A stretch of 64,000 nucleotides of DNA from Blepharisma japonicum. Its lineage: Eukaryota; Ciliophora; Heterotrichea; Heterotrichida; Blepharismidae. The DNA lies in assembly GCA_949751835.1 (NCBI GenBank), contig CATKHK010000049.1, forward strand, positions 282,353-346,352. The letters are read 5' to 3'. The translations under genes and the position numbers were made by a program. The notes beneath the pieces were generated by a model. The model searched no databases. It had not been told where the DNA came from and saw only the letters and a program-made list of their open reading frames with translations. This document shows positions 1 through 64,000 of the stretch, piece after piece. Every line of letters starts with the position of its first letter. Within the stretch, counting starts at the first letter, position 1.

Positions 1-90
1 TGTGCAAGTTATCTCGTGGCCATGAGATAGTAAATTATTCAAAACTGAGCTCCCTATTGTCCCAGTAGCTCCAGTTAAAAAGATTTTCAT
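1..90 (-). CDS. SDR/epimerase-like NAD(P)-binding protein, partial (N-terminus only)
   Basis: The minus strand from 90 encodes a start Met followed by KIFLTGATGTIGSSVLNNLL, the beta-alpha-beta nucleotide-binding start of an atypical short-chain dehydrogenase (GxTGxxG motif). Only 30 codons lie in the window; the gene continues past the left edge. The start matches the two neighbouring paralogues at 1266 and 2543 nearly residue for residue, so this is the third member of a tandem array. Substrate unknown. Confidence 0.75.
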   Translation of the reverse strand, partial: MKIFLTGATGTIGSSVLNNLLSHGHEITCT

Positions 91-360
91 TTTTAATAAT
101 TATCTCGACACATGCCATTTAGGTTAAAAATAAATACCAAATTTTGTCATAATTTTATTTTAAGAGCCTAATTTTTAATTTAAAGCTAGCAAACATTTGA
201 TCCTTTGTTCGTAAGGAAAAATAGATATTATACTTAATTGTGATAAACTCTGATAAGCTCGCAAAATAGTTCAAAGTAGACTTATTTAACATGTATAAGA
301 ACAATTTATGTAGAAAAGCTACTGAAATAGACATTAGAAAGAGAAATAAAAATTCTTAAG

Positions 361-1266
361 TTAAAATGGAAAAGAGTTTAGCCAATCCAAAAATTTATGA
401 GCATAGTGGAAATCATAAAGTTCTATAAATCTTTTAGGGCGAAACTGTAAATTATATGGGTGGTAAAGCAAAAAATATTCATATGGTCCAGAAATATGCT
501 CCCAAGGATTATCAACTCTTTGTACATCATTAATGTTTCCAATTGTAGCAAGTCTCTCAATTATATCATCAAGAGCTACAGATTCTGACTCTACTCCAAA
601 AAAATAGTCCCATATGATTTTTTTTCAATAGCAATTCTATGCATTTCAGCGAAATCTTCATGATCGATAAAAGAAATATAAGAATTACCTTGATTGGCAA
701 CCAGAATTTTGTTTTCTGTTTTGCAAGCCCTTATTCATTGATCTACAGAACTCTTTCCATAAACAGCGCCAACTCTTATAATAACTCCATGAAGATTTGC
801 AGTGCTTGCATTTATAACTTTATTCTCAATGATTTTCTTACCTGCTAAAATTTCTAAGCAGTGAGAAGTGTCGTCATGATCCTCATCAATAATTCCAGAG
901 GTATAGCCGTTTATTAAAATTCCTGAAGTGCATAGAAGAGTAATTGGCTTTTCTTCAGCTGTTTTTTTTAGCTGCATGCATTAGAGCATCAATTGTTATT
1001 TCTTCAGCTTGTGAGCCTTCTTGATTGAATTCTTGCCTAGTACAGTGGATTATTGCATCGTGGCCAACAGCAATTTCAGCTAGCTGATGAGCAGTGCTGA
1101 TATTAATATCAAAAACGATAAAATGCGCTCTGTCACTTTTTCTCTCTATTTCTTGCCCTTTCTCTTCATTTCTAACAGTGAATGTTATATCATGACCGTG
1201 GTTAAGCAAATTTTCTAAAACTGAGCTACCAACTGAGCCAGTGGCTCCTGTTAAAAATACTCTCAT
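361..1266 (-). pseudogene. Frameshifted SDR/epimerase-like paralogue (middle copy of tandem array)
   Basis: It starts with MRVFLTGATGSVGSS and can be followed along the intact neighbour (1653-2543) to the TAA at 361-363, but the frame is broken. An A8 run on the coding strand (962-969), where the intact copy has A7, shifts the frame after the AAKK segment. A second disruption at about 591-612, two extra bases relative to the neighbour, leads to a TAG at 591-593; the conserved tail continues in the shifted frame to the same type of ending (F-I-E-L-Y-D-F-H). An in-frame TGA at 735-737 is Trp, as in the intact copy. It is most likely a decaying duplicate. Homopolymer sequencing error could explain the first shift but less easily both. 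Confidence 0.7.
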
Positions 1267-1652
1267 TTTTATTATTAAAATTATTGGTTTGAATATGATT
1301 TATAGGCCTTATATTTTTATCCTAGAAACTTAAATCTCTATCTAAGAAATATAAAAAGCAATATTTAAGTTAAATGAAATTCTGTTTAAATTTTATTTTG
1401 CATCTATAGAATAATTCATATGAGTTATACGTGGATTTTTACAAAAAATTGTGTTTATTATTCTTAAAAATCTTCTCCAAAATAATCTGTATAGGGATTG
1501 ATTTTTGAAAATTTATAAATAGACCTCATTATTACTAATTTTATATCATTTTTTAATTAATAGCGAATTAAAAAGATATAAATAAGTAAAATTTTCTTAT
1601 TAATTAGAAGAAAATTTTATTTTTAGTTCATTTCTAAAACAATAAATAATAT
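1267..1652. other. Intergenic, no gene seen
   Basis: AT-rich spacer between two tandem SDR copies. No open frame or RNA gene recognised. Confidence 0.6.
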
Positions 1653-2543
1653 TTAAAATGTAAAAGAAGCTATATAATCTGAAATCTTATGAGCATGATG
1701 AAAATCATAAAGCTCAATAAACCTTTTAGGATAAAGCTGCTGATCTATTGTATGGCCAAACAAAAAGAATCAATATGGCCCTGAAAGATGCTCCTGTACA
1801 TTATCCACTCTTTCTACTTCTTGAATATTTCCAACAGTAGCTACTCTTTCAATCAAATTTTCAAGAGTTAAAGATTCTGGCTCCACTGCAAAAAACAATC
1901 CATAAGCCCTTCTTTCAATAAGAATTCTATACATATCAGCTAAATCTTCATGATGAATAAAAGGAATATGAGGATTTTTTTTGCTAGCAACCAAAATCTT
2001 ATTTTCTGATTTGCAAGCTCTAATTCAGTGATCTACAGAGCATTTCCCATAAACCCAGCTAACTCTTAATACAACTCCATGAAGGTTTTCTGTGCTTGCG
2101 TTTATAACCTTTTTTTCTCTTAATCTTCTCGCAACTGAAAGAGGGACGCTATGAGAAGTATCATCATGGTCTTCGTCAATAATTTCAGTTGTATCACCAT
2201 TTAATCCTGTATCTGAAGTATAAACAAGGGTGATTGGTTTAATTTGAGCTGTTTTTTTGGCTGCTTGTATCAACGCATCAATTGTTATTTCTTCTGCTTC
2301 AGGAGATCACTGATAAACACAGTGGATAATTGCATCATATCCCATAGCAACTTCTCCAAGCTGATGAGCATTTGTATCAGTAATATCAAATAGAATGTAG
2401 TGAGCTCTATCGCCTTTGCTTGCTATTATCTGGCCTTTCTCTTCGTTTCTTGCAGTGCAAGTAACATCATGACCATGAGAAAGCAAATTTTCCAAAACTG
2501 AGCTTCCAACTGCCCCAGTAGCTCCTGTCAAGAAGACTCTCAT
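1653..2543 (-). CDS. SDR/NAD-dependent epimerase-like protein (intact copy)
   Basis: 296 aa, continuous when TGA at 2307-2309, 2025-2027 and about 1770 are Trp. The N-terminus MRVFLTGATGAVGSSVLENLL is a Rossmann dinucleotide-binding start (TGATGxxG). An acidic residue follows strand 2, and FDITDTNAHQL and YDAIIHC fit strands 3 and 4 of atypical/extended SDRs. A clear catalytic YxxxK is not obvious: VYGKCSVDHW is the nearest Tyr-Lys region. Length fits NmrA/epimerase-type proteins of about 300 aa. It is probably an NAD(P)-dependent oxidoreductase or epimerase of unknown substrate. It is the only complete member of the three-copy array. Confidence 0.8.
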
Positions 2544-3066
2544 TTTATTATAACTGTTGGAGAGAAATACACAAAAATGTTCAAAACTTAGATCTATGAG
2601 AATTATTTAAATCAATTAAAAGCTTGATAAAATTATTGCCACTGGATATTTTCTTGTATCACCTACATCCAGAATTATGGAGTTAAGAAGAGCTTATTAA
2701 AAGAGCAAAAATAATTTCTGAATTTCAATTAATGTAGCATTAAAACAAAATAAGTTTACAAAACTTTATCACATCTTAAATAGCTTCGAAAATAATATGT
2801 ATTTCTATCATAAACACATTATTTTTTATCTCAGCACGCTGCTGATGAAATACAAGCAATTATTATTGCAAATATATAGAAGTTGCAGTCTATTACCTGT
2901 AAAATCAAGAGGATGTTTGAATAATAAGCATTCAGATGCTTATTAATAATTTACGAGTCTGATCAACTCTTACATAAGTCTATAATTAAATTAAGCAAAT
3001 GCCGGTGTAAAATATAAAAATTATATATTTAAATAGATATTACGAAATTATTATCAAAAAACAAAA
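2544..3066. other. Intergenic, no gene seen
   Basis: AT-rich spacer with dense TAA/TAG in all frames. It lies upstream of the SDR array and downstream of the coiled-coil gene. Confidence 0.6.
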
Positions 3067-4452
3067 TTAAAACTTTTTTTCCTTTTCCAAAGCTATTCTC
3101 CACGACTCTGAAAACTCATCGACTCTACTTACAAACTCTTGATGAAACCCCTGCTCTGAAGTCTGAGGAATCGTTATTTTTGGCACTTTATCAGATTTTC
3201 CAGATGATTTCCCATCCGACAAAGTCTGCTCATTTGTTGGAATGTCTTCATCACTATTTAGCCCTAATGACCCTTGACTATCTTGCTTGTTTAATTTTAA
3301 TTTCGGGATTGATGGTCCAAGTGAGTTATTTCTTGATTTCCTTGATGCAGTTGTATCCAAATTAGTTTCTTCTGTCATTTGCTTAGCTAAGCTTTTCTTT
3401 AGCTGGACATCAGTTTCATAAATATCTTCAACTGGGATTCCTCTTTTTTTAATAGCACATAGCAGTTTTTTCATGCTTTTTTCTCTGGATCTATAGCTAT
3501 GAATTGTTTTTTTGGCAGCTTTTAATTCGTCACAGTATTTATTTCTGTCTTCTATTAACAACTGCCAAGACCGTTGATCAGGATTTAATTGATTTTCATA
3601 AATTCTTTTGGAGTTTTCAGCTCTATCTTGATAGTCTTTTATATCTATCTTTAATTCTTCGATATATTTAGATAGTTTTTCATTTTTACGCGCTTCTTTT
3701 TTAAATTTCAAAACTATTTCTTTTTTGTCTTCAATTTCCTTTGAAAGTGTCTGCATAATTGTTTTATTTTCATTAGATAATCGAAAAATATCATTACTTG
3801 AAGAGCTATTTAATAAATCTTCATATGCTCGTTTAATCCTACTCAGAAGCCTACCAAAACATTTATCTCTGTCTATAATAAGCTGAAATACATCTCCGTA
3901 AATACTAATTCTTGTTTTTTCATTGCTTTTATCCACATTTAATGATAATTGTTCATTTAAATATATTTCAAGCTTATGAGCTTCCTGCATTCTTGGGGAG
4001 TCTTCACTCAGTATCCCATTTGAAAAAGAATGAAATGATGAATTTTTTGATTTTTTAGAAGTTTCATTCACTCCTATAGTTCTTGACTCAGACAATCCCA
4101 TATCACAAAAACTTGTTTGTTTTAAATGCAAAGACAGGTTCCTAAACGAAGCATTTGGAGATATATTTGCACTCAGCGGAAAGCATGATTCTGATGTGTA
4201 TTTGCTTTTACTAGGAGATTGGGAAGGGGAGACCTTTTCGCTTTTCATTTTGAGGTGCTTTACAGTTTTTGATTGGATTAAAGTTCTGATTTTATTAGGG
4301 TGAAGCTTTTTGTTTTCAGGTTTTGGGAGAGGTTTGACTAAAAATGAAGATGAAAGCTGTGAATTTCTTATCTTGGTTGGTGTAGATTTTTGGCTTAGTG
4401 AATGTCTTGTGAGGGGTGTGGGATCAGGCATTGTGGATGATTTTTTGGACAT
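3067..4452 (-). CDS. Coiled-coil protein with TSNAXIP1-like N-terminal domain
   Basis: 461 aa. The first 150 residues are Ser/Lys/Pro-rich and look disordered. At about 155-220 the pattern KLEIYLNEQLSL ... RISIYGDVFQLII ... LLSRIKRAYEDLL resembles the TSNAXIP1 N-terminal domain (translin-associated factor X-interacting protein), which in other eukaryotes occurs in coiled-coil and cilium-linked proteins. A long charged coiled coil follows at about 225-350, then an acidic Ser-rich tail. No TGA codons or introns are needed. The domain call rests on pattern memory, so the ciliary role is inference. Confidence 0.55.
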   Translation of the reverse strand: MSKKSSTMPDPTPLTRHSLSQKSTPTKIRNSQLSSSFLVKPLPKPENKKLHPNKIRTLIQSKTVKHLKMKSEKVSPSQSPSKSKYTSESCFPLSANISPNASFRNLSLHLKQTSFCDMGLSESRTIGVNETSKKSKNSSFHSFSNGILSEDSPRMQEAHKLEIYLNEQLSLNVDKSNEKTRISIYGDVFQLIIDRDKCFGRLLSRIKRAYEDLLNSSSSNDIFRLSNENKTIMQTLSKEIEDKKEIVLKFKKEARKNEKLSKYIEELKIDIKDYQDRAENSKRIYENQLNPDQRSWQLLIEDRNKYCDELKAAKKTIHSYRSREKSMKKLLCAIKKRGIPVEDIYETDVQLKKSLAKQMTEETNLDTTASRKSRNNSLGPSIPKLKLNKQDSQGSLGLNSDEDIPTNEQTLSDGKSSGKSDKVPKITIPQTSEQGFHQEFVSRVDEFSESWRIALEKEKKF

Positions 4453-4674
4453 TCTTAGTTTGGTAAGTACAAATAATCATGGATGAATGAAAACCCAATT
4501 TTAAAATCCCTAAAATTATTTTATGAAATTTGAGAAATAAAAGGGCGTGAAGAATCGTTATTATACAGATTATTATTTGTTAAACATTAAATATAATTAA
4601 AAATTTATCTCCTCTGCCATTAAATTAAGCTAACTTCATTTTTTTAAAATACATCATTTTTAATCAAAATTGTT

Positions 4675-5589
4675 TTATACAAAGGTACTGATTTGAGATG
4701 GCTTGCTTTTAGAATCTTTTTGCATAAGATAAACTTTTAATCCAGCTGCAATATCTCTTTTCATCAACCTATTGTGCCTTGTTGTCATTGTAATAGGAAG
4801 TTTTAGTGGATTAGACTTTGGTGTCATCATTGACTGCCCAAATGAAGCAAAATTCATTTTTGAAGTCGAGCTTTTTGAAGTTTGCTCATTTCTAATGCTC
4901 ACTGCGGGGCTTATACTTTGTGATTCCATTCTCTGCATCTTTCTTACATTCCTTCTTTCATTTACCATTGATTTAAATCTTTCTCTTCTTTCTTTCAACT
5001 CATTCAAGCTTTTATATATATTATTCACCAAAGGGTGCCTCAAATCCAAATATTTTTTGGCTAACTCATAGCCTTTTTCCATATTTTCATAAGCTTGATT
5101 GATGTCATACATAAACTCAAACTCAATTCCGGCATTATAATACGCAGCTACAATTTTTGTAATTTGGCTACTATTTAGCTCATTTTCATCTATTTGAGTA
5201 AATAGGCTCAATGCATGTTTAACATGCTTAAGCGCGGGTGCATGTTTTCCTAATTGTGAGTTTATTGCACATAAGTTAAGCTGTGTAGATGCAAGATCAA
5301 AAGGATTAGACAAAGTCTGATATTCAAGTTTGGCTGCTTGATTTAAATATAATAATGCTACATTTGGTTGATTCATTCGTTTGTAATAGCATGCGAGATT
5401 ATTAAAAGTCAAAGCCATCAGCATTAATCGATTTTTAAATTGTTCTGGGACACTTTCAAATAAAATTCTTTCAGCGCTTTGAAGATCTGATAATGCAATT
5501 TGTGGGTTATTTAGATTATCTAGGGCATGCTTGTTTAAAGATAAAATACTTTCTTCTGTTATAAAAGCTTCATCTGAATATAAATCCAT
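4675..5589 (-). CDS. TPR-repeat protein
   Basis: 304 aa. Residues about 15-200 are helical repeats with tetratricopeptide signatures (LTFNNLACYYKRMNQPNVALLYLNQA; then LNLCAINSQLGKHAPALKHVKHAL; then an AYYNAGIEFE repeat), suggesting 4-5 TPR units of the kind found in kinesin-light-chain-like proteins. The last 100 residues are basic and Ser-rich. No catalytic motif. TPR arrays are protein-binding scaffolds; the partner is unknown. Confidence 0.65.
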   Translation of the reverse strand: MDLYSDEAFITEESILSLNKHALDNLNNPQIALSDLQSAERILFESVPEQFKNRLMLMALTFNNLACYYKRMNQPNVALLYLNQAAKLEYQTLSNPFDLASTQLNLCAINSQLGKHAPALKHVKHALSLFTQIDENELNSSQITKIVAAYYNAGIEFEFMYDINQAYENMEKGYELAKKYLDLRHPLVNNIYKSLNELKERRERFKSMVNERRNVRKMQRMESQSISPAVSIRNEQTSKSSTSKMNFASFGQSMMTPKSNPLKLPITMTTRHNRLMKRDIAAGLKVYLMQKDSKSKPSQISTFV

Positions 5590-5796
5590 TTTAATCGAGA
5601 CTTACATGTTGCAGGAGAAAAAAAGGCAAAATTCAAAATAATTCGAAGAGACAAATTATTTTATGGCTGAAAAGAATAGAAAACATAAGAAAAAATATTT
5701 AAAAAATTATGAAAAAATAAATTAACTAAAAATATTCAAATTGGATATTCGTTTATATCATTTAATAATAGTGTCGAATTCCCGCCTATAATTATT

Positions 5797-6138
5797 ATGG
5801 TAAAGCTCCCTGCAATCCTTCTTACAGTCTCAACTATTGGACTTCTCATAAATCAGTATTCCAAATTCCCTCTGTTCTACAACAACCCAATTTCAACACT
5901 TCTCATCCCAAGCTTTGTCATGATTATCATTCTTATCATTACAAGAGTCAAAGAAAATAAACCAAAAATTCGTGTAGCCAATCCTATTCCTAGTCATCAA
6001 TATGAAGAGCAAGGCAGACAATATACCGAATCTAAATTAAAAGAACTTATCGAAAGCCCTGAATATAAACGACTGGCTGAAGAAAAGAAATTGCCAACAC
6101 CAACACGATTAAATTTTACAGGTTCTAATGTAAGATAA
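5797..6138 (+). CDS. Small two-TM membrane protein, unknown
   Basis: 113 aa. Two hydrophobic segments (about residues 4-20 and 31-50) are followed by a charged cytosolic-type tail with an ESKLKELIESPEYKRLAEEK helix. No family recognised. It is convergent with the ubiquitin-eL40 gene, with only 11 nt between the two stop codons, so the 3' ends must be extremely short or overlap. Confidence 0.6.
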   Translation: MVKLPAILLTVSTIGLLINQYSKFPLFYNNPISTLLIPSFVMIIILIITRVKENKPKIRVANPIPSHQYEEQGRQYTESKLKELIESPEYKRLAEEKKLPTPTRLNFTGSNVR

Positions 6139-6149
6139 AGAAGTAAATT

Positions 6150-6602
<453 letters not shown>

Positions 6603-6650
6603 TTAATAGATCTGCATAGAGAAATTTTGAGGATAATAAATTAATAAAAA

Positions 6651-8162
6651 CTACATAACTACACACATTTCACAAGCTACATTTTTGGATTCATCAAAAG
6701 AAATTTGTGGGGACATTGAATGGCTTCTTGTAGAATAATGCTTTGAATCTTGTTCAAGCCTTTTCAAAATTCTGTTCCTAAACTCTGCTTTTTTGATTTT
6801 TATTTCTTTTTCAAGAACATCATGTGTGATTGGATGTTTAGTAAACATTGATAATACTAAATTTTCATATTCATCATACCCAGCATCAATAAATTGTTGA
6901 TAAAGGTTTTCAAGGCCTAAATCTTCAAGCCATTCTCTCAGTGTTGGCTGCATAAATAACCCAGCTGTTGCATTACTGGGGGCTACACAGCACTTAAGAA
7001 AACCTTGTTTTCCATTCCATGCAGAGCTTGAATTTTTTTTAACTGCCCGTTTTTGAATCAATCCTGCTTCTTCTTCTAATTTCATAATAATTCTTTTCCT
7101 ATGCCCAGCTTTTGAAATTCCGATTGATGCAAGATGCTGCTCTGTAATTGGCATTGGGGTTAACATCTGTGCAGACATAGACTGGACATCGTCATATCCA
7201 GCATCTACCATGACTTCATAAAATTCTGATAGTCCAAGCTTATCAAGTCAATCAAAAATCGGTTTTAGTTCATATTCTCCATTGATTTGGGTGCTTTTTA
7301 TGCTACTTTGGCCTGTGGTATCCCTATTAGAAACCCTCATAACTTCTTGAAATTTCTCTTTTCCAAAAGTATCAAACCCTTGAGGATTCGCAAAAAGCAT
7401 TCGTTCATGGTCTCCTAACTCAGAAAAATCATACGAAATAACATCACTTATAGGGCTTAATGTCCCAGCTACGCTTGGGCTAAGGAAAACGCTACTCATT
7501 TCAGCACTTTGCTCTTCTTCAACTATATCTTTTTCAAATTTCCCTGACAAGATTTCTATCATTTTTTCATTTTTTGTTAAATCAAAAGCACTTTTGCCTT
7601 GTTTATCCCGAATTTCTGGATCTGCTCCATCAGTAATCATAAGTTTTACACATTCCGTATGTCCACAGTCAACTGCATAATGCAAAGGAGTCCTTCCAAA
7701 CTACTTATGAATTACCATATAATTTGCCAAATTAGGATTTGCGTTATGTTCTAGTAGAAGTTTAATCATTTTTATGTCTCCACGGAAAGCAGCATGATGG
7801 AGAGGGCTATCACCGTCATTTTGCTGATAATTTGTGTCAGCTCCATAAGAAATTAATAATTCTGCCATTTGATACTGAGAATTGTCTGCTGCTTGATGTA
7901 AAGGAGTTTCGCCTAGATTATTTGGAATATTAGGGTTAGCTCCTTGCAATAGTAAATATTTAGACGCTTCAAAATGCCCACATATCACAGTTCGGTATAG
8001 AGGAGCCCATCCAAGCTAATTTAAAATTACTCCTGCGTCTCTTTCATCTATTTTGTCAGGTTGTGCTTCATATGCAGATTTGATAGAATTTAAATCACCC
8101 ATTCTGCATGCTCTATGAAGATCCATTGTCTCTGTTTCAAGGCTTTTCTCAAATTTACTCAT
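6651..8162 (-). CDS. Ankyrin-repeat/double SAM protein with C-terminal CaaX box
   Basis: 493 aa after removing two 15-nt introns (8016-8030, 7701-7715) and reading TGA at 7248-7250 as Trp. Residues about 10-170 form ankyrin repeats (GETPLHQAADNSQYQMAELL, GDSPLHHAAFRGDIKMIKLL, FGRTPLHYAVDCGHTECVKL). Two SAM-like domains follow (FDWLDKLGLSEFYEVMVDAG and LREWLEDLGLENLYQQFIDA). The protein ends CVVM, a CaaX prenylation signal of the farnesyl type, preceded by another Cys. It is probably a membrane-tethered adaptor. Intron removal restores repeats that are otherwise split, which supports both calls. Confidence 0.85.
7701..7715 (-). other. 15-nt intron in ankyrin/SAM gene
   Basis: Coding-strand sequence GTAATTCATAAGTAG. 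Removing it joins ...NLANYM to FGRTPLHYAV, a standard ankyrin start. Confidence 0.9.
8016..8030 (-). other. 15-nt intron in ankyrin/SAM gene
   Basis: Coding-strand sequence GTAATTTTAAATTAG. Its removal gives ...ERDAG-LGWAPLYR, restoring an ankyrin repeat. Confidence 0.9.
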
Positions 8163-8284
8163 TTTAAAATATAACGAGATATATGAAATTGAATGAAAAA
8201 GGTATAAAAATAGTTAAAATCCTAATCTAAGCCTTATATGAAAATCACTTAAACACAAAATAAAGGGCAAAAGATCTTTATAAA

Positions 8285-8713
8285 TTAGATGATGCCTATC
8301 TTGTTTGCGATATCAAGTCCTTCATATTCAGGTGATACTTTGATGAAAGCTTTCTTCTTTCCATCTGGCCTGATTAAGGTGTTGACTTTTGCAACTTTGA
8401 TGTTATAAAGCTTCTCTGCAGCGTCCTTGATTTGTTTTTTGTTAGCCATTGGGTGAGCGAGGAAAACCAAGGTGTTGTGATCTTCAATTGTCTTTAAAGC
8501 CTTTTCAGTGGCGAGAGGCATAGTGATGGTGGAAAACTTGTCAAGTCTGGTTTTGCCTGGAAGACTCTTGCGAGCGTACTTAGGAGTTCTTGCTACTATT
8601 TTGGTATCTGGTCTTCTGAACCTCACGCTTGTCACTCTTTTGTGCTTCTGCTCTTTTTCTCCTTTGCGAACTGCTTTAGCAGTCTTCTTGGCCTCACCTT
8701 TTTTGCCTGCCAT
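8285..8713 (-). CDS. RPL23A: 60S ribosomal protein L23a (uL23)
   Basis: 142 aa, the normal length. It has the Lys-rich eukaryotic N-terminal extension, then the uL23 core: YPL-like segment [60 protein letters not shown], ending ANKIGII. uL23 lies at the peptide exit tunnel and binds SRP and nascent-chain factors. No TGA or introns, consistent with a highly expressed gene. Confidence 0.97.
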
Positions 8714-9306
8714 TTATGGATTCTAATCCATTTCAAAAGAAATACCATTACAACTTAGTTAGCACAATTAATAGAAAATCTCTGATGTAGTAAAATAAGT
8801 CTTAATAGTTTAAATACAATTATAAAGATAAAAATTTTATAGAGGATTTTCAGATACAATGATTAAACGATATGTTTTATGAAATAGCTACTGTGCAATT
8901 TTGCGGAATAAAGGATTAATAAAAAGATTTAGGTATTTTTTGCACTTAAAAAGGAATAAATAAAATATGAAGTTCTCCTTAACGGATTGGGCTTGACTCT
9001 TTATTAAAATTCCAGTTGATTATTTGACTAATTAAGCGAAAATCTGTGATTATAAAAGCCACTTTATTGTCCACTTTGGCAGAATAATTCAAATGAAATT
9101 ATAAAAGAATTTAAGCTTGAAATTGTTGAGAATTTAAATTGTTATTTTCTATCAAAATTGAAAAGTAAACTAAAACCCCTCAAATATTTGTAATAAATAA
9201 GTATTATAATCATCTTCATTTCAGTTTTTATTTTTAAAATAAATTCTCACTATTTTAAAGATTAAAATTAATTGTTAATATTTAAATTTGCCATTTTAAA
9301 CCGAAG
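8714..9306. other. Intergenic, no supported gene
   Basis: AT-rich. A 22-codon frame from 8967 (with two tryptophans, one TGA) is followed, after a TAA, by another open stretch. It is too short to support a gene. Confidence 0.5.
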
Positions 9307-9516
9307 ATGAACTATCCAAGTCCACTTTCTTCCAGAAAGGCGATGAACTCTCGTAGAATGCCTCTATCACCTCTACCTCAAGGCTTTTCTCCAATAGTGA
9401 AGCTGAAGTCTGTAGATTTTGAAAAAGAAAACTTATATCCCTCTACCCCAAATACATCATCTACATTTGAATCTCCACACTCCGAAATGGATTCTCCTTT
9501 TTTTACTCTTCGCTAA
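9307..9516 (+). CDS. Small Ser/Pro-rich protein, hypothetical
   Basis: 69 aa from ATG at 9307, with a composition unlike the AT-rich flanks. It is rich in Ser, Pro and basic residues (SPLSSRKAMNSRRMPLSPLP) and has several SP dipeptides that could be proline-directed kinase sites. No domain recognised. It stands alone between deserts. It may be a genuine small disordered protein; evidence is codon texture only. Confidence 0.4.
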   Translation: MNYPSPLSSRKAMNSRRMPLSPLPQGFSPIVKLKSVDFEKENLYPSTPNTSSTFESPHSEMDSPFFTLR

Positions 9517-9619
9517 AATCAAGAAGCAGTATTGCTTTGTAAATTTAAAATTTAGTTTCAAAGATTATTTAAGTATTTGGACTCTTTGTGTAAATTGAAA
9601 AACAAATTTTCATAAATAA

Positions 9620-9949
9620 TTCTTTCAAGCCGATATTCATAATCCATGAAATTATTACGAAATAAAATCAGAAGAATCGGCTAATCTTTTAAGTGACTTA
9701 CTGCAAGACTTGTGGCCACCACTCTACCAGCCTTCTAACTGTGAGCTAAAACCCTTCGAGGAAATCTTTATCAATTTTATATATAAAATGCAATGTGCGT
9801 GGGCTCTCTTTCCTCCTCCCTCAAGTGAGTCACCACCAGGACTTTTCAACAGTATTATCTATTTATATACTGGGATAACCTTTATCTGCCTACCCTTTTT
9901 AGACGTTCCTCTTAAGCTAGAGTATCTTTTCTTCCTCAATGAAATATAA
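9620..9949 (+). other. Coding-like open stretch without a start codon
   Basis: With TGA as Trp the frame is open for 110 codons and reads like protein (LLSDLLQDLWPPLYQPSN; later a hydrophobic segment YLYTGITFICLPFL), but the first ATG is only at 9788 and no 15-nt intron connects it to an upstream exon. It could be a gene remnant, an unannotated terminal exon or chance. Confidence 0.25.
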
Positions 9950-11453
9950 GTTAAGTTTTAATAGATTTGCTTTTAAATTATACATAATTGCAAAAAATAA
10001 TTTCTTTTATTAAATTTATCATAGAACTAACTTGTAGAGAAATTTTGAAGAGTAAGAAGTTATTAGAGGATTCTTTGATTTTCTAAATATAATGATTTAT
10101 TAATAAAAATTGAATAAAGTTATTGAATGAATAAAAAACTCAAAAATCAAGAAAATATTATATTTTACAAAGTAAACATAGCTGCACTATATGAATTTTA
10201 TCGTGGTGCTTTAAAAAAAGATTTATAAACTCTTTAACTGTTAAATTCTTTAATTAAAAATTTAGGAAAAATAAAAAGAGCTGACCTTATAAAATAAGAT
10301 TTTAGAGTTCATAGCAAGTAAATTTATTTTGCTAAGATAACTATAATGGATTTAAATTTATTTTTATTAAAGCTTTAAAAGTCTAAATTAAATAAAAAGG
10401 ATAAAAAACAGTAAAATATATTTACTTTCTTGAGATTAATAGAACTAATGAAATTAGATGAGTTTTGTATTTATGATAGAGGCGCCTAATATTTTACCAA
10501 TTTTAATAATATATCTAATGAAAAATTAAAACTTGTGTACTGGCCAAATATTATTCTAATTTTTTATAGAATGTGAAATCACTTGACTAGAGAAGAACTT
10601 TTTAGCTCAGTAATTTTGCATATTTGCTATATATTTTATTAATAAACTTTATCAGCGATTAAAATAAGCTTATCCTTCTCAATTTGTTAGATAGGTGAAA
10701 AATGTATAACTAGATAAAGGTCAATGGATTCAGGCACAAAATTGCTTATCATTATATGTTCTTTATAAATAAATTGGAAAATGCTAGTCCAATTATAATT
10801 TAGATAAATATAAAATACATTTCTAGGAGATATTATGTCACTTATGTCAATTCAAATTTATAAAGTATTAGTTCCCATAGAATTTTATTTATGCTATTAA
10901 AACCTAAATTTTAGATTTAGCTAATATATTTAGCTTTAAAATTAAATTTATAAGGAAAAATGGGTTTATATCAATAAATATAAATTAATTTTTTAAAATA
11001 TCCAAATGGAAGGACTTGCATATTGAGAGAAGATAAATATAGCTATAATACTTTAGTCCCTGCCTTTTTAAATTCAATTTTTTAGTCTTTTATTGTAAAT
11101 ATAATTAATCAAATCTGAAGCTATTTCTAAGAGAATATGATATCATATACAAAACTATAGATGAATTTTGAGTGATAAAAGTTAAATTTATCAAAACTAA
11201 TCGGCTGACTCTAGTGGCTGCTTAAATTAATTTATAAAAAATAAATTTCTATTATCCAAAATTATTCTTAATAATACTTTTCCTAATAATAATTTTAATT
11301 GAAAATGGCTCAATAATTAATCTGGAATCGATTTTTAAGTAATTATGCTTTAAAAATTTTTTTAGTTGAAGATTATTTTAAGTCCGACTTTTAGCCCTTT
11401 ATATATTATTGCACATAATTTGAGTATGCTTACTATTAGATTATGTTAAAGCT
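9950..11453. other. AT-rich desert
   Basis: About 1.5 kb with very high AT, dense stops in all frames, and no tRNA, repeat array or conserved element that I can see. It is one of the longest gene-free stretches in the window. Confidence 0.6.
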
Positions 11454-11903
11454 TTAGGCTTTTAAGTTTAAATTTGCTCGTAAAGGTGGTAAAATAGCAT
11501 GATTTACCGAATAAGGACCTTTGGGTACCTCATAAACCTTTGTTGTTTCTTGCCTGAACAGAAAAGTTAGCTAAATATAAGTTACTTTTAATTCTGCAAA
11601 AATATGAACTTTTTCAAAGAGCTGTCCTGCGTGCTTTTTCTTATGATAAGATAATTGACTTCCTTGCCTATATCTCTTTGTACACCCAGGAAATTTGCAG
11701 ACATAAGGTTTCTCTCCGGTATGGCAATAGGCATGATCTCTTAATGCTTGAGCAGAAGAGAGCTTTTTCTGGCAAGTCCTGCATGTAAATCGCACTTTGT
11801 GGTGATTTATTGATATGTGACGCCTTAAGTTGTATTGATTAGTATAAGTTTGCTTGCAATTGCGGTAGCTGCATCTATAGCTTTTCATTTTTATTAATCC
11901 CAT
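11454..11903 (-). CDS. Three-finger C2H2 zinc-finger protein
   Basis: 144 aa (139 if the Met at 11888 is used) after removing a 15-nt intron at 11571-11585. Three C2H2 fingers are visible: YRCSYRNCKQTYTNQYNLRR then H-x4-H; FTCRTCQKKLSSAQALRDHA then H-x3-H spacing; YVCKFPGCTKRYRQGSQLSY then H-x3-H. A TGEKPYVC linker, the classic inter-finger linker, lies between fingers 2 and 3. The second exon adds 39 residues, ending ...ANLNLKA. Probably a sequence-specific DNA-binding protein. It sits isolated between two deserts. Confidence 0.85.
11571..11585 (-). other. 15-nt intron in C2H2 gene
   Basis: Coding-strand sequence GTAACTTATATTTAG, phase 0. Without it the frame would stop at the intron's own TAG; with it the frame continues for 38 more residues. 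Confidence 0.8.
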
Positions 11904-12846
11904 TATTTTCCATTAAGAAATCGATAATAATTAGCGAAATATTAATAAAAATGTTAACAATTACTGTATTAATCTTTTGAATTACTTTAATTTATTTTTA
12001 AAAGGCATTTGAAAGAAATTCTTCACTTTTAACTGTAATTTATTTAATTTAATAATTACAGAAAAAATCAAAATTTAATAATGGTGGAGCGGATAATATA
12101 AAACTTGTATAAGCAATTAGCTATAGAGCTTATAGATTCTTCAATACTTAAATTTATCACTTTCAATAAGCATCTTCTGGTTAAATTTATCTTTGGCACA
12201 AAAAAAAGATTTTATTAAACCGCTAATTTCATCGGTTTCGAATGGATGCTATATATTATAATTTACTCAAAAATATAGATTTATTCACACAAAAAATTGC
12301 TAAATCTAATAATTTAATTCATTTTATTTATCTTCTTTGGCTTTCGTCTTTGCTTGATCTATGTTTGCTTAATTTTCTTATAATTTGAAATTATTACTTA
12401 TTCGAGAATTAGAGTCTAGAAAACAGCAGACTTAAAATATTTATAATTTACTGAAATAAACAAATTAATTTGCGATTAATTAATTTAGAATAATCACTTA
12501 TTATCGCTTAGAAAATAATATATAAAACTTTCATATTCATAGCATTCTCAATAAATGGATTTTTAGGAATAATAAGAAATTTGCTTATAAAATTAAGATA
12601 CACATTAATATATATTATGGATAATTACGAACCCATATTTAATAAATATTCTGCACAAAGCTGCTAATTTTTACAAATTTTTAAAATATACAAATTTTGC
12701 ATTTACATAACTGCAATATTAAGATTCAAACTTTACGTAAAAAATAGTTATTAGAGTTCTTTATTTGTATTTACATAAGGGGATAGCTCATGAATAACTT
12801 TTATATTATATATATAAATATTATAATAAATTAAACATATTTTTTT
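11904..12846. other. AT-rich desert
   Basis: About 0.9 kb between the divergent C2H2 and RING genes. It has a short inverted repeat (AAACCG/CGGTTT near 12218-12240) and no gene. It may hold both promoters, but no motif supports a site call. Confidence 0.5.
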
Positions 12847-14004
12847 ATGAACTCAATACACTTACTATTCTGGCTTATTCTTGATGTAGTTATAAGCTGC
12901 CAAACCAGTTGTTCAGCTTGTATAGCGTTTGGGATAAATTGATATGCGTAATTTTTATTTAGTGATAGTTGTACTGAAACGACCTGTTCCAAAGACTCAA
13001 ATTCATGCTCTAACCTTTGCCTTAACTGTGAAAACGAACCTAGTTTGTCATATTGCTACAAATATCAAGGAAACTACCCTCAATGCACCTCTACAAGTGT
13101 ATTTTTAAATTAGCCCAGCTGCGGGCCAGCAACTGTACTATCAAGCCATGATGGCTTTATCCAGATTTCTGATCCATTTCCAACAAGCTCTATGTGTATA
13201 TGAATTCTTGACTTCACTAAGCAAAAATCCTCTCAAGCTAGCATTGCTTTATCATTTTCAATTTTTCACGAATCACAATCAGGATCGTTAAAGATATTAT
13301 ATTACTCTCTTGCCCAAAATTCTGGCCTATTTAAAAATAATGGAGACAGTTCTGGAACGGAAGTTGTTATAAATAATTTATCAAGCGGAGATGCTTTTAG
13401 CATCGAAGATGGAAATTATTTTATTATCGGCTACTTTACTGGAGATAAATATAAAACTTATTCAGGAATGTCTTTCAGCTGAAGTCTAAGTGGGAGTGAT
13501 TCCGATGAATCTTCTTCACATGGGATGGTGACAACCATAATAATTTCGTCTATCTCAGCTCTTTGCTTCTTCTGCTGCTGTTTTTGTGCATATAAAATCA
13601 GATCAAGTATAAGACGAGTAAGAGTTCGAAACCTAGCTACAGTAAACGCTGAAAGGGCTCGACAATATGAAATTTTAATTCATAATCACTCCGTGTCAAT
13701 AATTTCTGATGATCTATTAGAGCTCCACTTACCTAAAATAGTTTTCGATAAATCTCAAGATGACTGGGAAGCAAAAACCTGTTGCATTTGCTTTGAAGAG
13801 TATTTCTTATATAGCTTTTCAGAAGGAAGTGAGGTAAGAAAATTAATTTGCAAACATATTTATCATTCTAAATGTATAGAAGAATGGTTCAAAGAGTCAA
13901 TCGATATACCAAAGTGCCCAGTTTGCAAGGCAAATCCGTTTAATGGAATCAGTGATAATTCTGATTTATTACTAAGTCCTCAGTCTCCATTGCTGGTAGA
14001 ATAA
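12847..14004 (+). CDS. Single-pass membrane RING-H2 E3 ligase
   Basis: 375 aa from three exons (introns 12948-12962 and 13099-13113) with in-frame TGA Trp codons (for example at 13210 and 13480). A signal peptide (MNSIHLLLFWLILDVVISC) is followed by a Cys-rich lumenal segment, a CUB-like beta-rich region (about 95-215), a TM helix (VTTIIISSISALCFFCCCFC), a basic stop-transfer segment and a C-terminal RING-H2: CCICFEEY ... CKHIYHSKC ... CPVC. The layout resembles membrane E3 ligases of endomembranes (PA-TM-RING style) with a different ectodomain. Its stop lies 14 nt before the next ATG. Confidence 0.88.
12948..12962 (+). other. 15-nt intron in RING gene
   Basis: GTAATTTTTATTTAG. It splits a GCT codon; removal joins NWYA to DSCTETTC. 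Confidence 0.85.
13099..13113 (+). other. 15-nt intron in RING gene
   Basis: GTATTTTTAAATTAG. Removal joins CTSTS to PSCGPATV and keeps the frame open to the TM and RING. Confidence 0.85.
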
Positions 14005-14018
14005 ATATAAATTTTAAA

Positions 14019-14720
14019 ATGGCAGTACCTGGTCAGTTGATTGTTCACCCTGTTTGCGCTGAGTTATATAGAGATGTAGAAGCTTTTGGAAGAATGGACC
14101 CGTATTGTGTTGTTACTGTTGGATCCAATCAAGAAAGAACTGCTATTGCAGAGAACGCCGGAAAGTATCCTAATTGGTCAAACCACCTGACATTCCAAAT
14201 CTTCAACGAAGAAAGCATCAGAGTCCAAGTTTGGGACAGAAGACATATGGTTGGTGACGAAGAAATCGGATCTGCTGAAGTTATAATTCTTAATGCAAGA
14301 CAAATGGGCCAAGTTGAAGAGTCTGTTGAATTGTTTCACCACGGCCGCGGGGTTGGAAAAGTGAGACTTTCAATAAGATTCCAGCCTCAATATGCTCAGC
14401 CAATGTATCCTCCTCAAGGACAGCCATATGGATACCCTCAAGAAGTTATAATTGAAGGTGGACATCATCACCATCATCCTCATCACCCTCAAGAGGTAAT
14501 TATCGAGAGTCAAGGATACGGACAACCACCACGTGAAATCATTATTGAAGAAGGAAGACATCACCATCATCATAACAAGGAATATATAATTGAAGGAGGA
14601 TACCCACAACCTGGATTTCCACCTCAGCCAGGCTATCCTCCACAGCAAGGTTATCCTCCACAGCCAGGCTATCCTCCGTATGGTGGCTATCCTCCTCAGG
14701 GTGGCTATCCTCCTTATTAA
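14019..14720 (+). CDS. C2-domain protein with His clusters and GYPP repeats
   Basis: 233 aa. Residues 1-125 are a C2 domain (GQLIVHPVCAELYRDVEAFG, MDPYCVVTVG, then RVQVWDRRHMVGDEEIGSAE) with acidic loop residues expected to bind Ca2+ and acidic phospholipids. The second half is low complexity: a motif QEVIIEGG/REIIIEEG/KEYIIEGG alternates with runs of 4-5 histidines, then ends in six GYPP units. Similar C2 + GYPP/PQ-rich tails are known in plant SRC2-like and other eukaryotic proteins. The His-run + EVIIE alternation looks lineage-specific. Starts 14 nt after the RING gene on the same strand. Confidence 0.85.
   Translation: MAVPGQLIVHPVCAELYRDVEAFGRMDPYCVVTVGSNQERTAIAENAGKYPNWSNHLTFQIFNEESIRVQVWDRRHMVGDEEIGSAEVIILNARQMGQVEESVELFHHGRGVGKVRLSIRFQPQYAQPMYPPQGQPYGYPQEVIIEGGHHHHHPHHPQEVIIESQGYGQPPREIIIEEGRHHHHHNKEYIIEGGYPQPGFPPQPGYPPQQGYPPQPGYPPYGGYPPQGGYPPY
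14605..14717 (+). repeat. 18-nt tandem repeat encoding GYPPQP units
   Basis: About six imperfect copies of an 18-nt unit (CAGCCAGGCTATCCTCCA-like) inside the C2 gene, translating to P-G-Y-P-P-Q variants. The region is prone to slippage and therefore to length differences between strains or assemblies. Confidence 0.8.
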
Positions 14721-15221
14721 AATTAATATTTGAGGTACATTTTTTCTTGAGTTAAAAAATAACAAATTAGGGAGATATCGAAAAGTCTATATCTATGATT
14801 AAGAAATTTGAGCATTATTATGAGAATTTTTGCATGATTGATTTTGTTGAAAATATTTTTAGGTTAAGGAATAAAGATGATAGATTCTGAATATTTATTA
14901 TTTATAATAGGGACTGAATAATTACAGTTAGATACCAACAAAAATGAAGCATAATCCAGCCGTTAATCTAATTTTATATAATACCTTATCCAAATATGAT
15001 TTTTAAAATTTTTTCTAAAAATTATTATATGAATATTTGCTTGGATTTTTTGCTCAATAGCAAAGCCATTTATTGGAATTAAATATCAGAAATGGTTTTT
15101 TAGCTTAAAATAATATTAAATCATAAAAAATAAGAATATAATTTTCTTAAATGAAAATTCGCTATTACCATCTCAATAAAAGCCCTTATTTCATAGCACT
15201 TTCTATTCTAAATATATTAAA
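14721..15221. other. Intergenic, no gene seen
   Basis: AT-rich spacer between two plus-strand genes. No RNA gene recognised. Confidence 0.6.
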
Positions 15222-18014
15222 ATGGCAGTGGTACTGTCCTCAGCTAAGAGCTTGATTTCTCTATTCAAAGATGAAGACCCAGCAATGAAAGCGTTTGCGC
15301 TCCAAAAATTGTCAGACGTAGCCCAATATTTTTGGCACGAAATTGCTAACCAGCTTCAAGAGATCCACAGGCTAGCATTAGACCCATCTTATCCTCATCA
15401 TGAGCTGGCGGCTTACTTAGCAGCTCAAATCCACTATCATTTAGAAAATTATACAGAAGCCCTTCAATTGGCCTTGGAATCCGGCCATTATTTCAACATA
15501 TCATCCAAAACAGATTTCACTCAGACACTAGTCTCTCGATGCATCGATCAATATGTTGAGATCCAAGTAAAAAATTACGAAGCCAAAAACCCTGAAGATC
15601 GAGTCCCAGTCAACGAGAAGATGGAGTTTGTCGTCGAACAGATGTTTGACAGATGCTTCCTTGATGGAGAATTCAAGCAAGCAATTGGCATTGCAATTGA
15701 AGCCAGAAGACTGGACAAGCTTGAAATTGCTATTGTTAAATCCAACAATATAAAGGCGCTGCTGCAGTATACATATGGGATCGTCAAAGATATTATTATC
15801 CCTAGAGAATTCAGAAAAGACATTGTAGGCTGCTTGGTAAAATTGCATATGTCTTTGGCTGATTTAGATTATGGAGCAATTACTGAATGCAAATTTTTCT
15901 TAAATGACTCACAAGCAGTCAGTGATATGCTTACTAATCTGATAGAAAACGAGCCTTTGTTAGCTTTACAACTGAGTTTTGATTTGGTAGAAAACCAAAA
16001 TCAGCTATTTCTCAATGAAATTTCTAAATGCTTATCACAGACTCAGCCAAGAGACCAATCAGCAACAGCAATGAGAGATAGAGTGATTTTAGTATTAACA
16101 GGAAGGTCAACGATTGATATCAATTTAGATTTCTTGAAAACTAAAAACAATTCAGACAAACTTATCATCAATAAAGTCAAAACAATCGTCGAATTCAAAA
16201 ACTCGGTTACCCACGGTGCTGCAATTTTCGCAAATGCTTTTATGCACGCTGGGACCTCTGACGACAGCTTTTTAAGAGACAATTTAACCTGGGTTGCTAA
16301 AGCTACAAATTGGTCAAAATTCAGTGCGGCTGCTTCTTTAGGTGTCATTCATCGTGGCAATATTTCAAAAGCCCTAGAAATTCTTAAGCCTTATTTGCCA
16401 ACTGATGGTAGAGCTTCAACTGGAAGCCAATACTCAGAAGGAGGAGCGCTGTACGCAATGGGACTTATTCATGCCAATTACGCGTTGCCTGAAGCTGTGA
16501 ATTTTATATTGAATTCTTTGTCAGGAAACTCTAGAAATGAAGTAATTCAGCATGGAGCCTGTTTAGGCCTTGGCTTGACTACAATGGCAACTCATGATAT
16601 GACGATGTTTGAGCACCTAAAAAATGTTCTTTATACAGATTCAGCCAATTCAGGTGAAGCAGCTGCTTATGCAATGGGTCTCGTCATGCTTGGCTCTGCT
16701 AGTGAAGCTGCTATTAGTGATATGCTTGCATATGCCCACGAAACTCAGCATGAAAAAATCATCAGAGCGCTAGGAATTGGCCTTTCATTAGTAATGTACA
16801 GACGTGAAGAAGAAGCTGACACCTTAATCGCCCAACTGCTTACTGATAAAGATCCTATTTTAAGATATGGTGCTGCCTATACCATGGCTACTGCATACGT
16901 AGGCACCTCAAACGCAAAAATCATTAAAAAGCTTCTCCATATTGCTGTTAGTGACGTAGATTACGATGTCAGAAAAGCTGCAGTCACTGCAATTGGATTT
17001 GTACTCCATAGAATGCCTGAACAAGTACCAAAAGTTGTAGCACTTTTGTCTGAAAGCTATAACCCATACGTCAGACAAGGATCTGCAATTGCAATTGGGA
17101 TTGCATGTGCAGGAAATCCTATCCCTGAAGCATTAAATATCTTGGAAACTTTGACCACAGACAGTGTTAACTTTGTGAGGCAATCTGCATTTATTGCTAT
17201 GGCTATGGTTTATATGCAGCAGACTAAAACAACTGCGAATAAAGTTGATAAATTCAGAGAAAAAATTGATAAAATAATCAATGAAAAGCATCAGGATGTT
17301 TTGACTAAGATGGGAGCCATTGTGGCACTTGGAATACTAGATGCTGGAGGGAGAAATATGACAATTGCATTGGACTCGAAATCGGGGAATAATAGAGCTG
17401 CTGCAACTGCAGGGTTGGTGCTATCACTTCAGTTTTGGTATTGGTTTCCAATGCTCCATATGTTTTGTCTGTCATTTAGCCCTTCAGGATTAATTGGAGT
17501 GAATTCAGACCTTCAAGTCCCAAATACTTTTACAGTAAAAAGCAAAGCAAAGCCTTCTCAATTCGGCTATCCGCCAAAGACAGAAGTTCCTTCCAATGAA
17601 AAAGCTGGAAAAATTGCATCAGCGGTCTTATCAACCACTAATAAAGTTAAAGCAAGAGCAGCTGCAAAAAGAGGAGAAAAATCAATGGATATTGTAGAAC
17701 CGAAGCCTGAAGAAGAGAAAAAGGAGGAAGAAGTGAAAAAGGAAGAGCCAGTGGTTATAGAGCCAGAAGAAGAAATTTTGACAAATCCAAGCAGAGTGTT
17801 GCCAAGCCAAGAAGGCGTAATTGAATTTTTGGAGGATAGTAGATATCTGCCAGTCATCAGAGATCGAAAGTGCGGGATCATTATGATTAGGGAAAATAAG
17901 CAGTATGTTCAAGAGGAAAAAGCAAGTGTAGCTCTGGATACGACGAATATGGAGACTGAAGCTATGCCTGAAGAGTTTGTTTTTGACCCTGAAATCCAGA
18001 AAGACCATCATTAA
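15222..18014 (+). CDS. RPN2: 26S proteasome regulatory subunit Rpn2 (PSMD1)
   Basis: 930 aa, close to the usual 950. The N-terminal helical region is typical (DPAMKAFALQKLSDVAQYFW). The central PC-repeat toroid spans about residues 380-760, with repeats such as GALYAMGLIHANY, GACLGLGLTTMA, AAAYAMGLVMLG, GSAIAIGIACAG and GAIVALGILDAGG. The C-terminal part has a Lys/Glu-rich insert (about 800-850) and the conserved LPSQEGVIEFLEDSRYLPV-type ending. Rpn2 scaffolds the base of the 19S particle and docks Rpn13. No introns or TGA codons in 930 codons; its tryptophans are TGG. Confidence 0.96.
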   Translation: MAVVLSSAKSLISLFKDEDPAMKAFALQKLSDVAQYFWHEIANQLQEIHRLALDPSYPHHELAAYLAAQIHYHLENYTEALQLALESGHYFNISSKTDFTQTLVSRCIDQYVEIQVKNYEAKNPEDRVPVNEKMEFVVEQMFDRCFLDGEFKQAIGIAIEARRLDKLEIAIVKSNNIKALLQYTYGIVKDIIIPREFRKDIVGCLVKLHMSLADLDYGAITECKFFLNDSQAVSDMLTNLIENEPLLALQLSFDLVENQNQLFLNEISKCLSQTQPRDQSATAMRDRVILVLTGRSTIDINLDFLKTKNNSDKLIINKVKTIVEFKNSVTHGAAIFANAFMHAGTSDDSFLRDNLTWVAKATNWSKFSAAASLGVIHRGNISKALEILKPYLPTDGRASTGSQYSEGGALYAMGLIHANYALPEAVNFILNSLSGNSRNEVIQHGACLGLGLTTMATHDMTMFEHLKNVLYTDSANSGEAAAYAMGLVMLGSASEAAISDMLAYAHETQHEKIIRALGIGLSLVMYRREEEADTLIAQLLTDKDPILRYGAAYTMATAYVGTSNAKIIKKLLHIAVSDVDYDVRKAAVTAIGFVLHRMPEQVPKVVALLSESYNPYVRQGSAIAIGIACAGNPIPEALNILETLTTDSVNFVRQSAFIAMAMVYMQQTKTTANKVDKFREKIDKIINEKHQDVLTKMGAIVALGILDAGGRNMTIALDSKSGNNRAAATAGLVLSLQFWYWFPMLHMFCLSFSPSGLIGVNSDLQVPNTFTVKSKAKPSQFGYPPKTEVPSNEKAGKIASAVLSTTNKVKARAAAKRGEKSMDIVEPKPEEEKKEEEVKKEEPVVIEPEEEILTNPSRVLPSQEGVIEFLEDSRYLPVIRDRKCGIIMIRENKQYVQEEKASVALDTTNMETEAMPEEFVFDPEIQKDHH

Positions 18015-18259
18015 GATAATTTAGTTAGCAGAATCTAATTTATGGGATTTCCTATAAAAAGAAAATTTATATCAAAAATTAGCATTGTTTCAATTTTTCG
18101 TCGAAGATATGTGCTGCCTTGATAAGCAATAGTAAACTAGTATTGGCTTCTATTAAGTACATAATTTTTATAAATTAGATTTATTATTATTTTAATTAAA
18201 ATGGGGGCTTCAAATTATTACTAAAATATCCAAAGATTTATTACAAAAATAATAACTCA

Positions 18260-19471
18260 ATGTCTAAATTTCTTGATATCTGCCCCACTCACAAAGAGAA
18301 CTATATTTCTTGTGGGCCATGCTTAGAAACAGCCTCTTCTGTCTGATTATTTGAGCAGGACAACCAAAAACTCAAAAAGGACCTTCGCCATATAAAAACA
18401 ATTACTTGCAGCCTAGAAGAAAAACTTAATAGCCTTGAGTCAAATTACTCAGAATTAATCAAAAATTCTTCAAAGCCAGACTCAAAAATCCCAATGTCCA
18501 TAATTTTTAAGGAGTCATTAAAAGATTACCTTCTCAACCTACAAATTCCCACAAATTTTTTTTCTATTATAAAAGACCATGAGTTTTCAGTTGCTTTTTT
18601 GCTTCAAACCAAAGTTCTTGAAAGCGAAAAAAAATGTGAATGTGGGAAAGAAATGGTCCTTATTCTTGACCAAATTAAAAATGAGTATATTTTTACCTGT
18701 GAGTGTAGTAAAAATAAAGGGTTGCTTCAAGGAAGCATTTGGGAAGATACATCTTTAAGCCAAGATAAAATTTTGATGTATTTATTTTTATGGGCTATGA
18801 ATCTTGGTGACAAAGAAATCTCCCAGCTGCTTGATATTAATAATGTTGCGCAGATGGAAATTGATGATAAATTAAAGAAAATCGTTTCGGAGCATTTTCT
18901 AAGAACGCTTCCGAAGTTTAGGGGGATCGTGGAAATTGATGAGTCTTGCTTTAGAAATGGACATGGCCCTCTTGGATTTGGACAAACTACTCCTGAAAAA
19001 TGGGTATTTGGGTTGTATGAAAGAGAATCCAAAAGGGTTTATATGGAACTAGTTCCTAAAAGAACTGCTGCATATTTACTACCTATAATTAAAAAGCGAT
19101 GCGAAATCGGCACCACAATAATTTCAGATCAGTGGGCTGCTTATAACAAACTCCCAGAAATTGGATTTCCTCACTATACTGTTGACCATTCAAGGTTCTT
19201 TGTAAACCCTCACAATAGAGAAATCCATACCCAGCATATCGAAATTTCCTGGTGTTGGGCAAAGTACAACATTAAGCGCAAATCAAGAAAAATGAACAAC
19301 CTTCAAGAGAGTCTCAACGTATTTTGTTGGAAAAGACAGTATAGAAATTATAATAAAATCATTGAGGTTGGAGATATAATGAAAGCATTATTTGAGCTAA
19401 TAAAGGAGTATCAACAAAATATGAAGATGAAGAAAATTCCGGAGAAAGAAGTTGAGGCGATAATTCTCTAG
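18260..19471 (+). CDS. IS1595/ISXO2-type (Merlin-like) transposase-domain protein
   Basis: 403 aa from ATG 18260; one in-frame TGA (Trp) near 18344. A short Cys/His segment (CPTHKENYISCGPC) and a coiled coil come first, then a zinc ribbon (CECGKEM ... CECSK, about 126-149), a helix-turn-helix region, and a DDE nuclease of the IS1595 type. The first Asp is in VEIDESCF (D227), the second in IISDQWAAY (D290) and the Glu in HTQHIEISWCW (E328). All three catalytic positions and the HSRFFVNPH element are intact. No terminal inverted repeats are seen in the flanks, so it looks like a resident, possibly domesticated gene. Ciliates use domesticated transposases for germline DNA elimination, but that role is inference here. 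Confidence 0.85.
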
Positions 19472-19520
19472 TAAATAATATTTATAATTCAGAAATTGTT
19501 AAGGTTTAGATGAAAAATGT

Positions 19521-20261
19521 TTAAATAAAGGAGTTTTTGATAGCTTTAAGAGAATACCATACCATCAGATAGGAGCTTAAGGCTTGGAGGGCAAGGAATT
19601 CGCTTGGATAATTCGAATCTGAAGAGGATTGGCTTATGGCTAATAAAGTATAGCCAACCGTTGAAAGTATTAAGCCATGCTTCATATAAATAACAATGTT
19701 ATTGGATGAAATCCCTTTTTTAAAGCCTGAAACAGTAAGATAATTATCAAGAAAGTATATTAAAGGTGTCTGCATCATAAATAAAATTCCTATAAAAAGG
19801 CTCCTTGCTAGCGAGTACTGTGAAAGATTATAGAAATTTAAAATATATTGTATTGCATTGATTAATAGGCTTGATTTCCAAAATGCCTCATTTAAATAAG
19901 TCATAATTCTGATTTCGTTATTCAAGATCGCGCTTTTTGTCATTGATTTTGGCAAAATTATGTAAACCGAAAAAATAGCTATAAATTCAATGCTTATAGT
20001 GTGCCAAAGCGAGTCTTCTGGGACTTTAGATACATAGCACAATAAAGCAAGTTCACTAATAGAGAGAAAATATACAGTTAAAAATTTTCTTATTGAATTT
20101 GAATTCGGATATAGGAATGTAAAAGCTGACAAATGATAGAATAGATGTCCTGGATAAATTCATTCAACTGGAAGTGAGCTTAACTTCTCAGGAGCCATAA
20201 ACAGCATCAAAAATACAAGTAAAACTATAATATAAACCTTTAGCTTTTCTTTGCCTTTCAT
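19521..20261 (-). CDS. Multi-pass membrane protein, unknown
   Basis: 246 aa from the Met at 20261; the TGA near 20159 is Trp. About six or seven hydrophobic helices are visible (VYIIVLLVFLMLFMA near the start; FLTVYFLSISELALLCYV; ISIEFIAIFSVYIIL; SLFIGILFMMQTPLIYFL; LILSTVGYTLLAI). No family motif recognised. It is convergent with the transposase-like gene, 49 nt apart. Confidence 0.65.
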
Positions 20262-20316
20262 CTTGCAATTTTATAGTTGTTTAAAATTTTATAAATAATT
20301 AATATTTCAGTTATAA

Positions 20317-22317
20317 CTATATCTCCTTAGGAATTTCTAGTGAATATAGCGCATCTTGCCAAAAAGTACTTGCACTTTCATAATACTTCTTCTGATTTCT
20401 TGCAATCTCTGTTATTGTTTCGACCAAATGCACCCTTCTATTTTCATCCAAGCTTGCATTTTCTTTTTCCAAATTTTCTTCGATTTGTGAAATATTTTTG
20501 TTGATCCTGTCCAAGTTGTCCTGAGTCTTTTGAATTTCACTTAAATATCGAGCTGCAGTGTCTTCATCTGAGCTTGATTTGTGCTTAGAAAGTTTTCTTG
20601 ATATTAGAGTTTCTTGCTGAGAATATTCATCAAGTGTGCCTTTATATGAGTTTATTGCCTGTTTTAAGCCTTCTAGCCTTAAAAATTCTTCATGAAATTC
20701 TAGGGAAAGTTTATTCAAGTCATTTATGTTGGCATGAGCAATAGTTTTATACCTTCTGATTAGGTCATTGAAATCAGGAAGGTCAGGGATCATAAATGAC
20801 TCAAAAGATTTTAAAGAGTCAAATTGTCTCTGTGTCCAATTTGAAAAGGAGGCTGATAATGATTGGATTGGGGCTTCGATTTTGAGCACTTTATCTTCTA
20901 TATTTGACATTTCTTTACTAAATGGCATGATTTTTTGTGAAAGCATAATTTGGAGCTTGTTTTGAACTATTGAGACAACTTGGTCATAAGCATCTTCTAA
21001 ACTCTTGAATTCGAGACTTTCGTGGCTTTCTTCTGCTTTTTGCTTCTCCCTTTCAAATTTCTCATTAGGAGTTTGAGTAAATACCTTAAAAGCAGTTGAA
21101 GATCCTAAGATAGGGTGCTTGGCAATAATGTTCAAATACTTCTCCATTTGGGATCTTCTTTCTTCCAAAAATTTCTCTGTCATATTTTTTATGTACGCTT
21201 TTTCAGGTCTCGGTGGTATAATAAACCCTTTATATTTTTCTATTAGCAAACTATGCATCCAATCTAAATCATTAAACCTTCTCTTCACTGAGTAAATTTT
21301 GCCATTTGCCCTTGTGGTCACAGTATATACATAATAAGAAGTGCTTCCAAACCATCCACTAGAGATAAGTGTTGGGTTTTCTACTGTAATGTCTGGATCT
21401 TTTGAATTCGAAGAATTCCCGCTCCCTTCTTCATCAATTCTGCCTAGAGGAGACACATAAAGTTTAGGGATAGATGGCATTTTAATAGGAATTTTATTTA
21501 CATTTGAAGGTATTCGGGAAGCATTTGGGTCTGGAATAGGCGATGGATTTGGGGTTGTCAAGGATCTAGCATGCATATATTTTTCATTATTATTCGGAAT
21601 TTCCAAGCTTATCTGCAAAGGAATTTCAGTAGGATTTTCTAATGATTTCCTTCTATTTTTTTCAAGATTATTTGCGAGTTCTTCATCAGCTGCGATTTTC
21701 TTTGAGTTTTCAGGTCTCATCTGTAAAAAATTTTGCTTTTTTTCAATCATTGCATTGCTTTCTCCTGCAGAAATATCATTAATTTTGATTTTTTCTTCCT
21801 CTAAATAATTTTTTTCGATAATTCTTCTTTCTTTTGCTTCTTCCATTTTAGGAAGCATTTCGTTGATTTTGCTATCAGATGATGCCCGATCTGCACTTTT
21901 TACTTTTTGGTCGCCTTCTGATGAAGTTCCTGATTTATTTTCTTCAGATTCAGGCTTATCAGGCAATTTTTGAGCTGCTTGTAAAGATTCTCTCCGCTTT
22001 CTGGCAAGGATGTTTTGTTCTTTCATATAATTCTCTTTTACTATAGGTAAACCTTGTTTTTTTGCGCTACAAAGTCGCATTGCAGCCATAAAATTCCAAA
22101 ATTTTATTGAGGAACGCCTTTCACTAACTAATTCTCAGATCTTTGTGAGATCTGAATCGTCTATTTTTAAAAGCCGGAAAAATGAAGCTGCTGCTTGGCC
22201 ATTGAGTTCTCTATCAAAGATTGGGCAGAATTGATCAGAAGTAAGGTTTTCGAATTCAGCTGAGTAATATCTTTGTTCTCTATCACTGAAACTTAGTTGC
22301 GATATTGGGATTTCCAT
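20317..22317 (-). CDS. EH-PX-BAR sorting-nexin-like protein
   Basis: 666 aa; the TGA near 22135 is Trp. N-terminal EH domain (about 10-100): YYSAEFENL ... AAASFFRLLKIDDSDLTKIW, then FWNFMAAMRLCSAKKQGLP, matching the Eps15-homology pattern. The TGA-encoded Trp is the conserved one in 'IWEL'. A charged linker follows, then a PX domain (about 310-425; SVKRRFNDLDWMHSLL and PPRPEK, the phosphoinositide-binding basic motifs), then a long helical region (about 430-665) resembling a Vps5/SNX BAR dimer. It likely links endosomal PI3P membranes to NPF-motif partners. An EH domain on an SNX-BAR is unusual. Confidence 0.85.
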
Positions 22318-22620
22318 GATTGATTTTATGATTCACTTTTAGAGAATTATGAATTTTAATATCGAGAATTAAAAACAATTGTTTTTTCTAAAATTATATC
22401 ACAAGAATCAGAAATAATTGCAAATTTTAACTAGTTTAATTTTTTGTATATTTTTTATAACATTCGAAGAAAGCGAAAGTATTTAATTATAGAAAGTTAG
22501 AATAAATTGCAGCATTAGATATATGATCGAGAAGTGAGTACTAGAAATCATAAGGAAATTAATTTAAATCTTTCTGCCTTTATAGACTTGTAGCAAGAGT
22601 AGTTCCAATTTGAACTGATT
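22318..22620. other. Intergenic, no gene seen
   Basis: AT-rich spacer upstream of the EH-PX-BAR gene start. Confidence 0.55.
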
Positions 22621-22794
22621 ATGGCTGAAGAATATATTTCATGTAATGAATTCAGGATTGGCATTTTACACTTCTGAATGAAGATGCCGCAATATTTAGT
22701 ATATAGCTGATTAATGATTATGTCATTAAAAACTGTATTAAATATTAGCCTATGATTAATTAAACTTATAAAAATCCCAGAAGTATTTTATTAA
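22621..22794 (+). CDS. Candidate small ORF, 57 aa
   Basis: Open from ATG 22621 to TAA 22792-22794 only when three TGA codons are read as Trp. The product is hydrophobic in its second half. It ends 10 nt before the convergent four-TM gene. No homology recognised; chance is possible in AT-rich DNA. Confidence 0.25.
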
Positions 22795-22804
22795 ATTATG
22801 TATT

Positions 22805-23617
22805 TTAATTTTGCTCTGCGATTTGTTCATAAATTATATCAGGTGCTCCAGAATTTTGATCTCCCATATCACCATTAAGAGGTAAGTTCATTGCATTCAA
22901 GTGGTTTTCTTGCATTCGTGCATTATCTTGGTCTCTATAGTTGCTTTCAATATTAGCTTGGCCATTAATTCTCTCATTTACTATTCTTTTTTCACATTTA
23001 GTTGCACAGATAAAAACCCAAAATACAAAAGATATGGTCAAGACATATAATAAATTAAATAAATCCAGCTGTGGCCCAGCTAATGCACAAGTATTGGTTT
23101 GAGACGTATTATTTTGATGAGTATCACAATCATCATCAAATCGAACCATTGATGTTCCAGCCATCACAATAAATCCAAGAATTCCACAAAGTGCTAAAAA
23201 AATAGAAAAAAGGACTCTCAAGCACAAAAAGTTTTTATTGCAATATACTACAGAAAGTGTAAAAGCAATAAAAGATCCGATAAATACAATTTCAACTGCG
23301 CTAAATACAGTAAAACTGACCCCGCCTCCTGATAAATTTGTAAACATTTCGCATCCTGCATAGTTATCCCTTGTTCTGTTATTAAGTTCGCTACTTTCAC
23401 ATCAATAGTTTGAAAGCTCTGCATATGATTGTTCTGAATAATCGCCATTACTGTGAGAATAGAGTTTAAAAAGTGATCCTTTTCATTCTTGATAACCCTC
23501 TTGCTTATATCAGTCTTGTGTGCTAATTGCTGCAATTTTTAGAGGAATAACTGTAAAATATAGGCAAATGAACGTAATATATAATACCTTTCATCGGGAC
23601 TTTGAGAGTTCTTGCAT
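22805..23617 (-). CDS. Four-TM protein with Cys-rich ectodomain, tandem copy A
   Basis: 270 aa from the Met at 23617, with four TGA Trp codons that also align with Trp or aromatic positions in copy B. TM1 is near residues 10-30, followed by an extracellular-type loop of about 65 residues with conserved Cys and a DWYKQ start. TM2-TM4 run through VFSAVEIVFIGSFIAF, LFSIFLALCGILGFIVM and LFNLLYVLTISFVFWVFI. A second small loop holds a Cys pair (DDDCDTHQNN...CAL). The cytosolic tail is polar. The topology recalls claudin/PMP22-like tetraspan proteins, but no signature motif supports that family. Function unknown. Confidence 0.75.
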
Positions 23618-24072
23618 TCAGTTAAGTTTTATAATATTTATTATCCTTTTTTAATAATTTTGTATATGTCTTACATTTTTTGGGTAATTGTAGATATAAG
23701 AATTGTAAATAAAATTTTAATTCTTGAACTCCTTGTTTTGGAGGTAAGATCAAGCTTTATTGAGATATCAGATCTAATAAAATCTGGAAACAATCTTGTG
23801 TTTATAATATAACTTCTACCATCAGTTCATACTTAGTCATATCCATTATATATATTAAAGAACCTTCTATAAAGATTAATTGGTGAAACTGATTCTGGAT
23901 CAATTTTAATAAATGATTTATTACCAAAGCAATAGTTTTGGGTTAGCTAGCAATAAATTTAAAAAGAGAGAAATCGATTTAGATTAAAGATTTTTAATGA
24001 TATATCTTCTTTTCTATGCCGATTCAATTAAATAATGCATCATGAAGAATTAATTCTTATTATATAAGAAAT
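23618..24072. other. Intergenic, no gene seen
   Basis: Spacer between the two tandem four-TM genes. AT-rich, without an open frame worth calling. Confidence 0.55.
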
Positions 24073-24909
24073 TTAAACATTCTTATAAGGAATCCCTACA
24101 GCAATACCATCATAAGGCTGGGGAGGACCTACTACAGCCAAAGGAAAAACTTGAGTGGGTGGCTGGACTTGATCTTGATGTGTTTGAACATTTGCTGTCA
24201 TAAATACGTTGGCATTTTGAGCCTGAGAAACTTTCTTGTCACCACTTTGTAACACACAGAGATAAATCCAAACTGATAAATTGAGTGTAAAAATATATAA
24301 GAGATTGAATAAATCAAATTTTGGTCCAGTTAGAGCACAAGAGCTAGCTTGGCTTGATAAATTTCCTGACGTTTCGTCACAAGCATCTGAAAATGTGATC
24401 ATTGCAGTTCCTGCCATAACAACAAATGCCAGAAAACCTGCAATTAGCGATAAAATTGAGAATAATATTACGGGACATGAATATTTTTTATTCACACACG
24501 TTGCGGGAATCGAAAATCCAATCATTGCTACTACAAAAACAATTTCTAAGCAACTAAATACAATAAATGTAACGCCTCCTCCATTCAAGTTTTGAAATGT
24601 CGTACAAGCCACAGTAGAGTCATATTTATCATCACAATTATTGTAATAACTACTGTAGCAGTAATTACTTCCGCAATAGTGATTTGAGAGTCATGCATAA
24701 GATTTTTCTTCTATTCCACCTCCAGAAGAATAAATCTCAAGAAGAGAGCCTTTCCATTTAACTGGGCCAGAACCTTGCTTGTATCAATCTTTGACATTCA
24801 TAACTGCAATCTTGCAAGCAATAAGGGCTAGATAAAGGAAAATCAAAATCAAATGAAATGCAAGCCTGGCTGATTTGCTAGACTTTTGTGGTTGGTTAAA
24901 ATTTTGCAT
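24073..24909 (-). CDS. Four-TM protein with Cys-rich ectodomain, tandem copy B
   Basis: 278 aa from the Met at 24909, with TGA codons in DWYKQ and AWLSN. It aligns along its whole length with copy A: same DWYKQ...WKGSL element after TM1, same NLNGGGV start of TM2, same CAL-GP-DLFNLLY before TM4. Its ectodomain is richer in Cys and Tyr (HYCGSNYCYSSYYNN). The C-terminal tails have diverged; this one is Pro/Gln-rich. A local duplication produced the pair. Function unknown. Confidence 0.75.
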
Positions 24910-26535
24910 TAACTAATTAATAGCATTTTTGAATTTTTATTAAAGAATAATTAATAAAGCATGCATTTAAACAGGTTTTATATAGGTGGACAGAGCTAAA
25001 GTTTGTGCAGTTGAGCTTGTTAAATTTAATTTCAACAGAACAATATTAATAAATGGAGTTTCAAAATTTATATCGTTAAAGAAGCATGATTTGGGAAAAG
25101 AAAATTTGAGAATCATTTATACCACAATTCTGACAAAAGCATAATAGTCCTTCTGCTCTAAACAGAAATATTTATGAAAAAATCATAATTTCTATTCTAT
25201 CAGATTCGATAAGCCATATTTTACTGCTATGATATATTGAAAAGTTTAATTTTTAATTTACATCTTTTTAAATTATATCTATTTATAAGCACATTCTTAT
25301 TTATATATAAGATAAAGTATAGAAATAATATGAAATGCAGGACTTCATATTTCATGCTTTAATATCAAGTAATAAATATGTATGCGCAGTACTTATAAAT
25401 AACTTCACATTTATTAATTATAATAAATCCTTCAATCTTTATAAAATCAAAATAATTTAGCTCTTATCTATTTATTTTAGCATTTAATTAAATTTACTTA
25501 CTTAATTATTTATTGCTCTCGCTGTGACATAATTGAATCACATGATTCAACCCAAGTTCTCTCTCTCCTCTGCAACTAAGACTCTATACCGCTTAAAATC
25601 TAAATAATTGGAATTCTAGATATGCGTTAGGTTTTTTTATCCAGATGGTAAAGATTTATTGGGAGGAAACTGAACGCGATAGCAATAAGTCGATAAAACG
25701 GAGAAATTCTCAGTAAAAAATTATTCAAAAGAAAACCATTTATTATTATGATTTTGGAATGAAACATCTTTTAAGCTCTTGCTTTATAAATACAAAAATA
25801 TTTATTTGCGTTTCAATATTGAATATTTGATTTATTATAAATATAAAAATTATTTATATTTGCCTATGAAATTTTAAACTTTACTATAAAGGCTCACAAA
25901 TACATTTCTTCAAAGTTTATAAATACGCTGTCACTTTCAAGAGAAAATTTGAGTAGTTGGCTTGACTTTAACTTTTAAATTTTTTCACTATGATACTATT
26001 CTTATATTGGGTCTTTTGTTTTTTTTAGTTATAAACATTTTTCTGCGAAAAGGAGGATTCAAAGTGATTAAAATATATGCTAAATTTTTATAGAACTTAG
26101 ATTGTTGCTGCATCTGGTTTTGCAATTTAACTGACATAATTTTCCCCCATTTAAACTAAATTATTAAAAGGCATGAAATATCTATAGATCAATCATTTGA
26201 TCCCAGAAATATAGCTATATATATCAGAATTGATAAATAATCAGTTTTGTAAGCTTTAATAAAAATTTAATTTGGCCTTTAGGCCATTAAAAAAAATTCT
26301 AATTCTGATGATTACTTGGAGACTTAGCAATGATTTCTGTATTATAATTTTGTTTACTTAGATTTAAGGAACCTTAATCATCAAGGGCTTTTATTTATCA
26401 TAATACAATTTAAAAAAAAAGGAAAATAAAATAAATTTAAATGCTATTTTCTTAGAGTACTGATAGTTCTTTGTACGAAATAACTAGATTTTTAAAAGTA
26501 GCACATTATTTATAATTTATTTAATAATCATTATC
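24910..26535. other. 1.6 kb AT-rich desert with a GC-richer island
   Basis: No supported gene. At about 25515-25720 base composition rises. It holds a near-perfect inverted repeat TTGAATCA-CA-TGATTCAA (25533-25550) and two short open frames (25542-25607, 21 aa; 25645-25716, 23 aa). A further hairpin TGGCCT-TT-AGGCCA lies at about 26273-26286. I cannot assign either. Confidence 0.5.
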
Positions 26536-28308
26536 TTACAGCCGAATCATTAATTTATTATTCAAATCAAATTTATAATATCCATCATCATTCTTGCATC
26601 CAATATATATGGCTCCTTTGTTGTATGAATAATAAACCTGAGAAGGGCTGCTGTCTCTAATTCTTGATTCTGCGATTTGTTTCCATGCATCAATGTTTTG
26701 AATTTCACTTTCATAGATCAACCCTCCACATTCAATCAAATAAATTCTTTCTCCGTTTATCAAAATTTTTCTTTTATTCTCTGCAAATTTAAAATAAATC
26801 TTTGCAAATGTATTACCATCTATAGAATAGCGCAAAAGATTTTTATTTTTCTTCCCCGAAACCAAAATATCCCTATCAAAAACAATTGAGTGACAGCCAT
26901 AGTCAGGCTGCAACATTGGATTTAATTTAATTCAGCACTCTCTGTCCAAGTCAAACTTTTCTGATAAATTTAAGTAGCAGTTATTATCGATTCCTCCAAA
27001 ACAATAAACATTTCTGTCATAATAAATGGCTGATGAGCAGAAGCACGATGATCCAGATGGCAATACTCGAATCTTATATTTTCTATCAATTATTAGAGCG
27101 ATACCTGAAGGAGGATTATTACCAAAACAGAATAATTTTCCTTCTGGAAGCTGTGTTATGCATGTATATACATTTAAGGCCTCTGGAATATCCAAGGCTT
27201 TAATACATTCAGTCTCACATTCAGTATTATAGATATATAAATTTGCTGTGTCATTAAAATTTTTAAGAAGATAAAGGGATGTGCTTTGGTTATAAGAATT
27301 AATGTAGTCTTCATAAATATTGCTGAGCAATAGGTCAGAGCTAAGGGTATCTCTTAACTCGTTTTCATATCTTGAGCAAGTTCTTCTGAAATCATCCTCT
27401 GTGTATGGATCACTTTTTTTCCTTAAAATTTCAAGTGTTTTAACTTTTAATTTATGAGGTATTAGTATCTTTTTTTCAATATTTAAATTGAATTGATTTT
27501 GAGATTGAATTGCCTCACTTAGTTTTTTATTTATAGTTTCAGATATGCAGGATAATTGAGAGTTTAGCAAATTTACTTGATTTTCACAAGCCATTTTTAC
27601 CTCTTTATTTAAATCTTCAAATTTTCTTTTATCCTTTTCGAATTTACTTATCAATGCAGAAATAGAATCATTTATTATCTCCTTCTGGCTCTTATCTGAC
27701 TTTATAATTTCTTCATGCTCTTGCAAAGTTTTTTCTATTTTAGCTAGTCTCTTATCTAGAAATGCTTCAAATTTGTCTTTAATGAAACAATCAATCTTTT
27801 TTTCAATTTCTTCGCTCAGCCCATAAAATAGCTTTATGTTATTATATGAATCTGAGCTATTTAAAAGCAGAGTTTTAGCTTCTTCAATAGCTTTTTCTGG
27901 ATTTAAAGCTAATAGCTTTAGAATTTGATCTTGTTCCTGCTTTGATACTTTTTGTGTTTTTAAGACCTTTTCCATATAATTACTAATCTCTTCTGAGTCG
28001 AAATCCAATTTTCTAAGACTTTCTTCAAAGCTATTTTTAGAATTCCTTATAGCCTTATGAAAGGAAGCAATAATTTTACTTTTTAATTTGTTCTTTTTAG
28101 ACTTTTCTTTTGCAAGAAACTGAAGCAGTGCTTCTTTTGTTCCTTCCGGAGGCTTTAAGAAAATAGATTTAAAAGTATGATCTCTATTAGATGAATCACA
28201 GTGCTCCATTCAGTGTGATTTGCAAGAGTAAGTCTCAGGAGAGGTGCATTGGCATATATATTCTATTTTAAGTATGCATCCTGGCTTGAAGCATTGCTCA
28301 AATTCCAT
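26536..28308 (-). CDS. Zinc-finger/coiled-coil/kelch-like protein
   Basis: 590 aa; TGA near 26932 and 28210 are Trp. An N-terminal Cys/His cluster (CFKPGCILKIEYICQC ... C ... H ... HC, residues 6-45) looks like a B-box-type zinc site. A long coiled coil fills about 60-260. The C-terminal half has beta-propeller-like repeats (KLFCFGNNPP, NVYCFGGIDNN, DILVSGKKNK), fitting a degenerate kelch propeller. This zinc + coiled coil + propeller layout suggests a TRIM-like protein-interaction scaffold. No RING is visible, so E3 activity is not supported. Confidence 0.65.
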
Positions 28309-28602
28309 AATTATATTAAAAAATGAAATCTGATTGTCCAAAAAGAAATAAAGAGTAGCTCAAACTGAAAAATATTAAGCAACAAATTTGAAATTAACTT
28401 AATCCTATAAATAGAATTTTTGATAAGTTTTTAAAATCCATTTTTAGAATGGTCATATTGATAAAATATATTAATTTCATATTAAAGTATCATAATTATT
28501 GTTCTTTTCAAAGAGTTTAAATTTTATAATTTGACTCTGAATAGGAATTATGAAATGCCTAATTTTCATATTAAAACCATCTGAGATAAATCTAAATATA
28601 AA

Positions 28603-29139
28603 ATGTCGTCTTTACTTGAAGCCGTAGCTTTGTTTCTTGAAAACTATTCGACATTTTCTAGCTGTCCCAAAGAAAATTTGAAACTTTTCTTTGAGCAAGC
28701 AAAAATCCCATCCATTTCCATGTGCAATTACTTAGGACATTTAAACCTGTATATGCATTGTCCAGAACATTGCTATGTCATGGCTTTAATATATGTTGAA
28801 AGACTTATATTGAATTTCAAAAAAAAAATTTTTGATAACATTTCGCTGCATAAACTATTTTTAATCAGCTTATCTATCGCAGTGAAATTCAGCGAAGATA
28901 AATATTGCACAAATTCTTATTACGCAAAAGTCGGAGGAATTCCTATTAAAGATTTTAATAATCTTGAACAGAATTTCTTGATGCTACTCGACTTTAATTT
29001 GTATATATCCAATGAAAATTATGAGAATTTCATTGACACAATTACATCAACGACCCATTCCAAAAATCAGAAAAATTACACAATAACAGAAAATGCTCAT
29101 ATCATTCATGAGTTAGTGGTTAATTGTGCTCCAGCGTAA
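28603..29139 (+). CDS. PHO80/P-type (U-type) cyclin
   Basis: 178 aa, nearly all cyclin box: IPSISMCNYLGHLNLYMHCP, then YVMALIYVERLI, then LISLSIAVKFSEDKYCTNSYYAKVGGI and LNLEQNFLMLLDFNLYIS-type elements. The Lys (in VKF) and Glu (NNLEQNF) positions expected to contact a CDK are present. This matches the Pho80/PCL/CYCP class, which partners Pho85/CDK5-like kinases. No introns. Confidence 0.85.
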   Translation: MSSLLEAVALFLENYSTFSSCPKENLKLFFEQAKIPSISMCNYLGHLNLYMHCPEHCYVMALIYVERLILNFKKKIFDNISLHKLFLISLSIAVKFSEDKYCTNSYYAKVGGIPIKDFNNLEQNFLMLLDFNLYISNENYENFIDTITSTTHSKNQKNYTITENAHIIHELVVNCAPA

Positions 29140-29559
29140 ATATTATTCATTAATATTGCTTTTCGAATTTTTTTTACAATATAAATTTATAATAATCAAT
29201 TTTAACTTCCTTACGTAAAGGGACTTTATATCATAAAATATGAAGGCTTAAGCTGAAAAAATTATTAATTCTTTGAAAAAGCTAAAATAAAGAAATCAAT
29301 CGGATCAAGCTTAAAGTGATTTGTCCATTTTCTGTAGAGAGCTCTTAAACGATATAGGCATTACATTAAAAGTCAAAAATCAAAGTATGATACATTACCT
29401 TTTAAGTAAAAAATGATAACTGTTTATCGTATATCTTTGTGACACCAAATAAAATATCATTTCCTGCTTATATTGCTATTTTTCAGTATCTTCTAAACCA
29501 ATAATAATTTTAGCAATTTATAAAGCTCATGGGATAAGATTTTAACTTCGTCATTAAAT

Positions 29560-31053
29560 ATGGGCTGTTGTGACTCACAACCTGAAATTCCTCCGATTCC
29601 AAAAAATAACAAAGCTGCAAATAAAACTGCATTAAGTAGGAAAACAAGTGTTAGTATAGGAAGAACTAATATAAGAGATCTTTATGATATTGTCAAAACA
29701 ATAGGAACTGGTGGATTCGGAACAGTCTTCAAAGTGATAGATAAACACACAGGCTATGAAAGGGCATTAAAAGAAATCCCAAAGGCAAAAATAGGCGATG
29801 ATTGTGAGACTAAAATGCTTCAAGAAATGGAAATCCTCAAAGAAATGGTAAAAATTAAACAGAACCATCCCAACATAATTAAAGTCTATGCAGTCTTAGA
29901 ATCTAATACCTGTTATTACATCGTAACGGAGCTGTTAACAGGTGGTGAGCTTTTTGAGAAAGTTCTAAGTGAAATGAGATTTAGCGAAAACAAAGCAGCG
30001 AAATATCTTCATGATATAATGTCAGCAATTAGTTATTGCCATTCTAAAGGAATTGTCCACAGAGACTTGAAACCTGAAAATCTCCTTTTATCCACAAATC
30101 GGCCTGGAGCTCCTGTAAAAGTCATTGATTTTGGGATTTCACAAAGGCTGATCCCTGGATCAAAATTCACAAGTGCAGTAGGAACTTTACTTTATATGGC
30201 CCCAGAGGTATTTTCAGGTCCATATGATCATAAGTGTGATATATGAAGTGCAGGGGTTATATTATATCTTATGCTAAGTAATTTCTAATAAGGCGGCAGA
30301 CCTCCATTTGTAGGGCCTACTGAAAAAGAAGTCAAAAGCTCAATAAAAGCCTGCAAACTTAACATGGATAAAGGCTTTTGGATTCATATTTCAAGTCAGG
30401 CTAAAGACCTTGTCAGCAAAATGATTTGTACTGACCCAACTGAGCGATTGACTGCTGAAGATGTCCTAAACCATCCATGGGTTAGATTGCACGTAAATAA
30501 TGAGATCGCTGAAGCCCCAATCATGAGACAGGCAAAAGAAGAACTTGAAAAATTCAGAGTAATTTATATTTAGGCCCAATCAAAGCTTGAAAAAGTTGTT
30601 TTATCATTTATAGCTGCACAAGTAACAAATCAAAAAGAAAGGCAGGAACTTGAAAGTGTATTCAGAGCTTTAGATCATAACCTTGATGGCAAACTAACAA
30701 AAACCGATCTCACAAACGGCTCTGCTGCCTTAGGGCTTAGCCATTACTTAGATGTTGAAGAAATAATGAAAAGTTGCGATATTGATGGAAGCGGATTTAT
30801 TGACTATAATGAATTCCTTAATTCTGCTTCTAAGTGAAATGAAAAATCGCATAAAGACGTATTAAAAAAATCATTTGAAAAGTGCGCTGCTGGTGTAAAT
30901 GGGAAAATTATTATAAATGATTTAAAAAATAGCGTCCCAGGAATCGAAAATACAGAATGGAATCAGTTTTTGATAGAAGCTGATCGGGATAGAGACGGAG
31001 CGATCAATTTGTATGAGTTTAAAGTATATCTTGAGAATAAAGGCTTTTTGTAG
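29560..31053 (+). CDS. Calcium-dependent protein kinase (CDPK)
   Basis: 487 aa from three exons (introns 30278-30292 and 30559-30573). The N-terminus MGCC is a myristoylation/palmitoylation signal. Kinase domain about 42-300: GTGGFGTVFKV P-loop, ALKEI lysine, HRDLKPENLLL, VIDFG, YMAPEVF, then CDI-W-SAGVILYLM where the Trp is a TGA, and LSGRPPF restored by the intron. A junction segment is followed by EF hands: DHNLDGKLTKTDL, DIDGSGFIDYNEFL, a degenerate third (CAAGVNGKIIINDL, lacking Asp at key positions) and DRDRDGAINLYEF. This is the plant/alveolate CDPK architecture. Trp at 30244-30246 is strong evidence for the code. Confidence 0.95.
30278..30292 (+). other. 15-nt intron in CDPK
   Basis: GTAATTTCTAATAAG. 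Removal gives LMLSGRPPF, the conserved kinase segment. Confidence 0.95.
30559..30573 (+). other. 15-nt intron in CDPK
   Basis: GTAATTTATATTTAG. Removal joins EKFR to AQSKLEK at the junction domain and opens the frame into the EF hands. Confidence 0.95.
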
Positions 31054-31115
31054 GTTTACTAATAATACCAGCTGTCAGAAAGCTCAAAACATCTTAAATG
31101 TCTTAAATTAATTAA

Positions 31116-31565
31116 ATGATAAGGCGAAAAACTAATAAAAAACCTATTGAAGACCCAGTCGTGAAAATGAATGCATGGGTTGAAAGAGCAATTAAACTTT
31201 CTGAGGAATGCTCATTTAAATACCAATTTACTACTATGATCAAAGGTGGGCATCAGGCATTATCCCATGATATGGTTGAGAGAATTTTCAAAAGGATCGA
31301 GAACAGCATACAAAAAATTTCAGCATTGTGTGATTTAATTGAAACAGTTGAGATAAATGATCCAGCCATCATCATTATAAAAGTGCAATTTCTAGAATTT
31401 CTAAGACTGCATGTAGATGCTTTAGATAAATGCAACACGTTGAAAAAACAAAGTATTGTAAGAACTATGGAAAATATAAAAAATGCTGATAGAAAGGATG
31501 AGCAGAGTGAGAGTGAAGAATCTGAATCTGAAAATTCTGAAGATTCTGATTATAAAAAAATATAA
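31116..31565 (+). CDS. Small helical protein with acidic tail, unknown
   Basis: 149 aa. The N-terminus is basic (MIRRKTNKKP), the middle 90 residues are predicted helical, and the last 25 are almost only Ser/Glu/Asp (EQSESEESESENSEDSD). No family recognised. Same strand as the CDPK, 62 nt downstream. Confidence 0.6.
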   Translation: MIRRKTNKKPIEDPVVKMNAWVERAIKLSEECSFKYQFTTMIKGGHQALSHDMVERIFKRIENSIQKISALCDLIETVEINDPAIIIIKVQFLEFLRLHVDALDKCNTLKKQSIVRTMENIKNADRKDEQSESEESESENSEDSDYKKI

Positions 31566-31832
31566 AAGTTAATTTTGGAAAAAAATTATTGAGAGGGGAT
31601 ATATTATGAATTTCTTGGTAGGTGCATATACAAAAATAAGGGCCAAGATATGATATCAGCATTAATAAGAATATTTGATATTTTATCTCTATTCCATATA
31701 ATTTTTTTAATTTTAAGTTAGATGATTACTGTTTCAAAATTATTTTTTTTCGTACTGACCTTATCATTTTTTAAAACCTCAAATGCTGTATTTTTTGCAT
31801 TTATTTTTCATTTACACTATACATATTTGAAT

Positions 31833-32492
31833 ATGGGCAACCATTGTACTCGAAGCGAACCCGATGATAATGTGACTCGGACAACATTTACGATTGGCAA
31901 AGACTACCAAGAACTAGAAGGTCAGACATCAGGTGAAGGAATCAAAAAAACCGTCTCATGGAAAGCCACAGTAACCCGTGCTCAATTATCTGCTAAACGT
32001 GAAGAATTCTGGAGAACTCGTACATCCGGCAGAAGACATATCTGAATGGCAATCAAGGCTGCAGCAGAAGCAGATCACGAGTCCACAGCTGTTTTATTGC
32101 AAATGTCAGGAATCACGACAAGGAATGGATCAATTTCTTGTTGTGTGGATTTAAATGGTAACGTGTATGACGTTCCTCCCTTCATTATTAACGACCCAAT
32201 TATCTTCCCCGAAGACAAAAAGCAGAGATTGCCACCTAAAAAACCTATCGAAAACGAAAACATAAAAATCAAGCTCCGAAGAGCTGGAAAAATTGGTGAT
32301 TTTGATTTTGAAATTGAAAGCAAAAATCCTGCTAAAATCGTAAAAGACGCATATGCAGAGAAAGAAGGGATTAGTCCTTCACTCGTAAGACTGTTTTTTG
32401 GAGGAAAAGAGCTCAAAGATGAAGTGAGTTTGGCAAGCGCTTTCGTAAGAGATGGGATGGTGCTTCAAGTGTTTATTAAATCGGCTGCTTAA
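31833..32492 (+). CDS. UBTD2: Ubiquitin domain-containing protein (UBTD1/2-like)
   Basis: 219 aa from the Met at 31833 (MGNHCTRSE), chosen because UBTD proteins begin MGNC-like with a myristoylation site; an ATG at 31722 would add a hydrophobic leader. The N-terminal DC-UbP domain shows TVSWKATVTRAQLSAKREEF W ... RRHI-W-MAIKAAAEADHE, where the Trp is a TGA (32043-32045). A C-terminal ubiquitin-like fold covers about 145-219 (NIKIKLRRAGKIGDFDFEIE; VRLFFGGKELKDEVSLA). UBTD proteins bind UBE2D-type E2s and act in ubiquitin signalling. Confidence 0.92.
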
Positions 32493-32530
32493 TAATTATT
32501 GATAATATTGATAATTATGAATGATTAAAT

Positions 32531-34807
32531 CTATTCACACAGTTCTTTCCTCTTGGGGTTGCACTTTGCGCATAAGAAAGTCTCTGGGATGCTGTCAGAT
32601 TTTATATTTATACAAGTCAAATGAAACCATTCTGCGCATTGATCACACGAAATCATTTCATTTTCCTTTATTCTTTTATTATACTCTTCTTCGGACTCAC
32701 CAGGCTTTATAGGTGCGGCTTCAATGAACGGTTGCCTACATATGCAGTGAAGTTCTGGGCTAATTAAATCATTTAAAACTGGCTGATTTGTAAGTAAAAA
32801 TGGGCTTACCCTATGTTTTGTTTTCTTTTCTGCCCTTAATCTCTTCTTGACGGTACTTGAAAGTTTGAAAACCCTTTGGGGGTGCTGGAGGACTTGTAAT
32901 TCTTTTTTAAGAACAGGAAGTATCAAGTCTGTATAGCATTTAATGCATTCCTCTGGCATTCTATCAGGGATCGCTAATTTTTCAGCTAAAATTATTTGTG
33001 GATCTAATATCGTAAAAAATTCAGGAGCGCTTGTATCAACTTTGCATCTCAAACTTTTTTGAGGCTGATTTGTTTTAATCATGAAGCTAAATCCTTTTTT
33101 CTTTTCTTGCTGCAGTCTTTCCTCTACCAAATTAATTAGTTTTAGCTTTTCTTCGTAACTAAAAGGTTTTCCGTATTGAGATTGTTTTTTAGCTATTTCT
33201 AGAGGTTCTGTTTTCTGGAATCTTGTTTCATATTTTTCATATAATTTAATGAAGTTAAAAATGCTGTCCAGGACTTTTTTTTCTTTAGCGTCTATTAGTT
33301 TTTTCAGTTTTAAAGGCTTGTGCTTCAAACAGTATGAACTGTCTTTATCATATCCTGTACTATGTAATTTCTGCTTTATGCATATCGGATGGAAACATGT
33401 AGAACATTTTGCATGCTGGCATTGAATCGCTGCGCCAGTTGTCGTATTGCAGTTACTGCATTTTAATGTGAATTTTTGTTTATCAATATTAGAAATATCA
33501 ATATTTGTCATAGAAGCTCTATCTCCAACTGAAGATGGCGACACATTTGCGATGCAATACAAGTGTACCCAAATTTTCTCTGATTGACCATTCCAAGCGT
33601 AATTTGGGTATACATCAAAACAAGTTGTGGAATTGACTGTCGGCTTTAATGCACCCCCTTTGATAGGGCACAAAGGGCATCGGAGTATTTTTTGATTTTT
33701 ATTTTCTTCACAAGCTTTGCAATATCATTCACCATCAGGCACTGAAGTAATCCCGTAGCACTTAGAATGTACACTCATATCACATTTCGAGCAGATGACG
33801 ATTAAGTCATCATCTTCATAATCCCCATCTCCACAAACTTCGCAGACATAATCTTTTTCTGATTCCTGGCTGCTTGATTTTCCTTTTCCAGAAGTTTTAG
33901 AACCTTCTCCGTATATAGTAGAACTATTAGAATTATCACAAAATAGCAAGTCGACCTCATCTGGGCATTTAACTTCTGTAATGTTACTATCTATTGCATT
34001 GAGTTTTGATTTAGACTCCACAAATCTCAAATAGTTTTCATGAATTTCTTTAAATCTAAGCGATTTGATTTCGCTTAAAATTAAATCATATGGTGAACTC
34101 ACAAACTCGGTACCTTCCAAAACTCTGATTGTTTCCCATATCTTCTCCTTTTCTTTTTTTACTTCAGCTAGATCTTTTTCATAGTTATTAATCATAACCT
34201 CCACATAATTGTCACGCTGAAAGCTAGGGTAATCCTGCACAACATCTTCTTTTATATCGAATTTCGGCAGATCGCGTAGCGAGGCGGGATTATGAAAAAA
34301 CTCCATTCCCACATTAAGTCATAACAAATTTCCAGAACAAACGTTTTCTTGTTTATGCTTCCCTTGCAGTGCCCTTACTGCCCTTAAGACGCCTTCATTA
34401 AGCCCTATTCTTGAAATTATCTGCTTAGCTGAGCTTATCTTTAAGTATCGTTTTTTCTTGATTAGGCTTATGGAATGAAGGTCGCAAAATGTCAGGAGGT
34501 CAGAAGAGGGGAGAAAAGGATGGATTTTCTTCAGGCAGAATGTATGAAAAACTCGGGGGCAGTCAGGCTGCTTACATTGAAGGCACATAAAAGGAATCCC
34601 GCAGATACAGCATGGTCTGTTTTCTCGGCAAAATACATGCGCCAAAGATCCGGTGGGAAGTTGGGTGAGAAGTCCTTTGGATTTGTTGCAGTAAAGGCAC
34701 GCGGATTGCATGTATTGCGGGTCGAGTGAAAGGCTTTCTGTTGTTTTAACAGAATGAATTTCGTCAGTGTTGTAGTCGAATGCCTCAGGCAAATGAATCT
34801 GCATCAT
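32531..34807 (-). CDS. Multi-PHD/extended-PHD chromatin protein (JADE/BRPF-like)
   Basis: 758 aa with TGA Trp at 34319-34321 and 33725-33727. Order: an N-terminal ePHD-like Cys/His cluster (about 35-110; CLYCNKSKGLL ... CCICGIPFMCLQC ... FHTFC), a helical region, a canonical PHD (about 320-375; CEVCGDGDYEDDD ... VICSKCDMSVHSKCYG ... WYCKAC), an ePHD (about 380-500; CPLCPIKGGALKPT ... WVHLYC ... CSNCNTTTGAAIQC ... FHPICI), and a C-terminal PHD (about 690-755; CICRQPF ... CDQCAEWFHLTCI). PHD-knuckle-ePHD is the module of JADE/BRPF/AF10 proteins, which read unmodified H3 tails and scaffold acetyltransferases. The extra C-terminal PHD differs from those families. Confidence 0.88.
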
Positions 34808-35596
34808 TTAATTTACTATAATTAAAGATCATGATTTAAAAATAAAAGAAATTCAAAAATCTGGAGGATTTTGGAACTAAAAATTGATATATGAGCAACA
34901 ATTTGAAAGAAAAGATCTTGGAAAATCATTTTGGGTGGAGGTTATTAATTTTAAAGTGACATTAATTTAATAAATATATTAATTCAACTTTTTTGGAAAA
35001 AAATATATGAGATAAAACTAACAATTTATGGAATAAAAGACAGAATTTTATATGTTTGACTCACGTAGTAAGATGCTTATTAATAACATACATTTTCTTT
35101 TGCCAGCGAGTGCAAAAAATCTTTTTTGCTAAGAAACATACAAATTCAAAATTTTATAAAAATAAACTTGAGAGACAGCAGAATAATTAATCTTTTTATA
35201 TTTTCTAGCTGAGAGTAATCCTTTATTCAATTAATATTGTTGTTTAAAGCAATTTCCTTCACCTTCATTAAATTCAATATGATTACGAAAACGAGAAATC
35301 ATTTATTTTTTTAAATCACAAATAATTTAAACAATAAAAAGTTTTTAAAAATTGATTAGATATAAATTTGGATACTCCATCTGCATTTTCTTAAGGGAGT
35401 AATAAAATATTTTGTTATTTTGTATTAAAAAATCCTTAAAAATCTTTGTTATCTCATAAATCGTTTTTAAATAAAACTTTCTTTATTATCTTAATAATAA
35501 AATGATTACTCTGTTTAAAGACTGCATATAAACGTCTATTCCTAAATCTCAAAAATAATTGAGCTTATTTTAATATCTATTTACATAGTAAATAAA
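34808..35596. other. Intergenic, no gene seen
   Basis: About 0.8 kb, AT-rich, between the divergent PHD and prefoldin genes. It presumably contains both promoters; no specific site supported. Confidence 0.55.
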
Positions 35597-35977
35597 ATGA
35601 CCGAACAAGCTCAGCAAAGGTACTACCAATTGAGACAAGAATACGGAGGCGTTCTTGGCAAAATCACTGAATTTGAAAGTGAAAAGCGAGAACATTTGAT
35701 TGTGCTAGAAAATCTCAGAAAGGTAGAGCCCACCAGAAGATGCTGGAGACTTGTTGGGGATGCATTGGTAGAAAAACAAGTATCAGAAATCATTCCAGCT
35801 CTTGAACAGCAATGTGGAAACATGGACCAAGTGATGGAAGCACTTTTCAAGAAGCTCAAAGAAACTGAGGGAGAATTAAGACAGCTTGAACAACTTTTAG
35901 GAGTAAAAACTGATATAAAACAAACTGAGCCACAACCAACTCAGCAAAAATCTTCAGGAGTGCTAGTTAGTTCTTAA
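35597..35977 (+). CDS. PFDN2: Prefoldin subunit 2
   Basis: 126 aa. A beta-prefoldin layout: a helix (QQRYYQLRQEYGGVLGKITE), the two beta hairpins with the conserved RRCWRLVGDALVEKQVSEII, then a second helix (MEALFKKLKETEGELRQLEQ). Human PFDN2 has the same RKCYRMVGGVLVERTVKEVLP-type centre. Prefoldin hands unfolded actin and tubulin to CCT. No introns. Confidence 0.92.
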   Translation: MTEQAQQRYYQLRQEYGGVLGKITEFESEKREHLIVLENLRKVEPTRRCWRLVGDALVEKQVSEIIPALEQQCGNMDQVMEALFKKLKETEGELRQLEQLLGVKTDIKQTEPQPTQQKSSGVLVSS

Positions 35978-36466
35978 ATTTACAAACTCTTTGAAATAAT
36001 CTATACAAGTTAATATATTTGATAAAACTAGATATATAATAAAGTCATTTAATTCTTTCTTGACAAAATAGTGCTATAATTTAAATCTTAGGATTGTTTA
36101 TAGAAAAAAGAAATTAGAATAATTTCATAAACATTTGAAATAAATATAAACTTTATCTATCAATTCTTCGCAATCCATCTTTTATGATACAAAAATGCTT
36201 TCCATTTACAAAAACAATCCAAATGAATCTTGATATATTTTCTCAATTAAAAATGTTTGAAATACTTGATTAATCCTCAAATAAATTCAAATTATTATTG
36301 GCTAATCCTTAAATTGTGTAGCCTTTATAGTTATTAGAATTACAGTATCATGCATTTTAAATAGGAAAATATTATAGCTTATTCTGCGTTTATTCCTTTA
36401 AATTTAATTTTTGTTTAAATAAACAAACTAGCCTGAGGTAAAGATGTCTGTGGTTATAATTGGTAA
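35978..36466. other. Intergenic, no gene seen
   Basis: AT-rich. An out-of-frame ATG at 36444, 23 nt before the eL27 start, begins a short upstream frame in the probable leader. Confidence 0.5.
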
Positions 36467-36916
36467 ATGGTGAAGCCAATAAAGGTTGGGAGAGTAGTCA
36501 TTCTCTTAACTGGAAGATATGCAGGCAAAAAAGCTGTTATCTCTAAGCTATACGATGAAGGCACAAAGGACAGAAAATTCCCTCACGCTCTTGTCGCAGG
36601 AGTAGCCAAAGCTCCCCTTTTCATCACAGAAAAGATGCACGAGAAGAAAAAGGAAAGAAGAACTAGAGTCAAAGCTTTCATAAAGTACGTGAATTATCAA
36701 CACATCTTGCCAACTAGATATTTGGTTTCTACCGATATTGATCTTAAAGGTGTTGTGACCGATGAGAAAATGGCAAGTGTTAAATCTCGCAAAGAACTTC
36801 GTAAGGAACTCAGAAACTTATTCACTAAAAAATACACCTCACAGACTGTTGCAAAGAAAGCAGAAAAAGGTGCAAGCCAACATACTAAGTTCTTATTTAG
36901 CAAGCTTAGATTCTAA
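36467..36916 (+). CDS. RPL27: 60S ribosomal protein L27 (eL27)
   Basis: 149 aa. MVKPIKVGRVVILLTGRYAG aligns at the same spacing with eL27 starts. The KOW segment RYAGKKAVISKLYDEGTKDR, then HALVAGVAKAPL, FIKYVNYQHILPTRYLVSTD and the C-terminal FLFSKLRF are all diagnostic. It is slightly longer than the usual 136 owing to a C-terminal insertion. No TGA or introns. Confidence 0.97.
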   Translation: MVKPIKVGRVVILLTGRYAGKKAVISKLYDEGTKDRKFPHALVAGVAKAPLFITEKMHEKKKERRTRVKAFIKYVNYQHILPTRYLVSTDIDLKGVVTDEKMASVKSRKELRKELRNLFTKKYTSQTVAKKAEKGASQHTKFLFSKLRF

Positions 36917-36936
36917 ATAAACTTTCTCAAATTAAA

Positions 36937-37659
36937 TTATGCTCGGAATTGAAGTTGTTTGTTGTCACCGAATTTGCCAATTTCTTCTAAGCCGTGAATA
37001 AGCTGAGAGAATCCTAAACTTACACCTTGGGCAGCTGAGTTAAATCCGAGGTCTATACTCGTGATAAGTTTGACTGTTTTGAATTCTACATCTTCGTTTA
37101 AGCTGTCAATAGCATTTAATACGGTTAAAGAGTTTTTCACAAGTGTTTCGTCGTCTGGGTTACTTGAATTTTCAAGCAACATTTTGCTCAGGCTTTCTTT
37201 TTCTTCCCATTTTCGCTCTTGCTCAGCAATTTTTTCAATTTCTGTTTCAAAATGGTCAAATACAGATTCTTTTAGCTCTTCTCGTCGCTTTTTTAAAGCA
37301 TTTTTCAGCTTTCTGAAGTCTTCATCTATTTTTTGGATAACGGTTTCTTCAAGGGTCATTGCTTTATGCTTTGCATCTCTTATGTCAGCTAAAAACCTAT
37401 CAGTATATTCAGGGTTCAGTTTTCCAGATTTTGTAGTTTTGTCTATTTTATCTCTAATAAATCGAGATGCTAAATTCGGAGATTGAACTGAATGGCCTTT
37501 GTGAGACCCAAACATAATGCAGGTTGGGCAGATAACAACTCGGCACTCTTCACAAAATGCTTCATTTGAACGGCCATGCTCTTTGCAATACCCTACATCT
37601 AACTCTTCACTTTTAACAAGAACATCTGAGCCTCTAATTGTGGATCTAGAAGAAGACAT
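36937..37659 (-). CDS. B-box zinc-finger/coiled-coil protein
   Basis: 240 aa. A B-box at residues 24-56 (YCKEHGRSNEAFCEECRVVI, then CPTC, then SHKGHS) has the Cys/His pattern expected for two zincs. A coiled coil of TRIM type covers about 80-190. No RING and no C-terminal domain. Convergent with eL27, 20 nt apart. Probably a scaffold or adaptor. Confidence 0.8.
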   Translation of the reverse strand: MSSSRSTIRGSDVLVKSEELDVGYCKEHGRSNEAFCEECRVVICPTCIMFGSHKGHSVQSPNLASRFIRDKIDKTTKSGKLNPEYTDRFLADIRDAKHKAMTLEETVIQKIDEDFRKLKNALKKRREELKESVFDHFETEIEKIAEQERKWEEKESLSKMLLENSSNPDDETLVKNSLTVLNAIDSLNEDVEFKTVKLITSIDLGFNSAAQGVSLGFSQLIHGLEEIGKFGDNKQLQFRA

Positions 37660-37825
37660 ATTTATATGTGAAGTGATATTTTCTATTTATCATTAAGTTC
37701 TATTGCAATTAATATGAAAAATCCATCCTCTCTTAAATTTGTATTAATTTAGGAGATTTATAAGTAAATTGATATAAAAATATTGTTCATATACTAAACT
37801 TGAAAAATTAATTGTAAATAATAAA

Positions 37826-38605
37826 ATGAGAAGTCTATTTAAGGATAAGATGAAGACTTATAATTCCTCCTGATTCAAAGGAAGAGGTATTGACGATGTT
37901 AAAGATTTCATTAACAAACACAAGCTTGTCTCATATAAATATCCAGATATCAAGCAAGAACTTTCACCTCCTGATCTTAAAGTAATTTTACAATTGCCAT
38001 GCCCTACTACCACTGGATATCTCAACTCCAAAGCAATCAGAATGGCGAAAATGCTTAGAAATCAATTAGATATTGATGAATCTATTGTGTGTCAAAAGTG
38101 CCCAAAAAAAGAGGAATGCAAAAATGCATATGCTGTTTCTCGACAAACTCCAACACTATCAGAATATTTAAAATACTTCCATCACTTTTTGCTTGATCCA
38201 CCGAAAGGAGAAAATGAGCTAACAAGTGCCGTTGTTTTGATGGATAAAACTACAGACCTTCTGAAAAGGATTACTGATGGAAAATATGTAATTGAGAAGC
38301 CATTAAAAGTTTTGGGAGATATTGATGGCCCTATTGCTGCGGAAAAAATAGAAGAAGCCCCTAAAATTAAGAGTAAATTCATTTGGAAGCCAAAAGATAA
38401 TAATAGCACTAAAAAGAAAGAAGAGGATGGTAATTGCTATTTAGAAGTAAAATTAGATGAAAAGACTAGAATGAAACAAATAGAAAGAATAATTCGAGAA
38501 ACTATGGCAGAAGAGAAAAAAGGGCCGCCAAGAGAACAGCCAAAAGAGCAACATACAAGAGCAACGAGTCAAGGTGAAACTAGAGGTAGGAGATTTAAGC
38601 GATAA
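37826..38605 (+). CDS. Basic protein with Cys cluster, unknown
   Basis: 259 aa from ATG 37826; TGA near 37871 is Trp. The middle carries CQKCPKKEECKNAY (C-x2-C-x5-C), a possible zinc-binding site, followed by a helical segment (LSEYLKYFHHFLLDPPKG). The C-terminal third is highly charged, ending in a Gly/Arg-rich RGRRFKR tail. The N-terminus is basic and could be an organellar signal, but nothing proves it. No family recognised. Confidence 0.6.
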
Positions 38606-38976
38606 TCCAATATTTATGATTTAAATTATTATGCTAAATTTTTTCGAATTATTCAATTTATGCGAATTGAAATAACTCATTTTTTGTAGAAGCATTAACA
38701 AATGTGTGCAGCATTAATTTATTTATGTGTAATTGAACGATTAGCTTAATTTGCTATTAAAATTCAATAAAAAGTATTCCTATCATTCAATTTTAAACAA
38801 AAATTAGAGATATATTCAATTTTGCTTATAAATAATTAATATTTTGATTATTAAACCTTCCACCAAATAATAATTTCACTTGTTATACTGCAAACTTATT
38901 TTCCTTTATCATTAAAAATCTCTAATCCTTACAAACGAAGGGTTTAAATTGAACCAAAATAATACTATTTCAAGCA
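38606..38976. other. Intergenic, no gene seen
   Basis: AT-rich spacer upstream of tRNA-Trp. Confidence 0.55.
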
Positions 38977-39049
38977 GGACCCATAGCACAACTGGTAGTG
39001 CAACGGACTCCAAATCCGCAGGTTGGGCGTTCAAGTCGCTCTGGGTTCA
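38977..39049 (+). tRNA. trnW-CCA: tRNA-Trp(CCA) with 4-bp anticodon stem
   Basis: 73 nt. Acceptor GGACCCA/TGGGTTC plus discriminator A; D arm GCAC-AACTGGTA-GTGC; T arm GGGCG-TTCAAGT-CGCTC; loop CTCCAAA with anticodon CCA at 39010-39012; a T6 Pol III terminator follows at 39051. The anticodon stem is ACGGA/TCCGC: pairs 28-42 to 31-39 form, but A27 (39003) faces C43 (39019), leaving 4 bp. Yeast and human tRNA-Trp have 5. A 4-bp stem in tRNA-Trp(CCA) has been tied to UGA decoding in Blastocrithidia and the heterotrich Condylostoma. No intron. Confidence 0.95.
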
Positions 39050-39078
39050 CTTTTTTATAGGATTAATAATCTATTATA

Positions 39079-39180
39079 ATGTCACTTGAACACATAAAAT
39101 TCCCAAATAGATGCCAAATAATGCCATTTTCAGATAGATATCGCTGTATTCTGAAAGAAATAGAGAAAATAAAATACTAA
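39079..39180 (+). CDS. Candidate small ORF, 33 aa
   Basis: An ATG-to-TAA frame with coding-like composition (begins MSLEHIKFPNRCQIMPF) lies 29 nt after the tRNA. Length alone does not exclude chance. Confidence 0.25.
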   Translation: MSLEHIKFPNRCQIMPFSDRYRCILKEIEKIKY

Positions 39181-39307
39181 AAGGCTATTTTTTGGTGTCT
39201 TTTAATTCTTATCTTCTTTATTCAACATCCACTTTTTCAACTTTGAAACAAATCCGAAAACAAATAATTTTAAATTGATTCATATTTTATGAAATAGGCC
39301 TATTAAA

Positions 39308-39700
39308 TTACTTGCCTCTCAAGTTAATGATTGAGCCTTTATTTCTTTCATAAACTTCAAAGACTCTATTTTCTTCACAATGCACTAAAGAAGTTCATTC
39401 ATTTGGACATTGTACACGATCAGCCCAGTGGAGCTTAAAAGTCCATCTAAAAGGAAAACCGCCTTCAGCAGTTTTACGAGTGCACATTTCAAATGCAATG
39501 CGGTTGTCTGTGCATGAGTTTTGAATACTTTTTGGATGGCCCCATAAAATTCTTTCCTCAGGAGTGAAATGAGGAGGTTGCCAATGGCCGTGGTGGTCAG
39601 AGTGATGCTCTTCTGAATGAGCGGCAGCTGCATGATCGGCTGAGTCATGATGAGTGTGATGGTCTTCTGAATGAGAATGTTCTTCGTCTTGATGAGCCAT
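39308..39700 (-). CDS. Twin-CX9C protein with His-rich N-terminus (probable mitochondrial)
   Basis: 130 aa; the in-frame TGA at 39395-39397 is Trp and lies inside the second CX9C. Residues 1-40 are His/Asp/Glu/Ala-rich, with many HH pairs. Two motifs follow: C-TDNRIAFEM-C and C-PNEWTSLVH-C, each CX9C, separated by about 30 residues. Twin-CX9C proteins are usually imported into the mitochondrial intermembrane space by Mia40 and often are respiratory-complex subunits or assembly factors. The wide spacing between motifs recalls complex I accessory subunits, but the assignment is open. Confidence 0.7.
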
Positions 39701-40067
39701 TTTATAAAGAAAACGAAAGTTTAATGCTAATAAACTAAGAAATTATAGTGAAAAGGTAATATAACAAATGATTAGAACCTTTATATGTATGCTAAAATTG
39801 CTTAAAGGTAAATTATCTTAGAGGTTTTATATATTTTTATCTAGATATTATGCTATTTTATCTTCGATTTCTTTATATCTTTATTTAGATCATCTGATCG
39901 TTTTTCATAATATGTTGAAACTTTATACTTATATATCTTAAATACATAAATTTTTTTTGTATGAGCTCAGTAGCAAGCAGATATATGTAAAATCACGATA
40001 AGATTGTAATAAAATATGCTGAAAAGATGCTCTAAAGTAAGCTCCATCTACATTATAATAATTATAT
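39701..40067. other. Intergenic, no gene seen
   Basis: AT-rich. No RNA gene or frame recognised. Confidence 0.5.
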
Positions 40068-40461
40068 TTAGGAATCTATGTTTCTTGGCATCTTAGACAA
40101 CGTATCTTTATTCTTGAAATATTGAAAACATCCAGGAATTGCATTATGCCTTTCACAAATAATCTTGGATAATTGCCAAATTTACCTGATAATGCCAATA
40201 TAGATTAGTTGCTTCTTCATATATTGTAAATTATCTTTATTTGGAGTTTGGAAGATATGATCATTTCTTATGCTTCAAGATTATGAGCGCTATTGTACGA
40301 GACTGTAAAGATTGAAGCTGCCTTTAATAAATTCTTTATCAGCTTTTATAAAAAATTCATAGCCTTTAAGGCTCCAAAAAAATTGAATTCATCAATCTAT
40401 AGAAAGTTCTTCTTCATACTCCTCCATCAAACAAAGGAAAAATAACACTCGGGTCTTCCAT
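40068..40461 (-). pseudogene. Decayed or frame-broken gene remnant, unknown
   Basis: On the minus strand an ATG at 40461 starts a coding-like frame (MEDPSVIFPLFDGGV-W-RRTF, TGA = Trp) that stops after a T7 run. Dropping one T would continue it (GYEFFIKADKEFIKGSFNLY). Further down, another frame reads DHIFQTPNKDNLQYMKKQLI and, past a TAA, ICERHNAIPGCFQYFKNK to a stop at 40068. The pieces lie in order on one strand but in different frames, as expected for a degenerating gene. No family recognised. Confidence 0.35.
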
Positions 40462-40652
40462 TTAAATAATATTTATCTATCAGAGGAAAAATTTCACTAG
40501 TTCTCAATATATTTGTATTATATTGTTAATAAAAGGTAAATTTTGAAATTCTATTCCAAACAATTTCAGCAGTTTTTTAAAAAATTATTTGCGTTAATAT
40601 GATGAAATCATTTTAATTAACATTTACAGAAATGAATTCTAATTAGTTAAAT

Positions 40653-41432
40653 ATGAATTCATATTATCATCAATTTAACTTCTCTGAGCTCGATAGCAGT
40701 TTTCGCCAGCATACACCTTCGATGACTCTAGATTTTTCAGGTGGGATTCGAAAATCTCCTCAAATCTCAACTCTTAAATTATCTTCAAGAAGAACAAGAA
40801 GTAACTCAAAGGAAAATCAAGATTATAGTATAAGGCCAAAGTCAGTACTGACTACAAGCTCGACAAATTGCCATTATTTAAAAGCAGATACCTATACCTC
40901 GATAAATAAATCGGTTATTTTGAAGCCAAATTTTTATGTAGAAGATGCAGCTTCAGTTAGAAAAAAAAGTCCGTCGATTCCGAAGAAATTTATTTTTAAA
41001 AAGCCACAAGTAGAAATTTCAAAGCCCACAAAATCATTACAGAAAGAAAAAAGAAAAATTGAGGTTGCGTGGATTCATTATTTGCCAACATATGATGATT
41101 TAAATGTGGAAAGAAAAAATTATAATTTTCGACCCACAACATTGAAAAGTTCAAGAAAAAAATGAGAAATTGTAAAGAGAAATATAAATTTCCCTGGTTT
41201 AAGACCAATTTCTGCAGATTTTATTAGAGAAAGTTCAATAATTCATGTAAAAAAATGTGAAGAGAGAAATATTAAACCACTCTCAGTGCCAAGGAGAGTT
41301 GTAGTTTGCTCCAAAGCTAGTTCAGAAGTCCAAACAGAAGCTGAAGATGATGATCCTGATATCATTGAGCCTTATTTTGATTTGCCAATCAATGAACGAG
41401 ATATAGCAGAAGAAGAAAGTCCAACTCGCTAA
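40653..41432 (+). CDS. Basic disordered protein with acidic tail, unknown
   Basis: 259 aa; the TGA at 41163-41165 is Trp. It is Ser/Lys/Arg-rich throughout (SSRRTRSNSKENQ; KKSPSIPKKFIFKKPQ), with a short acidic end (EAEDDDPDIIEPYFDLPINE). No globular domain visible. It could be a cytoskeletal or cortical protein, but that is only composition. Confidence 0.6.
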
Positions 41433-41732
41433 TAGTGTAAACCATTTAAATAAGTAACATTGAAATCCTTTCATAGAAACAAAATATTGAGAATTATAAG
41501 CAAGTGCTAATCGAATGCAAAAAAATTTTTTTGAAAAGTAAAAAAGTCAAAATATCAATATTGCATTAGATTTTACTGAATTTGAAAATCAGCTTTTTTA
41601 GGTAAACACTATTTAAAAGCTTAAATTCAGTAATAAATTTAAATTTATATATAGAAAAGGTCTATTGAATTCACAAATGATTTAGGATAAATATGATGCT
41701 TTTTGTTTTGTAATTTTCCAATTTCAAAATTC
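41433..41732. other. Intergenic, no gene seen
   Basis: Short AT-rich spacer between convergent genes. Confidence 0.5.
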
Positions 41733-42026
41733 TTAAGAGATAGAGATTCTTGGATCAGGCTGAAGCTGCGTTCTGATTTGATTAGAGAGCTGGCTTACAG
41801 AAATTGCAGGAGGATTTGCAGATTCTTCTAATGCTGAAGCTTCTTCGCCCACAACAAATAAAGACAATTTTCTTAAGGAATTTGGGAGGAGTTCAGGCTC
41901 TTTTTCAGTTGTAACAGTTAAAGTTGGAGCTTTCGGTGCCATAATTCGAGGGGCAGAGCTATAGTTTATTTCATCTTTATGTGGAGTAGTCTTTGCACAT
42001 TTTGTTTGAGAAGTAACGCATCCCAT
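41733..42026 (-). CDS. Small acylated-type protein (MGC start), hypothetical
   Basis: 97 aa starting MGCVTSQTKC, a consensus for N-myristoylation at Gly2 and palmitoylation at Cys3. The remainder is Ser/Thr/Pro-rich and unstructured. Probably membrane-attached; no domain recognised. Confidence 0.55.
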   Translation of the reverse strand: MGCVTSQTKCAKTTPHKDEINYSSAPRIMAPKAPTLTVTTEKEPELLPNSLRKLSLFVVGEEASALEESANPPAISVSQLSNQIRTQLQPDPRISIS

Positions 42027-42218
42027 CTTAAAAATTATCTTTATCAGAAATAAAATAAAATTTTTTATATATTTAATATTTGAAAATTCAATTAATTGAT
42101 AAATACTAATTTTCTAAAAATAAAAAAATATTTTAACATTTAATATTAAGCTAAAGATATCAGATTTTAATAAAATCATTAGTAAAATGACGCATTTCTA
42201 ATCATTATTAAAAATGCT

Positions 42219-43415
42219 TTATAAATTATATGTCACGAAAGTAGACCCCAAAGGCAGCTTGTGCTTAAAAGCTCCAATTTTTGCATCTACAGTTTCTGAC
42301 TCATCGTCTATATTCACAAAGGTAAAATACCCGTCCATTGTTCCAGATGTGGTTGGAAGAATACAACAGTTTTCGAAAGTCATCTTTTTTGAGCCTTGAT
42401 AGACTTCAGGAAAATGCCCAGTAAGTCCTGGTTGACGAACTACTCTATCAACTCTTCCATAACTATCAGTGATATTCCAAGTTCTCGTCTGTAAGCGCCA
42501 CCTTTTTGATGGCTCGTTTGGTTCTATTCCTACCTGATAAGCTCAAATATATCTTTCTCTGCTGCTAAGATGAGGGACAAATAAGCTTTTTACAGTAACT
42601 CTAATCCCTTCAGTAGTGGCATCGCTGCAAAACTCATTCCATTCAAAGGCTTCTATCTTTTTTGACTCTATTTCTATTGCTCCGGAGGCTAATTTCTCCG
42701 CATATAATGTAAGAAAATCTGTTATGGAGGGAAATAAATATAAATAGGTATTTCTGATCCCAGTATTATAATAAATTGCCCCTGCTCCTTTTCCAAGAGC
42801 CCCAGTCAAATCATAGAGAATTTTTTGTTCTGAATATGGAGATGCTGCAAAGCAAAACAAAGGAAATTCAGTCTTCTTCAGAGCCTTTTTCAAAGGCAAC
42901 AGCATCATAACTGTTAAGTATTCATAAAATCTGTATGTCCCAAAAATTCCTGCAACACCAGCAAGCTTCTGACCATCGTATGCCATATAAATGTGATATA
43001 AGTCATATGGCATATCAATTCCTGTGGCTTGTTTGAACTGACTGAGTACCGACTCAGACGAAATTTTCAAATCTGAGCCAACATATATATTCTTATAAAA
43101 TATCTCCAAAGTGGTACTGCCCCTTTCCCTCAAGCATTTATATACCGGATGCTGAGGATATCTTGACTTTATCTCACAGATCATTTGATGAAAGGCCTCA
43201 ACAATTTTTAAATAATTTCAAATTTCTGTCTTAATATAATTATAAAATTCTCCTTTATTGTAGTAAGGAAACAGCAAATTACAGTGGGTTTTCCATATTG
43301 AATCCATAGTACCGTAGGCATAAAATGCCTTTGAAGTTCTCAGTATTAATGACAGTTCTTTGGGCTCTAAAAACTTTAAGATTTCCCCAAGAACGTCAAT
43401 TTCTAATACTTCCAT
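42219..43415 (-). CDS. FBXO3: F-box only protein 3 (F-box/SMI1-KNR4/ApaG)
   Basis: 398 aa; TGA at about 43218 and 42543 are Trp. Residues 1-45 are an F-box (VLGEILKFLEPKELSLILRT, SIWKTHC). A SMI1/KNR4-type domain covers about 75-240 (QFKQATGIDMPYDLYHIYMA; AGVAGIFGTYRFYEYLTVM; FPLFCFAAS). The C-terminal ApaG/DUF525 domain covers about 255-398 (GIRVTVKSLFVP; RQPGLTGHFPEVYQGSKKM; PTTSGTMDGYFTFV). This three-domain order is that of animal FBXO3, an SCF substrate receptor. It is shorter than the human protein, lacking an extended acidic tail. Confidence 0.93.
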
Positions 43416-43499
43416 TTCTGATTTTTTTATATCTAGCCCATTTATTAGAAGATAATTCTTGTGTTTAATTCTCTGCTAAGTATGGACAATAATTAAGAA

Positions 43500-44501
43500 A
43501 TGGAGCCAGCTCAAGAAGACTTCATGACTGCTTTACAGAAAAGAAAGAGAAATCTTACGAAAAAATTGGAAAGAATAAAGCAAAAGGAAGCAGAAGTGAA
43601 AGCTTCAGGGAAAGAAGTTAAAGGGGAAGAAAAGAAAATGCTAGAATCTAAATCACAAACAGAAGATTTCTTAGCAGAAGTCGAAAAAATCATTGAACTC
43701 TGCAAAAACCCGCAGCCAGAAGCACCAAAAGAAAAGAAACCAGTTGAGCACAAAGTAGAAGAAGATAGAAGCATCGATGCTGTCAATTTATGGGTCTTAG
43801 GAGAGTTCTTGAAACACTCAGACATTAAAGATAAATTCAAACAAGAAAATCCAAACGAAGGTGACCTAGAATCGTTTCTCCAATTTCATGGTAGCTGCCG
43901 AGGGCAAGCTGGAGATAGGTTCTCAACAATTTTAGATGACCTCCAAAAATCGGTAAAGTCATATCTTAATCAAAGTGACCAGGTTGCACCTGGAACTCTT
44001 AGAACATATAAAGGTCTTTTTGAATTTGCAGAGCGCGCTCAAAAGTGGTGTGAAACCCAAATACGTCCTGATGAGCCTGTGAAGCCAGAGTTATCTTTGG
44101 AAACGACAGAAGTCCATCACCACGTAGCTCAGCAAAACACTTTACCACCTCCTGAGCCAGTTCAAGTCCAAGAGCCAGAAAAAGTTGAAGAGCCTGCTCC
44201 TGTTGAACCAGTTGTGGAAGAAGTTCCTCAAAAGCCTGAAGAAGAAACAAAAGTAATATTAGAGCACGGAGGTGTTATCACAAGCAAATGGGCTGATTAT
44301 GAGGATGAGGAGGAAGAAGAACTTCCTAAGGAAGAAGTGAAGGAAGACACAAAAAAAATTGAGCCAGAAGACGAAGGTTTTGTTGAAGTAGGACGCAAAA
44401 AGCCTAAACGACAGCCTCAACCTCAAGAAGCTGAAAGGCCTAGAGGAAGAGGAAAATACAGAGGAAGAGGAGAGAGAAGACCAAGAAGACCAAGAGGCTA
44501 A
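43500..44501 (+). CDS. Caprin-like RGG-box RNA-binding protein
   Basis: 333 aa. The N-terminal Lys/Glu-rich coiled coil (LQKRKRNLTKKLERIKQKEA) is followed by helices like those of the caprin homology region, a middle domain (DAVNLWVLGEFLKHSDIKDK), a Pro/Glu/Val-rich linker and a terminal RGG-type tail (RGRGKYRGRGERRPRRPRG). Coiled coil plus acidic linker plus RGG fits a stress-granule/translation RNA-binding protein of caprin type. The caprin label is tentative. Confidence 0.55.
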   Translation: MEPAQEDFMTALQKRKRNLTKKLERIKQKEAEVKASGKEVKGEEKKMLESKSQTEDFLAEVEKIIELCKNPQPEAPKEKKPVEHKVEEDRSIDAVNLWVLGEFLKHSDIKDKFKQENPNEGDLESFLQFHGSCRGQAGDRFSTILDDLQKSVKSYLNQSDQVAPGTLRTYKGLFEFAERAQKWCETQIRPDEPVKPELSLETTEVHHHVAQQNTLPPPEPVQVQEPEKVEEPAPVEPVVEEVPQKPEEETKVILEHGGVITSKWADYEDEEEEELPKEEVKEDTKKIEPEDEGFVEVGRKKPKRQPQPQEAERPRGRGKYRGRGERRPRRPRG

Positions 44502-44815
44502 ATTTAAATGATAAGGAAAACTTTAGAGTTCATTACTCTATATAACTGTTTCTGCGATTGTTATAAAATTACAATTCTAGTTTTGAGAAGCTCTAGACTA
44601 TATTTAAACAGTATTTTATTAAAATGAAGTTTAATTAGAACATTGTCCTAAGTTGATATAAATTATTTTTCAAATAAGTAAAGCTTGAAATAATTTAAGA
44701 ATATAAATCTATTAAGTTCGATTAATCCTTAACGAAGCTTTATCTATTTTTTGATCATAAAGCATTTCTATTGTATTAATTCTAATATTATGTTTTAATC
44801 TAAATTCTATTCTAT
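44502..44815. other. Intergenic, no gene seen
   Basis: AT-rich spacer between convergent genes. Confidence 0.55.
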
Positions 44816-45271
44816 TTATTGGGATAAGATCAGAGCAATAATCAATCCATACAGCCCCAAGGCTTCAGCAAAGATGAGTATCAAAATCATGCCTACAAAG
44901 ATTTTATCCTGCTGAGCATTAGCCCTCACTCCTGCATCTCCCACTATTCCTATTGCCATTCCAGCTGCCAAAGAACTCAATCCACAACAAAGTCCTGAGG
45001 CCAAATGCTTGTATCCATCATAGAAGCTGTAATCGTTATCATTGATCTTTTGGACTAAGATAACAGCAACGATAAGCCCATAAATACCTAAGACACCAGC
45101 CATGACAACTGGAATAATGGACTTCATGATAAGTTCTGGCTTGATTACACCCATGGATGAAATTCCAACACCACTTTTGGCTGTTCCGTAGGCTGCTCCG
45201 AGATTAGCGAATACCAAAGCACTTGATACGCCCATAAAGCCAAAGAAAGCTTGAGTTGTTACTGTTGCCAT
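44816..45271 (-). CDS. ATP6V0C: V-type ATPase 16 kDa proteolipid subunit c
   Basis: 151 aa, four TM helices, the usual size. Start helix: [26 protein letters not shown]. The H+-binding glutamate lies in helix 4 ([20 protein letters not shown]). The ring of c subunits carries protons across vacuolar and contractile-system membranes. No TGA or introns. Confidence 0.97.
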
Positions 45272-45547
45272 TTAATTTTTATGGGCTAATGAAATATAGC
45301 TGAACAATTTTAAATATTAAGATTAAAGATAAAGACTTAAATTACTAATTTTTTTAAAAATTCTTTGGTGCTGCTTAACAGGAAATAAAGGTTTTTTATC
45401 AAACATAATTGTACTAAATTATTTATTATAAAAAATTTGAAATTTTAGGGTATATATATAGCTCCGAATAGCATCTGGACTTTCAATTCACAGATAAGGC
45501 TCTTCACTCATCTATTCGGATATAAACCATAATAAATATTATAAAAA

Positions 45548-45619
45548 TGCATCATCCGGGACTCGAACCCGGGTCGACTGCTTGGAAGGCAACCATCCTA
45601 ACCTCTAGACTAATGATGC
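45548..45619 (-). tRNA. trnG-UCC: tRNA-Gly(UCC)
   Basis: 72 nt on the minus strand: acceptor GCATCAT/ATGATGC with discriminator A; anticodon loop CTTCCAA (anticodon TCC) on a 5-position stem GTTGC/GCAGT that includes two G-T wobbles; T arm CCGGG-TTCGAGT-CCCGG; followed by a T5 terminator. No intron. Its complete stem contrasts with tRNA-Trp. Confidence 0.95.
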
Positions 45620-45765
45620 AAGTTATCTTAAAACTTAAAATTTTTATTTTATATCCCATGAGCGTTTCTCATATAATTCTAACAAAAATAATTAAAAGCT
45701 TTTTACCTTTAATAAGTCGGTTATAAATCATAATAAAATAATGCTGATTATTGAATTAATTGGCA

Positions 45766-47835
45766 CTACATAATAGTGCATTCTTTCTTTTGGTTGCTAC
45801 TTGCATTTTTAGCCCTAAAAGCCATATGACTTAGATGATCATTTCTACTATAATTTCTTGCCTGCTGCAATTCTTCTCTTCCCATCTCCTGATTGGAGTG
45901 TCTTTCTCCTTCAATAACTTCATTGAGATTTCTATTCAATCCTGACAAATTATCCAGATAATAGTTGACATAATGCTGTTGTTCTTCGCCTGCATTTCTT
46001 TTCATCATTCTTTTCCAAGACCTCATGACTGCTTGAGCTTCTCTATACTCTCCTTGGCTTGCCAACTGTGCTGATCTCTGAGCAGCATTTACTCCTAACA
46101 CTTTTAAGTCTACATTTGTGGCTGCTTCATCCAAATCATCAGTCACATCTTGCAAACTTGTCATGACCCTCATACATCTCATCCCATCTGGCTTTGTGAA
46201 GTGAATTTGGGTCTGGAAAGGAATTTTCTCATTACTTCCAGGATCAATCCCTAGTGCTTCTAATTCTTCAGAAGGCTTTGTGGAGTATTCAAATGTAAAT
46301 TCTGCTTCAGCTGTCACATTTCCTAGCTCTTTTTTCAGAGTGCTAGGATCTACTAGACCTTCATTTTGGTATCTAAACATCAAGCCTTTGTGAAGTTTAA
46401 TTAAAGCTGAGACTTGTGTGGCAATTACAGGGGTCTGTAGAATGCTTGCAAATTCATTAGCAATGTTAAGAGGGCTGACTCTTACAATATCACCTCCTGT
46501 AAGTTCGCAAACTCTTCCAAGCTGAGACAGCTTGCAGTCTTCTCCAGTGATACTGATAACAGAGATTTCAATTCCTTTGTCTTTAGCGAGATTTCCAACT
46601 TTGGTGTAGAACATTTCAGCTTGTTCCCAATCTTGAGTTTCATCTAGTTTACCAAGGCCGACATTAGCAAGACCATCGGTGCAGACTACAACTTTTGAGC
46701 CTGGTCTTCCGTTAGTAGCAATACCAATTGCTGCAACTAATGCAGGGCCAAGTGCAGTTGGGCCTCCTTCATATAAATTAATCAATTTTTCAACCATACT
46801 ATCTTTTGTATTTTGAATTGTTTGCCTCATTCTACTTTCAGATGCAATTCCAGTCTGCAAGCAAGTATCAAAATTCCAAAGTTTATCTCCTGCAAGTGTA
46901 ACTGCTTCAGCAGTCCCATCTCCTATAATTGAAACTTCAGAATTAAAGGTAACAATTCCAACTTTTCTATCAGGTGTTGCAACTGCCATCTGCTGAAGCT
47001 GGGCTTCAATAGCTGCTTGCACACATTCCAGTCTGCTTACATAAGTAATCTGGTGCTCCCCTTCCATAAACTGCTCATTCATATCAAAATCAGAAATCCC
47101 TAGATCAATTTTCTTATGGGTTTTTAGCTGGATTTTTCCTGTCACAGCTTCACTGACACACATACTACCACTGATATCAATACAAAATACAACATGAATT
47201 TCTTTGTTTTCTTCACTTGCAGATTGATTAGCTTCTGCCATTTGATTTGCGGACATTATCATATAATCAAGGCTTTCTCCTTGAGGAATTTCTTCAAGGT
47301 CAACATTTATAGGATTTTCTGCTTCACAGAACTCGCATTTCCACAATTGAGTTTCATCAGGATTATTAATGATACGGGAATAACAGTTCAATGCAGCTTG
47401 ACAAGAAGGACAGAAAACTGGCTCACCAGTAGCGAATATTCCTGCTTGCTGGAGAGTTCCTAAAGCAATTGAAACGACGTTGGTATCGACTTTAAGATGG
47501 TATCTCTCATCACCTGCTTTGACTTCTTCTTTAGCATTAAAAATTTCTTCATCTGAGTAGTCTTCATCTGCCATCTCTGCTTCCCCTTCAGAATTGCTTT
47601 CACTGCTTAAAGATCGGTCAAGCGAAAGCTTTGTTATTGACTCAACGCTACGTTGGCGTCTGATTCTCCTTCTTGGAGCTGCTTCTGCTTCTTTTTTCTC
47701 TTCGGCAGCGTTAAAAGCTTCTAAATTGGCTTGGGATAGCTGACTGCTTGCAGGTGCAATGGATTCCTCAAGTTCTTTTTCTCTTATGACAGGAAGATTC
47801 CTCTTCTTCAAATAAGCTTTTCCAGCGAAGTTCAT
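45766..47835 (-). CDS. von Willebrand A-domain protein with zinc ribbon and CaaX box
   Basis: 689 aa, no TGA. The N-terminal 110 residues are charged and disordered. A zinc ribbon (C142-x2-C145 ... C167-x2-C170; CPSC, CEFC) directly precedes a vWA domain (about 212-470) with the MIDAS motif CIDISGSM (D220, S222, S224), later T and D positions (GGPTALGPAL, VCTDGLANVG). A beta-rich and helical C-terminal region follows. It ends CTIM, a CaaX farnesylation signal. Zinc ribbon followed by a vWA fold resembles the Sec23/Sec24 trunk order. Probably a membrane-anchored adaptor; precise role unknown. Confidence 0.8.
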   Translation of the reverse strand: MNFAGKAYLKKRNLPVIREKELEESIAPASSQLSQANLEAFNAAEEKKEAEAAPRRRIRRQRSVESITKLSLDRSLSSESNSEGEAEMADEDYSDEEIFNAKEEVKAGDERYHLKVDTNVVSIALGTLQQAGIFATGEPVFCPSCQAALNCYSRIINNPDETQLWKCEFCEAENPINVDLEEIPQGESLDYMIMSANQMAEANQSASEENKEIHVVFCIDISGSMCVSEAVTGKIQLKTHKKIDLGISDFDMNEQFMEGEHQITYVSRLECVQAAIEAQLQQMAVATPDRKVGIVTFNSEVSIIGDGTAEAVTLAGDKLWNFDTCLQTGIASESRMRQTIQNTKDSMVEKLINLYEGGPTALGPALVAAIGIATNGRPGSKVVVCTDGLANVGLGKLDETQDWEQAEMFYTKVGNLAKDKGIEISVISITGEDCKLSQLGRVCELTGGDIVRVSPLNIANEFASILQTPVIATQVSALIKLHKGLMFRYQNEGLVDPSTLKKELGNVTAEAEFTFEYSTKPSEELEALGIDPGSNEKIPFQTQIHFTKPDGMRCMRVMTSLQDVTDDLDEAATNVDLKVLGVNAAQRSAQLASQGEYREAQAVMRSWKRMMKRNAGEEQQHYVNYYLDNLSGLNRNLNEVIEGERHSNQEMGREELQQARNYSRNDHLSHMAFRAKNASSNQKKECTIM

Positions 47836-47981
47836 ATTATAAATAAACCATCTTAATAGATCACATCGGATAGCGTATTCTGGCCAATTACATAGATGAA
47901 TTAGTGATTTTTAAATAGGAAACCTTCTTAATATTTATTTTTGCAATTAAATTAAATGATACAAATTATTTCTTCTTAGTT

Positions 47982-50900
47982 TTATCTTCCTCCGGTAAGA
48001 TAGCCTGGGTAAATAAACAGCACAATCAGCATACCTCCAATTGATATCCCTGCAAGGATTTTCTTTAATATCGACATATTAAGAAGAGGCCAAGAAAATA
48101 CATCTAATGCAGTCCCTTTAATATAATCAGAGACCCCTCTTCCTACTTCTGGGCGGTCAAGCTCAGGATCTCTATTCGGCTCATTTTGTCCTTCCCCCAC
48201 GGGTCTTTGATTAGCTTCTGCTAAGCTCAAAATGTCAAAAGATATTGCAGCTTTTCCTCCAATAGTCCCTGGCAAATTCGGTAAATGCAGTTCAACTCAT
48301 TCTTCATCCAGTTTCAATTTCCCTTCTTTTATTACTCTTTTAAAATATTGTGTTAGATCTAGCACTACTTCGCTGATCACTCGATCATCGCCAAACGTAT
48401 TAAATTCATAAGCAACAAGTCTCAGTCTTGCAAAGTTGCAAGGGAGCTGAAAATGAAATTTCATCCTTCAGTTAAAAACGCCTTTTCCATCTTCTGAGCC
48501 TACATGACAGTCTGTTTCTTTGGTAATCGCCTCTTCAAGCCAGCCAGAAGGATCGAAATGGGCTCGGAAATAAATATCGACAGTGTCGTTTTCTTTGGGA
48601 ATTCCTTCACATTTTCATAGAATTAGTCTTAACTCGTATTCTTCAGGGCATGGCTTGGAAATATTTGCGAGAGGAACTAGTTTTGCTTCTGCGCTCTCAT
48701 ATAGCTCTAAAAATAGCTCAAGCATGCCTTGAGCTGTGCTTTTCCCTTTGTGGTGTAAGGTTCTGTACTCAACTGGGACTACTGTTTTATTATTTTCTAG
48801 ATAGGTTTCGTGCTTTTTTGCTAGTTTTTTTGCATTTGATAGCCAGTCACGATACTTAGGGTCTTGAGAGTTATTTGCTTCCATATCGATAAATTCTTTC
48901 ACGGTCTTGATCATCAGCCTATCCTGGCTTTTCTTTTCGCCATAATATCTGTCTTCTAAATCAATAGCTGTGGTGCCTATCAAACTATCAAATCTGTACT
49001 CTGTAAGGTTCCATATATTTATTTCTAGTTTTCAGTCAGAAGGGAAATCAGCTTTAAGTTCATAAGTTCTGAAGTACTCAGGATTTAAAGTTTGAGTTTC
49101 TGGTCTGTTGTCGCATATATATTTCATGACTTGATTTTTGTCTTCCCCAATCAAAATTTCAGGGTAACTATCTGCACTTGATAAGGCTTCAAGACCTCCA
49201 GCAAAAGCAGTCCAATCTGGAGCATTTGATACAGCACTCAAAGAAAGCCCTCTCAATAAATACAGCCGGACTGCAAATGATGAATATTCAAAGACCTTCA
49301 TTAAATATCCAGACCCTTGAAATATTGGATGAAAAAAGTCAAATCCCCAGCTCATTTCTTGGACATCAAGAAATTCTTCTTTTTTTGATTTTTCACAAGG
49401 CTTTATTCTTATACAAGCTTTTAAAACTGCTCCATTAGGTTCACCGACTTTATAAGCAGACAGCTTCTCAGTGTTTTTTGTTTTCGTGAAAAGCAAATAT
49501 CTTTGGTAAGGCAAATCTAATGATTCTTCATACAATCCGCCTTTATAAACAGGCCTGTTATATTGAAAATCGTCTTCTCCAACCTTTTCATCTGACCTTA
49601 AGAATTTAAATTCAGTCATTGTTCCTTCATTTAGAGTATCTAGTGTTTTTTCAAGATATCTGATTTCCTTCTTTAGTTTTTCATCAATGTTACCTTTTTT
49701 CCATTCAGCACTCTTTGCCCTTGCCCTTAAGTCTACAAGTTCAGCTTCAATTTCAGAGATTTCATTTTCCCTTTGTTCTAATTCAGCTTCTTCGTCTTCT
49801 TCTAATTTGTCGAATTGGATTTTCTGTAGGACTTTTGAATTTTTGGGCTCATAGATATCGCAAATCATATCCATTGATGCTTTTGGCTTGCTGGATTCTC
49901 CATTTATAACTGATGCCTCAGAGGTTTCTCCATAATCAGTATAAGAAAACTGCTCAGTCCTCCTAATTTTCTTTAAGGTCAATGATCTTAAAGGAGCTTG
50001 CTCGATAAGATCTTTGGTTGTAAAATTTCTTGTATATAAATCTTGAGCTTCTTGCTTTTTCACTTCGTCTTTAATTCACTGGGCATACGGAATTAGCGGG
50101 ATATATGTATAGCATTCGTTTCATGATAAAAACGCATTATCTTTTATTTTTACATAAATTGCTGGCAAATAAATCGGCTCTACTGGAAGTTCGATATTAG
50201 AAAAATGCAAAATACTTAAAAAGTTCGGGTTTCCTTTGTCATTGTTTTTCATATGTCCGATCTGAATTTCCGCTTTTTCTCCATTTCCCATCTTGTATCC
50301 AGGAATTGATATAACAATGCTTGGGTTTTCATAGTGTGGGACTAAATTCCTAATCCCTATCAAAGCAAAATCAATATCGCACAAAATAGATCCATTGTTT
50401 CTCACACATGGGTTGTTTTCTGGTTCCACATAGGTTTTGCTTATATAAAAATCAGCAAGCAGCCTCCCTTGGCTTGCTCCTATTTCTGAAGCATTAATAA
50501 CATGAAAAAAATGAGCCTGGCTTCATAAATTTTCACATCTATGAAGAGGCACTGAAAATTGGCCGATTTCTAGAGTAGTTCAATATAATTTAAGAGCTTT
50601 GATTTTATTATGAAGCTCTACACGCAAATTCTGTTCAAAATGCAAATCTTCGTGCAGTTGTATCTGCTTCACGCCAGACCATTTCCAAATTGGATATTTT
50701 GTTCCTATGTTTTCTGCAGCAATATTATCAGGTAGACTCAAAACGATGTCACCACAGTAAACTTTTAGTTGCAAATTTATTTCTTCATCAGATAAGCTGG
50801 GCGCTATATCAAATCCACCATAAATATTCCAGCAAAGCCACTTATCAGCTTTTCTTGGCTTGCTTATTTGTGTTCTGTTTTTCATTTCTTCATCTGGGAA

Positions 50901-52439
50901 ATAAGCTAATGATGCCAACAATAGTCCAGGAGAATCAGAGCCAATTTCTGAATGAGTGTCAATAGATTTAAATGGAATTCATTTCGGATGATCATTTTCC
51001 ATCATTTCTGAAATAGGTTTCCTTATATATCCTACCCTTACCTCCCCACCTAAATAGTACTCTGAGTACAGATCTAAAACTACATCTGGGACTTGTGTAG
51101 GATCAATTGGGAAAATTTCTTTTATATTTTCGACAATTTCTCCACTGTAATGGTCTCCTCATTGAAAATATTCTAAAGCTTCTCCTGTGTCTGAGTCAGT
51201 ATTTTCTCTTTTGACAGCTTTTCTTGAAAACACATGATAGTTGCCTATAGAAACGCGGATTCTAATAGAGTTTCCTAAGCCTCTTACATTTTTAAGCTCA
51301 TATAAAATACTACGGAAAATATGGAGCTTTGAAATGGGTTCTCTATAAGGTGAAGCTCGAGAAGGGCCGGTCTCAGGAGTATCATTGGGTGTTATTGTCA
51401 TAGAAAGCAGCATTCTCCCTAAAAAGCAGCTTCCTAAATAGCTACGTTTTACAAAGCCAGATAAATATTTAATGTCTTTCCAGATCGACTCTTCGTCAGG
51501 ATTTGGGCCATAAAGATTTACTCACCTGCAAGGCATGATTCCTCCTCTGCTTAGTAAGTTGTTGATGTTAAAAAAGTCGTGATCTGAAGGAATTTCAGGG
51601 ACAGTAGCTATCAATAAATCCCTTTGCAAATGCTTATGGTCTCAAACTCTGATATTTATTCTATCATTCAAAATAGGCTTAAACGCAGGAAATGATAACT
51701 TGACATTTCATATAGGAGAAGGGGTAGATTCGCACGTATGAGTTTTCTCTACAATTCCCATTGATCTAACACTGACAAAAGGACTTGGATGGCCTTTAAG
51801 CTTAGGCAAGTTTTCAGCTTTATAAATATTGATCGACAACTGATAAGACTTTTTCACAATTAAAGGGCCTCCCAATACCTTAATTTGGCTCTCTTTTTGC
51901 CTCTTCTGCATTCTTTGATTATGGCTCATAAGCTGCTCAATATCTTCTTCATCAGAATCATCTTTATCTTCCTCAACTACAAGGTGGTCACCAATAAGAT
52001 GAGTTGGTGGGACATCATCAGGCCCAATTATGAAGCAATTCAGCAGAAGATAACCTCTTGGAGTTGACCCATGGTCAGGGTGTATAAGATTAATTCACAT
52101 ATTATAGATCTCATGACTGCTACTTCTATGTAAAGTCGCAAGGCCAATTGAAAAGGCCCCTATAAGTTTATTCGCCAGAAATGGGCTGTACCCGTAGCAC
52201 TCAATTTTTAGTTCTCAGCTTTCAAGCTCAACATTTGTAAGAATTAATTTGGAAAAGGTAAAAGATTGATTTCAACAAGGATTGGTGGTGGCTTCTTCAC
52301 AGGTGGTAGCTTGGGATCCTGCATTTCCACATGTTACTTTGACAAATGGATCGCATGATCCAGAAGATTCAAGGCTAATAAGATCTCGGCCTTCTATAAT
52401 GGTGACTTGGCATAAGTATTCTTTTCTGATAGTGGACAT
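47982..52439 (-). CDS. Ferlin-family multi-C2 membrane protein
   Basis: 1485 aa in one exon; open only because at least sixteen TGA codons are Trp (for example 48297-48299, 50580-50582, 51159-51161). Several C2 domains: C2A at 1-115 (YLCQVTIIEGRDLISLE, CDPFVKVTCG), a second at about 190-310 (SYQLSINIYKAENLPKLKGH, then PFVSVRS), others near 340-470 and at about 780 and 1150. An acidic linker and a coiled coil (about 865-910) intervene. A single C-terminal TM anchor (about 1458-1479; ILAGISIGGMLIVLFIY) gives the ferlin topology. Ferlins drive Ca2+-triggered membrane fusion and repair; alveolate ferlins serve secretory organelles. Confidence 0.85.
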
Positions 52440-52603
52440 TGGTAGTATTTATAATCAGATTAAAAATAAAATTTTTTATGAATAAATTTGGAATATATTG
52501 ACAATTTTTTAAATTATTATAATAAAATGGCTAACTTGAGAAATTTGTAAAACTCAATATTCTTAAATGCGATTTTATATCAAAATATAATGACTTTATT
52601 CTT

Positions 52604-52963
52604 TTATTGCAAATTAAGATCTTCAATTTGTTTATTGGTTTCTTCAAGCATTATTTTGAATTCTTTTAATTCTTTGCTACCTTCTGGTACACTCTGCAAA
52701 CCAATTTCCAACATATCACTCTTAAAATCCAGTGTTAATTGAAGAGGACTAAATTTCAAGTCTTCTCTTTTATAATATATTTTGCTTTCAAGGAAAATTG
52801 ATTGAAGTGTATATGATCATTCTTCAAATTTTGATAATGGAATATTATTCACTAGCCAAAAGCCTAGCATGTAGAAGACATAAACGCCTGAATGTTCAAA
52901 TCGAAAGTACTGAGGTAAGCCTTGCTTAGTATTGAGGATACGTATGAGACCAGCGAAGGTCAT
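52604..52963 (-). CDS. Small membrane-type protein, unknown
   Basis: 119 aa, from ATG 52963 to TAA 52604-52606, open only because one TGA (in KFEEWSYTL) is Trp. The N-terminus MTFAGLIRILNTKQGLPQYF precedes a hydrophobic stretch (GVYVFYMLGFWLVNNIP), and the C-terminal third is a charged helix. Size and layout would suit a small mitochondrial membrane subunit, but no family is recognised. Divergent from the KH gene, 158 nt away. Confidence 0.6.
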
Positions 52964-53121
52964 TAATTATATAATCTCATATTTATGGTTATCAAATAAT
53001 TCTATGAGTCCATTCATTCTTATGCATGGGCTGAAAAAGAAAATAACTCGCTTTTCCAATTTTAAATATTTGATATCCAGTAGAAATTATTCTTCTCTGC
53101 CAGAAACCTATATATAAATAA

Positions 53122-54477
53122 ATGGATTCACGAGAAAATTCCTCACGAAGAGTTCGATCTCGTTCTCGATCTCTATCCCCATCCAACTCCCCTTCGCCTG
53201 AATCCTCACTTATGCTTTTAATCCCTGAATCTCTTGTTTCTCACTTCATCAACCCAGATGTCACAAGCCGAATCAAAGAAGAGTCCAAAATCGACAAAAT
53301 TTGCATTTTTGAGCCCAATGGAGTAACCCGCGAAAAAATCATTGGCTTGTACAGTGCTGATTTAAATAAACGCTTGCATGGATTTCACTTAATCATAAAT
53401 GATTTTCTAACTATTGGTGACTATAAAATGAAAGAGGATGGGGTAATTATCTTAATCCCAGAAAATATGGTATCCCTTCTTATTGGAAAAGCTGGAAAAC
53501 AAGTAAAATATCTCCAAGATAAAAGTGGGACATCTATTTCGGTTAATGATAAAAAGTCTTTAGCTTCTGACCGACAAGTTAAAATCATTGGAAGGCCAAT
53601 AGACATTGAAACTGCAACTAAAGCGATTTGCCAGCTTATTAGAGATAGAAACTTTAGTCCAGAGCCTAAGCCAGCTCCTTCCCCAGGCCGCTCTCAGACT
53701 CGCTTTGTGGTTCCCAGCACATGTGCTGGAATTCTGATTGGAAAAGGTGGACAATTCACCAAAAGAATTAAAGCTGATTTTGACGTTGACATCAGACTTA
53801 TCAAAGGAGATCGAAGACCTCTCAGAGAAGACGAGCACACAGCTGTATTTTCTATATAGATTTTATCTGGCAGTCAAAGTGGGATTTCTCAAGTGATCCC
53901 AAAAATAATCCAAAAAATTGATGAAGTCATGCTTAATGACGGTTTTCGTGATCCATCTGTAAAAATGCTAATAACTCCTAACCAAAAAATGAGATTGCTT
54001 GCTAATGGAGCATCTGCTCTTAAAGAAATTGAATATCGGTCTAGATGTAATAAAGTTAGAGTACTTAATGATAGACATGCGGATAGAGATGATGATGTAA
54101 TAGTAATAATTGAAGGATCGCCTGCTTGCAAAGAAGATGCAACAATCATGGTTTTTGAACACCTGGAAAAAAATTATGACACCCCACAAAGGAGAAATTC
54201 GCCTTCACCAAGGCGGGAAGTAAGAGACGATAAATCGTCTATTAGTATAACTGTGCCTGACAAACTGGTTGCTAGGCTTATTGGGAGAGGAGGAGAACAA
54301 GTGAAGAATATGATGGACTTGAGCAGCTGCTCAATTACCTTTCATAAGACTTATGAAGGAGTTGATACCCCAGAAGGAGATAAGGCCAGGCTATGTACTT
54401 TGAAAGGAAGCACCAGCTCAGTGGCTAGTGCTATCAGGATTATACTTGAAAACGTTAATAAACTAGAACAAGATTAA
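53122..54477 (+). CDS. Multi-KH RNA-binding protein (PCBP/hnRNP K-like)
   Basis: 446 aa from two exons (intron 53845-53859). A short RS-type N-terminus (RRVRSRSRSLSPSNSPSPE) precedes up to five KH domains. Canonical GxxG loops are seen in the second (LIGKAGKQVKYLQDKSG), third (LIGKGGQFTKRIKADF) and fifth (LIGRGGEQVKNMMDLSSC). The first and fourth are degenerate, lacking GxxG (VSHFINPD; LLANGASALKEIEYRS). Tandem KH proteins bind C- or U-rich single-stranded RNA in splicing, stability or translation. Confidence 0.88.
53845..53859 (+). other. 15-nt intron in KH gene
   Basis: GTATTTTCTATATAG. Removal joins EHTA to ILSGSQSG and restores a 446-aa frame. Confidence 0.92.
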
Positions 54478-54761
54478 TATACTGGAATGATTGGAAACTG
54501 ATAATGTGACTGCATATTTTTTAAGTTTTAATTGTGGAATGATGTGTTTATGATGATAATTTCATTAGGATTTGACTATTTCTATGACTGATTAACTTTT
54601 AACTTTTTAGCCGTATAGATTTATGCATTTGAATATTCCGCATTATACCCATTCTTATTATGGCTACACCAATTTTTTCTCTTAATTTTAATGCTAACCA
54701 TCTGTAATTATTATAATAAGCTTCAATATTTTTGAGTGATAACGTATTAGATTAATATCTC

Positions 54762-55562
54762 CTAGTTATCTTGAGCACTTTCAGGCTGCCCACTCAAAAC
54801 CTCAGCGATTCTGAGGTCAGTTGTATATTTCTTGATTGTCTCTTTTTCGTCTTCATCTTCTAATCATTCGATATTTTTTTCTTCTGTGCTGCTTTCAGGC
54901 TGAAGTATATTCGGTAGAAACGGTACAATTTCTTTTAAAGGCGATACGCCTAATTCTTCAATCATCATCACCTTTATATAGTGCTTTAAAATAAGCCATT
55001 TTTCAAAGCATTCTGGCTGGTGTGTGCTTGAACAGCATCTAAAATCAAATTTTCTACACAATAGCTCAGGATCTAGCTTTAAAAAAATTAGCTCAATATA
55101 ATAGTGAAACGACTCTAAAACTGCAACTGAACTGAAATATCGTACGCAAAATGACATATTAAAGCTCTTTTCTAAGCTTCGAGCTCTTCCTTTCCTCTTG
55201 GAAATGCCATCAGTTTTGGGCCCACTTTCTGTTCTGCTAATTAAATCTAATTCTTCTTGGTTTTTAAAGTAGCAAGTTTCAAGTTTTGTCCAGAGCTGAA
55301 TGGATGAGGAATCATTAGAGTCATAGCTGTTGAGAAGACCTATGGGTAAAGATTTCTGATTTATGTGCCTATTTAAACGCTTGTGGCCACGAATAAGCCT
55401 GCATCTCAAGTATTCTTTTTTTGGTGGCAGTCGGACATTTCGCTTTATGTGAAAAAACATATTTCTAATTTTCGCTTCGAGTGTGCTTTTACGGTCAACG
55501 TGTTTGGCGTATGTAGACACTTGAGAAATCATAAATTCTATCATAGAAATGATATTTGTCAT
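54762..55562 (-). CDS. Basic/helical protein, unknown
   Basis: 266 aa; the TGA near 54864 is Trp. The N-terminal half is basic and includes HIKRNVRLPPKKEYLRCRL. The C-terminal half is helical with clustered Cys (CRKFDFRCCSSTHQPEC) and an acidic end. No family recognised. Confidence 0.6.
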
Positions 55563-56578
55563 AAGTTTTTATAAAGAAAATGGTTCAGCTATGTGGTTAA
55601 TATAAAATAAATGGTGAGTCCAGTTGCCGGTCTTATAATTCGTCTGCAAATTATATAATTGAATCAATCCCAAAAAGAACTTAAAATAATATATTAGAGT
55701 TATAAAATCATTATATATGAGATGAATTTTTACAATAAAGTACCTTATAAATTGAACGAACTTGAGGATTCTAAATAAAACTACTATCAGAAATTAGTTG
55801 ATTAAGAATTGAATCATTTTGCTAGTCTCATTATTTGTTGTTCTTGCATCGGATATTTAATAGAATTAAGGCATTCAAGAAATTTTTTTCGATTTGCTGT
55901 ACTTAATTAGTTTTTGGTAAAAATTATCTCCTACTTTATAGATTAAACCCGATTCAGCAGCTAAGGTTTAACTAAATCTTGTGTGTGTATTAGCTAAGAT
56001 TGGCACACACATCCTTATACCATTGCGACAACAATTCTAAAACCATTCTTTTAAATGATATAGATGAACATTTTCCTGGCAATTTAATAGGAAATTATAA
56101 CAAAATTGCAAGTAAAATTGAAATATCAATAAATGGTGATTTTGATTTGAAGAATTAATTCCTAGTTATTAAAAATTATATAAATTAAAATAAAATGATT
56201 TTATGCAAGTCTTCAAAAGTATCATTGGATTAGGTCATGCTTATTTTATCATCAAGCGTATCACATAAAAAATTTAATGAGATGGTAATCAAATTTTGAT
56301 ATAAAGAAGCATGGATCTGATATTAGAACTTTTACAGATTTTTGTAATTTTAACATGTATTTTTCAATTATTAAATCCAATTATAGCTAAAAATTCTCTA
56401 AATCTTAATAATGTCAAACATGATAAGATATAAATATCATTTTACTAAATTTAATTTATCGTTTTAGCTATTTAACTAATCAATATAGTTGTCTTATCTT
56501 ATAGAGTTAAGTGATGTTTTGCATTATTATTTGTTTCTCCTAATAACACATTTTTATTAAAATTCCTCTCTTATAAAT
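55563..56578. other. AT-rich intergenic, 1 kb, with one hairpin
   Basis: No gene recognised. A 7-bp perfect inverted repeat GTGTGTG (55981-55987)/CACACAC (56004-56010) with a 16-nt loop lies in a locally GC-richer patch. It could be a structured RNA or chance. Divergent promoters of the flanking genes must lie here. Confidence 0.5.
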
Positions 56579-57199
56579 ATGGATCACGACCGAAAACACT
56601 TCATCAAAGCGATTATTTTAGGCGACTCAGCGTAACTTTTACATAGTGTTGGTAAGACCTCTTTAATGAATCAATACGTGACCAAACGTTTCACTCAGCA
56701 ATATAAAGCCACTATTGGTGCTGATTTCCTTACGAAAGATTTAGTCGTAGATGGAAAACCAATTACACTCCAGATCTGGGACACTGCAGGGCAAGAACGC
56801 TTTCAAAGTTTAGGAGTTGCCTTCTATAGAGGCGCTGATTGCTGTATTCTCGTATATGATATCACCTCAACAAAGAGCTTTGAAAGCCTTTCTTCTTGGA
56901 AAGACGAATTTATATCCCAATCCAACTGCAGAGATCCAGATAATTTCCCTTTTGTTATATTGGGAAATAAGCTAGATAAGGAGCCAGAGAGAAAGGTATC
57001 AAACACCAAGGCTTCTCAATGATGCTTAGCGAATGGGAATATTCCACTTTACGAAACTTCTGCAAAAGACGCTATCAATGTGGAAGAAGCCTTTCAGTTT
57101 ATCGCCAAAAAAGCACTGGATAATATAAAGGAAGATGTTTATCAGCCAAGCATCGAAGTGAAAAAGCAGCAGAAGAAAAAGAAAGAAGGATGCTGTTAA
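56579..57199 (+). CDS. RAB7: Rab7-family small GTPase
   Basis: 201 aa from two exons; the intron (56632-56646) splits a codon in the P-loop. G1 [15 protein letters not shown], switch [14 protein letters not shown]3 [13 protein letters not shown], Rab[14 protein letters not shown]4 NKLD, G5 ETSAKDA. It ends KKEGCC, a double-Cys geranylgeranylation site. The TGA at 57020-57022 is Trp in ASQ-W-C, the W/C pair conserved in Rab7. Rab7 controls late endosome and phagosome to lysosome fusion. Confidence 0.95.
56632..56646 (+). other. 15-nt intron in Rab7
   Basis: GTAACTTTTACATAG. It interrupts the P-loop (GDSA-VGKT); removal restores it exactly. Confidence 0.97.
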
Positions 57200-57305
57200 T
57201 CTATTAAACTTTTTTAAGGAATCTATTTCTGCTTTAAATGCTTTGACATCACCTGAAATTTAAAAGCTCCAAAGTCCTTGAATAAAATCTTTTAAAAAAT
57301 AAATA

Positions 57306-57800
57306 ATGGACCGATTATCAATTTTATCTCATGAAGAATTGGTTAAATTATGCACATCCCAGCAAGAAGAAATAAAGACTCTTAATAAAAAACTCCAGCT
57401 TAAAGAACTCAAAATAGAATCACTTAAGTTTAAACTCCGTAGAAGAGCATTCAAAGATCCGAGTGTTTTAATGAAAGAAGCAAGAAAACTGAGAAGTGAA
57501 GTAACAAAACAATATGGTGAAGAAGAAATGAGCTTTTGGAATGTAAATAATAGCTATAATGAAGTAAATATCCCAAAAGTCAATAAAAGCGAAGTATTTA
57601 AAAATTTATTTGTTGAAAAAAAATTGAAACTTTCCCCAATCAAAGACCCTTCAGATTTAACTTCAGTACCAAACTCAACTGCTTCAAAAACGCACAATAA
57701 GAACAGTAAGTCTGTCGAGCTGAAATTTTCATCGAAATATGCTCGAACGCCTTTGCCTTTTATTCCTCCTAAAAGTCATGGAAGAAGGTCTCCTATATAA
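57306..57800 (+). CDS. Coiled-coil protein with basic tail, unknown
   Basis: 164 aa. The first 60 residues form a charged coiled coil (EELVKLCTSQQEEIKTLNKK), and the rest is Ser/Lys/Pro-rich, ending in HGRRSPI. No domain recognised. Follows Rab7 on the same strand. Confidence 0.6.
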   Translation: MDRLSILSHEELVKLCTSQQEEIKTLNKKLQLKELKIESLKFKLRRRAFKDPSVLMKEARKLRSEVTKQYGEEEMSFWNVNNSYNEVNIPKVNKSEVFKNLFVEKKLKLSPIKDPSDLTSVPNSTASKTHNKNSKSVELKFSSKYARTPLPFIPPKSHGRRSPI

Positions 57801-57870
57801 ATAATGCCTTTTTTAGTTTATATAAAATAGCCAAGTAACTAGATTTAATATTTTAAATTTACCAATGAAT

Positions 57871-58443
57871 TTAAGTACTTGGCTTTGCTTTTTTATCAAA
57901 GTTAACCTTTATTTTGCATACAGGACAAGTTGGATTATTAAGGATCCACACATCAATGCATTTAGAATGAAACTTGTGAGTGCACCCAATATTTGTTATC
58001 GTCTCTTTTAGATCAATTGTGTCCAAACAAATACAGCAGTATCCACACTCTTTCATGTGAATATGAGGAAGCGCAAAAACCTCATCAAACGATGGGCATC
58101 CAGCAAGTTCTGGATTATTTCTGATCTGCTCATTTCTATATCTCGTTAAAATTTCAATTGTATTTTCTATTTGTCTCAACCTTTGCAATTCTGGGTATTC
58201 TTCCGTTTTTACTGAATACATCCGTATACAAGTAAGAAGCAGCGAGTGCAAGATTCACATGAAAGCAGCTGCTTCTCCATTAATATTTTCATAATACAGA
58301 TAAAGGCCTAAGAATGCAGATGTTATACAATAAGTTGTCTAAATGAAGCTTACAGCATAATGATCGACAGTAACTTTATAGACCAGTCTTTTAGCACCTT
58401 TAGCGATTACAGGTATTTTTGCTAGTCTTACGATGTCTGTCAT
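57871..58443 (-). CDS. Membrane-associated RING-H2 protein
   Basis: 185 aa from two exons (intron 58339-58353); one TGA is Trp near 58252. A hydrophobic segment at about 33-60 (TYCITSAFLGLYLYY and LHSLLLTCIRMY) precedes a helical linker and a C-terminal RING-H2: CCICLDTI ... GCTHKFHSKC ... CPVC. Likely an E3 ubiquitin ligase anchored in a membrane. Confidence 0.85.
58339..58353 (-). other. 15-nt intron in RING-H2 gene
   Basis: Coding-strand GTAAGCTTCATTTAG. Removal links VTVDHYA to TTYCITSAF and allows an ATG start at 58443. Confidence 0.85.
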
Positions 58444-58711
58444 AATTCTTTTAATTATAAAATCACGCCATATGCATGAATTTCGAATGATTTAATAATA
58501 TTGTATAAATAAAATAGCAATTCTATGTCAGAAATATTAATTTATTTATAATGCAGAGAAAATAACCAGTAATTTTCAGATTGTAATTAGATGCATTAAT
58601 TTTTTCTAGACTATTCTGAGTTCCATTTAACCTTTACTTTATCGAATTCTGATAAAGCAGGACTCGTTGACACTTAATAGAAAAATAAATAAAAAATTAA
58701 TTTCCGGTTAA

Positions 58712-59740
58712 TTATATATAGCTGAGAACACCTTCAATTAGTTTTGGCTTTATGTTCTGAAGCAGAGGACTTTTTTCGGCCATTCATAAAAGGTAGACCC
58801 TTCTTTTTCTGATCGTCTTTTTTGATATAAAATCAATAGCAAGCTCATTATTATTTGATAATGCAGCATGCTGCGCAGTTATCGGCGGATGCTGAAGTGA
58901 TTTAGTAAGCAATGGATCCCCTTCAACCAAGCTTTCTGGAGAAACCAATGTAGCTAAGTATGAAAAAATCCCAAAAAATTTTGAATCACTCGCACTAAAA
59001 GCAAGCGGCGACATACCATCATCATTTGGCAAAAAAATATTGACCCCTCATACAGAATGCAAATAAGTCACGATAATCAAAGAATTTGCCTCAATACCTA
59101 AAAAAAGAGGGGATTTTCCTTTCAGATTAAACCTATGTGGGTCCATACGCAGAGTTTCACAACAGTATCTTACCAAATGTATATGCCCATATAGTGCAGC
59201 TATATGCAACAGTGTATTTCCATTTTCGTTATTCGTAATCTTATAATTCAGCTTCGCAACTTCAATTAAATATTTCAAACATTCCATGCTCCCTCCGATC
59301 ACTGCATAAAATAGCGCATTTTGTCCTTGCGAGTCTTTTTGATGAACATCTACCCTTGCTTCTGTGTGTAAATAGCTTAAGGAGTCTTTGCACCCATGTT
59401 TAGCAGCAATCATAAAAGGTGTAACGTTATTGCTTCCTCTTTTTCTTAAGCTTGCAGGCACTCCAGTATCGCAAATCATCCTTAGCAAATCCATATCATT
59501 CTTTTTCGCAGCAATATGTACAGCATTATTCCCTGATTTATCTTTTACAAGCAAATTATGATGGCCTTTTTTTATCATCTGTTCAACTCGCTGTTTTAGG
59601 CCTAAGGAAACGACTGATAAAAATTCATGATCTTTGCGTGAAACGTAGCCTATATCTTCATCAAGGTAAGTACGGTAACTTTTTACTGGAACTTTAGAAA
59701 GCTTTTTATCACTTTTGGTTGGCGAAGCACTTCTAGACAT
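58712..59740 (-). CDS. Ankyrin-repeat protein
   Basis: 342 aa; TGA near 59048 and 58784 are Trp. At least five ankyrin repeats span about 45-270 (GNNAVHIAAKKNDMDLLRMI; VTPFMIAAKHGCKDSLSYLH; QNALFYAVIGGSMECLKYLI; GNTLLHIAALYGHIHLVRYC). No other domain. Protein-binding function; partners unknown. Its ATG is 28 nt after the stop of the upstream gene on the same strand. Confidence 0.85.
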
Positions 59741-59768
59741 TATTTAGTCAAAAATTAATTATGATTAA

Positions 59769-61334
59769 TTAAGGGAAATGGAGCAGCCAAGAAGGGGAAT
59801 GGCTTGATTTTGGAGTTAAAAGAGAGGGGGAAAGAGTTGCTGGACTTATGATAGGGTTGAGCAACTTGGCTGGTAGACTTACCCTTGGCAATGGATTTAA
59901 TATTGGAGGGTGCTTTGGGATTATAGTTATTTTTCTAGATTTTAGTTTTCTACTTTTTCTTTTTCGCTGAGTTGTGGTTTGAGGTATCTTAGCGATTGGG
60001 GTAAGTTTTTTTGTGACCTCAGAACTTAAAGTATTAAAATCCATTTTTTGTGTGACTGGAATATTTGCTCTTGGTGAGGTTTTCTCAGACTTTGGATTAT
60101 TTGTGCATTCTTTTTTATACATTCCATTCAGAAATGATAATTTCCTTGACGTAGTTCTCGATCCACTTTTATCTTCATCTATTTCCTTAAGCAGCTGCTC
60201 TTTTTCCCTATCTAATTCGCTATCATCTTCATGTCTCAAGCTATAAATTTTGCCTTCCTTAATTAATTTCACTTTTGCTCTAGTTTTACAAAGCAGTTCT
60301 AAAAAGTGTGGATTTATTTTATTTGGGGATTCCAAATGAGGTGCACTTTTTTGTTTTAAAGATCTTTCACTTGCACTTCCACCGCTATTGTTTCCTATTA
60401 TAGATAAAAACTTTTTAGAGTCTCTGCTTTCTGATTTCGGCTCTGTTGATATAATTCCATTCAAAAGCGCAGAGCCTAATAACTTTATTCTCGAGTTTTT
60501 TTTAAAATTTTGTCAACCGTGCTCATAATCGTCATCTTCACTATCATGAGAATCTTCTGGAGTTCTTACACGAAATTGATAGAGTTTTTTTTTGCTGTTT
60601 ATGATTTTATTACCTTTATCTTCTCGTTTTTTTAATTTTATTGCTAGGTCAACTTTGGAGTCCATTCTGATGTAAGTAAATTTGACGTCAAAGTTGTTTT
60701 CTTTAAAAATATCCCAAGAAACTAGCTTACAGCTTCATATATATGCAAGCCAAAACTGGTTTCTTTCATCTTTCATGAAATCTAGTTCAATAGAGACTAT
60801 AACTTTTTCAGTGTTTTCTAAAATTGTTGCTAGAATTGTAGTAGCAATGTCTTTTACTTCTTGGAATCACTCTCTATTTTTCACCTTTAGAAAAGGACTT
60901 AGCAAATAAAACTCAGCAGTGTACTCGTTTTTAGAATATTCAAGCTTCAATCTATATAATTTTGAAGACTCTCCTAAATGAGGCTTCACTCTTTGTATAC
61001 AAAATATATTTGCACCATAAAGATTCCTCATTTTAAATTCCTCCAGTGTATCTTGAGAAAGAACTATTCTTCTTTCCTTTGTGTAAACATAAGCAATATC
61101 CAACCCTCTTTGTCTTAATTTTATTGCTTCAAAATATTCAGAACTTATGAGATCAATTGTCCCTGGTATGTAAGCTGCTTCATCCATCAATTTTTTGCTC
61201 AGTTTTCCTTTATTATCAGTTGTAATTCATGATGATACTTGGGATTTGTTGACTAAGAATGTGTCCAATACAGGTAATATTACATGATCGTGTAATAAAA
61301 CTTCAAGCAGCCATCTAAAGCTTTTCGTTTCCAT
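59769..61334 (-). CDS. Large protein of unknown function
   Basis: 521 aa from ATG 61334 with several TGA Trp codons (for example near 61230, 60867, 60735, 60513). Residues 1-220 look globular (FRWLLEVLLHDHVILPVLDT; AEFYLLSPFLKVKNREWFQE; VIVSIELDFMKDERNQFWLA). The C-terminal half is Ser/Lys/Pro-rich and disordered. No family recognised. Confidence 0.65.
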
Positions 61335-61661
61335 GTAGACTTTATAATAGTTATATTATCTTACTTAGCCTCATTGGTGAATAGTTATATCTCTAGCCTA
61401 AATAATTAAATGGAAAAAGGATCCAGTGCAGACGATTTTAAAAAAATAGGGTAATTATATAAATAATAGCAATCAAATAATCAAAATCATCATACTTTGA
61501 GGAAACCAAATTTTATATCAACTCTATACTTCTATCTGTGAATAGCTCATAAAATATAAATGAAGTCTTATGCTAATAATCAAACTCTGAAAGAGCTTTT
61601 TCTCTAATAAAAATCTGAAATTAAGCTATTCACATTCAAATACTCTAATTTAAATACTTTA
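61335..61661. other. Intergenic, no gene seen
   Basis: AT-rich. No frame or RNA gene recognised. Confidence 0.5.
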
Positions 61662-62006
61662 TTAAAACTTCTTGAAGATATCATGGTCAATTTCATGACC
61701 AAAAATCTGGTTCATTGCCAAAATGACCCTCGAAGTTTGGTCTTGTGAGCATTCTACTTCAACAGTAACTTTTAATTCTTGCACATTTGTAAAACTAATT
61801 TGATACCCATTCGTAAAGCAGCTGACTTTGTTTCCAATGCATTTATCTATTATTTCTCTTGCAAAGTGATTCCCAATTTCCAAATTATCCACATAGAATC
61901 TAATCATGTATATTTCTTGAGGCATCCCATTAATCACTGTTACAAGCCTCTCTCGCTTCTTTGGCAGATTGAACTCTTCTTCATGCTTCACATTTTGAGA
62001 TGGCAT
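61662..62006 (-). CDS. Small protein, unknown
   Basis: 114 aa from the Met at 62006 (MPSQNVKHEEEF). An upstream extension would pass through a poly-T region coding only Phe/Leu/Lys and is rejected as start. The central part (IYMIRFYVDNLEIGNHFARE; SCFTNGYQISFTNVQELKVT) looks like an alpha/beta fold. No family recognised. Confidence 0.6.
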   Translation of the reverse strand: MPSQNVKHEEEFNLPKKRERLVTVINGMPQEIYMIRFYVDNLEIGNHFAREIIDKCIGNKVSCFTNGYQISFTNVQELKVTVEVECSQDQTSRVILAMNQIFGHEIDHDIFKKF

Positions 62007-62067
62007 GGCCTCAGTTACAAAGAAAAAAAGCAAAAAAAATTTTTTTAATTTAATTTTTATTCGAGAA

Positions 62068-62400
62068 TTAATTAGCAACAGTTACAACAATAGGGGCTCT
62101 CATCTTATGATCAGGCATTTTAAGAAGCTGTTGAGTAGTAATTGCTCGCTTTGACTTGGAAGGTCTATGAACTGCAGGATTTAGATGGCTATTCTTAAGA
62201 CTGATTTCTTTTGCTGCGATGTCATAGTGCAATCGAGCTGGGCAATGTCTATCAGAGCAGCGGTAATAAATAACTCCTTTTGGGGCACTGTGTCTATAAT
62301 AAGTGTAATCTATATGAATCTTACTCATAACCTCTATATTTTGTTCTTCTTGCATTGTAAGCCAGAAAATAAAAGAAAATGCCGAGATATTCAAACGCAT
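62068..62400 (-). CDS. FLYWCH-like zinc-finger protein
   Basis: 110 aa if the Met at 62400 is used; the Met at 62355 (MQEEQNIEV) is an equally good start and would drop a hydrophobic leader not expected on this domain. The core YYRHSAPKGVIYYRCSDRHC followed by PARLHYD and then H-x5-H fits the FLYWCH zinc-finger pattern (also seen in transposase-derived DNA-binding proteins). The C-terminal 35 residues are basic. Possibly DNA-binding. Confidence 0.6.
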   Translation of the reverse strand: MRLNISAFSFIFWLTMQEEQNIEVMSKIHIDYTYYRHSAPKGVIYYRCSDRHCPARLHYDIAAKEISLKNSHLNPAVHRPSKSKRAITTQQLLKMPDHKMRAPIVVTVAN

Positions 62401-62966
62401 TTTTGAGTCTCATAATTTTTTAGGATTCTCAATGATATTTTCTACTTTCTAAGTGATTAATTTGGACAGAGATCGGCACTATAGGGATTATTAGCGAAAA
62501 ATATTTATATGAGTTATCCAGTATAAAAAGAAAAAACTGGTTACTTTTAAGAAAGAATGCCTAATAACTAAATATTATAGATATTAAAATTGATAAAAAT
62601 CTAGTACTGCAGAGATTTGTATTCTTAATAAATCATGAATTTGAAGGAAGAAATTTTCGGGAAAGCCTTGATTTTCTTTGAAGTATGAGCTAAGATTCTA
62701 AAATTTGTTTCAAAGATAATTATAGGAGGTCTATCTAAATTTTGGCAAGAAAACAAGTAAATTTTGTGTTGTCATTAAAAATTAGCTTAAGGGGGTTTCT
62801 TGATGGATATAATTGATTCATCATGGAAGATCATCATGGTATTAGATCTAATTTTTTGGATTTCAGAGGATTAAATTACCGTTATCGCTCTCTTATCTTA
62901 TCTTATATAATCTATACGCTTACGATAAAGAAATATTATTCAATCTTAAGAGATCTTAGCTTATAG
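62401..62966. other. Intergenic, no gene seen
   Basis: AT-rich spacer downstream of the PLD gene on the minus strand. Confidence 0.55.
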
Positions 62967-64000
62967 TTAAGTAAAAAGCTCGTTCTGAAGCAAAGGTGAC
63001 TCAAAGGAGGCTTGAAGAGTTTCTTTAGCTAAAAAGTTCAATGGATACTCCACTAAATGGCCTCTCACTGAGCCTTTTCTCTGTTCGTATTCATCCAGAT
63101 GTGCATTGTTCTTCAGTTCTTTGACTTGAGAATAATACTGAATAGTATCGTCTGGATAGCATCCAAAGACTCTTCTATAGAACTCAGTGTTTTCTCTAGC
63201 AGTGTTTATCCACAAGTTAGAAAACTCTTCAGAAAAAGGATCTTCTACAATGCTTGGATCAGACACTCCCAAATGTTCCATGCAAAGGCTGACTCTGAGG
63301 TCATGGGCAACCTTAAACTTGTCATAATGCTGATTTAACATTGAGCCTTGGACAGTTTCAGACCCTTTGATAACCAGTGCAACTTCAGAGTCCCTGTCTC
63401 CATACAAGCTTCTATCATTAATATTGGCAGAGCCAATAATTGCATATTTATCATCCACGACCATTGCTTTGCAGTGGATATATATCAGCTCAGTTACCGG
63501 CTGTCTTAAATGGTCATGATTCCTTAAGGAATAAAACCTAATGTAGTCAGACATCTCTATGCCAGCATTTCTTAGAAGTTTAAACATGCAGCTATCTGAA
63601 TCTTCTCTATGAATAGTTTTGACTTGCCAATTGATGGTTTGATTTAAGATCATAGCTGACATCCCATCATCGTCTACCTCTCCCACGAAGGCAGGAAGAA
63701 GAGGAACTAAAACAATGACTTTGAATCTTTGATTGGTCTCTTTAGCTCTTATAATCCTATTGGTTAATGCTTCTGATATTTGATTATGAACTTCATCGCC
63801 AGCGGTACTCGAGACAAAGAACTGGTTTTCTATATAAATGAAGTGTTCGGCATTATTAATTAAGTCAATGTAGGCATGCATGATTGATTTTTCTGGGACT
63901 TTGAAACCAAGATTCCATTTGCAGCCACTTATTAAGAGTTGGCATTCAGCTCCGTTTTCATGTGGGGAATTTTCAGATTCAGCTTGACTTATGAGGTTTA
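62967..64000 (-). CDS. PLD: Phospholipase D (PLD1/2-type), C-terminal part
   Basis: At least 344 aa; the gene continues past the right edge, so the first HKD motif is probably outside. Visible: ECQLLISGCKWN and VPEKSIMHAYIDLI, the conserved segment before HKD2; FIYIENQFFVSS; VLVPLLPAFVGEVD; then HKD2 IHCKAMVVDDKYAIIGSANI, NDRSLYGDRDSEVAL. These match eukaryotic PX/PH-type PLDs that hydrolyse phosphatidylcholine to phosphatidic acid in membrane traffic. Confidence 0.93.
   Translation of the reverse strand, partial: NLISQAESENSPHENGAECQLLISGCKWNLGFKVPEKSIMHAYIDLINNAEHFIYIENQFFVSSTAGDEVHNQISEALTNRIIRAKETNQRFKVIVLVPLLPAFVGEVDDDGMSAMILNQTINWQVKTIHREDSDSCMFKLLRNAGIEMSDYIRFYSLRNHDHLRQPVTELIYIHCKAMVVDDKYAIIGSANINDRSLYGDRDSEVALVIKGSETVQGSMLNQHYDKFKVAHDLRVSLCMEHLGVSDPSIVEDPFSEEFSNLWINTARENTEFYRRVFGCYPDDTIQYYSQVKELKNNAHLDEYEQRKGSVRGHLVEYPLNFLAKETLQASFESPLLQNELFT

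Follow-up and report, generated by a model that had tools for sequence, protein, structure and literature searches.

A four-pair anticodon stem in the nuclear tRNA-Trp(CCA) of Blepharisma, a known candidate for reading UGA as tryptophan, with its gene copies and release factors

Introduction

How is UGA read as tryptophan in a nuclear genome whose tRNA-Trp carries the anticodon CCA? The question is raised by a tRNA gene in the window, i.e., the whole 64,000-nucleotide stretch of DNA analysed here. In a first-pass annotation this gene was described as a tRNA-Trp(CCA) with a 4-bp anticodon stem and otherwise well-paired arms, located near genes that use UGA as Trp, and was proposed to be the UGA decoder with no need for a separate UCA tRNA.

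The short stem cited there for Blastocrithidia and Condylostoma is indeed tied to UGA decoding in the literature, which is given throughout as it stands in the accessible parts of the cited sources. The 4-bp tRNA-Trp(CCA) is the only form in Blastocrithidia nonstop and C. magnum, and that of either organism raises UGA readthrough in T. brucei and yeast reporters (PMC13092985). The same four-pair structure was later found in Blepharisma and Loxodes, while Stentor and Fabrea, in which UGA is a stop, are stated to be without it (Swart et al., 2024, cited in PMC13092985). The Blepharisma case is credited to Swart et al. (2023 bioRxiv/2024 eLife RP93502) by PMC12005148. Since both PMC13092985 and PMC12005148 credit Blepharisma to Swart et al., the observation made in the window is correct but concerns an already known case.

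The tRNA-Trp(CCA) Gene

ARAGORN calls a tRNA-Trp(cca) at 38977-39050, and the 73-base gene (Table 1) scores 62.0 bits against Rfam RF00005. In the ARAGORN drawing, the anticodon stem consists of four pairs, CGGA/TCCG, and the only non-standard pair marked in the Rfam alignment is that between A27 and C43, so that the two programs agree on the lack of a Watson-Crick pair at the top of the stem. The description of the other arms is likewise borne out by ARAGORN: all pair, with G.U wobbles at 2:71 and 50:64 and Watson-Crick pairs at the remaining stem positions. The discriminator is A73. A Hirsh-type change in the D-stem (G24A) was considered and is ruled out, position 24 being G.

Table 1. Locations of the features discussed (positions given with no contig or locus name are those of the window)
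Feature	Location	Strand	Remarks
tRNA-Trp(CCA) gene, 4-bp anticodon stem	38977..39049	+	ARAGORN, Rfam, BLAST; one of six identical copies found
A27, unpaired top of anticodon stem	39003	+	Rfam RF00005 alignment
C43, opposite A27, cannot pair	39019	+	Rfam RF00005 alignment
Anticodon CCA	39010..39012	+	ARAGORN
T6 run, likely Pol III terminator	39051..39056	+	putative termination
Ferlin-like gene	47982..52439	-	16 in-frame TGA, 12 TGG, ends TAA; shows UGA = Trp
eRF1-A	L054 1456-2766 (C121)		main eRF1
eRF1-B	L055 613-1920 (C29)	-	
eRF1-C	L056 1453-2751 (C9)		
Odd tRNA-like family, B boxes, first part	C4:785540, C8:164418, C10:278459 and 278712, C13:19765 and 52382		
Odd tRNA-like family, B boxes, rest	C20:36529, C25:153956, C39:350650, C42:285345, C46:158004 and 158434, C152:15317		
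Odd tRNA-like family, members	L059, L138, L178, L181, L185, L192, L219-L225		

Copies of the Gene and Search for Other tRNA-Trp Genes

Genome-wide searches used the assembly to which the window belongs (G000; 45.2 Mb in 224 contigs). BLAST of the 73-base gene (E<=10) finds six tRNA-Trp(CCA) loci, all 100% identical: one on C49 (the window), three on C47, and one each on C14 and C6. Their flanks differ, except that all six have AAGCA directly upstream and a run of 5-6 T just downstream. Furthermore, a pattern for CCA tRNAs (TCCAR, 14-19 bases, GTTCRANYC) gives 38 matches, each of which was inspected with ARAGORN; 6 are the known copies, 1, on C4, belongs to the odd tRNA-like genes described below, and 31 have no tRNA at the site. 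A five-pair tRNA-Trp was found neither by BLAST at E<=10 nor among the 38 CCA-pattern matches, a search that an intron-bearing or very divergent gene could escape. The census of tRNA-Trp genes that the first-pass annotation had suggested, made with BLAST and the CCA and UCA patterns, thus yields six identical four-pair CCA genes and no other nuclear tRNA-Trp.

UCA tRNAs were searched for with a separate pattern, which gives 123 matches (reversed-pattern control, 243), or 67 (control, 123) when a pyrimidine at position 60 (Y60) is required. All 67 Y60 matches and 12 of the other 56 were inspected with ARAGORN in intron-free mode. No nuclear tRNA-Trp(UCA) was found among them or by BLAST of the gene, the pattern being blind to introns and to an unusual T loop. 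The sole UCA-pattern match that is a tRNA lies at C204:2881-2951 (68.1 bits). It adjoins an ORF with an NADH:quinone oxidoreductase membrane domain (PF00361, 1e-30), on a contig that reads N in part and whose G+C is 21.5-34.5% per readable kilobase. Because of the NADH dehydrogenase subunit ORF alongside, this tRNA is almost certainly of mitochondrial origin, namely the tRNA-Trp(UCA) that every sequenced ciliate mitochondrion is said to encode (Swart et al., 2016). A tRNA-Sec with anticodon UCA was found on C60 by a search with the tRNA-Sec family (75.6 bits). These are the UCA tRNAs found, in keeping with the proposal that no separate UCA decoder is needed.

Frequency of an Unpaired 27:43

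To see how common an unpaired 27:43 is in this genome, tRNAs were sampled with a pattern combining a B box and a T run, which is blind to this position (227 matches; reversed-pattern control, 15). This sample took the place of a whole-genome search with the tRNA family, in which 63 of 2483 candidates had been scored. Among the B-box matches listed, merging of overlapping rows left 62 sites, 60 of which are called by ARAGORN (all but L170 and L197), with 40 distinct sequences; dropping five sequences of the odd family (L059, L178, L181, L185, and L192) left 35 distinct, well-formed tRNAs. The pattern cannot recover tRNA-Trp itself, whose position 52 is C. The value for tRNA-Tyr was read from an ARAGORN drawing with a 10-base intron.

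Among the B-box matches listed, 27:43 is a Watson-Crick pair in 30 of these 35 other tRNAs, G.U in 4, and a mismatch in 1. The sole mismatch is the U.U of tRNA-Ser(CGA) at C2:806294-806374 (L050), which Rfam marks too. An unpaired 27:43 is therefore uncommon, yet not peculiar to tRNA-Trp, in this genome. Together with the identity of all six tRNA-Trp copies found, its low frequency indicates that the mismatch is no accident. Since tRNA-Ser(CGA) is also unpaired there, a short stem alone is no proof of altered decoding. Another apparent 27:43 mismatch, L138, came from a score-biased table of 31 distinct tRNAs and was rejected; it scores below the Rfam tRNA cut-off and belongs to the odd family.

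UGA Read as Tryptophan

Three proteins were translated with TGA as X and aligned to their best PDB matches, and the residue facing each X was counted by script. In these three alignments, 7 of the 12 aligned in-frame TGAs face Trp, and the other 5 face F (twice), E, Y, and K, so that no non-Trp residue occurs more than twice. For example, 8 of the 16 TGAs in the ferlin-like gene fall within the alignment with myoferlin, and 4 of the 8 face Trp (the others F, E, Y, and K); in an FBXO3-like gene (42219-43475), one of two aligned TGAs faces Trp and the other F; and in eRF1-C, a release factor paralogue described below, both aligned TGAs (codons 14 and 374) face Trp of human eRF1. The use of UGA as Trp in genes near tRNA-Trp(CCA), as first annotated, is thus well founded.

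A crude count over 30 non-overlapping ORFs of the window, called with UGA set as sense, gives 49 TGA and 73 TGG (UGA in 49/122 Trp codons). These ORFs end in TAA (23) or TAG (7), a count in which UGA could not show as a stop, having been set as sense. The G+C content of the window is 32.5%. One ORF of the window (18200-19471) has an ISXO2-like transposase domain (DDE_Tnp_IS1595, 3e-13), and transposase genes with an ISXO2-like domain are mentioned for the somatic genome of B. stoltei (PMC9942806).

Release Factors and the Identity of the Genome

The eRF1 domain PF03463 is found in four places, i.e., on C4 and in three full-length eRF1s, A, B, and C (Table 1). The match on C4 is presumably a Pelota-like protein. 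eRF1-A aligns with human eRF1 over 7-426 (1dt9, E 7e-181), and eRF1-B and eRF1-C are 68 and 61% identical to it, respectively; GGQ is kept in all three. In human numbering, eRF1-A has KSSNIKS, YICDNKF, Ala70, and Ile126; eRF1-B has SATSIKS, YICNNVF, and Ala70; and eRF1-C has SATSIKS, YICDNKF, and Ser70. A Trp codon near the start is UGG in eRF1-A (codon 13) and UGA, in the same alignment column, in eRF1-B and eRF1-C (codon 14).

The first-pass annotation had pointed to eRF1 as a place to look for UGA-discriminating substitutions, and the main eRF1 does have two candidates, Ala70 and Ile126: Leu126Ile and Ser70Ala are each reported to raise UGA readthrough (PMC4695839). Changes at site 70 are known elsewhere. 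In Blastocrithidia, Ser70Gly is tied to UGA reading (PMC12153298), and Ala at the corresponding S67 of yeast numbering is found in various ciliates with sense UGA (PMC12440015). Against a weakened release factor, assays of B. japonicum eRF1 reportedly showed recognition of each of the three stops (Swart et al., 2016).

KSSNIKS, YICDNKF, and Ala are tabulated for three Blepharisma species, and eRF1-A, with Ala at position 70, matches these entries exactly (PMC4695839, Table 2). The telomere repeat of the assembly is also consistent with this genus: CCCTAACA gives 141 overlapping four-unit matches (control, 0), and the matches listed lie within ~450 bases of a contig end. The same repeat is reported for B. 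stoltei (PMC9942806). As the telomeres support but do not prove the genus Blepharisma because other heterotrichs may share the repeat, the eRF1 motifs and the telomeres are taken together, and on this basis the window gene is almost certainly the published Blepharisma tRNA-Trp or its orthologue.

Odd tRNA-Like Genes

Thirteen tRNA-like genes, dispersed over the assembly and forming one family, also came to light (among 17 pattern matches; control, 0). Their acceptor stem is nearly uniform, TCAGRGR/YCYCTGA in most, with two-sided changes preserving the pairing in some. C73 and the T arm are retained, and at least 4 T lie close downstream in 12 of the 13. The anticodon arms vary in sequence and loop size, with a 10-base loop in 7/13 according to a crude hairpin search. 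Judged by these features, most of the genes seem unlike tRNAs that serve in ordinary decoding. The member on C152 is called a “tRNA-Trp with intron” by ARAGORN and was rejected as such, as it belongs to this family and shows an apparent 10-base loop. Separately, three clustered sequences at C178:27480-27875 (L227-L229) have a tRNA-like 3′ half, with B box and T run, but lack a good cloverleaf, and only one of them receives an ARAGORN call, a poor one.

How UGA May Be Read

Very probably, the four-pair tRNA-Trp(CCA) reads UGA as well as UGG, helped by a weakened eRF1-A. A normal nuclear tRNA-Trp(CCA) gene would have lost its 27:43 pair, and the resulting four-pair stem would loosen decoding so that near-cognate C34.A3 pairing admits UGA alongside UGG. 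eRF1-A, with Ala70 and Ile126, would compete weakly at UGA, letting tRNA-Trp(CCA) win, while UAA and UAG would stay stops. The role of decoder proposed in the first-pass annotation is thus supported, by the sole nuclear tRNA-Trp found, by UGA at conserved Trp sites, and by the eRF1-A substitutions; that the unpaired stem is the cause of UGA reading and the eRF1 changes a help to it is inferred from published work on other organisms. Some observations speak against the tRNA mechanism: eRF1-C keeps Ser70, a residue other than Trp stands opposite 5 of the 12 aligned TGAs, and tRNA-Ser(CGA) is unpaired too.

Alternatively, A27.C43 may be neutral, and an ordinary near-cognate tRNA-Trp(CCA) would read UGA once eRF1 stops competing, so that the eRF1 changes alone suffice. 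This is improbable, even though each of the two eRF1-A substitutions is reported to increase UGA readthrough (PMC4695839), natural near-cognate insertion of Trp at UGA has been noted (Swart et al., 2016), and tRNA-Ser(CGA) of the same genome tolerates an unpaired 27:43. The four-pair form is reported from several unrelated lineages with UGA as Trp and said not to occur in Stentor or Fabrea, and reporters gained UGA readthrough upon unpairing (PMC13092985). Furthermore, a share of 49/122 Trp codons, by the crude count over 30 window ORFs, is heavy for ordinary readthrough. That a fully cognate tRNA reads UGA, be it a mitochondrial tRNA-Trp(UCA) that is exported, a tRNA-Trp that is edited, or an overlooked nuclear gene, is extremely unlikely, for although a UCA tRNA exists on C204 and inspection covered 79 of the 123 looser UCA matches, that tRNA is almost certainly mitochondrial, the 67 Y60 matches hold no nuclear UCA tRNA-Trp, and no significant editing was seen in C. 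magnum (Swart et al., 2016).

Reading of UGA by the four-pair tRNA-Trp(CCA) also has parallels in other systems. As in Blastocrithidia and Condylostoma, the anticodon is CCA, the anticodon stem has lost its top pair alone, no nuclear UCA tRNA-Trp was found, and UGA means Trp. Here A and C stand unpaired, versus C and U as written for those two organisms (PMC13092985). In Condylostoma UGA doubles as a stop; in the ORF calling done here it was preset as sense. The system described as ex Karlodinium veneficum shares the stem, the reading of in-frame UGA, and the lack of a UCA tRNA; there, one of seven tRNA-Trp(CCA) is short, with U and C, whereas here all six copies found are identical and short (PMC12005148). 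The short-stem mechanism and its occurrence in Blepharisma are accordingly already known from these sources. In bacteria, position 27-43 changes likewise in the E. coli tRNA mutants of Schultz and Yarus from 1994, which reportedly enhance wobble, though these are laboratory mutants.

The eRF1 paralogues with UGA at codon 14 and the odd tRNA-like family are possibly new. eRF1-B and eRF1-C are not mentioned in the published Blepharisma eRF1 literature as far as surveyed, in its accessible parts. It is conceivable, though very unlikely, that eRF1-B and eRF1-C, which can be made only when the four-pair tRNA-Trp outcompetes release at UGA, would serve as a self-adjusting brake on termination. Bacterial RF2 is under in-frame UGA control, and the proposed brake would formally resemble it.

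Significance

As a discovery, the locus adds little to what is published; the useful additions are the census of copies (six identical, no five-pair form found by the BLAST and CCA-pattern searches) and the three eRF1 paralogues. Nature would here provide a clean example of a codon whose meaning is set by a feature of the tRNA outside the anticodon. One tRNA species apparently decodes UGG as well as UGA, alongside an eRF1 with two UGA-weakening substitutions, and the case bears on the relative shares of tRNA and release factor in the reassignment of UGA.
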